Assembly (NCBI GenBank): GCA_003140075.1
Contig: PLIO01000251.1
Span: forward strand, 31,077 to 67,544
Source: Acidobacteriaceae bacterium
GTDB lineage: Bacteria > Acidobacteriota > Terriglobia > Terriglobales > Acidobacteriaceae
DNA: 36,468 bases
Reading direction: 5' to 3'
The notes beneath the pieces are model-generated. The model was not told the DNA's origin. It did no database searches and worked only from the letters and a program-made list of their open reading frames with translations. Both the position numbers and the translations under genes were made by a program. Shown piece by piece: positions 1 through 36,468 of this stretch; position 1 is the first letter of the stretch, and each line of letters starts with the position of its first letter.

Positions 1-2
1 CC

Positions 3-137
3 GATGACGCGGCACAGAACCAACAGCAGCAGAACCAACAGCAACAGCAAACCACAGACGATCATCCGACTCGGAATGATGACACGTCACTGGATCATTT
101 TCGCGAAGGCCACGAGACAGGCGATCTTCGCAAGTAG
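3..137 (+). CDS. C-terminal tail of a Q/N-rich protein, cut by the left edge
   Basis: An open frame enters from the left edge and stops at TAG 135-137, giving 44 residues. The first part is almost only Gln and Asn (AQNQQQQNQQQQQ, from CAG/CAA/AAC codons), followed by a charged tail rich in Asp, His, Arg and Glu. Mixed CAG and CAA codons argue for a selected protein stretch rather than a pure DNA microsatellite. It overlaps the end of the convergent membrane-protein gene by about 50 nt. No domain is recognisable in the visible part and the function is unknown. It could also be a chance open frame across low-complexity DNA. Confidence 0.38.
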   Translation, partial: DDAAQNQQQQNQQQQQTTDDHPTRNDDTSLDHFREGHETGDLRK

Positions 138-647
138 CATTTGATACGCAAAGCCCGCAACTAAAACCGTCGCTGCAAGGATCAGCGACCATTCAGCATA
201 CGCAATCGACCTTGCCTTGGCATTCACGATAGCCAGACGCCCTCTTCTGACATCGTGCATGACGCGGATGTGGTAGCGTTTGAGTTCATCTTCCTGTACA
301 AGCCCCGTCTTATGAATCCAAGATTGGTCACTTGGCCAATCCCAATTCCCTCGCGTGCGGAGCGCGTTAACCGAAAACATCATCCCCACTAGAGCGCATA
401 CTGCACCGACCATCGCGAAATAGAGAACAGCCCCAGACAATCTGTTAGCGCCAGCGAACAGGAAACCAAGGATCGCTGTTGACCATCCGAGCACAGTTAC
501 GGATTGAGCGTTTAGTCTGCCTGCCCTGCTTTGAACTTCCTCCAGTAGCGTCTTCCCAAAGTCATAAAGCTGATCCGTGACTTCTGGTTTCTGGTACGAA
601 TAAACTAAGTCTCTGACTTCTTCTTTCGACAAATCGTTGGTTGCCAT
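87..647 (-). CDS. Small membrane protein, three predicted TM segments, unknown function
   Basis: This is a 186-aa protein if it starts at the ATG at 647, which has a GGAGA ribosome-binding site a few nt upstream; an in-frame ATG 18 nt further up lacks one. A soluble N-terminal helix region of about 45 residues is followed by two adjacent hydrophobic segments (about 50-67 and 71-93), a polar loop of about 55 residues containing NWDWPSDQSW, a basic helix, and a third hydrophobic segment (about 152-175) preceded by NAKARSIAYAEW. The layout of a TM hairpin, cytosolic helix and last TM recalls the small TM effector-like proteins of phage-defence loci (DUF5706/SLATT type). That likeness is by architecture only; I see no diagnostic motif and no nucleotide-sensing partner beside it. 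It lies in the accessory region near a transposase. Confidence 0.62.
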   Translation of the reverse strand: MATNDLSKEEVRDLVYSYQKPEVTDQLYDFGKTLLEEVQSRAGRLNAQSVTVLGWSTAILGFLFAGANRLSGAVLYFAMVGAVCALVGMMFSVNALRTRGNWDWPSDQSWIHKTGLVQEDELKRYHIRVMHDVRRGRLAIVNAKARSIAYAEWSLILAATVLVAGFAYQMLLAKIACLVAFAKMIQ

Positions 648-716
648 GCCGTCTCCGAGGTACAATGGATTCGACAGGCGCTTCTAGTCGCCTTCCAAAA
701 AACCTAGGAACAAATC

Positions 717-750
717 AGGCCCATGACCCGCCAAAGGTTGGGCCTTTCTT
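717..750 (+). terminator. Terminator-like hairpin upstream of the 78-aa gene
   Basis: AGGCCCA (717-723) can pair with TGGGCCT (739-745) around a 15-nt loop and is followed by TTCTTATTT. It lies between the divergent membrane-protein gene and the 78-aa gene, so it does not close any plus-strand gene seen here. It could be an attenuator in the leader of the 78-aa gene or a chance hairpin. Confidence 0.42.
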
Positions 751-777
751 ATTTCAAGCAAACTAAGGACTAATCAA

Positions 778-1014
778 ATGAACGAAAACAATATAATCGC
801 CGGACTTCTTACCGTCGCTTACTCTATGCCTCTGCGCGATGCAGTTGATCCTGAAACAGTCGTGCATACCTATGACACATTCCGCAAGCTACTCCAAGAA
901 CGGGAAGAGAAAGAGCCAGAATCAAAACTCTCAATCCCAGAAGCCCTAAAGCCCCTTGTAGATCAAGCCTTAAGCATGAAACGTGCTCGACAAAAACAAA
1001 GCAGCACTAGCTAA
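778..1014 (+). CDS. Small hypothetical protein (78 aa)
   Basis: The gene starts at ATG with a TAAGGA-like ribosome-binding site about 9 nt upstream and is followed at once by a good intrinsic terminator, which supports a real single-gene transcript. The protein begins MNENNIIAGLLTVAYSMPLR, then has an amphipathic stretch (VVHTYDTFRKLLQEREEKEP) and a basic C-terminus ending in QKQSSTS. There is no signal peptide or TM segment. I do not recognise the family. The weakly hydrophobic start and helical charged middle fit a small cytoplasmic helical protein of the kind found in islands and prophages. Function unknown. Confidence 0.58.
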   Translation: MNENNIIAGLLTVAYSMPLRDAVDPETVVHTYDTFRKLLQEREEKEPESKLSIPEALKPLVDQALSMKRARQKQSSTS

Positions 1015-1025
1015 CGAATCTTTCC

Positions 1026-1063
1026 GCAGAGGTTCAGCCTACGCTCTGGGCCTCTGCTTTTTT
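1026..1063 (+). terminator. Intrinsic terminator of the 78-aa gene
   Basis: GCAGAGG (1026-1032) pairs with CCTCTGC (1051-1057). An inner CAG/CTG pairing extends the stem across a small internal loop, and six T residues follow (1058-1063). It sits 12 nt after the stop of the small plus-strand gene. Confidence 0.8.
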
Positions 1064-1083
1064 CGTCAACGCACATTTCGCCA

Positions 1084-2088
1084 CTAGAAGGGTGCATCCA
1101 TTTGCTCGGCATCTGCGCTCACTTCTACTACTGGCTTGGGAGCATATGGGGGATTCTCAACTGACTCCCGATACTCCAACCGCTTCCCGTCAATCTGCTT
1201 AATTGCAGCCGCTACGCGCTGCCCGTCGTTCATCTTCCGAGTGTTCCATCGGAACTGAAATTCATTCAAGTAGTTCGGCAGATGTTTGCGGCTAACGCTG
1301 TGAAACGTTCCCATGACTCCGCGCCGAATCAGAGAGAACACGCCTTCCACAGTGTTGGAGTGGATGTCAGTTCCGGGCCGCACGTATTCTCCCGCGCCAT
1401 GCGTCACAGTTTCGTGACCGCCTGCGAATGCTTTCCCTACGCGGTGATACACGCCTAGTTCATCGGTAATCATTCGGCAGGATAGATCGGCATTCTCTGC
1501 AACAAACTTCCCGATGTTTTCAGCCGTAACGCGCTCCATCATCCGAAAGCGAACATCCCCGCCGCGTTGCACGATTCCAACTACTGGCGTTTTCCAAGTG
1601 CCGCGTCCGGGCTTCGTGCTGTTTTTGAAACGCGGTTTTCCGCCGATGTAAACTTCGTCCACTTCGATTGTGCCAGTCATTTTCGGCTGATATGCTTCGC
1701 CCAAACCATGACGGATACGACGAAGAATAAACAACGCGCTCTTATGCGTAATCTCCATCTCGCGTGAAAGCTGCAACGCCGAAATCCCCTTCTTGCTGGA
1801 ACATGCTTTCCAGATGCAATAGACCCAAACCCGCAATGGAAGCCGCGTTTCCTCGAATGGCGTGCCAGTGCGAACGGTGAAGAACCGCTTGCACTCACGA
1901 CACCGCCAGCGATAGTCCTTGTTGCGCTCTCCGTCGCGTCCCTTCATCTGGTACACGGCCAGACTCCAGCAACGCGGACATGATGGCGAATCACCCCAGC
2001 GTTGCCGCTCAAGGAAGCTGACCGACAAGGGTTCGCTGACCGCCGCATTTCGGAGTGCTTCAAGAACTGCTGATCGTTGGCGTTTCAT
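1084..2088 (-). CDS. ISXO2-like transposase (IS1595 family)
   Basis: This DDE transposase catalyses cut-and-paste movement of an IS1595-type element. With the longer start (ATG 2106) as numbering, an N-terminal zinc ribbon is visible (CPRC at 43-46, CREC at 69-72). A helical region follows, then the catalytic core: IEVDEVYIGGK (Asp 150), ITDELGVY (Asp 215) and HSNTVEGVFSLIRRG (Asn 251, Glu 254), ending in FQFRWN. All core motifs are intact and the length is normal for the family, so it may be active. I prefer the second ATG (2088, MKRQRSA); neither start has a clear ribosome-binding site. I could not find convincing terminal inverted repeats, so the element borders are not called. GCTTTTTT occurs in direct orientation on both sides (1056-1063 and 2137-2144) and could be a target duplication or chance. 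Confidence 0.9.
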   Translation of the reverse strand: MKRQRSAVLEALRNAAVSEPLSVSFLERQRWGDSPSCPRCWSLAVYQMKGRDGERNKDYRWRCRECKRFFTVRTGTPFEETRLPLRVWVYCIWKACSSKKGISALQLSREMEITHKSALFILRRIRHGLGEAYQPKMTGTIEVDEVYIGGKPRFKNSTKPGRGTWKTPVVGIVQRGGDVRFRMMERVTAENIGKFVAENADLSCRMITDELGVYHRVGKAFAGGHETVTHGAGEYVRPGTDIHSNTVEGVFSLIRRGVMGTFHSVSRKHLPNYLNEFQFRWNTRKMNDGQRVAAAIKQIDGKRLEYRESVENPPYAPKPVVEVSADAEQMDAPF

Positions 2089-2146
2089 GTACAAAAGATA
2101 GCACAAGTTTCACTAAGTAGCAAGATAAATATTTGTGCTTTTTTGT

Positions 2147-2350
2147 CTATCCCGCCGTTTCTGCTTGAGTTAGCGGAACCCCGGCATCGCGTTTTTGCTG
2201 GTAAACCCGGATTGCCGCCGTCAGCTCATCTTGCCTTATTTTGGCGCGAAGGATGTTCGTTTCCGCTAGCGCGATTAGGTCATCCCATGTCTCCAGTTTG
2301 TACCTATCACGTACAACATTATTGTTGACACGTTTGTTGTTTCTGCGCAT
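2147..2350 (-). CDS. Small helical protein (67 aa), unknown function
   Basis: The start is strongly supported: GGAGG lies 4 nt before the ATG at 2350. The protein has a basic, Asn-rich head (MRRNNKRVNNNVVRDR) and a single amphipathic helix with the pattern WDDLIALAETNILRAKIRQD, then QQKRDAGVPLTQAETAG. I remember similar short proteins with WxDLI...AK.R...L...I and a Gly-x-Pro tail from accessory regions of soil bacteria, but cannot name a family. It is divergent from the winged-helix gene, with only 11 nt between the two start codons. The minus-strand start codon lies inside the -10 box of the plus-strand gene, so the two genes probably affect each other's transcription. Confidence 0.58.
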   Translation of the reverse strand: MRRNNKRVNNNVVRDRYKLETWDDLIALAETNILRAKIRQDELTAAIRVYQQKRDAGVPLTQAETAG

Positions 2351-2353
2351 AAT
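2325..2353 (+). promoter_or_regulatory. Near-consensus sigma70 promoter for the winged-helix gene
   Basis: TTGACA (2325-2330) and CATAAT (2348-2353) are separated by exactly 17 nt. The expected transcription start falls at about 2360-2362, on or next to the ATG at 2362. That ATG has no ribosome-binding site, so the transcript is predicted to be leaderless. The -10 box overlaps the start codon of the divergent 67-aa gene. Confidence 0.68.
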
Positions 2354-2361
2354 CCTCCAAT

Positions 2362-2838
2362 ATGGAGCCTAAAGAAATCGCGGAACTCAGGGAAAAGTGG
2401 CAGGCCGAAATCAATGGACTCGTCAAGATGAAGGCCACGATTGACGGCAAGATTATGGGCCTTCAAACCATGATTAAAGGGCTGGACTACATGGAGCACG
2501 GCGCTCCTACGAACCAGACCAAACTTGACCCGTTGCCGTTGCCCCCAGAACTTGCCGACCTTCATTCGATGGGATTGACACCCGCTGTGCGCGCAATTCT
2601 TACGGAAGCTGCGCGTCCGCTCAGGCCGATGCAAATACGTGACCGCCTCAGCGCTTATGCATACGACAAACTTCCGCCCGGTAATCCAATGGCTGCCATA
2701 CACGGCGTCTTGCGCCGTTTGCTCGACATGGGCGAAGCGAAAAAAGTAGTGATTGGATCGAAGCCAGCCTACAGAACACTCACCATGAGCGAAAAAATGG
2801 AGCAAGACACCGAGAAGATGGTGATGCGGAATAGATAG
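2362..2838 (+). CDS. Coiled-coil / winged-helix protein, putative DNA-binding regulator
   Basis: The 158-aa protein has an N-terminal coiled-coil-like helix (about 1-45, EIAELREKWQAEINGLVKMK), a Pro-rich linker and a C-terminal winged-helix-like domain (about 70-145). The latter contains LTPAVRAILTEAARPLRPMQ, IRDRLSAYAYDKLPPGNPMA and HGVLRRLLDMGEAKKV. This matches the general pattern of winged-helix domains that follow a short coiled coil in many soil-bacterial accessory proteins. DNA binding and dimerisation are inferred from this. A near-perfect promoter ends right at the start codon and there is no ribosome-binding site, so translation is probably leaderless. The gene ends in a 10-bp hairpin that includes the stop codon, followed by a tRNA gene 31 nt downstream on the same strand, so gene and tRNA could share a transcript. 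Confidence 0.72.
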   Translation: MEPKEIAELREKWQAEINGLVKMKATIDGKIMGLQTMIKGLDYMEHGAPTNQTKLDPLPLPPELADLHSMGLTPAVRAILTEAARPLRPMQIRDRLSAYAYDKLPPGNPMAAIHGVLRRLLDMGEAKKVVIGSKPAYRTLTMSEKMEQDTEKMVMRNR

Positions 2839-2860
2839 GGCCGCGCTAGACGGCCCTATC
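2834..2860 (+). other. 10-bp hairpin between the winged-helix gene and the tRNA
   Basis: GATAGGGCCG (2834-2843) pairs perfectly with CGGCCCTATC (2851-2860) around the loop CGCTAGA. The stem includes the TAG stop of the upstream gene. No T-tract follows, so it is either a weak terminator or a processing or protective structure 9 nt before the tRNA. Confidence 0.45.
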
Positions 2861-2869
2861 ACTTGCAGT

Positions 2870-2959
2870 CCCCGAGTGGCGGAATTGGCAGACGCGCGTG
2901 GTTTGCGACCACGTGACCCCACACAGGTCGTCCGGGTCCAAGCCCCGGCTCGGGGACCA
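2870..2959 (+). tRNA. Leucine-type (class II) tRNA with anticodon UGC
   Basis: The cloverleaf folds cleanly. Acceptor CCCCGAG pairs with CTCGGGG; U8 is present; the D-arm GCGG..ACGC has A14, A15 and G18-G19 as in tRNA-Leu. The anticodon stem is CGTGG/CCACG with loop TTTGCGA. There is a long variable arm (GACC/GGTC), a T-stem CCGGG/CCCGG, discriminator A73 and an encoded CCA. Body, long arm and A73 are leucine-type, but the 7-nt loop fixes the anticodon as TGC (2904-2906), which reads alanine GCA. The T-loop is TCCAAGC, so C55 replaces the near-universal U55. The acceptor pairing can extend by two more base pairs (GT at 2868-2869 with AC at 2956-2957). Either this is an unusual tRNA that could insert Leu at Ala codons, or a decayed or mobile tRNA-like gene. 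Confidence 0.8.
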
Positions 2960-2987
2960 AAAGTATACAATGCGATGATAGTACGAT

Positions 2988-3116
2988 ATGACGAAGAAAC
3001 CAAAACCGAAGCGCAAGAAAGATAAACCCGGACCAGAAGAGGAACGGCTTATCATTAAGGGCGACCCGCTCAAGGCAATCGCCACGCTCCTCAAGAGCAA
3101 GCCGCCGACGCGCTAG
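2988..3116 (+). CDS. Small lysine-rich protein (42 aa)
   Basis: The short frame begins 29 nt after the tRNA. It encodes a very basic head (MTKKPKPKRKKDKPGPEEER) followed by LIIKGDPLKAIATLLKSKPP and ends in TR. The design, a Lys/Pro-rich start, a PGPE..ERL.I.GD segment and a short amphipathic helix ending in PP, is one I associate with tiny proteins from plasmids, prophages and islands; the likeness is from memory. There is no good ribosome-binding site, which keeps confidence moderate. It lies between the odd tRNA and the endonuclease on the same strand and may belong to the same module. Confidence 0.48.
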   Translation: MTKKPKPKRKKDKPGPEEERLIIKGDPLKAIATLLKSKPPTR

Positions 3117-3324
3117 TCCATGCGTGCGGTCCTTCGTACTACTTGTCAGACGGATTTTCAACAAGTACTTACTCCCGTCTAACCTTGTCCGCGAAAACGA
3201 GTAGGGTCATAGTTTCATTATCGTCGCGAAATGTGTCGATAGAGGCCTCCACGGGAAGCAATCCCGGCGGGGGCTTTAGTTTTCTTCGGCGCAACGACAC
3301 AACAGAGAGGACAAGGGCGGTCGT

Positions 3325-3891
3325 ATGAGTGTGTGGATCGGAGATCTGATGGCGGTGGCCGAAGATGGGTACGAACCGGGTCGCGCGCCAAAACACAGGA
3401 AGCAGGCCAGTAGTAAGAAGATGCAGGCGCAAAGCGCGTCCGAAAACCAAGCTGAAAAGGCTCATGTGAAATGGAAGCATCTGCCTCCCAAGCTAAGAGG
3501 AGAGATAGGCGAGCTGGACTTCCTGAGGAAGGCAATGGGTATGGAACTGCTCGTATCGAAGCCTTGGGGAGACAGTTATCGCTATGATTTCGTAGTGGAT
3601 TACAAAGGCAGGCTATCGAGAACTCAGGTGAGGTCGACAGAATACCGGAGTGGACTGAATGGCTATGCGGTGCACGCATCGGTCTTTGTAGGAAAGAAGG
3701 CCGTGCCCCTGTCCCCTAAGGACATCGATGTTCTCGTCGCCTACGTTTCGACCAGAGACATTTGGTATGTCGTGCCAGTAAGAGCGTTCTATCCCAGAGT
3801 AAGTTTGTGTTTCTATCCGGATGGAAGTACTAAAGGTGCTCTGTTTGAAAAGTACCGTGAAGCTTGGTGGGTACTGATGCGACGAAAATAG
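3325..3891 (+). CDS. PD-(D/E)XK endonuclease, group I intron-associated (I-Ssp6803I) type
   Basis: The 188-aa protein has a basic, probably disordered N-terminus (1-50). The endonuclease fold follows: GEIGELDFLRKA (Glu 60/63), SYRYDFVVD (Asp 88) and RTQVRSTEY (Gln 101, Arg 103), then beta-rich segments ending in DIDVLVAYVSTRDIWYVVPV. This order matches the PD-(D/E)XK family of the tRNA-intron homing enzyme I-Ssp6803I, where the last motif is normally Q-x-K. Here the lysine is replaced by arginine, so catalysis may be altered. DNA cleavage is inferred. Stand-alone members are common in soil bacteria without an intron; I see no group I intron here. ATG 3325 has a weak AAGGG upstream. The next gene is convergent across a strong hairpin. 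Confidence 0.74.
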   Translation: MSVWIGDLMAVAEDGYEPGRAPKHRKQASSKKMQAQSASENQAEKAHVKWKHLPPKLRGEIGELDFLRKAMGMELLVSKPWGDSYRYDFVVDYKGRLSRTQVRSTEYRSGLNGYAVHASVFVGKKAVPLSPKDIDVLVAYVSTRDIWYVVPVRAFYPRVSLCFYPDGSTKGALFEKYREAWWVLMRRK

Positions 3892-3900
3892 GAATTAAGA

Positions 3901-3933
3901 AATCCCACTCTTGCAAGAAACAAGAGTGGGATT
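3901..3933 (-). terminator. Strong hairpin between endonuclease and korB, terminator mainly for korB
   Basis: AATCCCACTCTTG (3901-3913) pairs perfectly with CAAGAGTGGGATT (3921-3933) around a 7-nt loop. Read on the minus strand it is followed by TTCTTAATTCC, a usable T-tract 12 nt after the korB stop. On the plus strand the following sequence is less T-rich, so it may work in both directions but better for korB. Confidence 0.72.
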
Positions 3934-3945
3934 CACGATTCACAT

Positions 3946-4986
3946 CTACCGCAATTCTTCCATCGCCGCTTCCAGCGCTTCCCTGCCCGGACGAATGAGC
4001 GACTCCGGCAGTGTAGCCAGCGGTTCATCGACCATGTTCAGCATATCGAGGAAGCTGGGAGCTTTCGTGTTGACGTAGAAAACTCCGGTCAGGACTTCGC
4101 CTTTGTCGTGAGCTTCGGAAAGACGCGTCATAGCGGCGATGCGGTTGGTGGGATCGTAATCTTCTTCGAGTTTGCGCAGGCGCAAGCTGGAACCATCGTG
4201 CATGGTGACATTCATGGTCGTGCCTGCGTCGTACTCGACGTCGATTTCCTCGAAGTGCGGGACAAAGCTCATCTCCTGCAAAGTTTCTTCGTGATCTTTT
4301 ACATACTTGTAGGATTTCGTCGAGCCTTCGTGGTCGTTGAAGGTGACGCAGGGAGAAACGACATCGAGCATCACCGTGCCGTGGTGAGCTATGGCGGCTT
4401 TCAACATGGTACTCAACTGGCGCTTGTCGCCGGAGAATGATCGTCCGACGAAGGTTGCGCCGAGTTCGATGGCGAGGCCGCAGGTATCGATAGGCGGGAG
4501 ATCGTTTATTACTCCCGATTTCAGTTTCGAACCGAGATCGGCAGTCGCGGAGAACTGGCCTTTGGTCAAGCCGTATACGCCGTTATCTTCGATGATGTAG
4601 ATCATGGGAAGATTGCGGCGCATGAGGTGAACGAACTGGCCGATGCCAATGGAAGCGGTATCACCATCGCCGCTGACGCCGAGGGCGATCAGATTGCGAT
4701 TGGCGAGCATGGCTCCGGTGGCGACCGAGGGCATGCGTCCATGCACGGAGTTGAAGCTGTGCGAGCGGTTCATGAAATACGCCGGGCTCTTGGAGGAGCA
4801 ACCGATGCCGCTGAGTTTTGCGACGCGCTCGGGCTGCACGCCCATTTCATACATGGCTTCGATGATGCGCTCTGAAATAGCATTATGCCCGCAGCCGGCG
4901 CACAAAGTAGTCTTGCCACCCTTGTAGTCGATAACACTCAGGCCGATGCGATTGCTTTTCGGTTCTGCGGTAGGCGTAGTCGCCAT
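3946..4986 (-). CDS. korB: 2-oxoglutarate (2-oxoacid):ferredoxin oxidoreductase, beta subunit
   Basis: This is the thiamine-diphosphate subunit of a CoA-dependent 2-oxoacid:ferredoxin oxidoreductase, which decarboxylates the oxoacid to acyl-CoA while reducing ferredoxin, and can run in reverse with low-potential ferredoxin. LCAGCGH supplies Cys 29 and Cys 32, with Cys 63 (GIGCSS) and Cys 213 (SPCVTF), the four-Cys pattern for the 4Fe-4S cluster. The ThDP/Mg motif is GDGDTASIGIGQ (from 106) through EDNGVYGLTKGQ. The length (346 aa) is typical of the KorB type. It starts immediately after the korA stop (TAA then ATG) with GGAGG just upstream inside korA, so the two are translationally linked. 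Two-subunit enzymes of this kind usually prefer 2-oxoglutarate; pyruvate or branched oxoacids remain possible. Confidence 0.9.
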   Translation of the reverse strand: MATTPTAEPKSNRIGLSVIDYKGGKTTLCAGCGHNAISERIIEAMYEMGVQPERVAKLSGIGCSSKSPAYFMNRSHSFNSVHGRMPSVATGAMLANRNLIALGVSGDGDTASIGIGQFVHLMRRNLPMIYIIEDNGVYGLTKGQFSATADLGSKLKSGVINDLPPIDTCGLAIELGATFVGRSFSGDKRQLSTMLKAAIAHHGTVMLDVVSPCVTFNDHEGSTKSYKYVKDHEETLQEMSFVPHFEEIDVEYDAGTTMNVTMHDGSSLRLRKLEEDYDPTNRIAAMTRLSEAHDKGEVLTGVFYVNTKAPSFLDMLNMVDEPLATLPESLIRPGREALEAAMEELR

Positions 4987-6825
4987 TTACTTACCCTCCA
5001 TGGTGCTGAGTTCGTCTGTGACGGAACGCGCATCGAGCGGCAGCCCGTCGAGATGGCTGATGCTGCGCAGCCGCGTAGTCAGTTCGGGTTTCAGATCAAG
5101 CTTGAGCAAAGTCAGCATCTGCGCATCGCGGTTTTGCTCCACCACATACACACGTTCATGCTGCTCGATGAAGTCGTGCACTTCGCGCGTAAAAGGATAA
5201 GCCCGCAGCCGCAGATAATCAGTCTCAATCGCATATTCATTCCGCAACTGATCGCGGCTCTCGATAATCCCCCAGTGCGACGTTCCATAAGCGATGATTC
5301 CAATCTTCGCTTTTTCGCCCTTAAGAATCTCCGGCCGCGGCACAAACGATCGCGCTGTCTCAAACTTGCGATTCAGCCGCTCCATATTATTTTCGTAATC
5401 GTCCGGCCGCTCGCTGTAATTCGATTTATCGTTGTGGCCGCTGCCTCGCGTAAAGTACGCCGCCGCCGGATGCTCCGTTCCCGGCAGCGTGCGATAGCCC
5501 ACGCCATCCCCATCCAAATCTCTGTACCGCGCAAACCCGCCCAGCTTCTCCAGATCCGCCTTGTCCAAAACCTTGCCGCGCTTAATCGGCGTAGTCGGAT
5601 ATTCAAACGGATCCGACATCCAGTTATTCATCCCGAGATCAAGATCGGACATGACAAAGACCAACGTCTGAAATTGCTCCGCCAGATTGAAGGCGTCGGA
5701 AGCCATGCTGAAACATTCTGCCGCCGAGTTCGGAATTAGCATGATGTGTTTGGTATCGCCGTGCGAAAGAAACGCAGTGCAAAGAATGTCGCCTTGCGAA
5801 GTGCGCGTGGGCAAGCCAGTCGAAGGCCCAACCCGCTGAATATCCCAAATCACTCCTGGAATTTCCGCGTAATAAGCCAACCCCGCAAACTCCGCCATCA
5901 ACGAAATGCCCGGGCCCGCGGTGGCCGTCATGCTGCGCGCTCCCGCCCATCCCGCGCCAATCACCATGCCGATCGCCGCCAGTTCATCCTCCGCCTGCAC
6001 AATGGCAAACGTCGCTTTGCCATCCGGCCCGATGCGATAATCCTTCATGTAATCGATCATCGTCTCCACCAGCGAAGACGATGGCGTGATCGGATACCAC
6101 GTCACAACAGTGCATCCGGCGAACATACAGCCCAGCGCCGCAGCCGAATTGCCGTCGATAATGATCTTCCCCGCGGTCTTGTTCATGCGCTCAATGTAGA
6201 ACGCCCCGCGTTTCTGCAGGCTCGCCTTTGCATAATCGAATCCCGCCTGCGCTGCAGCCAGATTCAGGTTTGCCGCCTTCACCTTCGCTGCAAACTGCTT
6301 GCGGATCGCCTTCTCCACTTCGCCCATCTCGATTTCGAGAAGCTGCGCGACCACGCCCACGTACACCATGTTCTTTACGAGTTTGCGCAGCTTCGCCTCA
6401 GGGCAAACCGCCGCCACCAGTTTGTCGTAAGGCACCGAATAAAAAATCAAATCGTTGCGCAGCTTGTCGAGCCCGAGCGGCTCGTCATAAAGTACCGACG
6501 CTCCCGCCGCTAGCGACATTACGTCGTCCTGCGCGGTCTCGGCATTCATCGCCACCAGGAAATCGATTTCTTTCTTCCGGCCAATGTAGCCATCTTTGTT
6601 GGCGCGAATCGTATACCAGGTCGGCAGGCCGGCAATGTTCGAAGGAAAAAGATTCTTGCCCGAAATCGGCACGCCCATCTGAAAAATCGCCCGCAGCAGA
6701 ACCGTATTCGAACTTTGCGAGCCCGAGCCATTCACGGTCGCAACCTGAATGCTCATGTCGTTAACGATGCGTTTGCGTCCCAACTGCCCGCCAGTACCCT
6801 GGGGCGCAATATCCGTAGTAGCCAT
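4987..6825 (-). CDS. korA: 2-oxoglutarate (2-oxoacid):ferredoxin oxidoreductase, fused gamma-alpha subunit
   Basis: The 612-aa protein is a fusion of the gamma domain (about 20-205: VNGSGSQSSNTVLLRAIFQ, GLPTWYTIRANKDGYIGRK) and the alpha pyrimidine-binding domains (from about 220: GNSAAALGCMFAGC, WYPITPSSSLVE, AEDELAAIGMVIGAGWAGAR, TATAGPGISLMAEFAGLAYY). A C-terminal domain contains GIIAYGTSHWGIIESRDQL. This is the standard KorA layout. Together with KorB it forms the cytoplasmic heterodimer that links the TCA-cycle step to ferredoxin. AAGGAAGG lies about 7 nt before the ATG. A TATAAT box on the minus strand about 70 nt upstream could drive the korA-korB operon. No separate ferredoxin-like delta subunit is encoded beside it. 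Confidence 0.91.
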   Translation of the reverse strand: MATTDIAPQGTGGQLGRKRIVNDMSIQVATVNGSGSQSSNTVLLRAIFQMGVPISGKNLFPSNIAGLPTWYTIRANKDGYIGRKKEIDFLVAMNAETAQDDVMSLAAGASVLYDEPLGLDKLRNDLIFYSVPYDKLVAAVCPEAKLRKLVKNMVYVGVVAQLLEIEMGEVEKAIRKQFAAKVKAANLNLAAAQAGFDYAKASLQKRGAFYIERMNKTAGKIIIDGNSAAALGCMFAGCTVVTWYPITPSSSLVETMIDYMKDYRIGPDGKATFAIVQAEDELAAIGMVIGAGWAGARSMTATAGPGISLMAEFAGLAYYAEIPGVIWDIQRVGPSTGLPTRTSQGDILCTAFLSHGDTKHIMLIPNSAAECFSMASDAFNLAEQFQTLVFVMSDLDLGMNNWMSDPFEYPTTPIKRGKVLDKADLEKLGGFARYRDLDGDGVGYRTLPGTEHPAAAYFTRGSGHNDKSNYSERPDDYENNMERLNRKFETARSFVPRPEILKGEKAKIGIIAYGTSHWGIIESRDQLRNEYAIETDYLRLRAYPFTREVHDFIEQHERVYVVEQNRDAQMLTLLKLDLKPELTTRLRSISHLDGLPLDARSVTDELSTMEGK

Positions 6826-6849
6826 CCCTGCACCTTCCTTTGATTAAGG

Positions 6850-6898
6850 GGCGGAGTGATCCGCCAGAACTCCTGCTTGGGGGGAACTTACCATTATA
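6850..6898 (-). promoter_or_regulatory. Candidate korAB promoter and leader hairpin
   Basis: On the minus strand a perfect TATAAT (6893-6898, written ATTATA on plus) precedes korA by 67 nt. No good -35 box is visible at 16-18 nt. The predicted leader contains a 6-bp hairpin, GGCGGA/TCCGCC (6850-6865), between the start point and the ribosome-binding site. Confidence 0.42.
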
Positions 6899-6993
6899 CG
6901 GCGATTGCCAGGTCACGGCACGCGAAATTGCCCGCCTGAAGCCGGGAGGAACCTATTTGGGAACTGGAAGTTGCTGTCCGTCCGAGGAAGATT

Positions 6994-7027
6994 AGTATCA
7001 GGGCACGCATTCATGCGTGCCGCAAGT
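6994..7027. repeat. REP-like palindrome in the korA-accA gap
   Basis: The gap 6826-7124 holds no credible gene. It contains GGCACGCAT (7002-7010) paired with ATGCGTGCC (7013-7021), flanked by GTATCAG and GCAAGT. Further on, CGCGCCTTCAGCGCTGG (7050-7066) has a similar TTCA-centred arrangement. From memory this matches short dispersed palindromes of the CAGGGCACG..TTCA..CGTGCC kind in Acidobacteriota genomes. No T-tract follows, so it is not a plain terminator. Confidence 0.5.
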
Positions 7028-7124
7028 GTTCCATTTGTTTTATTAACGCGCCTTCAGCGCTGGATTTTCGGATTGAAGTTTGTCCGCCGGCTGCTTCAGA
7101 GAAAAACACCACTGCGGATACCCA

Positions 7125-8117
7125 TTACTCTGTCTTGAAATACTGAGCCATCGTCCGAAACTTATCGTATCGAGACGAAAGCAACTCCGGCAGCGGCATT
7201 TTCTTCAGCTCCGCGAAATGCTTCTGCAAACTCACATCAAGCAAATTCGCCGCCGCTTCATAATCCCGATGCGCGCCGCCCTCCGGTTCGGGAACAATAT
7301 CGTCGATGCAACCCAGTTCGCTGAGATCGGTAGCCGTAATACGCATGGCTTCCGCGGCCAACTCTTTCTTAGTAGCATCCCGCCACATGATCGCGGCACA
7401 ACCCTCGGGAGAAATCACCGAGTAAATTGAGTTCTCCATCATCAGCACGCGGTCGGCCACGGCAATTGCCAAAGCCCCGCCGCTGCCACCAACTCCAATC
7501 ACCGTCGCAATGATCGGCACTTCCAGTCGCGCCATCTCGCGCAGATTGTAGGCAATCGCCTCGGCCTGTCCGCGCTCTTCCGCATGAATTCCAGGGTAGG
7601 CCCCGTCGGTATCCACCAGCGTAAAAATCGGCCGTCGGAATTTCTCCGCCACCTGCATGATCCGTATTGCCTTGCGATAACCCTCAGGATGCGGCGTGCC
7701 GAAATTGCGGTACACGCGCTGCTTCATGTCCCGGCCCTTCTGCGTGCCGATCACCAGAACTTCCTCGCCATGAAAGCGCGCCATGCCGCAGATCACGGCG
7801 GCATCATCTCCAAAGCTGCGGTCGCCATGAATCTCGCTGAAGTCCGTGAACAAGCGCTCGATGTAGTCGAGCGTCTGCGGACGCTGCGGATGCCGGGCCA
7901 GTTCCGTTTTTTGCCACGCGGTTTGCAGACCCTTCATCTCCTCCCTGAGAATTTGCACGCGCTCTTGCAACTTATCGAGTTGCTTCCGCGTCCCATCGTT
8001 CTGTCCGGCGTTCGCTTCGATCAGAGCCACCTGGCGCTCGATCTGGTCCAGTTCCTGCTGCACCTTTTGAATGGGATTCATGAGCTGTAACGAGCTCGCT
8101 CGCGCCGACGAACTCAA
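7125..8117 (-). CDS. accA: Acetyl-CoA carboxylase carboxyltransferase, alpha subunit
   Basis: This cytoplasmic subunit, with AccD, transfers the carboxyl group from biotin to acetyl-CoA to make malonyl-CoA for fatty-acid synthesis. A coiled N-terminal helix region leads to [18 protein letters not shown], then the crotonase-like core with [70 protein letters not shown] and [16 protein letters not shown]. All are characteristic of AccA. The TTG start used here overlaps the dnaE stop (TTGA) and has GGGTGA just upstream, suggesting coupling. An ATG at 8081 ([10 protein letters not shown]) is the alternative, without a visible ribosome-binding site. Co-transcription with dnaE is likely. Confidence 0.92.
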
Positions 8118-11100
8118 CTGATCACCCGCACACTACCGCGCCCGCACAACTGTTCCACTCGAGCGATGAAGTTGCGGTCTGGCAGCACATTATAACCCTC
8201 CGCTTCCATCACCACCATGAAATCCCCTGCGCGTTCCACATCGAACAACACTCGCGCGTCACCTTTGCGTTCGCGAAAAAGCACGTGAAGGTCGTCCACC
8301 GTAGTTTCGCCCGCAGTTTCTAGTGGCAAGCGAATGCGGATCGCACGCGGCAGCGGAACCCGAGCGTCCTCCAGTGGCATGATCTCGGCCGCCGTAATCT
8401 TCGGATTCGTTCCTTCCTCAATTCTCACTCCAGCCTTCACCAGCACCGGAACTTCCAGCTTCACTTTGTCTCCGAGACGTTTATACGCCTCGGGAAAAAC
8501 AATCATGTCGATCGAACCCGACATATCTTCGAGCGTAGCCTGCGCATAAAATTCCCCGCGCTTCGACTTCTGCACCCGCACATTGCAAATAATTCCAGCC
8601 GTCGCGATGGTCTCATCCTTGCCGGTCGACCGGGTCATCGCCGCAATTTCATCGATCCGCAGCGCCTGTAAGTCTTGCAGTTTGTCCTTGTATTTCTCCA
8701 GCGGATGCCCGCTGATAAAGAACCCAAGAATCTCTTTCTCCGCCGCAAGGCGCGCTTGCTCGTCCCAGTCAGGAATATTCGGCAGCTTGTCATTGTTCGC
8801 CTCGGTCTCTTCCTGCTGAAACACTCCGAATAGCCCATGCTGCCCCGACTCCGCGTCGCGTTGCGTCTTCTGCGCACGCTCCATGGCGCGATCCAGAACC
8901 GTCATCAATTGCGCCCGGCGACCCATCGAATCCATGGCCCCGCTCTTGATCAGCGACTCCAGCACGCGCTTGTTCAGCAATCTAAGATCCACATTCTCGC
9001 AAAATTCGTAAATCGATTTAAACCGTCCCAGCTTCTTCCGTGCCGCGACAATCGACTCAATCGCATTGCCGCCAACATTCTTCACCGCCGCCAGCCCAAA
9101 TCGAATCGCTTCCCCATGCGGAGTGAAGTTTGCATCCGAAACATTGATGTCCGGCGCTTCCACCGCAATCCCCATCTCGCGGCATTCGTTGATGTACTTA
9201 ACCACGTCGTCGGTGCTGCCCGTGACCGAGGTCAGCAACGCCGCCATGAACTCGACGGGATAGTGCGTCTTCAAATAAGCCGTGTGATAAGCCAGCAGAG
9301 CGTAGGCGGCCGAGTGCGACTTGTTAAAGCCGTACCCCGCAAACTGCGCCATGAGATCGAAAATCTTCTCGATCTTCTTCGGCGGAAATTTGCGCTGCGC
9401 CGCGCCTTCCACGAAACGCTCACGCTGCTGCGCCATCTCTGTTGCGTTCTTCTTGCCCATGGCGCGCCGCAGCAGATCCGCTTCGCCGAGCGAGTAGCCG
9501 GCCAACCGGTTCGCGATCTGCATCACCTGCTCCTGATACACGATCACGCCCAGCGTCTCTTCCAGAATCTCTTTCAGTTCCGGCAGTTCGTACTCGACTT
9601 TCTTGCGGCCGTGCTTGCGGTCGATAAAGTCGTCGATCATGCCTCCCTGGATCGGACCGGGGCGATAGAGTGCGTTGAGAGCGGTTAAGTCTTCGATGGT
9701 GTCCGGACGATATTTGCGCAGCACGTCTCTCATGCCGTGCGATTCAAACTGGAAGACGCCGGAGGTGAGGCCGGTGTGAAAGACTTTTTGATAGGTCTCG
9801 GCGTCTTGCAGTTGGATTTCGTCGAGACCGATTCGCTCGTTGTGCGTTTGCTCGATGAGCTTCAGCGCATCGGTGAGAATGGTGAGCGTGGTGAGGCCCA
9901 GAAAATCCATCTTCAGCAAACCCATCTTCTCGATGGCGACCATGTCGAAGGCGGTCACGATTTCGTCGTTCTTGGTGCGGTGCAGCGGAACCAGCTCGGT
10001 GAGCGGACGCGGCGAAATCACCACCCCCGCGGCGTGCACTCCGGAGTTGCGCACCATCCCTTCCAGCTTTTTCGCGGTTTGCATCAACTCGCGAATCTGA
10101 CCGTCTTTCTCCATCGCTTCGCGCAGCTGCGGAGAATCCTCGATGGCTTGATCGAGCGTGATATTGAGCTGCGTGGGCACCATCTTGGCGATGCGATCGA
10201 CATCGGCGTAAGGGATGTCCATGGCGCGGCCGACGTCTTTAATCGCGGCTTTGGCGGCCATGGTGCCGAAGGTGATGATCTGGGCTACATTATCGCGGCC
10301 GTACTTCTTCGTGACGTAGTTGATCACCTCGCCGCGCCGGTTCATGCAGAAATCGATATCGATATCGGGCATGGAGACGCGCTCGGGATTCAGGAAGCGC
10401 TCGAAGAGCAACTCGTGCTGCAGCGGGTCGATATCGGTAATGCCGAGCGCATACGAAACCAGCGACCCAGCGGCCGATCCGCGGCCCGGTCCTACGGGAA
10501 TGTCATGCTCTTTGGCGTAGCGGATGAAATCCCAGACGATCAGAAAATATCCGGGAAATTTCATTTGCTGGATGATGCCGAGTTCGCGTTCGAGGCGCTG
10601 TTCGTAATCCGATATTGAGTGCTTGAGTTTGCCTTGATCGTGCAGCGGGCGCAGAGCAGATAAGCGGCGCCCGAAGCCTTCGCGAGAAACGTGTTCGAAA
10701 TAGCTGTCGATCGTGTAGCCCGGCGGCACATCGAATTGCGGGAACGGCGTGGCTACCTTTTCGAGGCGCAGGTTGCAGCGCTCGGCGATGTCGAGCGTCC
10801 GCGTCAATACTTCGGGCGAATCCTTGAACACGCGGTACATTTCGTCGTGGCTCTTGACGAAGAACTGGTTGCCATCGAACTTCATCCGCTGCGTGTCGTG
10901 AATCGATTTGCCAGTCTGAATGCATAGCATCACATCCTGGGCGTGGGCGTCGTCTTCGCAGAGATAGTGGCTGTCGTTGGTCGCCACCATCGGCAGTCCG
11001 AGCTCTTTTTCCAGCTGAAACAGGCCGGGATGAATCTTGTGTTCCATCGCCAGCCCCTGATCCTGAATCTCAAGATAGAAATTATCCTTGGCGAAAATGT

Positions 11101-11596
11101 CACGCAGATTTCCCGCAGCCGCGCGCGCGGCGTCGTAATTCCCTTCCGTCAGCCGCTCCGCGACTTCGCCCTTCAGGCATCCTGAGAGCCCGATTAGCCC
11201 GCGCGAATGCTCGGCCAGAAATTTCTTGCTCACGCGCGGCTTGTAATAGAAACCGTGCAGCGAGGCTTCCGAGGTGATCTTCACCAGGTTGCGGTAGCCC
11301 TCTTCGTTCTCCGCGAGCACAAGCAGGTGGTTGTAACCGTCGCCTTCGGGCGGCGTGCGCTCGATGTTGTGGTCGTCCTTCTTGCAGATGTAAAGTTCGC
11401 AGCCGATGATCGGCTTCACGCCCGCGGCCTTCGCCGCATTCACAAAGTGAACCGCGCCGAAAATATTTCCGTGGTCGGTCATAGCGACGGCGGGCATGCC
11501 CAGCTCTTTTACGCGGTTGCAGAGTTTTTCGACGTCGCAGGCGCCATCTAACAGGGAGTAATCGGTATGCAGGTGCAAGTGGACGAATTGGGGCAT
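8114..11596 (-). CDS. dnaE: DNA polymerase III, alpha subunit
   Basis: This is the replicative polymerase of the chromosome, 1160 aa and of DnaE (not PolC) type. The PHP domain opens the protein ([14 protein letters not shown] at 6-19, MTDHGN, GCELYI). The polymerase core follows with [19 protein letters not shown] (from 369) and [19 protein letters not shown] (from 410), whose Asp 411 and Asp 413 align with the E. coli metal-binding pair Asp 401/403. Helix-hairpin-helix and OB-fold regions occupy the C-terminal third (for example [20 protein letters not shown]). No proofreading exonuclease insertion is seen, as expected for DnaE. The accA start overlaps its stop, so the two are likely co-transcribed. 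A perfect DnaA box lies about 66 nt upstream of the start codon. Confidence 0.96.
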
Positions 11597-11661
11597 AGGG
11601 CTCTGTTCAATCTTACGTTGGGCTCATTCTAACGGGAAACGGCGCAGGCAGAAGGGTTAAG

Positions 11662-11670
11662 TTATCCACA
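11662..11670 (+). promoter_or_regulatory. Perfect 9-bp DnaA box upstream of dnaE
   Basis: TTATCCACA matches the consensus DnaA-binding 9-mer exactly. It is in the 109-bp gap between dnaE and the Ser/Gly-rich protein gene, which must hold the dnaE promoter. A single box is compatible with DnaA control of dnaE but not with an origin. Confidence 0.4.
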
Positions 11671-11705
11671 GCGAAGAGGGGAACGTGGCGGATTCGCTTA
11701 CAACT

Positions 11706-12479
11706 CTACTGGCCTTCGTGCGCACCGGGCAGCCGGAAATCCACTCCCCGCTCGTCGTTGGCCTTGGTCGTGGCCGGCAGGTCCAGGTCCGACAGAGGAA
11801 TCTTCTGCGTATGCTGCGGAGCGAAGTTCCACAGCGTCTGCCCTACGATGGCATAGTTCTGTACTTCCAGCCTGCGCTGATCGCGGAACACCAGCACCGT
11901 GGCTGGAGCGGCTTCCGTACGCTCGGCTTCATGCGGCGGCGGAGGCGCAGACCGCGCATAAACATCCTGATCGCCCTGCTCGCGCATCCCCTGCTCATCA
12001 AGGCTCTGCTGGTTCATCTCGTTGGCCAAGCCAATCTGGTCTTGCTGGTCTTGATCGTTCGACGAGCCGGAATCCCACCACCAATACGGATCGAACAGAC
12101 CGTAACCCCACGGATAACCGCCGCGGCAGACATAGCCGGCGCAGTTATTCCGCAAGCCGTAGGTGCGAATTCGGACGCCGCCGGAATGGTTGAAGCCCCT
12201 CGCGGAGAGCGACGGGCGAGAAGCGGAACCGCGCGCGGATGATCGGCCAGAGAACGACTGACCAGAGAACGAACGACCGGAAAACGAGCGGCCTGAAAAA
12301 GCAGAACTGGAATGCGCGCCGCTGAAAGAGCCTGCGCCGCTCGAATGGCCGGAAAAGCTGCCATGCGAAGCGAAGCCACCATGTCCGCCGGAAGAGGCGT
12401 GGCCGCCACCGCGCTGCGCCAAAAGTGGCGCTGACGCTAACAGAAGCACGAACGCCGGAATGAGAAGCGGTCGATGCAT
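11706..12479 (-). CDS. Exported Ser/Gly-rich protein of unknown function
   Basis: I start the gene at the ATG at 12479 because it opens a clear signal peptide (MHRPLLIPAFVLLLASAPLL, cleavage near LLAQ). The mature protein has a low-complexity region of about 80 residues with GHASSGGHGG and then several SFSGR/SFSGQ repeats, followed by SARGFNHSGGVRIRTYG. A Cys pair region comes next (NNCAGYVCRGGYPWGYG, DPYWWWDSG), then a polar linker with QDQQDQ and a folded tail (TVLVFRDQRRLEVQNYAIVG, QTLWNF, KIPLSDLDLPATTKANDERG). The tail is a pattern I associate with envelope proteins of Acidobacteriota. It is probably periplasmic or surface-bound; role unknown. A TATAAT box ends only 6 nt before the ATG and no ribosome-binding site is visible, so the mRNA may be leaderless. 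Confidence 0.76.
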   Translation of the reverse strand: MHRPLLIPAFVLLLASAPLLAQRGGGHASSGGHGGFASHGSFSGHSSGAGSFSGAHSSSAFSGRSFSGRSFSGQSFSGRSSARGSASRPSLSARGFNHSGGVRIRTYGLRNNCAGYVCRGGYPWGYGLFDPYWWWDSGSSNDQDQQDQIGLANEMNQQSLDEQGMREQGDQDVYARSAPPPPHEAERTEAAPATVLVFRDQRRLEVQNYAIVGQTLWNFAPQHTQKIPLSDLDLPATTKANDERGVDFRLPGAHEGQ

Positions 12480-12485
12480 ACAACC

Positions 12486-12491
12486 ATTATA
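12486..12491 (-). promoter_or_regulatory. TATAAT box directly upstream of the Ser/Gly-rich protein gene
   Basis: On the minus strand TATAAT is followed by GGTTGT and then the ATG. The normal distance from -10 box to start point places +1 at the start codon. The -35 region is poor, so the call rests on the perfect -10 and the absence of a ribosome-binding site. Confidence 0.42.
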
Positions 12492-12577
12492 TGCCGGATT
12501 CAGCCAGAGGATTCCAGAAATTGGTACCGGTTCCAAAACGAATTGGTACAGTACCCAGAATTGCAAATTCCTGCCGC

Positions 12578-14221
12578 TTACCGCTTCCTGGCCTTGACCT
12601 TCTTCGTCTTGACCTTCTTGGGAGCAGCCTTCTTCGCCGGATGTTTCGCCGCCGGCTTTGTGGGATGCTTCGCCGGCTTGGGCGTTGACGCTTTAGCGGG
12701 CTTCGACCTCGCTTCCGGCTTCGCCTTGACTTGGGGCTTCGCCTTAACTTCCGGTTTTGCTTTCGCTTCCGGCTTGGCGACCGGAGCCGCCATTTGAGGC
12801 GCCGCCACAGCGGCAGCTTTGTCCTTGGCTTTCCCTTTGCCTTTCGCCACGTCGCCCTTCTTGCCCGGCGCTGCCTCAGTAGGAGCAACCACGGCCGCTG
12901 CTTTCGGACCGCGCCCGCGCCGGGGCGGCGGCGGAGGCGGTGGTGGAGGCGGCGCAAATGGCTTGAGGAACTTTAAAGTTTCCGTGTGCGAACGCAATTT
13001 TCCATCGAGCAGCAGCATGAACACGTCGCGCGCAATCTTCGGATACTCCGGCAATTGCGGCGTGATCAGCAACTCCGTCATCTCGGGCAGCGGAATTCGC
13101 TTCTGCACGTCGCGCCACTTGGTCAGGAAGTTTTTGATCTTTTGCGCCACGGTTTGATGCCGCGCCGTCACCGCCAGGAATAGAACCATCTCCGACCGCG
13201 CCGCAGACAGCAGATTCCACGTTCTTGACGGGGTAGCCGCTTCCTTCCCGGTCAGCCGCTTCGCCAGTTCCTTGGCGTGATTCTCGAGGTCGCGCCAGGC
13301 CTCGATCAAATCCTTACGCGGGATCTGCCGCCGCAGATCGGAGATGTCTTTATCGGCAAGCTTTGCCGTCAGGAAGTGCATCACCGCCGGCGACGGATCC
13401 ACGGTGTAGCCGAGGTCTACCAACTGCTGGCGCGTCTTCATCAACTGCCCGAGCCCGTTGGTGTCCATCTTGGCCGTGGTCCAGTGCGGGTGCAGCACCT
13501 TCAGCCAGTCTTCTTTTTCCAGGGCGCGCACCACGCTCAGCGGATCGTCTTCGTGCGCCAGTTGGGCAATCTCGTGCCCTATCGCGCTGCGCGAGATATG
13601 GTCGATGTATTTATTTTCCTTGGCCGACTCATAGCGCTGCTGCGTGCGCTCTTCCAGAGGCCAGTGGAAGCGCGCCGCGAAGCGCGTGGCCCGGATCAGC
13701 CGCGAGGGATCCTCCACGAAGGAATAGTTGTGCAGAATGCGCAGCACTTTCGCTTCAATATCAGCGACGCCGTTGAAGGGATCGAGCAACAACCCGCGCG
13801 AGCCCTCATTCAGCGACAAAGCCATGGCGTTCACGGTGAAATCCCGCCGTCGCAGGTCCTCTTGAATGCTGGCTGGCGCAACTACCGGCGGCTTGCCCAC
13901 TTTCTCGTAGTGTTCTGTGTGCGCCATGCCGATCTCGGCGCGCACATTGCCCGGCAGCACCAGAAACAGGGTGCGGACATCGTCATCGTGGCCGGCCAGT
14001 TGCGCGCCCGCCCGTTCGAATTCCTTCTGCAGTTTGAGGGGATTGCCCTGGACCGTGAAATCCAGGTCGCGGATGGTGAATCCGCTAATTATGTCGCGAA
14101 TCGCGCCACCGGTTAGGTAGAGAGTGATGCCCGCCACGCGGGCCACGTCTTGCACCAGGTTGACGCCTTTCATCTGATCCGGCGTCAACCGGATTTCCAT
14201 GGTGTAAATGTAATCAGCCAT
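12578..14221 (-). CDS. CCA-adding enzyme / poly(A) polymerase family protein with a Lys/Ala/Pro-rich tail
   Basis: This is a nucleotidyltransferase of the Pol-beta superfamily that acts on RNA 3' ends. The catalytic head is clear: [13 protein letters not shown] (Gly 38-39) and RDLDFTV (Asp 52, Asp 54), then [17 protein letters not shown] and the neck motif [16 protein letters not shown]. The helical body runs to about 420. From 424 there is a run of ten prolines, then RRGRG and about 110 residues rich in Lys, Ala and Pro with KPEA/KPEV/KPQV repeats ending in [13 protein letters not shown], resembling a histone-H1-like tail. Such a tail is not part of the standard enzyme and probably binds RNA or DNA without sequence preference. 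CCA addition and polyadenylation cannot be separated by eye. Confidence 0.86.
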
Positions 14222-14629
14222 TCGTCTTCAAGCTTGCTGCTTCAAACGGACACAAGGGCCGCCGCCCATGGTTCAGGCTGCGGCAATCCCGGGACCGAAC
14301 AACGATTTCCACAAGATTTCCACAGGGCGACCCGCCCCAACCCCATCCAGTCCGCTGCTTAACTCGACACAAGCCACTCAATACAAAACACTTATATAGA
14401 CTTGAGTCGCCCCAAGGCAACTTAAAGGAATAACACAACGTTTACAATTTGGCTACTGCCAACGTGGATTCCCACGATTTCTCCCGAAATAGTGCGAGAA
14501 TGAGGCGGGCTTCGGGCTTCAGCCACCGGGCTTCGGCTGAACTGGAAGCCTTCTTGAGGAACGCTGAAGTGATGTCGGCTTGGCAAAATAATCCTGCCGA
14601 AGCCCGAAGCCCGGTAGCCGAAGCCGCTC
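14222..14629. other. Non-coding gap with a tandem TTTCCACA repeat and a GC-rich inverted repeat
   Basis: No credible gene lies in this gap of about 400 bp. It contains the direct repeat GATTTCCACAA/GATTTCCACAG (14304-14325). An imperfect inverted repeat of GCTTCGG/CCGAAGC units has its left arm at 14505-14542 and right arm at 14593-14627. The right arm ends just before the start codon at 14630, so it may affect translation of that gene. The divergent promoters of both flanking genes must lie here; none is close to consensus. Confidence 0.5.
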
Positions 14630-15109
14630 ATGCCCTCGACCCACAAGAAAGTGATCGTCCGCAAAATGGACCGGGACTCGGTTTCCGGCTACGTTTCGCC
14701 CGCCCAATTCGTCAACGAAGGCAAACTGGAATTGCTGAACACCTCGGGCAATGTGGTCGCCATGGACCTGCGCGAGATCAAGGGCGTTTACTTCGTGCGC
14801 GAGTTCGGAGACTCCGAGTCGCTCACGCGCAAGACCTTCACTTCCCGGCCCCGTTCCGAAGGCCTGTGGGTGCGCCTGCGCTTCAAGGACAACGAAATCC
14901 TCGAGGGCCTGATGCCCGCCGACCTTACTCAGAACATGCCCGAGGGTTATCTCGTCAATCCTCCCGACCAGCGCTCGAACACCCAGCGCATCTTTGTCCC
15001 CCGCACCGCGCTCGAATCGCTCACGGTTCTGGCCGTCATCGGCGCCGCCCGCCGTCCCCGCCGCGGCCCAATTGACGATCAGCGGCAGGTACCTATGTTT
15101 GAAGAGTAG
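14630..15109 (+). CDS. Conserved protein of unknown function (159 aa), Acidobacteriota-type
   Basis: This soluble protein has no signal peptide. It begins MPSTHKKVIVRKMDRDSVSG and shows two beta-rich halves. The first contains YVSPAQFVNEGKLELLNTSG and DLREIKGVYFVREFGD. The second contains LWVRLRFKDNEILEGLMPAD, EGYLVNPPDQRSNTQRIFVP and LESLTVLAVIGAARRP. Repeated small barrels of this sort suggest a PilZ-like or Sm-like fold, but that is a guess from secondary structure. I recognise the protein as one that recurs in Acidobacteriota genomes without an assigned role. The start is preceded by a GC-rich inverted-repeat arm rather than a clear ribosome-binding site. It stands alone, divergent from the CCA-enzyme gene. 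Confidence 0.82.
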   Translation: MPSTHKKVIVRKMDRDSVSGYVSPAQFVNEGKLELLNTSGNVVAMDLREIKGVYFVREFGDSESLTRKTFTSRPRSEGLWVRLRFKDNEILEGLMPADLTQNMPEGYLVNPPDQRSNTQRIFVPRTALESLTVLAVIGAARRPRRGPIDDQRQVPMFEE

Positions 15110-15178
15110 GACAGATTGGCTTAGGCACCCTTGCAACTCCGCGACCGTCCCCGGGTTCTAATCCGGCAGGAGGGCGTT

Positions 15179-15601
15179 ATGCAGAGACTTCCGCTGGCGC
15201 TCCTTTCCCTCGCGTTGGTTCTGGCCGCCGCATTGGCGTTGTCCTGTGGGACAGGATCACAGAATCAGGACCCACTCGTATCCGTCACGCTAAGTCCAGC
15301 AACAGCGGACGCAGCGGATTATCCCAATGGGCAAGTGCAGTTCGTGGCGACGGGCTACTACATTAATCCCTCGCGTACGGTGAGCCCTCTAACGGCCGCG
15401 TGGGGCACCTGCTACCAGGAAGCCTCTACGAGTGAGATATCGGTCACTGCCGTCGGCGTCGCTCAATGTGCGCCGGGAGCGGTCGGCACCTTCACCGTCT
15501 GGGCGGACGACCCCCCGTTGCCCAACGTGGCATGTACCGCAATCACCGCCTGCGGCGGCGGGTGCTTTGTCGCCGGAACCGCGCAACTGACCTGCCCTTA
15601 A
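15179..15601 (+). CDS. Putative lipoprotein with an Ig-like domain (140 aa)
   Basis: The start at ATG 15179 has AGGAGG 6 nt upstream; an upstream in-frame TTG is not needed. The first 22 residues (MQRLPLALLSLALVLAAALA) form a hydrophobic signal ending LSCGTG, an approximate lipobox with Cys as the likely lipidated residue. The rest looks like a single bacterial Ig-like domain: DPLVSVTLSPATADAADYPN, GQVQFVATGYY, TAAWGTCY, SEISVTAVGVAQCAPGAVGT and FTVWADD. The C-terminal part has five cysteines (including CTAITACGGGCF), which may form disulfides. It is probably anchored on the periplasmic side of a membrane; function unknown. Confidence 0.68.
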   Translation: MQRLPLALLSLALVLAAALALSCGTGSQNQDPLVSVTLSPATADAADYPNGQVQFVATGYYINPSRTVSPLTAAWGTCYQEASTSEISVTAVGVAQCAPGAVGTFTVWADDPPLPNVACTAITACGGGCFVAGTAQLTCP

Positions 15602-15695
15602 GGAAGCCGGGCTCTCCCAGCGCCCCGCTGCGACTTGAGCCGTGACCCGCCAGAATCACGGCAAGAAGAGACCTCCAGTGTGCAAATAATGTCTA

Positions 15696-15724
15696 TTTAC
15701 ATGCTAGACATTCTTCGCTATAGT
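15696..15724 (+). promoter_or_regulatory. Sigma70-like promoter for a candidate small RNA
   Basis: TTTACA (15696-15701) and TATAGT (15719-15724) are 17 nt apart, each one or two bases from consensus. The expected start point is about 15731. No open frame with a ribosome-binding site follows before a strong terminator. Confidence 0.52.
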
Positions 15725-15730
15725 CCCCCT

Positions 15731-15907
15731 CGACGGGGATCGCGTGGTTCGCGGAACCCGGAGTTTCAAGCCGTGCCCTCCCCCAAATACGGCACGCCGA
15801 TGTCGACTACGTCTCGGACTGGAGCACGGAAGAGTACGACGTGCGCCAATAAGGGCGCGTAGTTCTCTGCCAGGAAAGAAGGAGCGGCAGTTGCCGCTCC
15901 TTCTTCG
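15731..15907 (+). ncRNA. Candidate structured small RNA (about 175 nt)
   Basis: The stretch 15602-16045 has no convincing gene but has a promoter, a series of hairpins and a strong terminator in order. Visible stems are GGTTC/GAACC (about 15743-15755), CGTGCC/GGCACG (about 15774-15798), GCACG/CGTGC (about 15824-15844) and GCGCC/GGCGC (about 15843-15858), then the terminator. The second stem carries a 13-nt loop with CCCCC. It does not match tmRNA (no tRNA-like 3' end), SRP RNA (no GGAAGGNAGCAGCC-type core) or a riboswitch I know. The terminator lies 139 nt before the next gene, so it acts as a stand-alone RNA or an attenuated leader. Confidence 0.36.
15876..15907 (+). terminator. 14-bp perfect hairpin terminator
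   Basis: AAGAAGGAGCGGCA (15876-15889) pairs perfectly with TGCCGCTCCTTCTT (15892-15905), followed by CGTTACTG. The stem carries its own T-rich 3' side, as in a bidirectional terminator. Confidence 0.74.
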
Positions 15908-16045
15908 TTACTGCCGCGAAGACTTTCATCCAGAGTCCTTATTCTTCAGCGGATCCAGCGATTGCAATTGAACGGCTACGCCACCTGTGGTTAACTTCAG
16001 GATGCGGCGTTAGGCATTTCCAAAGAATGAGGACCAAGGAAGAAC

Positions 16046-17224
16046 ATGCGGATGTCGGTTACCTCCTGGCTATCGCACGCCACGGCCATGCTGGTTTTGA
16101 TGTGTGGGGTGAACGGCTTTGCCGCGGGAGCGACCCAGCCTCATTATTTGCTCACCAATGACGACGCCCTTTTCTCCAACAGCGTCACCTTTTACACCAT
16201 AGCGGCCAGCGGCGCTCTTACTCTGAAGCAGCAGGTGCTCACCGGCGGCCTCGGCGTTGGGGGCGGCTATTTTGCGACGAACCGGGTAAGCGTGCTCGAT
16301 AACGGAAGCGCAGAGTGCGTCTACGCCTCCGATGCCACCAGCGGCGACATTGTCGGAATCGACGTCAACACTCTGCTGGTTGGCGGCAGCGCCTCCGGTT
16401 CCCCCACCGATTCCGGAGCCGCAAACGGCATCGGTCTGGCGATGAACAGCCAGTACCTGTATGCCGTTTTCACCACTTCGAATACCATCGCAACCTTTCA
16501 GGTGCAACCCGGCTGCAGCCTCACCTTCATCAACGACGTCTCCGTCGCCGGCCTGCAAGGCGGATTCGTCGATGGCATGGCCCTCCACGGCAACCTTATG
16601 GTTGTCACCTACGGCGACGGCTCCATCGAGTCCTTCAACATCGCCTCCGGCGCGCCAGTGTCGAATGGCGACGAGCAGAACTCCACCGCTTATCTCAAAT
16701 CGCAAGGCGCAACCTATCCCACAAGCGTAGAAATCACCCAGGACGGCCACTACGCCCTCTTCGGAGATACGTCGACTTCCACGGTGGTTGAAGTCTCTAA
16801 CATTGCTTCCGGCAAGTTGAGCCCGACCGTGGTCTATACCTTGGGATCTGGCATCAACTCCAGCAACATCCTGCTGAGCCCCGATGAAACTCTTCTCTAC
16901 ATCAGCAACACCCAAGGCGATAAAATCACGGCTGCTGCCTTTGACAAGAGCGATGGAAAACTTTCGCCGGGTTGCACCTCCGGCAGGATTCGCGGTTACA
17001 GTTCGCACTGGTCCTATCTTGCGGCCTTGGCTCTGGGCTCAAACAGCGGGACCGGCGGAGTCGTCTACGTTACCGAATTTGGTGGAACGTCCTACATCGC
17101 CGTGATTGAGGTGGGATCGACTGGGGGAACTTGCACGCTGACCGAATCGGCCAATTCGCCCATCGTCGATCCTGATAGTCCAGGGCTGCTCTCGATTGGA
17201 ACGTTTCCGCCCCGCTCCTTCTAA
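16046..17224 (+). CDS. Exported beta-propeller protein, lactonase/YncE-like
   Basis: The 392-aa protein starts at an ATG with AAGGA 6 nt upstream. A signal peptide covers about residues 1-29 (SHATAMLVLMCGVNGFAAGA). The mature part is a repeating beta-propeller: NSVTFYTIAASGALTLKQQV, YASDATSGDIVGIDV, NSQYLYAVFTTSNTIATFQV, DGHYALFGDTSTSTVVEVSN, ILLSPDETLLYISNTQGDKI and AAAFDKSDGKLSPG. The pattern of time-ordered values with free-text-like blades matches the 6-phosphogluconolactonase-like (YncE) seven-bladed group. No catalytic residue can be assigned, so lactonase activity should not be assumed. It probably acts in the periplasm or outside the cell. The gene lies 78 nt before a multicopper oxidase gene on the same strand and could share a transcript. 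Confidence 0.83.
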   Translation: MRMSVTSWLSHATAMLVLMCGVNGFAAGATQPHYLLTNDDALFSNSVTFYTIAASGALTLKQQVLTGGLGVGGGYFATNRVSVLDNGSAECVYASDATSGDIVGIDVNTLLVGGSASGSPTDSGAANGIGLAMNSQYLYAVFTTSNTIATFQVQPGCSLTFINDVSVAGLQGGFVDGMALHGNLMVVTYGDGSIESFNIASGAPVSNGDEQNSTAYLKSQGATYPTSVEITQDGHYALFGDTSTSTVVEVSNIASGKLSPTVVYTLGSGINSSNILLSPDETLLYISNTQGDKITAAAFDKSDGKLSPGCTSGRIRGYSSHWSYLAALALGSNSGTGGVVYVTEFGGTSYIAVIEVGSTGGTCTLTESANSPIVDPDSPGLLSIGTFPPRSF

Positions 17225-17302
17225 ACGATTAGCAGATATGATTTTTGAATCTTAAGATGTCCGGCTGCGGGAAGTTTTCGGAAAGACTGAGGAGTGATAG
17301 AA

Positions 17303-18877
17303 ATGCGCGCCATCGCTAGATGTTTGCTGGCTATCATCGCATGCGGATTTTCCTTCGTAGCAGCATCGGCGCAGTGTCCTCCGCGCCCGGAGCCGGGTAC
17401 TCTGGTCCAGGATGCCTTGAGTCTCTATTCGCAGAATGGCGTCCTCAACGCCGATTTCACCATGGCTTACGCGGTCGATCCATTCGGCTATACGCACTAT
17501 TGCTACAAATACCAAGCCTCAACCGGCGTCGTCGAGGCTCCAACCCTACGGCTCAACCAGGGCGACCAGCTTCAGCTCAGCGTTAAAGACGCCATCAGAA
17601 CTCCGCGGCCGGATTCCATGAGCGGAATGGATATGTCGCCCGCCGGTACGGTCTGCGGAGACGGCGGCACTGCGACCTTGCAATCGACCAACGTTCACTT
17701 CCACGGGCTCAATGTTCCCCCGGTCTGCCATCAGGACGACGTGCTCACTACGTTGATTCAACCGGGCTCGGCGGCCTTTCCATACAAAATTCAGATTCCG
17801 GCCAACGAGCCCCCCGGCCTGTATTGGTACCACCCGCACGTACATGGTTTCACCGAATTTCAGGTGAATGGCGGCGCGGCCGGGGCGCTGATTGTCGAAG
17901 GGATGGACAAAGTGCGTCCCGAGGTGGCTGGACTCACAGAGCGAGTCTTTGTTATTCGCCAGCAATACCTGGTGCCGTGGGTGCCCGGACCCTACCAACT
18001 AACCCTGAACTTTCAGGTTACGCCTCCGCCGGAGGGTCCTACTCCCCTGATCCAAATGAACCCGGGCGAAAGGCAGTTCTGGCGGGTGGCCAATGCTACG
18101 CTTCAGGATTTCATGCCGCTGCAGTTCTGGGTTAACGGTATCCCGCAACCGTTAGAGTTGATCGCTCTCGATGGCTATCCTCTGGCCAAGACCCGCATGG
18201 AGAAAACCATTCTGATACCTCCGGCGGGGCGGGCGGAATTTATCGTGCAGGCTCCTCCGAAGGGAGCGACCGGGCAATTCGTATCCCTGGCCTACTCGAC
18301 CGGCCCCACCGGCAACGCTGATTTCGAACAGATTCTCGGCAATATCGAACTTAGCAACACTGCTCAAGCGAACAAGCAGCCCGCGAAGCCTGCAACTTCA
18401 GCGCGTATCTCCGCCGACGGCCTGAAGTTTGCCGGCTTGAAGGATCTGACCCCAACCGCCACGCGAAAGCTTTACTTTTCCGAAGAGTTTGGTGGAACCA
18501 ACGGTCCCATTCAGTTCTACATCACCGTCGACGGCCAAAAACAGCAGGTTTTCGAGCCCAACGAAAAGCCCGTCATCACCACCAAGGTGGGAGCGGTCGA
18601 GGACTGGACCATCGAAAATCGGGCGCTCGAAACGCACGCCTTCCACATCCATCAAATCCACTTTCAGATGTTGGAGGTCGATGGCAAACCCGTCGCCGAT
18701 CAGGACCTTCGCGACACCATTCAGATTCCTTATTGGTCCGGGAGCGGCCCCCACCACAGCGTGAAAGTTCGCATGGATTTCCGCGACCCGGCCATCGCCG
18801 GCACTTTTGTGTTTCACTGCCACATCCTGCTCCACGAAGATCTCGGCATGATGCACAAGATCCTGGTCGAACCGTAG
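17303..18877 (+). CDS. Exported multicopper oxidase (laccase-like)
   Basis: This 524-aa enzyme couples one-electron oxidation of substrates (phenols, metal ions) to reduction of O2 to water. I start at ATG 17303 (GAGGAG 8 nt upstream) instead of the GTG nine nt earlier. The signal peptide is about residues 1-23 (ending ASAQ). All four copper motifs are present: NVHFHGL (His 132, His 134), YWYHPHVHG (His 177, His 179), THAFHIHQIHFQ, and FHCHILLHEDLGMM carrying the type-1 Cys and the Met axial ligand. Three cupredoxin domains fit the length. Cysteines and an SMSGMDMSP insert near 105-113 add Met residues of the kind seen in copper- or metal-handling members. The physiological substrate cannot be read from the sequence. 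It probably acts in the periplasm. Confidence 0.92.
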   Translation: MRAIARCLLAIIACGFSFVAASAQCPPRPEPGTLVQDALSLYSQNGVLNADFTMAYAVDPFGYTHYCYKYQASTGVVEAPTLRLNQGDQLQLSVKDAIRTPRPDSMSGMDMSPAGTVCGDGGTATLQSTNVHFHGLNVPPVCHQDDVLTTLIQPGSAAFPYKIQIPANEPPGLYWYHPHVHGFTEFQVNGGAAGALIVEGMDKVRPEVAGLTERVFVIRQQYLVPWVPGPYQLTLNFQVTPPPEGPTPLIQMNPGERQFWRVANATLQDFMPLQFWVNGIPQPLELIALDGYPLAKTRMEKTILIPPAGRAEFIVQAPPKGATGQFVSLAYSTGPTGNADFEQILGNIELSNTAQANKQPAKPATSARISADGLKFAGLKDLTPTATRKLYFSEEFGGTNGPIQFYITVDGQKQQVFEPNEKPVITTKVGAVEDWTIENRALETHAFHIHQIHFQMLEVDGKPVADQDLRDTIQIPYWSGSGPHHSVKVRMDFRDPAIAGTFVFHCHILLHEDLGMMHKILVEP

Positions 18878-18944
18878 CAGGCTGCAGGAAGGGCTCTGCC
18901 ATTCCGCAGCCATACGAAGAACAATTATTAAAGGGGGACCAACC

Positions 18945-19373
18945 ATGAAAAGGCCAATTGTTATCGGTTCTATGCTGTGCTCTTTCGTTGTGACGCTGAT
19001 GGCTCAGACGCCAGTCAAGCACTCGCCAGAGATTGTCGCTCAGAAATCCTTCATCGCTCAAACGGCGTCCATTTCACCAACAACTGTGTTTACTCCTGCC
19101 TCAACGGGAATTTTTAGAGTTACGGGGTACCTAGAGCAGTCGAACACCGCTGAGGGTTATAGTCCAGAGGTATTTGTATCGTGGACGGGCGATTTCGCTT
19201 CGTATCAAGATCAAGTAAATGGCGGTCTCAGCTATTCCGGGAGTGCCGCAGCCGTTACACTTAATTTACTTGTAGTTCATGGCGCAGCTAATCAACCAAT
19301 TCAAATAAGCACCTCTGTGAATCCGAGTGAGCAGGGAACCTACAACCTATATGTCGTGGTGGAGAAATTGTAG
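18945..19373 (+). CDS. Exported hypothetical protein (142 aa)
   Basis: AAGGGGG lies 7 nt before the ATG. A signal peptide (MKRPIVIGSMLCSFVVTLMA, cleavage near MAQ) is followed by a Thr/Ser-rich, beta-rich mature domain: STGIFRVTGYLEQSNTAEGY, SPEVFVSWTGDF, GLSYSGSAAAVTLNLLVVHG and GTYNLYVVVEKL. This looks like a single small beta-sandwich. No cysteines remain in the mature part. It follows the multicopper oxidase by 67 nt on the same strand and has more A/T-rich codons than its neighbours, which may indicate a different origin. I do not recognise the family; an extracytoplasmic binding or structural role is a guess. Confidence 0.7.
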   Translation: MKRPIVIGSMLCSFVVTLMAQTPVKHSPEIVAQKSFIAQTASISPTTVFTPASTGIFRVTGYLEQSNTAEGYSPEVFVSWTGDFASYQDQVNGGLSYSGSAAAVTLNLLVVHGAANQPIQISTSVNPSEQGTYNLYVVVEKL

Positions 19374-19491
19374 GGCGATCTGCCCGGCCTCTAGGATTCG
19401 CCACGTATATAAATGCCCTCGGGTCCGGACCTAGCGGACACTGCTGCCGATTACGCCTGCTAATAAAGAATTTAAAGATAAGGTTCACCTC

Positions 19492-19938
19492 ATGCGAAAA
19501 AGAATTCTGCTCGTCTCCGCTGGCCTGTTGTTAGCTCTCGCCGGCTACCTCCTCGGAAGCAAAACCGCAACCGTTGCCTATGCCGGGCAGCCCGCGCAGG
19601 ACGGCGCCGCGAAGCCCTACGGAGCTCCGACCCAGGGCACAGTTCCAAAAACATACGGCCACCTGGTCACGGCAATTTCCGACCAGATCGGCACCGGACT
19701 GATTTTCGAGGACAACGACGGCGTCATCCGCTTCGTCGCCATGACCGGCATGAAAGAAGGCGAACTCGCCCGGTACGACCAAACCCCCACTCATGGAGGC
19801 GTTCCGAAATCCTACGGCCATCTCGTCGCCGCAGTCACAAACCCCACCGGCACCGGCCTCGTCTTCGAAGACAGCCTGGGCGTCATCCGCTTCGTCACCA
19901 TCACCGGCAAAACCGAGGGTGAACTAACCCGCAATTGA
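19492..19938 (+). CDS. Exported protein with an internally duplicated 44-aa domain
   Basis: The protein has an N-terminal hydrophobic segment (about 5-22, RILLVSAGLLLALAGYLLGS) that is either an uncleaved anchor or a signal peptide. A short linker leads to two copies of the same unit at 51-94 and 104-147. Both units read VPK(T/S)YGHLV.A, then GTGL(I/V)FED..GVIRFV, then a Thr-Gly-containing turn and EGEL.R. The high identity suggests a recent duplication. The unit is beta-rich and probably forms a small periplasmic sandwich. I do not know the family or function. AAGG about 10 nt before the ATG serves as a weak ribosome-binding site. The following hydrolase fragment is convergent, 25 nt away. 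Confidence 0.76.
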   Translation: MRKRILLVSAGLLLALAGYLLGSKTATVAYAGQPAQDGAAKPYGAPTQGTVPKTYGHLVTAISDQIGTGLIFEDNDGVIRFVAMTGMKEGELARYDQTPTHGGVPKSYGHLVAAVTNPTGTGLVFEDSLGVIRFVTITGKTEGELTRN

Positions 19939-19963
19939 GCCGGTGGCCCTTTGGCTTACCCCG

Positions 19964-20800
19964 TCACTGCCCCGCCCGCGCAAGGCCCATGGCGCTGCAC
20001 GACGCCGTGCCTCCAGTCATGTCGGCTACGATCGCCGCGGCTGACGGGGTCGGGTTGCCGGGCCCATACGAAGTCGAGCCGTAAGAAACGGTCCCCCCTT
20101 CGATGGCCTCGACCGAAGGGCAGTTGCTCACGGCGTTGACAGAAAGAAGCTGCGAGGGGTTCTGAAATTGGTAGAAGAACAGCTGCCCCTCAGGGGCGGA
20201 GTTATTTTGGGGCTTGGTCCCGCCCGAGACGTTCTGGCAGAGCCACCCTGACATCGCGGTATTTTGGTAGTACCCGAGGCTCGGCTGCTGGGTCAGCCCG
20301 CAGTTTCCGGACGGTAGACAAACAATGCTCTGGTTGTACCACGCGGCGTTCAGCGAGGCGCCTGACGTCTGGTGCGGCAGCGTCGAACCGCAGGCCGGGT
20401 AGGCTATCGAGGTAACGGCCTGAGTCCACTCGGATACGTTAGTCTGGTCGCCGTCAACGTACTCAAGCAGGTAATTGGTGCCATTGCTGCCCTGAGGCCA
20501 TGTCGAACTAGCGCAGCCGGGCTCCCAGGAATTATTCTGGCCTTGCGGCGGGTTGTTATTGCAGATCGTCGTGTACTGGCTGTTCACGCCATTTGTCACC
20601 TCGCAGCCCTGCTCAATATCGCTGAATACCGGGCCATTCTCCATCACAACCTTGTCGAGGTATCCACTTCCCCATTTGGGTGCGCCGCCGGCGCCCGCGT
20701 TATACCAGGCGAGCGAATACGCTGCCCCTCCGGCTGCGCCGCTGTTTACGTGGGCGCACATGCCGAAAGTCCCGCTCTGCCCTTGGTTGCCAGCCCATAT
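19964..20800 (-). pseudogene. C-terminal part of an exported alpha/beta-hydrolase-like protein (split gene, piece 3)
   Basis: The open frame on the minus strand has no credible start. In-frame sequence upstream of its first ATG still reads as protein (IWAGNQGQSGTFGMCAHVNS), so this is the downstream part of a longer gene. MCAHVNSGAAGGAAYSLAWY looks like a nucleophile elbow, although the usual G-x-S-x-G is here V-N-S-G-A. Downstream are LDKVVMENGPVFSDIEQGCE, YLLEYVDGDQTNVSEWTQ, TAMSGWLCQNVSG and NNSAPEGQLFFYQFQN. From memory these resemble an exported esterase-like family of Acidobacteriota. The missing signal peptide and N-terminal half lie just to the right, the latter inverted. An assembly error is the main alternative to a real inversion. 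Confidence 0.64.
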
Positions 20801-21290
20801 CCCTTTGCCCCATCGCTTGGTACTGTGTCGACGCCGGTGCAGCTCAGTACCTGCCCTGCGCTACCTCAGGGGACCAGCTTCGACATAAGCATGACCTGTT
20901 TCTCCGCCAACGTCAGCAACTGTCCAAACACAGACCAGATCGGCATAATTTACGGGGTCAGCACTCCAACAGGACGGCTGAGCGGCACGATCGTGATGCT
21001 TTCGGGCGATGGAGGCGTATATTTGCCCGACAGTTTCGAGGAGTACATTCCGGCGTCCGTCTCGGTGCCGGGCTACTCGGCCTATCCCGGGTACTTGGCG
21101 CCCCAGGGATCTCAAGCGCCGTACCAGGTCATCGAGGCGGTGTGGGGTGTACTGTCGGGTACGCCCCCGACCTTCACTGGGGAGGACTGGGAATACACAA
21201 ACACTCAAGCTGGGAACAACGCCCTCAGCATTTTGAGCGCGGCCTGCCGTCCGGCGACCTTTCTCAACTGGGTGCGCAACGGTAACTCGC
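20801..21290 (+). pseudogene. N-terminal half of the same hydrolase, in inverted orientation (split gene, piece 2)
   Basis: The plus-strand frame reads as genuine exported-protein sequence but has no start codon or signal peptide. It contains STPVQLSTCPALPQGTSFDI, CFSANVSNCPNTDQIGIIYG, GRLSGTIVMLSGDGGVYLPD, YQVIEAVWGVLSG and LSAACRPATFLNWVRNGN. A beta-strand then a GDGG oxyanion-type turn and an ACRPAT helix are what should precede the nucleophile elbow found on the minus strand to the left. The frame continues by chance, without a stop, into the FG-GAP gene, giving a misleading 984-aa reading. Borders are approximate to about 20 bp; a weak inverted match (TGGGCTGGCAAC on minus near 20797, TGGGTGCGCAAC on plus near 21270) lies at the two ends. 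Confidence 0.6.
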
Positions 21291-21384
21291 AGACGACGGT
21301 GGTCTGCGCCCCTGCGAGCGGCACGCAAAGGATCGCTCCGAACGCGACCCCGATAAGACAAGCCAATGCGGTTCTTGAGAGCAT
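21288..21384 (-). pseudogene. Start codon and signal peptide of the split hydrolase (piece 1)
   Basis: On the minus strand, GGGGGA lies about 7 nt before an ATG at 21384 that opens a textbook signal peptide, MLSRTALACLIGVAFGAILC then VPLAGAQTTV, with a cleavage site after AGA. Soon after, the frame turns into the antisense of piece 2 and stops at 21205. Read together, pieces 1 (minus), 2 (plus) and 3 (minus) give signal peptide, N-terminal half and C-terminal half of one protein, if the middle piece is flipped back. Confidence 0.6.
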
Positions 21385-21480
21385 CCGGAAGTCCCCCTTT
21401 TCTGATTTCGCTTATTTTGCGAGTTCCCCAGGCTCGGCCCCTAGCGCTCATAGAACGGTAGCCGACGCAGCCCCACGCAG

Positions 21481-21494
21481 AAAGTTGCAACTTT
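21481..21494. repeat. Palindrome in a likely dispersed repeat
   Basis: AAAGTTGCAACTTT is a perfect 14-bp palindrome. It is followed by ACGAG/CTCGT arms around GGGATCC (about 21499-21517). On the minus strand the block would read HEWIPLVPKLQL, a spurious peptide I remember from dispersed repeats in soil-bacterial genomes. It lies between the split hydrolase and the FG-GAP gene. Confidence 0.4.
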
Positions 21495-21595
21495 GGTACG
21501 AGCGGGATCCACTCGTGCGCTGTTTTCGAAAAGGCTTGAATGGCCGCCCCCTCGGTGCTAAGCTTCACCGCGGGTGCACGCTCACGGAGGCTCCG

Positions 21596-23326
21596 GTGTC
21601 CTTACGAAGAATTGCTCGCGTGGCCGCCATATTGGCGGCCCTCCCGGTTTCGGGCCCTATGGCCCAAGCGCAGTTCGAAGCACGAGCAGTCTTTCCCGTG
21701 CCCTCCGAACTCTACTCTCTCGTGGTCGGCGACTTCAATCGTGACGCAACCCCCGACATCGCGGTTCTTAGCCCTGACCTCGGCGTCGAAATTTTGCTTG
21801 GGAACGGCGACGGGACGTTCCGTGCCGGCGCGAGCTACACCGTTGAAGTCCTCTTTTATGGTGCGACGGCCAGCCTTCGGAACAACGGAATCCTCGACCT
21901 CGTACTCGGAGGAGGCGACGACACCGTTTACGTGATGCTTGGAAATGGTGACGGCACCTTCCAGTCGCCCGTTGCGTATCCTACCGCCGCTGAGAACCTC
22001 ATGGTCGCGCTAGGCGACTTCACCGGCCACGACCATCTCGATATCGCGTCCCTGGAGAGGGGCAGTTGCAACTGCGTGCAAGTCCTCCCCGGCAACGGAG
22101 ACGGCTCCTTCGGCGCGCCGATCTCCACCACGCCGGTACCCTACGACGTGACGGCCTTCGCGATCGCAGCCGGCGATTTTAACAACGACGGCAAGCTTGA
22201 CTTAGCTGTGGGAGGGGAGTTTGGCGCTTCCAGCAAGCTCGACGTGCTGTTGGGAAACGGCGACGGAACCTTTACCGACGACGGCTATTACGAAATCGGG
22301 GGCGCCCCCTACGCCATCGCGACTGGCTACTTTACGAGCGACAAGACAAATCTCGATTTAGCCGTGTCGGTCGGTGGCGCGATTGACGTCTTGTTGGGCA
22401 ATGGCGACGGCACGTTTCAGCAGCCAGTGAGTTATAGCACGCAGCCGACTGCAACGTGGATAATCGCACAAGATCTCGACGGCGATGGGATCGTCGATTT
22501 AGCTACATCTAACTCAGCGGTGGGAGCGATCATGTTTAAAGGGAACGGCGACGGCACGTTTCAATCCGCGTCGCTGTACTCCGTAGGGGGTAGGGGAGGC
22601 GCCAACTATATTGCCGCCGCCGACTTCAACAACGACGGCAAGCCTGACCTCGCTCTCATCGGACCCGAGCAAGTCATTACCCTCTTGAACACTGGCAGCG
22701 CCACGTTTTCTCCCACTTCTCCGCTCACCTTCAAAGGGCAGCTTATCGGCACCACCAGCGCCCCGCAAACCGTGACCATCACCAACTCCGGCACAACGCC
22801 AATGACGTTCGCGTCCGTAACCTCGAGCGGAGCGCCATTTCGCATGACCGCGAATACATGCAGCGGCAGCCTTCCGCCCGGCGCGCAATGCTCCATCACC
22901 GCCCAGTTCACCGCCCAAGCGATGGGCTCCGTCAGCGGCGGCATCACCATCATCGACAGCGCTTCCTCCAAGCCTCAATTCGTGGAACTGATCGGAATCG
23001 GCACCGAGCTGGCCATTTCGGCGAGCGAACTGAAGTTTCCCGCACAGAAAGTGGGCACGAAGAGCGTCCCGCGCAACGTTCACCTGACCAATACGGGAAC
23101 GAAGAACATGGGTTTCACCCACTTCATCTATATCGACGGTGGCGACGCGCCCTTCGACTTCACCCAGACGAACGGCTGCGGTTCATTCCTGGCGCCGAAG
23201 GCCAGCTGCACGATCACCGTTACCTTCGGGCCCCTCAGGGCGGGCATCCGCGATTCAATCCTGTACATCGAGGACGATGGCGGCGACAGTCCGCAGACCG
23301 TCCGGGTGATCGGCACCGGCAATTAG
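21596..23326 (+). CDS. Exported FG-GAP/VCBS-repeat protein with two ASH-type domains
   Basis: I place the start at GTG 21596, which has GGAGG 7 nt upstream and opens a signal peptide (VSLRRIARVAAILAALPVSG, cleavage near AQA). The 576-aa product has six FG-GAP-like repeats, each ending in GNGDG(T/S)F and carrying calcium-binding loops such as DFNNDGKLDLAV and DLDGDGIVDLAT, forming a beta-propeller. Two Ig-like domains of the ASPM-SPD2-Hydin type follow (SAPQTVTITNSGTTPMTFAS and SVPRNVHLTNTGTKNMGFTH, each with a Cys pair). It is probably secreted or surface-attached; related proteins bind carbohydrates or mediate adhesion, but the ligand is unknown. The longer open frame upstream belongs to the inverted hydrolase piece and is not part of this gene. 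Confidence 0.86.
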   Translation: MSLRRIARVAAILAALPVSGPMAQAQFEARAVFPVPSELYSLVVGDFNRDATPDIAVLSPDLGVEILLGNGDGTFRAGASYTVEVLFYGATASLRNNGILDLVLGGGDDTVYVMLGNGDGTFQSPVAYPTAAENLMVALGDFTGHDHLDIASLERGSCNCVQVLPGNGDGSFGAPISTTPVPYDVTAFAIAAGDFNNDGKLDLAVGGEFGASSKLDVLLGNGDGTFTDDGYYEIGGAPYAIATGYFTSDKTNLDLAVSVGGAIDVLLGNGDGTFQQPVSYSTQPTATWIIAQDLDGDGIVDLATSNSAVGAIMFKGNGDGTFQSASLYSVGGRGGANYIAAADFNNDGKPDLALIGPEQVITLLNTGSATFSPTSPLTFKGQLIGTTSAPQTVTITNSGTTPMTFASVTSSGAPFRMTANTCSGSLPPGAQCSITAQFTAQAMGSVSGGITIIDSASSKPQFVELIGIGTELAISASELKFPAQKVGTKSVPRNVHLTNTGTKNMGFTHFIYIDGGDAPFDFTQTNGCGSFLAPKASCTITVTFGPLRAGIRDSILYIEDDGGDSPQTVRVIGTGN

Positions 23327-23348
23327 GTGGATAGTGGCTTCGTTTGCT

Positions 23349-23390
23349 TGTCATCCCGAGCCAGCGTTTTTACGCAGCGAGGGATCTGGG
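23349..23390 (+). repeat. Dispersed TCATCCCGAG..GCGAGGGATCT repeat
   Basis: The sequence TTGTCATCCCGAG, a spacer, then GCAGCGAGGGATCTGGG is a form I recognise from memory as a frequent intergenic repeat in Acidobacteriota. The rest of 23327-23640 shows no gene; it has short inverted matches such as TTTGCCCGGTATATTTTGCGGGCAA (interrupted) near 23499-23523. Confidence 0.5.
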
Positions 23391-23654
23391 CGAGCGGCGC
23401 GAATCCACAGAGCCTGCCCTGATAACAACCGTAATGCAATATATTACGATCATTTCAGGCCACTTCGCGATCGCAGGCTCGCAGGCCGGCCTAAGTCCTT
23501 TGCCCGGTATATTTTGCGGGCAAGTGTGGTTTGCTTCCAATATTTTAGCCGGATTGCCGCAGATCAGAAGTCTGCAACCCGCTGATTTCATGGATTTTAC
23601 CAAGATCGATCTGAGTTTTTTTCAATCCAGATCACGGGGCTCAACGCAGCGCCT

Positions 23655-23960
23655 TCACTCCCCCGGCGTCAGCAGGAACGCGTGGTTGTGTCCGCCCTTG
23701 GTTCCGTAGCCGGTGATCTGCCCGGAGGCGTTCACCGCGTTCGCGTTGATCAGCACCCAGCCCGAGCCCGCCGGAATCAGATCGTTCAAATCCTGCATCC
23801 CGGTACTGGAGGTCCACACCATGGCGTGCGCGGCGTTGTTGCCGATGTTTCCATAGCCCACAACTTCCTCGTTGTCCTTGATGCCAAACGCGATGCTGTA
23901 GGTCCCGCCTGGCAGCGTGCGCAGGTCGTAGATAAAGACTCGGGAGTACCTGACTGGACA
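23655..23960 (-). pseudogene. C-terminal remnant of a HAF-repeat exported protein
   Basis: On the minus strand an open frame reads VFIYDLRTLPGGTYSIAFGI, KDNEEVVGYGNIGNNAAHAM, VWTSSTGMQDLNDLIPAGSG, ASGQITGYGTKGGHNHAFLL and TPGE before its stop. These are HAF-type repeats (GYG....HAF(L/M)W or HAFLLTP) of a beta-propeller-like exported protein that normally has many copies and a signal peptide. Only about two remain; the upstream part is missing, and in-frame sequence continues toward the lpxD start without a usable start or signal. A short protein from an internal ATG (23861, 68 aa) is possible but unlikely. I interpret this as the leftover end of a deleted gene. Confidence 0.58.
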
Positions 23961-24014
23961 AACGTCGAACTCTTCCGCTGGTGTACGATTTACTCGCGGC
24001 TTACGCCATCGACC

Positions 24015-25019
24015 ATGAAACTTTCACAGATCGCATCCGCCCTTCACGCGCGCCTGGAAAATGGATCGCCTGACACCGAGATCACCGGCCTCAATGGCAT
24101 CGAGCAAGCCGGGCCGGGAGAACTCACCTTCGTCGCCAACCCAAAGTATGTCGCCGCGGCCCGGCATACCAAAGCTGCGGCTGTGATCGTGGCCGAGAAC
24201 TTCCCTGTCATCCCGGCGGCCACGCTGCGCGTAGACAATCCCTATCTCAGCTTCGCCCGCGCTCTGGAACTTTTTCACGAACCGTTGCGCTATGCCCCGG
24301 GAGTACATCCTACGGCGGTGGTTCATGCCACGGCGAAGATTGGGCGCGACGCTCACCTCGGCCCTTACGTGGTCGTCGACGAGAACGTCGAGATCGGCGA
24401 GCATGCCGTGCTGCTGGCTCATGTCGTCATCTATCGCGGGGTGAAAATCGGCGACAATTTCTTTGCCCACGCTCACGCTGTGGTCCGCGAAAACTGCCGC
24501 GTTGGCAACAACGTTATGCTGCAGAACGGCGTCGTCATCGGCGGCGATGGTTTTGGCTTCGCCAAAACTAGCGATGGACACTGGCAGAAGATTCCGCAGC
24601 CGGCGCCGGTTGTGATCGAAGACGACGTGGAGGTCCAGGCGAACTCCTGCATCGATCGCGCCAGCGTGGGAGAAACCCTTATCCGGCGCGGCGTGAAGAT
24701 CGACAACCTGGTGCAGGTCGGCCACGGATCGCAGGTTGGCGAAGACGCTCTGCTGTGCTCGCAGGTTGGCCTTGCGGGCTCGACGGAAATTGGCAATCGA
24801 GTGATTCTGACCGGGCAGGTTGGAGTGGTCGGCCACTGCAAGGTCGGCGACGCTGCCATTGTCACTCCGCAGAGCGGTGTGGCCCACGACGTTCCTGCCG
24901 GTGCGCTGGTGAGCGGAGCGCCCGCCGTGGATCACAAACTGTGGTTGAAGTATTCCGCGATTCTGCCGAAGCTGCCGGAAATTGCCCGGACAGTGCGGTC
25001 CCGGTTGCCGAAGGACTAG
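24015..25019 (+). CDS. lpxD: UDP-3-O-acylglucosamine N-acyltransferase
   Basis: LpxD transfers a hydroxyacyl chain from ACP to UDP-3-O-acylglucosamine in lipid A biosynthesis, in the cytoplasm. At 334 aa the length is typical. The N-terminal uridine-binding domain (MKLSQIASALHARLENG, LNGIEQAGPGELTFVANPKY) is followed by the left-handed beta-helix of hexapeptide repeats (VHATAKIGRDAHLGPYVVVD, VEIGEHAVLLAHVVIYRGVK). The family signature is IGGDGFGFA, and a second repeat set is ASVGETLIRRGVKIDNLVQV then GHGSQVGEDALLCSQVGLAG with the catalytic-type His. I chose the ATG at 24015 because LpxD proteins begin like this; the longer upstream frame crosses the HAF remnant. There is no strong ribosome-binding site. 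It indicates a Gram-negative outer membrane with lipid A. Confidence 0.95.
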   Translation: MKLSQIASALHARLENGSPDTEITGLNGIEQAGPGELTFVANPKYVAAARHTKAAAVIVAENFPVIPAATLRVDNPYLSFARALELFHEPLRYAPGVHPTAVVHATAKIGRDAHLGPYVVVDENVEIGEHAVLLAHVVIYRGVKIGDNFFAHAHAVVRENCRVGNNVMLQNGVVIGGDGFGFAKTSDGHWQKIPQPAPVVIEDDVEVQANSCIDRASVGETLIRRGVKIDNLVQVGHGSQVGEDALLCSQVGLAGSTEIGNRVILTGQVGVVGHCKVGDAAIVTPQSGVAHDVPAGALVSGAPAVDHKLWLKYSAILPKLPEIARTVRSRLPKD

Positions 25020-25379
25020 AGCCAATGGTTTCGTCATGCTGGGTGTGCATTCTGCAGCATCTGCGTGTGCAACTCACTGCATCTTGACAAACGATCCGCT
25101 ATCGAGCAAGCTTGTAATAACTTCGGCTGCGCCGCTTCGGTATGGCCCATCGGCACGCGCCAACCTAGAGATGGGTTCCAGAGAATTCGGACGGAGACGG
25201 TTCAAGGCCGGGGTATACTAGTTAATCGATTGTATTACTGTAGATTCGAGCTCTAATTCTCCTCCAGCGTCCGTGGTCGCCCCTGCAACGTTGCGATTGA
25301 CTTCTGGCCTGTATCCGGAAGCTTGCCTGCTCCGCGCCGATTTAGGCAAGGCCCGCAAATTACGATTCGAAAGGACTAG
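25020..25379 (+). other. Non-coding leader region of the GloVer gene
   Basis: I see no gene here. A TATACT box (25214-25219) without a clear -35 could start the GloVer transcript, giving a leader of about 155 nt. The leader contains a 7-bp hairpin, CTTGCCT/AGGCAAG (25322-25328 with 25344-25350), 18 nt before the ribosome-binding site. A lone TTGACA at 25084-25089 has no -10 partner at normal distance. Confidence 0.4.
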
Positions 25380-26588
25380 GTGCGCAATATGGAATCCAGA
25401 TCGATATCAACCACGGGCAAGTTTATGCTGGCTCTCGCGTTCGTGCTTGGGCTGGCGGCGGTCGTGATCCCGCGGGCGCAAGCTCAGACCTTCAAGGTAA
25501 TTCACAGCTTTACTGGTGGGAGCGATGGGGGAAATCCGCTGGACGGTTTTATTGCCGATAGCGCGGGAAACCTGTACGGCACCACCAACGCAGGCGGCGC
25601 ATCGGGATATGGAGTGGTGTTCAAGATAACCAAAAGCGGCGTGCAGAGCGTGCTGTACAGCTTTGTCGGCGGGACGGACGGCGAATTTCCCGAGGGCGGG
25701 TTGATTCGAGACAAAGTGGGCAATCTTTATGGCACTACCACCGCCGGCGGCGGAGTTGAGAATTCGGGAATAGTTTTCATGGTTAGCGCAGCTGGTGTAG
25801 AGCAAGTGCTGTATACCTTCCCGGGCGGCACGAACGGGGCAACTCCCCAGGCAGGTTTGGCAATCGACGCGGAAGGAAATCTTTACGGCACCACAACCGC
25901 GGGCGGCGCGAACGGCAACGGCATAGTTTTCAAGCTGACCAAGAAGGGCACGCAGTGGACGGAGACGGTGCTCTACACCTTCGGCACTGGCACCGACGGT
26001 GCGATCCCCGTGGCGGGCGTCATCCTCAGAGGCACGAGTCTGTATGGGACGACTTCTGCGGGAGGCGCTTACGGATACGGCACCATCTTCCAATTGACCC
26101 GATCGGGAGCAGCCTGGACGGAAACCATCGTTCACAATTTTGAGGACGGAGATGACGGTGCGGTGCCCTACGGTGGACTGATCGCCGACAAACTGGGCAA
26201 CCTGTATGGCGCGGCTACAGAAGGCGGCTCCGGCGGAGGGGGCACGATTTATGAACTCAGCCCCGCCAGCGGGAGTTGGACGTTCAACGTGATTTACAGC
26301 AACCCAGGGTGGGGAATCTCCGGGAGCTTCCGTAATGTGGCGTTGGACGCGTCGGGAAATCTTTACGGCACGACGCACTGCGACGGAGCCAATGACGCGG
26401 GAACAATTTATAAACTTACTCCCGCGAGCGGTTCCTGGACCTACACCTCGCTTTACGTTTTTGAGGGAGGGTCTGACGGGCTTTACTCGTTCAGCAATCC
26501 GCTACTGGAAGCCGGCCATCTTTTCGGCACGACGAAGCAGGGCGGAGGTGATGGCGACGGAGTGGTCTGGGAGATTACGCTTAACTGA
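25380..26588 (+). CDS. Exported GloVer-type tandem-repeat protein
   Basis: I use the GTG at 25380, which has AAGGA 5 nt upstream; the ATG nine nt later is too far from it. The protein has a signal peptide (FMLALAFVLGLAAVVIPRAQ, cleavage at AQA) and then at least seven repeats of about 40-50 residues. Each carries NLYGTT.AGG..G.G.VF.. followed by a beta-strand with VLY.F.GG.DG..P..GL. This is the choice-of-anchor GloVer repeat, found in large numbers in Acidobacteriota and predicted to form a beta-propeller. The C-terminus (DGDGVVWEITLN) shows no separate sorting signal. Location is outside the cytoplasm; ligand and role are unknown. A strong terminator follows directly. Confidence 0.86.
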   Translation: MRNMESRSISTTGKFMLALAFVLGLAAVVIPRAQAQTFKVIHSFTGGSDGGNPLDGFIADSAGNLYGTTNAGGASGYGVVFKITKSGVQSVLYSFVGGTDGEFPEGGLIRDKVGNLYGTTTAGGGVENSGIVFMVSAAGVEQVLYTFPGGTNGATPQAGLAIDAEGNLYGTTTAGGANGNGIVFKLTKKGTQWTETVLYTFGTGTDGAIPVAGVILRGTSLYGTTSAGGAYGYGTIFQLTRSGAAWTETIVHNFEDGDDGAVPYGGLIADKLGNLYGAATEGGSGGGGTIYELSPASGSWTFNVIYSNPGWGISGSFRNVALDASGNLYGTTHCDGANDAGTIYKLTPASGSWTYTSLYVFEGGSDGLYSFSNPLLEAGHLFGTTKQGGGDGDGVVWEITLN

Positions 26589-26605
26589 GTTGTGCGGCAT
26601 CGAAC

Positions 26606-26643
26606 GCCGGCATCCGTGGTTTCGGGTGCCGGCTTTTCTTTTT
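26606..26643 (+). terminator. Intrinsic terminator of the GloVer gene
   Basis: GCCGGCA (26606-26612) pairs with TGCCGGC (26627-26633), with additional CC/GG pairs inside, followed by TTTTCTTTTT. It lies 18 nt after the stop and 30 nt before the convergent plsC stop. Confidence 0.87.
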
Positions 26644-26672
26644 GCCACGAGAACGAGCCTGTCTTTCGCTCA

Positions 26673-27455
26673 TTAGGCAGGAGCGCCTCGTTCGTGCCCC
26701 GCAGCTTGCCTTGCGGCTGGCGGGGACGCATTCTGCGGGACTGACGCACTCTGCCTGAACTCTTCTGGCAGACCGCTATCGATCACGGTTCTCACCTTCT
26801 CCATCAAGCATTCGCGGCTGCCAAAATTGGCTGGCTCAATCGGGGGGTGAAAAATCACCGTGGCGGTTCCCGGCCTGATCGCGAATCGTCCCTTGGGCAT
26901 CAGGTAATGCGTGCCGGCGATCGTGATCGGCACAACTGGCACTCCGCATTCCACCGCCAGGTAGAATGGCCCCTTCTTGAAAGGCAACAGCTTGCCATCA
27001 AACGAGCGATGGCCCTCGACGTAGATCGTCATGTTGAGACCTTGCTGCACGACCTGCTTCGCGATCCGCACGGATTCAATCCCGGCATCGCGATTGCCGC
27101 GGTCCACGGGCACCATCGACCCAATCCGCATGGCCCGGCCTAGAATCGGATAGCTGAGCAATTCTTTCTTCACCATCACCGAAGTGCGCTTGGGAATCAG
27201 CGGGGTAATAATCGGCGGGTCCAGGTTCGACACGTGGTTCGACATGAAGATATAAGTGCGCGCCGGATCCAGTTTCTCGAGCCCGACGGTTTCCACGCGC
27301 ACTCCGGTCAGGCGCACGCCGCTGCGGCAGCCAATCATGAACATGCGATACAGGAGGCTGACGTCGCCGGAGATGAAGGTCCAGGGGAATCCGATCAGAG
27401 CCGCCACGGGTGCGGCCAGCGCCCAGAAACCCAGCATCGCGATGGTGCGGATCAT
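26673..27455 (-). CDS. plsC: 1-acylglycerol-3-phosphate O-acyltransferase family protein
   Basis: This inner-membrane enzyme acylates lysophosphatidic acid to phosphatidic acid. The 260-aa protein starts with a membrane-associated segment (about 5-40). It then shows the acceptor motif NHVSNLDP (His 74, Asp 79, the HX4D catalytic pair), VPVDRGNRD, and VEGHRSFDG (147-151), where family members usually have EGTRS, so Thr is replaced by His. The third motif region is GVPVVPITIAGTHYLMPKG. A C-terminal tail of about 40 residues is Ala/Pro-rich. It is the last gene of the long minus-strand run and lies 46 nt after the M61 peptidase. Acyl-acceptor choice cannot be read from the sequence; an ornithine-lipid or lysophospholipid substrate remains possible. 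Confidence 0.87.
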   Translation of the reverse strand: MIRTIAMLGFWALAAPVAALIGFPWTFISGDVSLLYRMFMIGCRSGVRLTGVRVETVGLEKLDPARTYIFMSNHVSNLDPPIITPLIPKRTSVMVKKELLSYPILGRAMRIGSMVPVDRGNRDAGIESVRIAKQVVQQGLNMTIYVEGHRSFDGKLLPFKKGPFYLAVECGVPVVPITIAGTHYLMPKGRFAIRPGTATVIFHPPIEPANFGSRECLMEKVRTVIDSGLPEEFRQSASVPQNASPPAARQAAGHERGAPA

Positions 27456-27501
27456 TTTGAGTGTCCCTCTGTTCAGCGCGCCGTTGGGTGCGAGTTTGTC
27501 T

Positions 27502-29325
27502 CTACTGCGCGTGTGCCTCTTGTGGGATCTGCGCCTCGCCTTTCAGCCACGCGGCGCGGCGGGCCCGCTGTTCGGAGGTAACATTCTCCGCGTCTTTGAG
27601 GTCGTAGGAGATTTCCTCGCGGCTTCCCACCTTCCACTTCAGCTCGCGCTCCCCACCTCGCCGCGCACGAATCTTCACGGTGATCGTGTCGCCCGGAGCC
27701 AGCAGCGAAATCTCCTGCGCGGACTCCTGTCCCGCCGCCGTTCCATTAATTTCCAGGACAACATTGCCGGGCTGCAGACCAGCCCGCTCAGCCTCGCCGC
27801 GCGCCGTCACTGATGCTACGGTCATGGGGCCATCGAAGTTTCGCGAGGCCACAAACCCGGCATCTGCGACCGTGCTCTTCCCTTCCAGTAGACGCAAGCC
27901 CACGCTGCGGAAGAAATCGTTCCATGGGATCTCGTCGGTTCCCGCGACATATCTCGTGAAAAACCATCCCAGATCCGCATGGCTCACGGCTTCGGCAGCC
28001 GCGCGCACGCCATCGGAATCAGGAAAGAATCGTCCATTCTTCGCGTAATTCTGATTCATCCATTGGAAGACCTCGCGGAGCGACGCCCGACCATGGCTGG
28101 CCTCTCGCACCGCCAAATCCAGCATGATGCCCAGCAACTCGCCTTTGTTGTAATAAGAAATGCTGCGTTCAGGGCTCCGGTAGTACGCATCTCCCTCCAA
28201 CCATGCATTCAGGCTCGACTCCTCCGCCGACTGCGTCAGGTGCGCCGGACGGCGTTCGAGTTCCGCGATTCCCGACGCGAGCTCGCGCTCGAAGTGGCTC
28301 TCGTCGAGGAGGCCGCCGCTCAACCGGATAATGTCTGAAGCCGTGCTGGTACATCCCTCACTAAACCAGAGAACCCGGGTGAAATTCTCTTTCGTGTAAT
28401 CCACTGGCTCAAGAGTCTGAGGACGGATGCGTTTTACGTTCCAGAGGTGAAAGAACTCGTGCGCGGTCACCGAGGCGAGCACTTCTGGAGCCCTCGCCAG
28501 CACGTCCGCATTCACCTCAATTGCCGTCGAATAGGAGTGCTCCATGCCGCCGCCCGCCGGTCCTTTCGGAAAATGGTAGAGAAACATGTAGCTGTCGAAA
28601 GGGCGGTCGTCCATCCAAGTGGTGGCAGCAGATGTGATCTTGTGCAGCATGGCGGCAATCTTTTCCATGTCATAGTCGCCGGACTCGGCGTCGACCACCA
28701 CGCGATAGTGTGCGCCACCTTCGTCGAAATCAGACTCACGGAACGTGCCAATCTCCACCGGAGAATCCACCAGACGGTCGTAATTCTCCGCGCTAAACCT
28801 GTTCTCAGGCGCGGACGCCAGCGGAGTAGCGACACGCCATCCCTCGGGGATCTGGTTGAAACGCACAACCATCAGCTGGTTTCGCGCGTCCACTGGATAC
28901 ATGAGAAGCTCAGCCAGATTGAAGAACGCATGATTCGAATTAAACTGGGTGCCGAAGGGCCCGGGCGAATCTACGAATATCTGATACTCAACGGTGGCGC
29001 CGTCCTGCGTGCCGGTGATTCGCCAGCGGCTCGTGTCCAGTTCGCGGATTGCGAGCGTGTGGCCCGCACGATCCTTCGCACGCAACCAGTTTACATACTT
29101 GGCAAAGTCGCGCACCTGATACAGCGCATTCCAAACCGGAAGCTGCAACTCGCGCTGCGCCGAGCCTGCGGGCAGGAAAATCTGCACTTCGACGAGATGC
29201 TGGCCAGGATTTGCCAGAGAAATTGTGTAGTTGGTGGTTGCGTTGGATGGAGCGGCTATCCATAGCAGCAGGACCAAGAAAAGTGTCTGGCCTCCCGGCC
29301 GCCCTGCAAAGGGGGAATGCCTCAT
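27502..29325 (-). CDS. M61 family metallopeptidase with PDZ domain
   Basis: This exported glycyl-aminopeptidase-like zinc peptidase is 607 aa long. A signal peptide covers about 1-29 (TLFLVLLLWIAAPSNA). The N-terminal M61 beta domain runs to about 200; the catalytic domain contains GGGMEHSYS (258-266), the zinc motif HEFFH (289-293) and the second zinc ligand Glu 323 in WFSEGCTS. A PDZ domain near 500-560 (AERAGLQPGNVVLEINGTAA) precedes a short tail. Members trim N-terminal Gly or Ala and may act in the periplasm on peptides. Its start overlaps the mpl stop by 4 nt (ATGA), so it is translated together with mpl, which hints at a role alongside envelope peptide recycling. Confidence 0.9.
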   Translation of the reverse strand: MRHSPFAGRPGGQTLFLVLLLWIAAPSNATTNYTISLANPGQHLVEVQIFLPAGSAQRELQLPVWNALYQVRDFAKYVNWLRAKDRAGHTLAIRELDTSRWRITGTQDGATVEYQIFVDSPGPFGTQFNSNHAFFNLAELLMYPVDARNQLMVVRFNQIPEGWRVATPLASAPENRFSAENYDRLVDSPVEIGTFRESDFDEGGAHYRVVVDAESGDYDMEKIAAMLHKITSAATTWMDDRPFDSYMFLYHFPKGPAGGGMEHSYSTAIEVNADVLARAPEVLASVTAHEFFHLWNVKRIRPQTLEPVDYTKENFTRVLWFSEGCTSTASDIIRLSGGLLDESHFERELASGIAELERRPAHLTQSAEESSLNAWLEGDAYYRSPERSISYYNKGELLGIMLDLAVREASHGRASLREVFQWMNQNYAKNGRFFPDSDGVRAAAEAVSHADLGWFFTRYVAGTDEIPWNDFFRSVGLRLLEGKSTVADAGFVASRNFDGPMTVASVTARGEAERAGLQPGNVVLEINGTAAGQESAQEISLLAPGDTITVKIRARRGGERELKWKVGSREEISYDLKDAENVTSEQRARRAAWLKGEAQIPQEAHAQ

Positions 29326-30797
29326 CGCTTCCCTGCCGCATTCGCCGAATTGCCACGCTCAGCTTCGCCGGCCAGAGCGCGCAGCCGTGCCGGAAGTTTC
29401 TCGTAGATGCCCCCAAAGCCGCCGTTGGAAAGAATCGCCACCACATCGCCGCTGCGCATCTCCGAAGCGATCGATTGCACGATTTCGTCCACGTCTGCAA
29501 TCAATCGCGCACGGCCGCCTTGCCGCTGAATGTCCCTGGCCAATTCTGGCAGTTCCAGCCGCTCATTCACCGGTACAGCCTCGGAGCGGAACACGCCGGC
29601 AACGATCACCTCGTCAGCCAGCGCTAGACTCCTGGCCAGTTCAGCTTGTAGCACACGGCGCCGCAGCGTGTTCGAGCGCGGCTCCAAGATCGCCCACAAA
29701 CGCGCCCCTGCATAACGCGCCCGCAAGGCCTTCAGCGTGCCAGCAATCGCAGTAGGATGATGCGCGAAGTCGTCGATGATGGTGATGCCATTCACCTGCG
29801 CCTTGATTTCCAGGCGCCGTTTTACGCTCTTGAAGGTCTTGAGCGCGGCCGCGATTTCCTGCTTCGAGATGCCGTAGGCGGCAGCCATGGCCGCAGCCGC
29901 GGTAGCATTCCACACGTTGTACTCGCCGGCCAAGGGGAACTCGAGATCAGCCCAAGGTTGGCGATCATGCAAAACCGACCACGATGTTTGGTCGGCCGCG
30001 AATTTCAGGTTCGCGATTTGCCATTGCGCTTTCGCGCTGGAGCCATAGCGTTCCACGGGGCAGAAGGACTTGCTCAGACAACGTTCGAGGCTAGCGCTTT
30101 CCGCGACCTCTCCCACCATTCCGTCGAACGCGATAATCCGCCCCCGCCGCGGGATCAGATTCACGAGCCGCTTGAACGCGGTTTCGACAGCATCCAGATC
30201 TTTGTAGATATCGGCGTGATCGAATTCCACCGAGGTCAGAATTACGGCATCGGGAAAGTAGTGCAGGAACTTCGCACCCTTGTCGAAGAACGCGGTATCG
30301 TACTCGTCGCCCTCGATAATGAAATGCTTGCCTTGTCCAAGATGAAAGCTCGATCCAAAGTTCTCGGCGATGCCGCCGATGAGGAACGAGGGCTGCATCC
30401 CCGCGGTATGAAAAATCCACGCCAGCATGGAGGTAGTAGTGGTCTTTCCGTGCGTTCCGGCCACCACCAACACCTCCTTGCCCCGCAAGAATTCGTCGTG
30501 CAGCAATTGAGGCAGCGAGCAAAATGGAATGCGCTGGTCGAGCAAATGTTCGAGTTCTGGATTTCCCCGCGAAATCGCGTTGCCCACCACCACCAGATCG
30601 GGACGAGAGTCCAGATTGTGCGCGTCAAAGGGCTGTGCCACTGGAATTTCAAGGTCCGCCAGAAAATCCGACATCGGTGGATACGCCGCCGCGTCCGACC
30701 CAGTCACGCGAAAACCGCGCCGCTTCAGCATTCCGGCCAGCGATGCCATCGCCGTCCCGCAGATGCCAATCAGATGAATGCGCTTATTTTCGCCCAT
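29322..30797 (-). CDS. mpl: UDP-N-acetylmuramate:L-alanyl-gamma-D-glutamyl-meso-diaminopimelate ligase
   Basis: Mpl reattaches recycled tripeptide to UDP-MurNAc in the cytoplasm, short-cutting peptidoglycan synthesis. The 491-aa protein has the Mur-ligase layout: HLIGICGTAMASLAGMLKRR (UDP-binding start), VTGSDAAAYPPMSDFL, the ATP loop GTHGKTTTTSMLAW (Lys 118), EGDEYDTAFFDKGAKF and SVEFDHADIYKD. The C-terminal domain has IDDFAHHPTAIAGTLKALRA and EPRSNTLRRR. The EPRSNT and EGDEYDTAFFD motifs separate Mpl from MurC. It overlaps the downstream M61 gene and follows ldcA by 11 nt. LdcA and DapF in the same run support a recycling and DAP-handling unit. Confidence 0.94.
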   Translation of the reverse strand: MGENKRIHLIGICGTAMASLAGMLKRRGFRVTGSDAAAYPPMSDFLADLEIPVAQPFDAHNLDSRPDLVVVGNAISRGNPELEHLLDQRIPFCSLPQLLHDEFLRGKEVLVVAGTHGKTTTTSMLAWIFHTAGMQPSFLIGGIAENFGSSFHLGQGKHFIIEGDEYDTAFFDKGAKFLHYFPDAVILTSVEFDHADIYKDLDAVETAFKRLVNLIPRRGRIIAFDGMVGEVAESASLERCLSKSFCPVERYGSSAKAQWQIANLKFAADQTSWSVLHDRQPWADLEFPLAGEYNVWNATAAAAMAAAYGISKQEIAAALKTFKSVKRRLEIKAQVNGITIIDDFAHHPTAIAGTLKALRARYAGARLWAILEPRSNTLRRRVLQAELARSLALADEVIVAGVFRSEAVPVNERLELPELARDIQRQGGRARLIADVDEIVQSIASEMRSGDVVAILSNGGFGGIYEKLPARLRALAGEAERGNSANAAGKR

Positions 30798-30808
30798 GGT
30801 TTTCGCGA

Positions 30809-31795
30809 TTAGCTCTTTCCCGCTGCTGTCACTGCCCCTTCCAGAATCTTCAGATTCACCCGCCCATCGCGTACAGTCAAACCAGCCCGCACGCCGATTG
30901 GCAACGTAATATTCCCCGCCGTCACATGGCCCGATCTCACTCCGTAAGCCACCGGCACGCCCAACTCACCCACGATGCGCAGCACCACTTCTTCCAGCGT
31001 GTAGCCCTGATTCGCGATGTTCGCGGTCTGTTTGCACTCCAGCATCTCGCCGAACACAATTCCCTGTATACCATCCAGCTTTCCCGCCAGCTTTAACTGC
31101 ATCAGCATGCGATCGATTTGAAAGGGCTTGGCAGCCACATCTTCAAGAAAAAGAATCGTGTTTGTCGTCTTGATTTCGTAGGGCGTTCCGAGGGATGCCA
31201 CCAGAATCGAAAGACAACCACCGTAAAGAATTCCTTCGCCAGTGCCCTCGACCAAAGCACTCGCCCCAGAACCCGCATCCAGACTGATTTCCCAGGCGCT
31301 CGTGCGCGCGAGCGCCCCCTGCCATGAAACCTCGTCCACGCCACCCTCGTGCGCCCAATCTTTCGCCACCATTGGTCCGTGGAACGTTACCCAGCCGAGA
31401 GTATCGGCAAAATAAGTGAGCAGCGTTGTCAGGTCGCTATAGCCGACAAAAATCTTGGGATGTGCTCTGATCTTATTCCAGTCCAGCACTTCGAGCAGAT
31501 AGTTTGCGCCGTAGCCGCCGCGCGCGCAAACAATGGCGCGAACTTCTTCGCGCGAAAACATTTCTTCCAACTCGCGGGCACGGCGTTCCACCGATCCGGC
31601 GAAGTAAAGATCTCGATCAAGGATGGAATCGAAGTAAAACGGCACGTATCCGGCGCGGCGGAGAGCTTCGCAGCCCGCCTGCAGATCACCGCGACTGATG
31701 TTGCTGGCCGGAGCCACAATGCCAACCGTGTCGCCCGCACGAAGAGCAGGTGGCTTAACGCGCGGAGCTGTTGAGGAAGTGATTGAAGAAGACAT
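30809..31795 (-). CDS. ldcA: LD-carboxypeptidase (S66 family)
   Basis: LdcA removes the terminal D-Ala from recycled muropeptide tetrapeptides in the cytoplasm, giving the tripeptide that Mpl uses. Taking the ATG at 31795 (MSSSITSSTAPRVKPPALRA) gives 328 aa. The motifs are GDTVGIVAPAS at the N-terminus, ARGGYGANYLLEVLDW, the nucleophile Ser 120 in VGYSDLTTLL, FHGPMV, Glu 218 in LFLEDVAAKP and His 290 in VRSGHVTAGN, which together form the Ser-Glu-His triad. The open frame continues upstream into dapF; the extra N-terminus would overlap the dapF end and has no family equivalent, so I reject it, although no start has a strong ribosome-binding site. No signal peptide in the chosen form fits a cytoplasmic enzyme. 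Confidence 0.88.
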   Translation of the reverse strand: MSSSITSSTAPRVKPPALRAGDTVGIVAPASNISRGDLQAGCEALRRAGYVPFYFDSILDRDLYFAGSVERRARELEEMFSREEVRAIVCARGGYGANYLLEVLDWNKIRAHPKIFVGYSDLTTLLTYFADTLGWVTFHGPMVAKDWAHEGGVDEVSWQGALARTSAWEISLDAGSGASALVEGTGEGILYGGCLSILVASLGTPYEIKTTNTILFLEDVAAKPFQIDRMLMQLKLAGKLDGIQGIVFGEMLECKQTANIANQGYTLEEVVLRIVGELGVPVAYGVRSGHVTAGNITLPIGVRAGLTVRDGRVNLKILEGAVTAAGKS

Positions 31796-31884
31796 GCGGC
31801 AAGAAGCCTGTCGTGAAAATGATCCCGCGACCATTACTTGCGAGACTGCGAATAACAAGTACACTCTTTCGCGAAGCCCGCAGA

Positions 31885-32700
31885 CTAGCTGAGAAAAAAA
31901 TCTCCCCGGCAAACCAGGCGCGCCGCTCCACGAAGAAATATCTGATTCCCCTCTTTCCGTACTGTCTGGACTCCGCCCGGAGCATGCACTTGCACGGGCG
32001 ATTCCGCCCTTCCCGTCGCGATCGCGGCCACCGCGGAGGCGCAGGAACCCGTTCCGGAGGATTGCGTCTCCCCTACGCCGCGCTCAAAAAACCGAACTCT
32101 TACGTCATGCTTTCCATCGATTACGACAAGTTCGATGTTGACGCTGTGCTTGAACTCAGAACTGCGCTGAATCTTTGCCGCCTCCGCCTGCCAGTCGCCC
32201 GCAAAATCTCTCACGAACACGGCGTAGTGCGGATTCCCCAGCGAAACCGGAATCCCGCGCACTTCCTTCGCTCCGAGTTTCACCGCCAGTTCCGCTCCCA
32301 CCTGAGCTTCGCCCATCTCGACTTCAAAATCGTAATTGGATTCACTCCGCCCAGCCAGCCGGCAAGTTTTCAATCCGGCCCCGGTTTGGATTCTGATCTT
32401 CTCTATTCTCCGCTCCGCGCAAACATACGCCGCCACGCAGCGCGTGCCGTTGCCGGAAATCTCGGCTTTCGAGCCGTCGGCGTTGATCAGCCGAATTTCC
32501 AGGTCGGCCGTCGAGTGGGGATACATCCATTCCACTCCATCCGCCCCCACGCCATCGTGCCGGTCGCACATGCGCCTCGTGAGCGCCGCCAAGTCCGCCG
32601 AAGCTAGCGTGTCTTCGATGTTCAAAGAATCGACGAGTAGAAAGTCATTGCCGCACGCGCTGGCCTTCACAAACGGAATCACTATGGACGGAAGGCTCAC
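31885..32700 (-). CDS. dapF: Diaminopimelate epimerase-like protein with serine at both catalytic cysteine positions
   Basis: DapF interconverts LL- and meso-diaminopimelate for lysine and peptidoglycan synthesis. The 271-aa protein has the two-domain DapF fold: FVKASACGNDFLLVDS at the start, HDGVGADGVEWM, INADGSKAEISGNGTRCVAA, GNPHYAVFV, and RFFERGVGETQSSGTGSCAS. In E. coli the acid/base cysteines are in QCGNGARC (Cys 73) and QACGSGAC (Cys 217). The aligned residues here are Ser 82 (ISGNGTRC) and Ser 215 (QSSGTGSC), both encoded by TCC, one base from a Cys codon. Cys 88 and Cys 220 are retained nearby. The GTG start overlaps the upstream MgtC-like gene by 4 nt (GTGA). Activity with this pair is uncertain. 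Confidence 0.88.
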   Translation of the reverse strand: MSLPSIVIPFVKASACGNDFLLVDSLNIEDTLASADLAALTRRMCDRHDGVGADGVEWMYPHSTADLEIRLINADGSKAEISGNGTRCVAAYVCAERRIEKIRIQTGAGLKTCRLAGRSESNYDFEVEMGEAQVGAELAVKLGAKEVRGIPVSLGNPHYAVFVRDFAGDWQAEAAKIQRSSEFKHSVNIELVVIDGKHDVRVRFFERGVGETQSSGTGSCASAVAAIATGRAESPVQVHAPGGVQTVRKEGNQIFLRGAARLVCRGDFFLS

Positions 32701-33404
32701 TCCAATTCCACCGGCCCCAACGATGTCACGCTGCCGAGCACCGACGATGCCTGCAATTCACGCAGCAGGTTTTTCTGCTCGCGATTACATCCGGGAACGT
32801 CAAACTGCAGTCGGACATGCTGGCTCGTGCTTCCACTGACAACGTTTTGCATCATGCGGTGTCCGCTCTCCAGAATGCGGTTGACTTCCCGAGTGATCTC
32901 TTCCACGCTGGCGCCTGTTACTTCATAGCTGTTCAACAGTGTCTTCAAGCTGAAGGTCAACTCCAGATGGCCCAGAGAAAAGAGCGCAACCAGAATTAGG
33001 CCAGTAGCAAAAACTGCCGTAATGTAAAGGCCGCCGCCCGTGGCCATCGCCACCGAGGCCACCACAAATAAAGTTGCCGCCGTGGTCAGTCCAGTCGTCA
33101 GGCCACGCGTGTGCAGGATCGATCCCGCGCCGATGAACCCAATGCCGGGGATGATCTGCGCCGAAATGCGCGTGTGGTCGCCCAGGTGCTCCACCGCCAG
33201 CACATCCGAAAGAACCGTGAAAAGCGCCGCACCAAAGCAGATGAACATATTGGTGCGCAACCCCGCCGGCTGATGCCTGAGCTCCCGCTCCAGCCCGATG
33301 AGCCCACCCAGTATCGCCGCCAACACGCGACGGACCACGGAGGTTGCCACAATCCCGCTGGCCATTTCTCCGTGCAACAAATCGATGATGTGTTGCCAGT
33401 TCAT
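32697..33404 (-). CDS. MgtC/SapB family membrane protein
   Basis: With the ATG at 33404 the protein has 235 aa. The N-terminal half is a bundle of four or five TM segments with the family pattern RRVLAAILGGLIGLERELRH, GLRTNMFICFGAALFTVLSD, IIPGIGFIGAGSILHTRG, TGLTTAATLFVVASVAMATG and GGLYITAVFATGLILVALFS. The C-terminal 90 residues form a cytoplasmic ACT-like domain (SYEVTGASVEEITREVNRIL...). MgtC proteins are linked to growth at low magnesium and to control of ATP synthase or cation transport, but the biochemical role is unclear. A GTG start 51 nt upstream is possible but has no ribosome-binding site. It is coupled to dapF by a 4-nt overlap. Confidence 0.85.
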   Translation of the reverse strand: MNWQHIIDLLHGEMASGIVATSVVRRVLAAILGGLIGLERELRHQPAGLRTNMFICFGAALFTVLSDVLAVEHLGDHTRISAQIIPGIGFIGAGSILHTRGLTTGLTTAATLFVVASVAMATGGGLYITAVFATGLILVALFSLGHLELTFSLKTLLNSYEVTGASVEEITREVNRILESGHRMMQNVVSGSTSQHVRLQFDVPGCNREQKNLLRELQASSVLGSVTSLGPVELE

Positions 33405-33510
33405 GAGGCTCAATTCTTCGAACAGAACAAGCTTTGGATGGCCGAATTTTATCACTGCGGCGTGCCGACGCCGGAGAGTTCGGCGTTAACCCTGCTGATT
33501 ACCGCGTCTA

Positions 33511-35196
33511 CTATCGGGGCCTTGGAGTTCGCCCCTGGAAGATGGCTGCCCGCGGCTGCCCCGAGGTGTGGATCTCGACCAACGCAGTCAGCTGCCGGTC
33601 TCTCGCCGCAGCCCACACCGGGTCGCCTTCGAAGCCAATGACATAGTCCGCGTACTGCGCGGGATCTGCGAGTGCGCGCTCCCACAATCCTTCGGGATCG
33701 ACCGGTTGCTTCCAAACTCGATGATTGCCTTCGTAGATGGCGCGCTTTAGAGGAATTCCTTCCTGCTCCAGCGCGCCCACGTGCTGGCCCAGGTACATCA
33801 GCAGGGTGGAATCCGCTGGCAACGACTTGATCCAGCCTGCCACCTGCCTGTCCAGCGCCACGCGCCCGCGCATGTTGATCTCAGCCTCGCGACAGCAGAT
33901 CGGATCCGCCCGCCAAATTGCGGCGTAACTTGCCGCCGACAACCCAAAGACGCTCAGCAAGGTTGCCGCGCCTGCCCAGCGAATCCAGGAAGCTTCATTT
34001 CTCAGAATCTCTATTACGGATTGGACGATAGAAGAAATCCCCAGCGGCACAAACACTGCAAAAACCGGAAGCAGTTGTAGTCCGTAGCGCACGTTGTACT
34101 GGGAAAATGGCCACCACTGCGGCACGAAAATCGGCACGCTCCCGTACGCCACGGATAACGCATAAAACAGCGACGGAGCCCACAGGATCAACGCAACCCT
34201 CCCGCGCCCGCTGAACGCGGCCACCAGGCTTCCCATTAGCGCCAAAGCAAGCCACAGTCGCCCCAGCCAACTGGATTCGCTCATGTTGAGTTGCGCCGCT
34301 TTCAGGAAATACGAACCGGCAGCCAGCAGATTTCCCTTCGCCGGATTCACCGTCGCAGTTTTTTCTTCGATCGCTTTTGCAGAGTAAGGCCCGCTCGCGA
34401 ACTCCAGCGGATTGCGATAGACGACGGCGTTATACGCGAGCCAAAACACGGGGGCCGCTGCCGCCACCAACAGAAATTTCACCAGCATCATCCGCCACGG
34501 CAGATTGCGAGTTTGCAGTGCTCCACTCGTTGTTCCTTGGCCGCGCTGGAGGGTCAGTACGGCAGCTCCCACCACCAAGACACCGGCCAGAAACCATCCG
34601 TCGTATCGCGTCAAACACGCAGCCGCCAGACACAAGCCGCACTTCGTCAGCGAACGACTGGCCTTCTCTGCATCCGCCTGTCGCGCGAACTCGGCAAAAT
34701 ACACCAAGGCCCAGATGAACAGCGCCAGGTAGAGCGACTCGCCCATCGCGGTCGATTGTATGTAAATCAGATTCGGATTCCCGCCGTATACGATCGCCGA
34801 GGCCCATGCCGCAATCCTCGCCCCGCCGTTTATTTCCCCGTTGCGGCTCAAAGCCGTCCGCACCAGCCGGAAGATTCCCAGCACACCGAACACATACGCC
34901 GCCATCGACGGGATCGATCCGCCTGCGCCGGTCTGCCACATGTGCTTCGACACGATGAACGGGATCATGAGAAGGTGCGGTAGAGGAAGCCACACCGTGC
35001 CCAACTGCAGCAAGCCAGGAGTTCTTGAATCGAACACGCGGCGCGCGATGTTGATATGCGCAACGGCATCGCCGTACAGCAGCACATCTCCGCTCCGGTA
35101 GTAGAAGAGAAAAGAAAACACCGAGACGAAGATCGTAAGCCATATCAGTCGCACGGTCTCAATTTCGGAATGCGGTTTCGGCGGAGATTGCGGCAT
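33511..35196 (-). CDS. Integral membrane GT-C glycosyltransferase-like protein (GT39/ArnT type)
   Basis: The 561-aa protein has a first TM segment at about 17-34 and about ten more. In the first periplasmic loop the pattern YGDAVAHINIARRVFDS (Asp 43) followed by LGTVWLPLPHLLMIPF resembles the catalytic Asp loop of polyprenyl-phosphate-sugar dependent GT-C enzymes. NPNLIYIQSTAMGESLYLAL and CLTRYDGWFLAGVLVVG are typical of these families. A soluble C-terminal domain of about 120 residues follows (WIKSLPADSTLLMYLGQHVG, DYVIGFEGDPVWAAARDRQL). It probably transfers a lipid-linked sugar to an envelope acceptor. It starts one base inside the stop of the PfkB gene (TGATG) and is therefore coupled to it. 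The acceptor is unknown. Confidence 0.79.
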   Translation of the reverse strand: MPQSPPKPHSEIETVRLIWLTIFVSVFSFLFYYRSGDVLLYGDAVAHINIARRVFDSRTPGLLQLGTVWLPLPHLLMIPFIVSKHMWQTGAGGSIPSMAAYVFGVLGIFRLVRTALSRNGEINGGARIAAWASAIVYGGNPNLIYIQSTAMGESLYLALFIWALVYFAEFARQADAEKASRSLTKCGLCLAAACLTRYDGWFLAGVLVVGAAVLTLQRGQGTTSGALQTRNLPWRMMLVKFLLVAAAAPVFWLAYNAVVYRNPLEFASGPYSAKAIEEKTATVNPAKGNLLAAGSYFLKAAQLNMSESSWLGRLWLALALMGSLVAAFSGRGRVALILWAPSLFYALSVAYGSVPIFVPQWWPFSQYNVRYGLQLLPVFAVFVPLGISSIVQSVIEILRNEASWIRWAGAATLLSVFGLSAASYAAIWRADPICCREAEINMRGRVALDRQVAGWIKSLPADSTLLMYLGQHVGALEQEGIPLKRAIYEGNHRVWKQPVDPEGLWERALADPAQYADYVIGFEGDPVWAAARDRQLTALVEIHTSGQPRAAIFQGRTPRPR

Positions 35197-36119
35197 CAGT
35201 CGAGGTGGGTGAGTTCGCGAAAAATCTGAAACCGTGCGTCAATTTCTTCCCGAGTGAGCGACTGCAGCCGCTCCGTGCCGAAACTTTCAACGGCGAACGA
35301 TCCCATCACTCCGCCGTAGAACAGCGCCCGCTTCAGGACTTCGCGATTTAAAGCTTCCTGCGATGCCACATAGCCCATGAAGCCGCCGGCGAAAGAATCG
35401 CCGGCACCCGTCGGATCTTTGACTTCATCAATGGGCAGAGTCGGCGCTCGAAACGGATGACGCCCGGTGCCAAATGCCCCGTCCCGGAAAAAAATCGTCG
35501 CTCCGTATTCGCCATGCTTGATAACCAATGCCTGCGGCCCCATGGTCAGCACCTTTTGCGCGGCGCGCGGCAAGTTTTTTTCCCCCGCCAGCATCTTGGT
35601 CTCGGTGTCGTTGATCAGGAGCACATTCACCAACTTCAGGGTCTCGGCAAGTTCCTGGCGCGCACCTTGGATCCAGTAATTCATGGTGTCGCATCCGGTC
35701 AGCAGGACCCTGCTCATTTTTCGCCGCACATTGGCTTGCAAGGTTGGCTGGATGTTTGCCAGGAACAGGACTTCCGAATCTTCGTACTCTTTCGGAATTT
35801 GCGGCTGAAATTTTTCAAATACGTTCAGATCGGTGAAGTTCGTCTTGGCCTCGTTGAGGTTTTCAGCGTAGGAACCGCCCCAGCGAAAGGTCTTGCCCGC
35901 AGCGCGCTCGATGCCGCGAGTATCCACTCCGCGCTTCTTCAGAACGTTTTCGTGCTGTGGGCCAAAGTCTTCGCCTACAACCGCCACCACGCGCACCTCC
36001 GTGAAATAGCTGGCGGCCAGCGAAAAGTACGTCGCCGCCCCGCCGAGAATACCCGTCACGCTGCCCGAAGGCGACGTAATGTCATCGAACGCAACCGACC
36101 CCACAACGACAATGCTCAT
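35196..36119 (-). CDS. PfkB family carbohydrate/nucleoside kinase
   Basis: This cytoplasmic ribokinase-fold kinase phosphorylates a sugar or nucleoside with ATP. The 307-aa protein opens with VVVGSVAFDDITSPSGSVTG and LGGAATYFSLAA (substrate-site Gly-Gly). It then has VVGEDFGPQHENVLKKRGVD, NDTETKMLAGE, VIKHGEYGATIFF and the PfkB signature DPTGAGDSFAGGFMGY (Asp 235, catalytic base Asp 241, anion hole GAGD). The substrate cannot be assigned by eye; the start resembles fructo- and adenosine-kinase-like members annotated as sugar kinases. GAGGAGAG lies 12 nt before the ATG. It is the first gene of the minus-strand run and is coupled to the glycosyltransferase, so a sugar that feeds an envelope glycan is a reasonable guess. 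Confidence 0.88.
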   Translation of the reverse strand: MSIVVVGSVAFDDITSPSGSVTGILGGAATYFSLAASYFTEVRVVAVVGEDFGPQHENVLKKRGVDTRGIERAAGKTFRWGGSYAENLNEAKTNFTDLNVFEKFQPQIPKEYEDSEVLFLANIQPTLQANVRRKMSRVLLTGCDTMNYWIQGARQELAETLKLVNVLLINDTETKMLAGEKNLPRAAQKVLTMGPQALVIKHGEYGATIFFRDGAFGTGRHPFRAPTLPIDEVKDPTGAGDSFAGGFMGYVASQEALNREVLKRALFYGGVMGSFAVESFGTERLQSLTREEIDARFQIFRELTHLD

Positions 36120-36143
36120 ATTGAACGCGTCTCTCCTCGATTA

Positions 36144-36234
36144 AGTGGTCAGTGGCAAGTGATCAGTGGGCAGTACGATTTCTCAGGACACCGGGGTCCT
36201 GCTGGCCGTTGTCCACTGGTCACCGGCCACTTGC
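36144..36234. repeat. Degenerate 7-bp tandem repeat with an inverted partner
   Basis: AGTGGTC, AGTGGCA, AGTGATC and AGTGGGC are four consecutive 7-bp units (36144-36171). After about 40 bp an inverted copy follows (GTCCACTGGTCACCGGCCAC, 36211-36230), which covers the stop codon of the right-edge gene. Similar AGTGGTCAGTGG blocks are, from memory, common intergenic repeats in Acidobacteriota. Confidence 0.52.
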
Positions 36235-36468
36235 TTTCACATACTTCCCGATAATCAGCTTCAACTTCTTTTTCGTGGCAGCCGGTATCTTCTTGGGATC
36301 GGTCAAGATCGCGTGCGCAAGCGCCGAACCACATCTGCACGAACGCTCCCGCGGCATAGTGGCCACGGTCTCCCGCACAACCTTCGCTGCATTCTCCGCG
36401 TTCTTCGCCAGAACCGCCAGAATCTGATCCACGGACACCGAATCGTGATGCGGATGCCAGCAGTCGTA
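36220..36468 (-). CDS. Hypothetical protein, start beyond the right edge
   Basis: The frame is open from the right edge to a TGA at 36220-36222 (82 residues visible), so it probably starts outside the window; an internal GTG at 36438 would give 72 aa but has no ribosome-binding site. Visible sequence starts with DCWHPHHDSVSVDQILAVLA, continues with a helix (NAENAAKVVRETVATMPRER), a CRCGSALAHAILTD segment and a very basic end (KKIPAATKKKLKLIIGKYVK). The Cys-x-Cys and clustered His could bind metal, but no known motif fits. The stop codon lies inside an inverted repeat. Family and function unknown. Confidence 0.48.
   Translation of the reverse strand, partial: YDCWHPHHDSVSVDQILAVLAKNAENAAKVVRETVATMPRERSCRCGSALAHAILTDPKKIPAATKKKLKLIIGKYVKASGR

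Follow-up and report, generated by a model that had tools for sequence, protein, structure and literature searches.

An IS1595-Family Transposon Carrying a Leucine-Type tRNA Gene With an Alanine Anticodon, and Its Relatives

Gene Content of the Locus

The window is a stretch of 36,468 nucleotides from contig PLIO01000251.1 of an Acidobacteriaceae bacterium (GCA_003140075.1; genome G000 below). Its left part is occupied by an IS1595-family transposon, and the following features were assigned there, in window positions:

1-3177: IS1595-family transposon with passenger genes (transposase domain, right end and duplication, syntenic copies)
87-665 (-): 192-aa ORF (ORF list); the left part of the element, where it lies, is variable
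1084-2106 (-): IS1595 (ISXO2-like) transposase gene (PF12762, E 2.5e-34; PF12760, E 1.2e-6), conserved start probably at 2088
2147-2350 (-): 67-aa ORF, divergent from the winged-helix gene (ORF lists; G014, G439 and G710 also have an ORF there)
2325-2353 (+): promoter-like site TTGACA-17-CATAAT, 11/12, preceding the winged-helix, tRNA and Lys-rich genes (consensus scan)
2362-2838 (+): gene for a 158-aa protein with a coiled coil and a predicted winged helix (AlphaFold model)
2834-2860 (+): predicted hairpin between the winged-helix and tRNA genes (folding of the 70 nt preceding the tRNA)
2870-2959 (+): leucine-type class II tRNA gene (ARAGORN call, drawn cloverleaf, R1 score); anticodon UGC at 2904-2906, C55 at 2938, A73-CCA at 2956-2959
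2988-3116 (+): gene for a 42-aa Lys-rich protein with the core GP..ERL.I.GDP..AI..LL (alignments A2 and A5)
3155-3177 (+): right terminal inverted repeat, TTTTCAACAAGTACTTACTCCCG; a near-identical sequence ends the G014 and L091 elements
3178-3185 (+): 8-bp target duplication, TCTAACCT, which recurs before the NN gap upstream of the window

The PF12762 domain (DDE_Tnp_IS1595) of the transposase spans residues 143-288, and the protein is 46-91% identical to the five other transposases in alignment A3. Members of the IS1595 family produce target duplications of 8 bp. To the left, the window most likely consists of transposon throughout, since TCTAACCT stands both after the right end and before the NN assembly gap, where the contig sequence immediately preceding position 1 reads TCTAACCTNN; the left inverted repeat is absent from the window and was apparently lost in that gap. 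The element therefore shows the transposase domain, terminal repeat and 8-bp duplication of the family, and its genes run in the order transposase, divergent 67-aa ORF, coiled-coil/winged-helix gene, hairpin, tRNA, Lys-rich protein and right repeat. The tRNA is a built-in passenger of this transposon. The sequence-only reading had proposed a mobile tRNA between a winged-helix gene and a Lys-rich gene, which agrees with its place as a passenger, with the recurrence of the association (see below) and with the predicted fold of the upstream protein.

In the AlphaFold model of the 158-aa protein (mean pLDDT 76.2, pTM 0.51), a helix at residues 3-46 precedes a putative winged-helix part at about 62-139; the blocks covering 71-140 reach pLDDT 75-92 and block 61-70 only 50. 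Foldseek against the PDB returned mostly helix-turn-helix and winged-helix DNA-binding proteins, none below E 0.001. The protein has no Pfam match of its own above the cut-off, and the corresponding gene of the related element L293 gave HARE-HTH at E 3.6e-5 with 24.5 bits, below the cut-off of 25.9. The 67-aa ORF gave no Pfam match above the cut-off, the 192-aa ORF gave no Pfam or PHROG match, and the Lys-rich protein is 80% identical to its copy in G014. The consensus scan of 2080-3200 found two promoter sites against a shuffled mean of 0.9, and for the site at 2325-2353 this is no proof of a function. Stems like the hairpin before the tRNA were seen by eye before many other element tRNAs, those of L292 and L337 not being clear. 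Just beyond the right end of the transposon lies a PDDEXK_5 endonuclease-like gene (3325-3891(+), E 8.9e-15).

The tRNA Gene and Its Leucine-Type Body

ARAGORN reported a single tRNA in the window, at 2870-2959(+), of 90 nt and with the anticodon tgc. The drawn cloverleaf has 7 acceptor, 3 D, 5 anticodon, 4 variable-arm and 5 T pairs, and both analyses bore out the complete cloverleaf, UGC anticodon and C55 first read from the letters; the T loop is TCCAAGC, which makes the C55 reading correct. The body has A73, an encoded CCA, A14-A15 and G18-G19 in the D loop and a long variable arm. By its long variable arm, A73, A14 and G18-G19 it fits a tRNA-Leu isoacceptor, and its anticodon UGC is not a leucine anticodon (NAG or YAA). 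The initial statement that all its features are those of leucine tRNAs stands for the variable arm, A73, A14-A15, G18-G19 and CCA and fails for the first acceptor pair, which is C1:G72 here and G1:C72 in the five other leucine tRNAs seen in G000. By eye, the anticodon arm is similar to that of the Leu(CAG) tRNA of G000.

Covariance models gave a mixed answer. Rfam RF00005 did not match the window tRNA, even in a 131-bp piece at E<=10, for which the speed filter or the score is a possible cause; three ordinary leucine tRNAs of G000 scored 56.4, 49.2 and 47.4 bits with it. The model R1 was built from 11 element tRNAs including the window tRNA, which therefore matches it by construction (93.0 bits); five ordinary leucine tRNAs scored 71.2-78.0 bits, three serine tRNAs 38.2-50.4 bits and two alanine tRNAs 30.7 and 37.0 bits.

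Related Elements and Their Spread

The genome G000 (5.77 Mb in 276 contigs) has a single copy of the tRNA element. Of the 45 genomes searched in the genus, G014 alone has a full-length match to the transposase, with 85% DNA identity (76% for the Lys-rich gene), and its contig C24 shows the same order of transposase, small divergent ORF, winged-helix-like gene, tRNA (UGC, C55) and Lys-rich gene. The G014 element starts with CGGGAATAGGTACTTGTTGAAA, ends with TTTCAACAGATACTTACTCCCG and is flanked by two copies of AGGTCAGA. A profile search with the Lys-rich protein added G439 and G710 of another genus, with the same gene order and a UGC, C55 tRNA identical in both; these elements are flanked by two GTTTAGTT and two AAAGAGTT, respectively, and that of G439 is about 2.1 kb long. 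The tRNA was thus recovered with both flanking genes in G014, G439 and G710, in the same place and with UGC and C55 kept, as conservation of the UGC loop would have it. The window tRNA is a genuine tRNA gene and no chance fold.

In 396 genomes of the phylum, the Lys-rich profile gave four matches at E<=0.01, one of which (G436) had no tRNA call. In 398 genomes of the family it gave ten matches at E<=0.05, of which G000, G014, G439, G710 and G315 carry the tRNA, while G541, G497, G543 and G451 had no tRNA call. In G012 (L285/L278) a deletion remnant was seen, in which the apparent end of a transposase is fused to the Lys-rich gene and the tRNA is missing. G315, first found as a weak match, holds a divergent element with a winged-helix-like gene, a leucine-type tRNA with the proline anticodon UGG, the transposase and a 50-aa Lys-rich protein, flanked by two TTTGCTAA. 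A search of 287 phylum genomes with the G315 transposase matched 53, and 3 of the 30 loci examined have element tRNAs: L300 (G315), L302 (G014) and L305 (G159), the last with a serine-type UGG tRNA with C55. With a second profile of the Lys-rich protein, 5 of 297 genomes gave a match and no new tRNA element came to light; the one new locus, a weak one in G354, lay outside the tRNA-finder run. In plasmids and phages the Lys-rich protein had no match at E 0.1, and the transposase matched 41 and 40 plasmid records, all below 60% identity.

Outside the phylum, a Planctomycetota MAG (L091) has a G000-type element with a partial transposase of 62% identity, a UGC tRNA and nearly the same right repeat. 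Scans of IMG/VR viral contigs by transposase and Lys-rich alignments found L290 (UGC) and L292, L293, L296 and L331 (UGG). They also found L295, with a serine-type CGC tRNA and a second, leucine-type one (UGG) whose variable arm is very long, and L337, with an AGG tRNA that has C33. The viral pattern scan described below added L178, an incomplete UGG element.

In total, 15 related elements including the window copy, from Acidobacteriota (the phylum of the window), one Planctomycetota MAG and IMG/VR contigs, hold 16 class II tRNAs; the tally omits the contig-end loci L294/L336, L297-L299 and L341-L343 and the remnant L278/L285, and the UGU tRNA of L173 was excluded because it lies outside the IS repeats. 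The anticodons are UGC (6), UGG (8), CGC (1) and AGG (1), so all 16 read alanine or proline codons and none reads leucine or serine codons. By eye and by R1 score, 14 bodies are leucine-type and two (L305 and L295) serine-type. U33 is present in 15 of the 16 and an encoded CCA in 8. C55 is kept in G000, G014, G439, G710 and L290 and occurs also in L305, U55 is found in L091 (UGC) and most UGG elements, and L293 has G55; C55 is therefore a lineage trait and not a general requirement.

Both terminal repeats were found in G014, G439, G710, G315, L290, L292, L293, L295, L296, L305, L331 and L337, and in elements with both ends seen they enclose the tRNA. By eye, 8-bp duplications flank 11 of the 15 elements (G000, G014, G439, G710, G315, L290, L292, L293, L296, L305 and L331); none was seen for L295 and L337, and L091 and L178 were outside this test. 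ARAGORN and R1 found no tRNA at the related transposase loci L291, L301, L303, L304, L334/L335, L339 and L340. L301 (G000:C142:33504-34430) is a second IS1595 element of the group in G000, with a Lys-rich gene and other ORFs; having no detected tRNA, it indicates that the tRNA is seemingly not needed for transposition as such. Ordinary-looking tRNA calls lie near the transposase in L309 and L327 (Ser GGA and Phe GAA).

The fold was compared in 11 leucine-type element tRNAs of the 16, leaving out G710 (identical to G439), the two serine-type tRNAs and the leucine-type tRNAs of L295 and L337. In this alignment, 98.0% of 253 cells are paired, and both sides have changed in 17 of the 23 pairs; the covariation score of 0.832 compares with 0.115-0.163 for slid structures. 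Having been drawn from this very alignment, the structure has an advantage over the slid versions, but that does not account for the 74 double-change cells. This compensatory pairing indicates that the element RNAs are kept as tRNAs with a fold under selection, and it contradicts the earlier suggestion of a decaying copy. A decaying or chimeric pseudogene, arisen when a leucine tRNA recombined with an alanine tRNA, is accordingly hardly credible: it could draw on the missing RF00005 match, the unusual C1:G72 and C55 and the Leu(CAG)-like anticodon arm, and it is opposed by the perfect cloverleaf, the 17 doubly changed pairs and the retention of UGC and C55 in the same place in four genomes.

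Mismatched tRNAs in Other Contexts

In the elements of G000, G014, G439, G710, G315 and L178, a coiled-coil/winged-helix-like gene lies immediately upstream of the tRNA. Similar pairs were met elsewhere. In Azospirillum cavernae K2W22B-5 (L076), a named strain and hence a possible experimental system, tandem leucine-type UGC tRNAs (4043-4131 and 4291-4379(+)) lie directly behind a coiled-coil/winged-helix-like gene with weak Pfam HTH matches only. In the Zixibacteriota MAG L098, a leucine-type UGC tRNA (2127-2213(-)) has a winged-helix-like gene on one side, its Pfam HTH matches again being no more than weak, and an IS1-like transposase on the other; just upstream of this tRNA is a stretch resembling the 3' half of a tRNA, with TTTGCAC, which ARAGORN did not call. 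Since these two arrangements are outside IS1595, the pair of winged-helix gene and mismatched tRNA may predate the IS1595 link.

L076 and L098 came from a scan of genome contigs for a leucine D arm with UGC, which gave 25 stretches. Eight of them have a class II UGC tRNA by ARAGORN (L076 with two copies, L079, L085, L091, L094, L098, L099 and L100), two are likely by eye (L087 and L096), eight are apparent group I introns of tRNA-Leu(UAA) and seven are apparently due to chance. The viral scan with the non-A35 pattern gave at least 120 stretches in at least 80 loci, and 29 of 112 matches in L076-L185 passed the pairing cut. Fourteen IMG/VR loci (L114, L122, L126, L133, L142, L145, L147, L149, L154, L159, L165, L167, L177 and L181) have leucine-like D arms, long variable arms and mismatched anticodons, namely Asn, Gly, Asp, Pro, Ala, His or amber (CTA), and no IS1595 transposase was present in the stretches examined.

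These scans say little about absence. A DNA search of relatives with the window tRNA matched 58 of 61 genomes, where outside G000 the matches cover only parts fitting ordinary leucine tRNA arms, and it was insensitive, the G014 copy not being reported. The strict leucine D-arm pattern with non-A35 matched 1 of 396 genomes and is no proof of absence because it missed the tRNAs of G014, G439 and G315. Several real tRNAs escaped the self-written cloverleaf scans, and no absence is concluded from these.

Other odd tRNAs were noted in G000 itself. L041 (199-288(-); G000:C213:7201-7287) has a serine-like class II body with the Phe anticodon GAA, a C2-C71 mismatch and 35.4 bits with R1. L047 (199-272(+); G000:C253) is by eye a glycine-like tRNA with the Arg anticodon GCG, and L048 (206-280(-); G000:C121) has a valine anticodon and two broken acceptor pairs.

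Codon Use in the Transposases

In the transposases of the UGC carriers G000, G439, L290 and L091, the mean share of Ala in homologues is 0.152 at GCA codons (24) against 0.342 at other Ala codons (56), with a permutation p of 1e-4. In UGG carriers, L337 left out, the share of Pro is 0.089 at CCA codons (26) against 0.288 at other Pro codons (39), reached in 0 of 4000 permutations. Both values describe a bias found post hoc, after several other codon tests, in related sequences that are not independent. The crossed controls were without effect, with p 0.61 for CCA in UGC carriers and p 0.18 for GCA in UGG carriers; the latter includes L337, whose AGG anticodon was counted as UGG, and is 0.12 without it. 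In columns with Ala in at least half of 46 transposases, the six UGC carriers have GCA at 0 of 21 Ala positions against 39 of 100 elsewhere; the same split gave 22/115 against 99/607 in transposases counted as having no tRNA, with L337 wrongly among them. With one value per column the effect is weak: the p values for the two biases were 0.066 and 0.21, L337 being counted as without tRNA, and in a second run 0.016 and 0.020, with controls at 0.148 and 0.044.

No overall depletion of the cognate codon was seen (GCA 75/343 in UGC carriers and 57/282 in UGG carriers), in a count with provisional choices for some ORFs and an incorrect frame for the G014 Lys-rich gene. GCA is not enriched at leucine positions (1/39 against 0/81 for other Ala codons), nor is CCA at leucine columns by the same cut. 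Positions with Ser in homologues were found for 4 of 24 CCA and 1 of 38 other Pro codons, and at one C-terminal column CCA occurs in three UGG carriers opposite a residue that is mostly Leu in homologues; there is no clear indication that the cognate codon takes the place of leucine. In two alignment columns the cognate codon is fixed, GCA in 6/6 and CCA in 6/6 of the carriers having that residue, with L337 counted as without tRNA. The tendency of the cognate codon to avoid conserved Ala and Pro positions of the transposase is a hint of ambiguous decoding, since that is what such decoding would do, and it is the only in silico hint of the deliberate mistranslation that the sequence-only reading considered.

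What the tRNA May Do

What is observed is a tRNA inside a transposon, with its fold, anticodon class and gene neighbours conserved. The bodies of the element tRNAs belong to two class II types, leucine and serine, whose synthetases do not read the anticodon. For SerRS, this is also stated in the excerpt of PMC7609411. The host leucyl-tRNA synthetase, ignoring the anticodon, most likely charges the window tRNA with leucine; the charged tRNA would compete weakly with the host tRNA-Ala(UGC), and some GCA codons would thereby be read as leucine. The canonical tRNA-Ala(UGC) was found in G439 and G710 by an exact D-arm pattern, which returned no UGC tRNA-Ala in G000, G014, G315 and G159, a limit of the pattern or the assemblies being possible. 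A role in regulating or helping the tRNA is probable for the winged-helix gene upstream of it, and the Lys-rich protein may take part; what the element gains would, in the simplest case, be a tuning of its own or the host's protein synthesis. We infer leucine charging, use by the ribosome, ambiguity of GCA and benefit to the element, and the element tRNAs may in this way make the cell insert a wrong amino acid. Missense decoding is the most likely function of the element tRNAs, at about even odds, and the whole reading, in which a selected IS1595 passenger with a leucine body and an alanine anticodon is charged by LeuRS and reads some GCA as leucine, has a similar, roughly one-to-one chance of being right. 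Counting against it are the lack of overall codon depletion and of GCA enrichment at leucine positions, the existence of related elements with no tRNA, one of them in G000, and the encoded CCA being present in just 8 of the 16 copies.

The element tRNA could be selected for a task other than translation, as a structured RNA partner of the winged-helix or Lys-rich protein: it might, for example, serve as antitoxin or decoy, regulate the synthesis of transposase, or shield the element. This is a serious though less probable alternative. The winged-helix-like gene immediately upstream in six elements, and the UGC tRNAs of L076 and L098 outside IS1595, are what such a partnership would look like, as are the unusual T loops (C55 or G55) of several copies and the C33 of L337. 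The excerpt of PMC7609411 describes RNAs of the allo-tRNA kind that proved unchargeable by E. coli enzymes, and mentions a suggested link to transposons or toxin-antitoxin systems. However, anticodons for Ala and Pro only, U33 in 15 of the 16 and CCA in 8 are hard to explain without decoding, and the position bias of the cognate codons in the transposases speaks against it as well.

In a more elaborate form of missense decoding, GCA (or CCA) would partly mean leucine (or serine), but solely in the presence of an active element, the transposase codons being adapted and the tRNA level gating the transposase. Cognate codons would then sit at chosen transposase sites and be shunned at conserved Ala and Pro sites. 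This version we regard as rather unlikely.

Less likely still is a beneficial passenger, that is, a tRNA that helps the host through mistranslation in times of stress and is merely spread by the transposon. Some insertion sequences do carry passenger genes (tIS; excerpt of PMC7986276), and tRNA-ProX (excerpt of PMC11415595) and allo-tRNAs (excerpt of PMC7609411) show that bacteria keep mistranslating tRNAs; the rare and patchy occurrence, with the Lys-rich profile finding the tRNA in at least 5 of 398 family genomes, is at odds with such a benefit. That the RNA is an alanine tRNA in disguise, to which a synthetase adds Ala and which only supports GCA decoding, is very improbable: the UGC anticodon would fit, but G3:U70 is absent from all UGC copies, so that charging by AlaRS is unlikely, the variable arm is long, and the UGG sister elements would need a second explanation.

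Natural code-breaking tRNAs are rare. Here they are linked to one group of transposons, with a recurring neighbourhood and a strict choice of anticodon in all 16 tRNAs, over two phyla and virus contigs, by which the purpose of mistranslating tRNAs becomes a testable question in a unit of 2-3 kb. If missense decoding is the function, the group would connect mobile DNA to codon ambiguity and offer ready tRNAs for work on the genetic code.

Comparison With Known Systems

The insertion sequences of the IS1595 family have a transposase domain, terminal repeats and 8-bp duplications, and some carry passengers (tIS). The elements described here share all four properties, but differ in that a tRNA is the recurrent passenger.

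Allo-tRNAs, known in Acidobacteria, have non-cognate anticodons and a long variable arm; they have 8/4 or 9/3 acceptor/T arms (12 bp), their identity is serine or, with G3:U70, alanine, and their anticodons cover 35 codons. An allo-tRNA(UAU) pseudogene overlaps a transposon-related ORF, and transposons or toxin-antitoxin systems are named as a possible home of such RNAs (PMC7609411, excerpt). As far as that excerpt goes, the element tRNAs resemble them in the non-cognate anticodon, the long variable arm and an identity that lies in the body and not in the anticodon. In contrast, they have 7/5 arms, are mostly leucine-type, have so far only Ala and Pro anticodons and lie inside a defined transposon. 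The window tRNA is no allo-tRNA by its 7/5 arms and its leucine-type body with A73 and without serine identity.

Another bacterial tRNA of dual identity is tRNA-ProX of Streptomyces and Kitasatospora, which mistranslates in E. coli and has Ala among its target codons (PMC11415595, excerpt). The Ala codon target is shared, but tRNA-ProX has a proline body, A33, A34 and a dedicated ProRSx, and a term search of that paper returned no transposon. The window tRNA differs from it in its class II body, U33 and U34, and none of the seven neighbouring ORFs scanned in the window matched a synthetase.

The nev-tRNAs of nematodes are conserved variable-arm tRNAs that are charged with leucine in vitro, have other anticodons and gave no detected mistranslation (PMC4300185, excerpt). 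They are similar in design, being leucine-charged with the anticodon of another amino acid, but according to the excerpt they are eukaryotic, have Gly or Ile anticodons and showed no detected mistranslation in C. elegans. The element tRNAs sit in prokaryote genomes and are not the nematode-specific kind. By analogy, and within what the excerpt covers, a similar design without detectable mistranslation would count against missense decoding.

In the literature on IS1595 passengers, searched at title level and mostly outside subscription journals, no report of a tRNA passenger was found, and a search for allo-tRNAs with a transposase or transposon-borne tRNAs, again mostly outside subscription journals, found no paper. 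The tRNA-carrying IS1595 group is thus apparently undescribed so far, and what is new is a defined group of transposons with a built-in mismatched tRNA that is so far limited to Ala and Pro anticodons.
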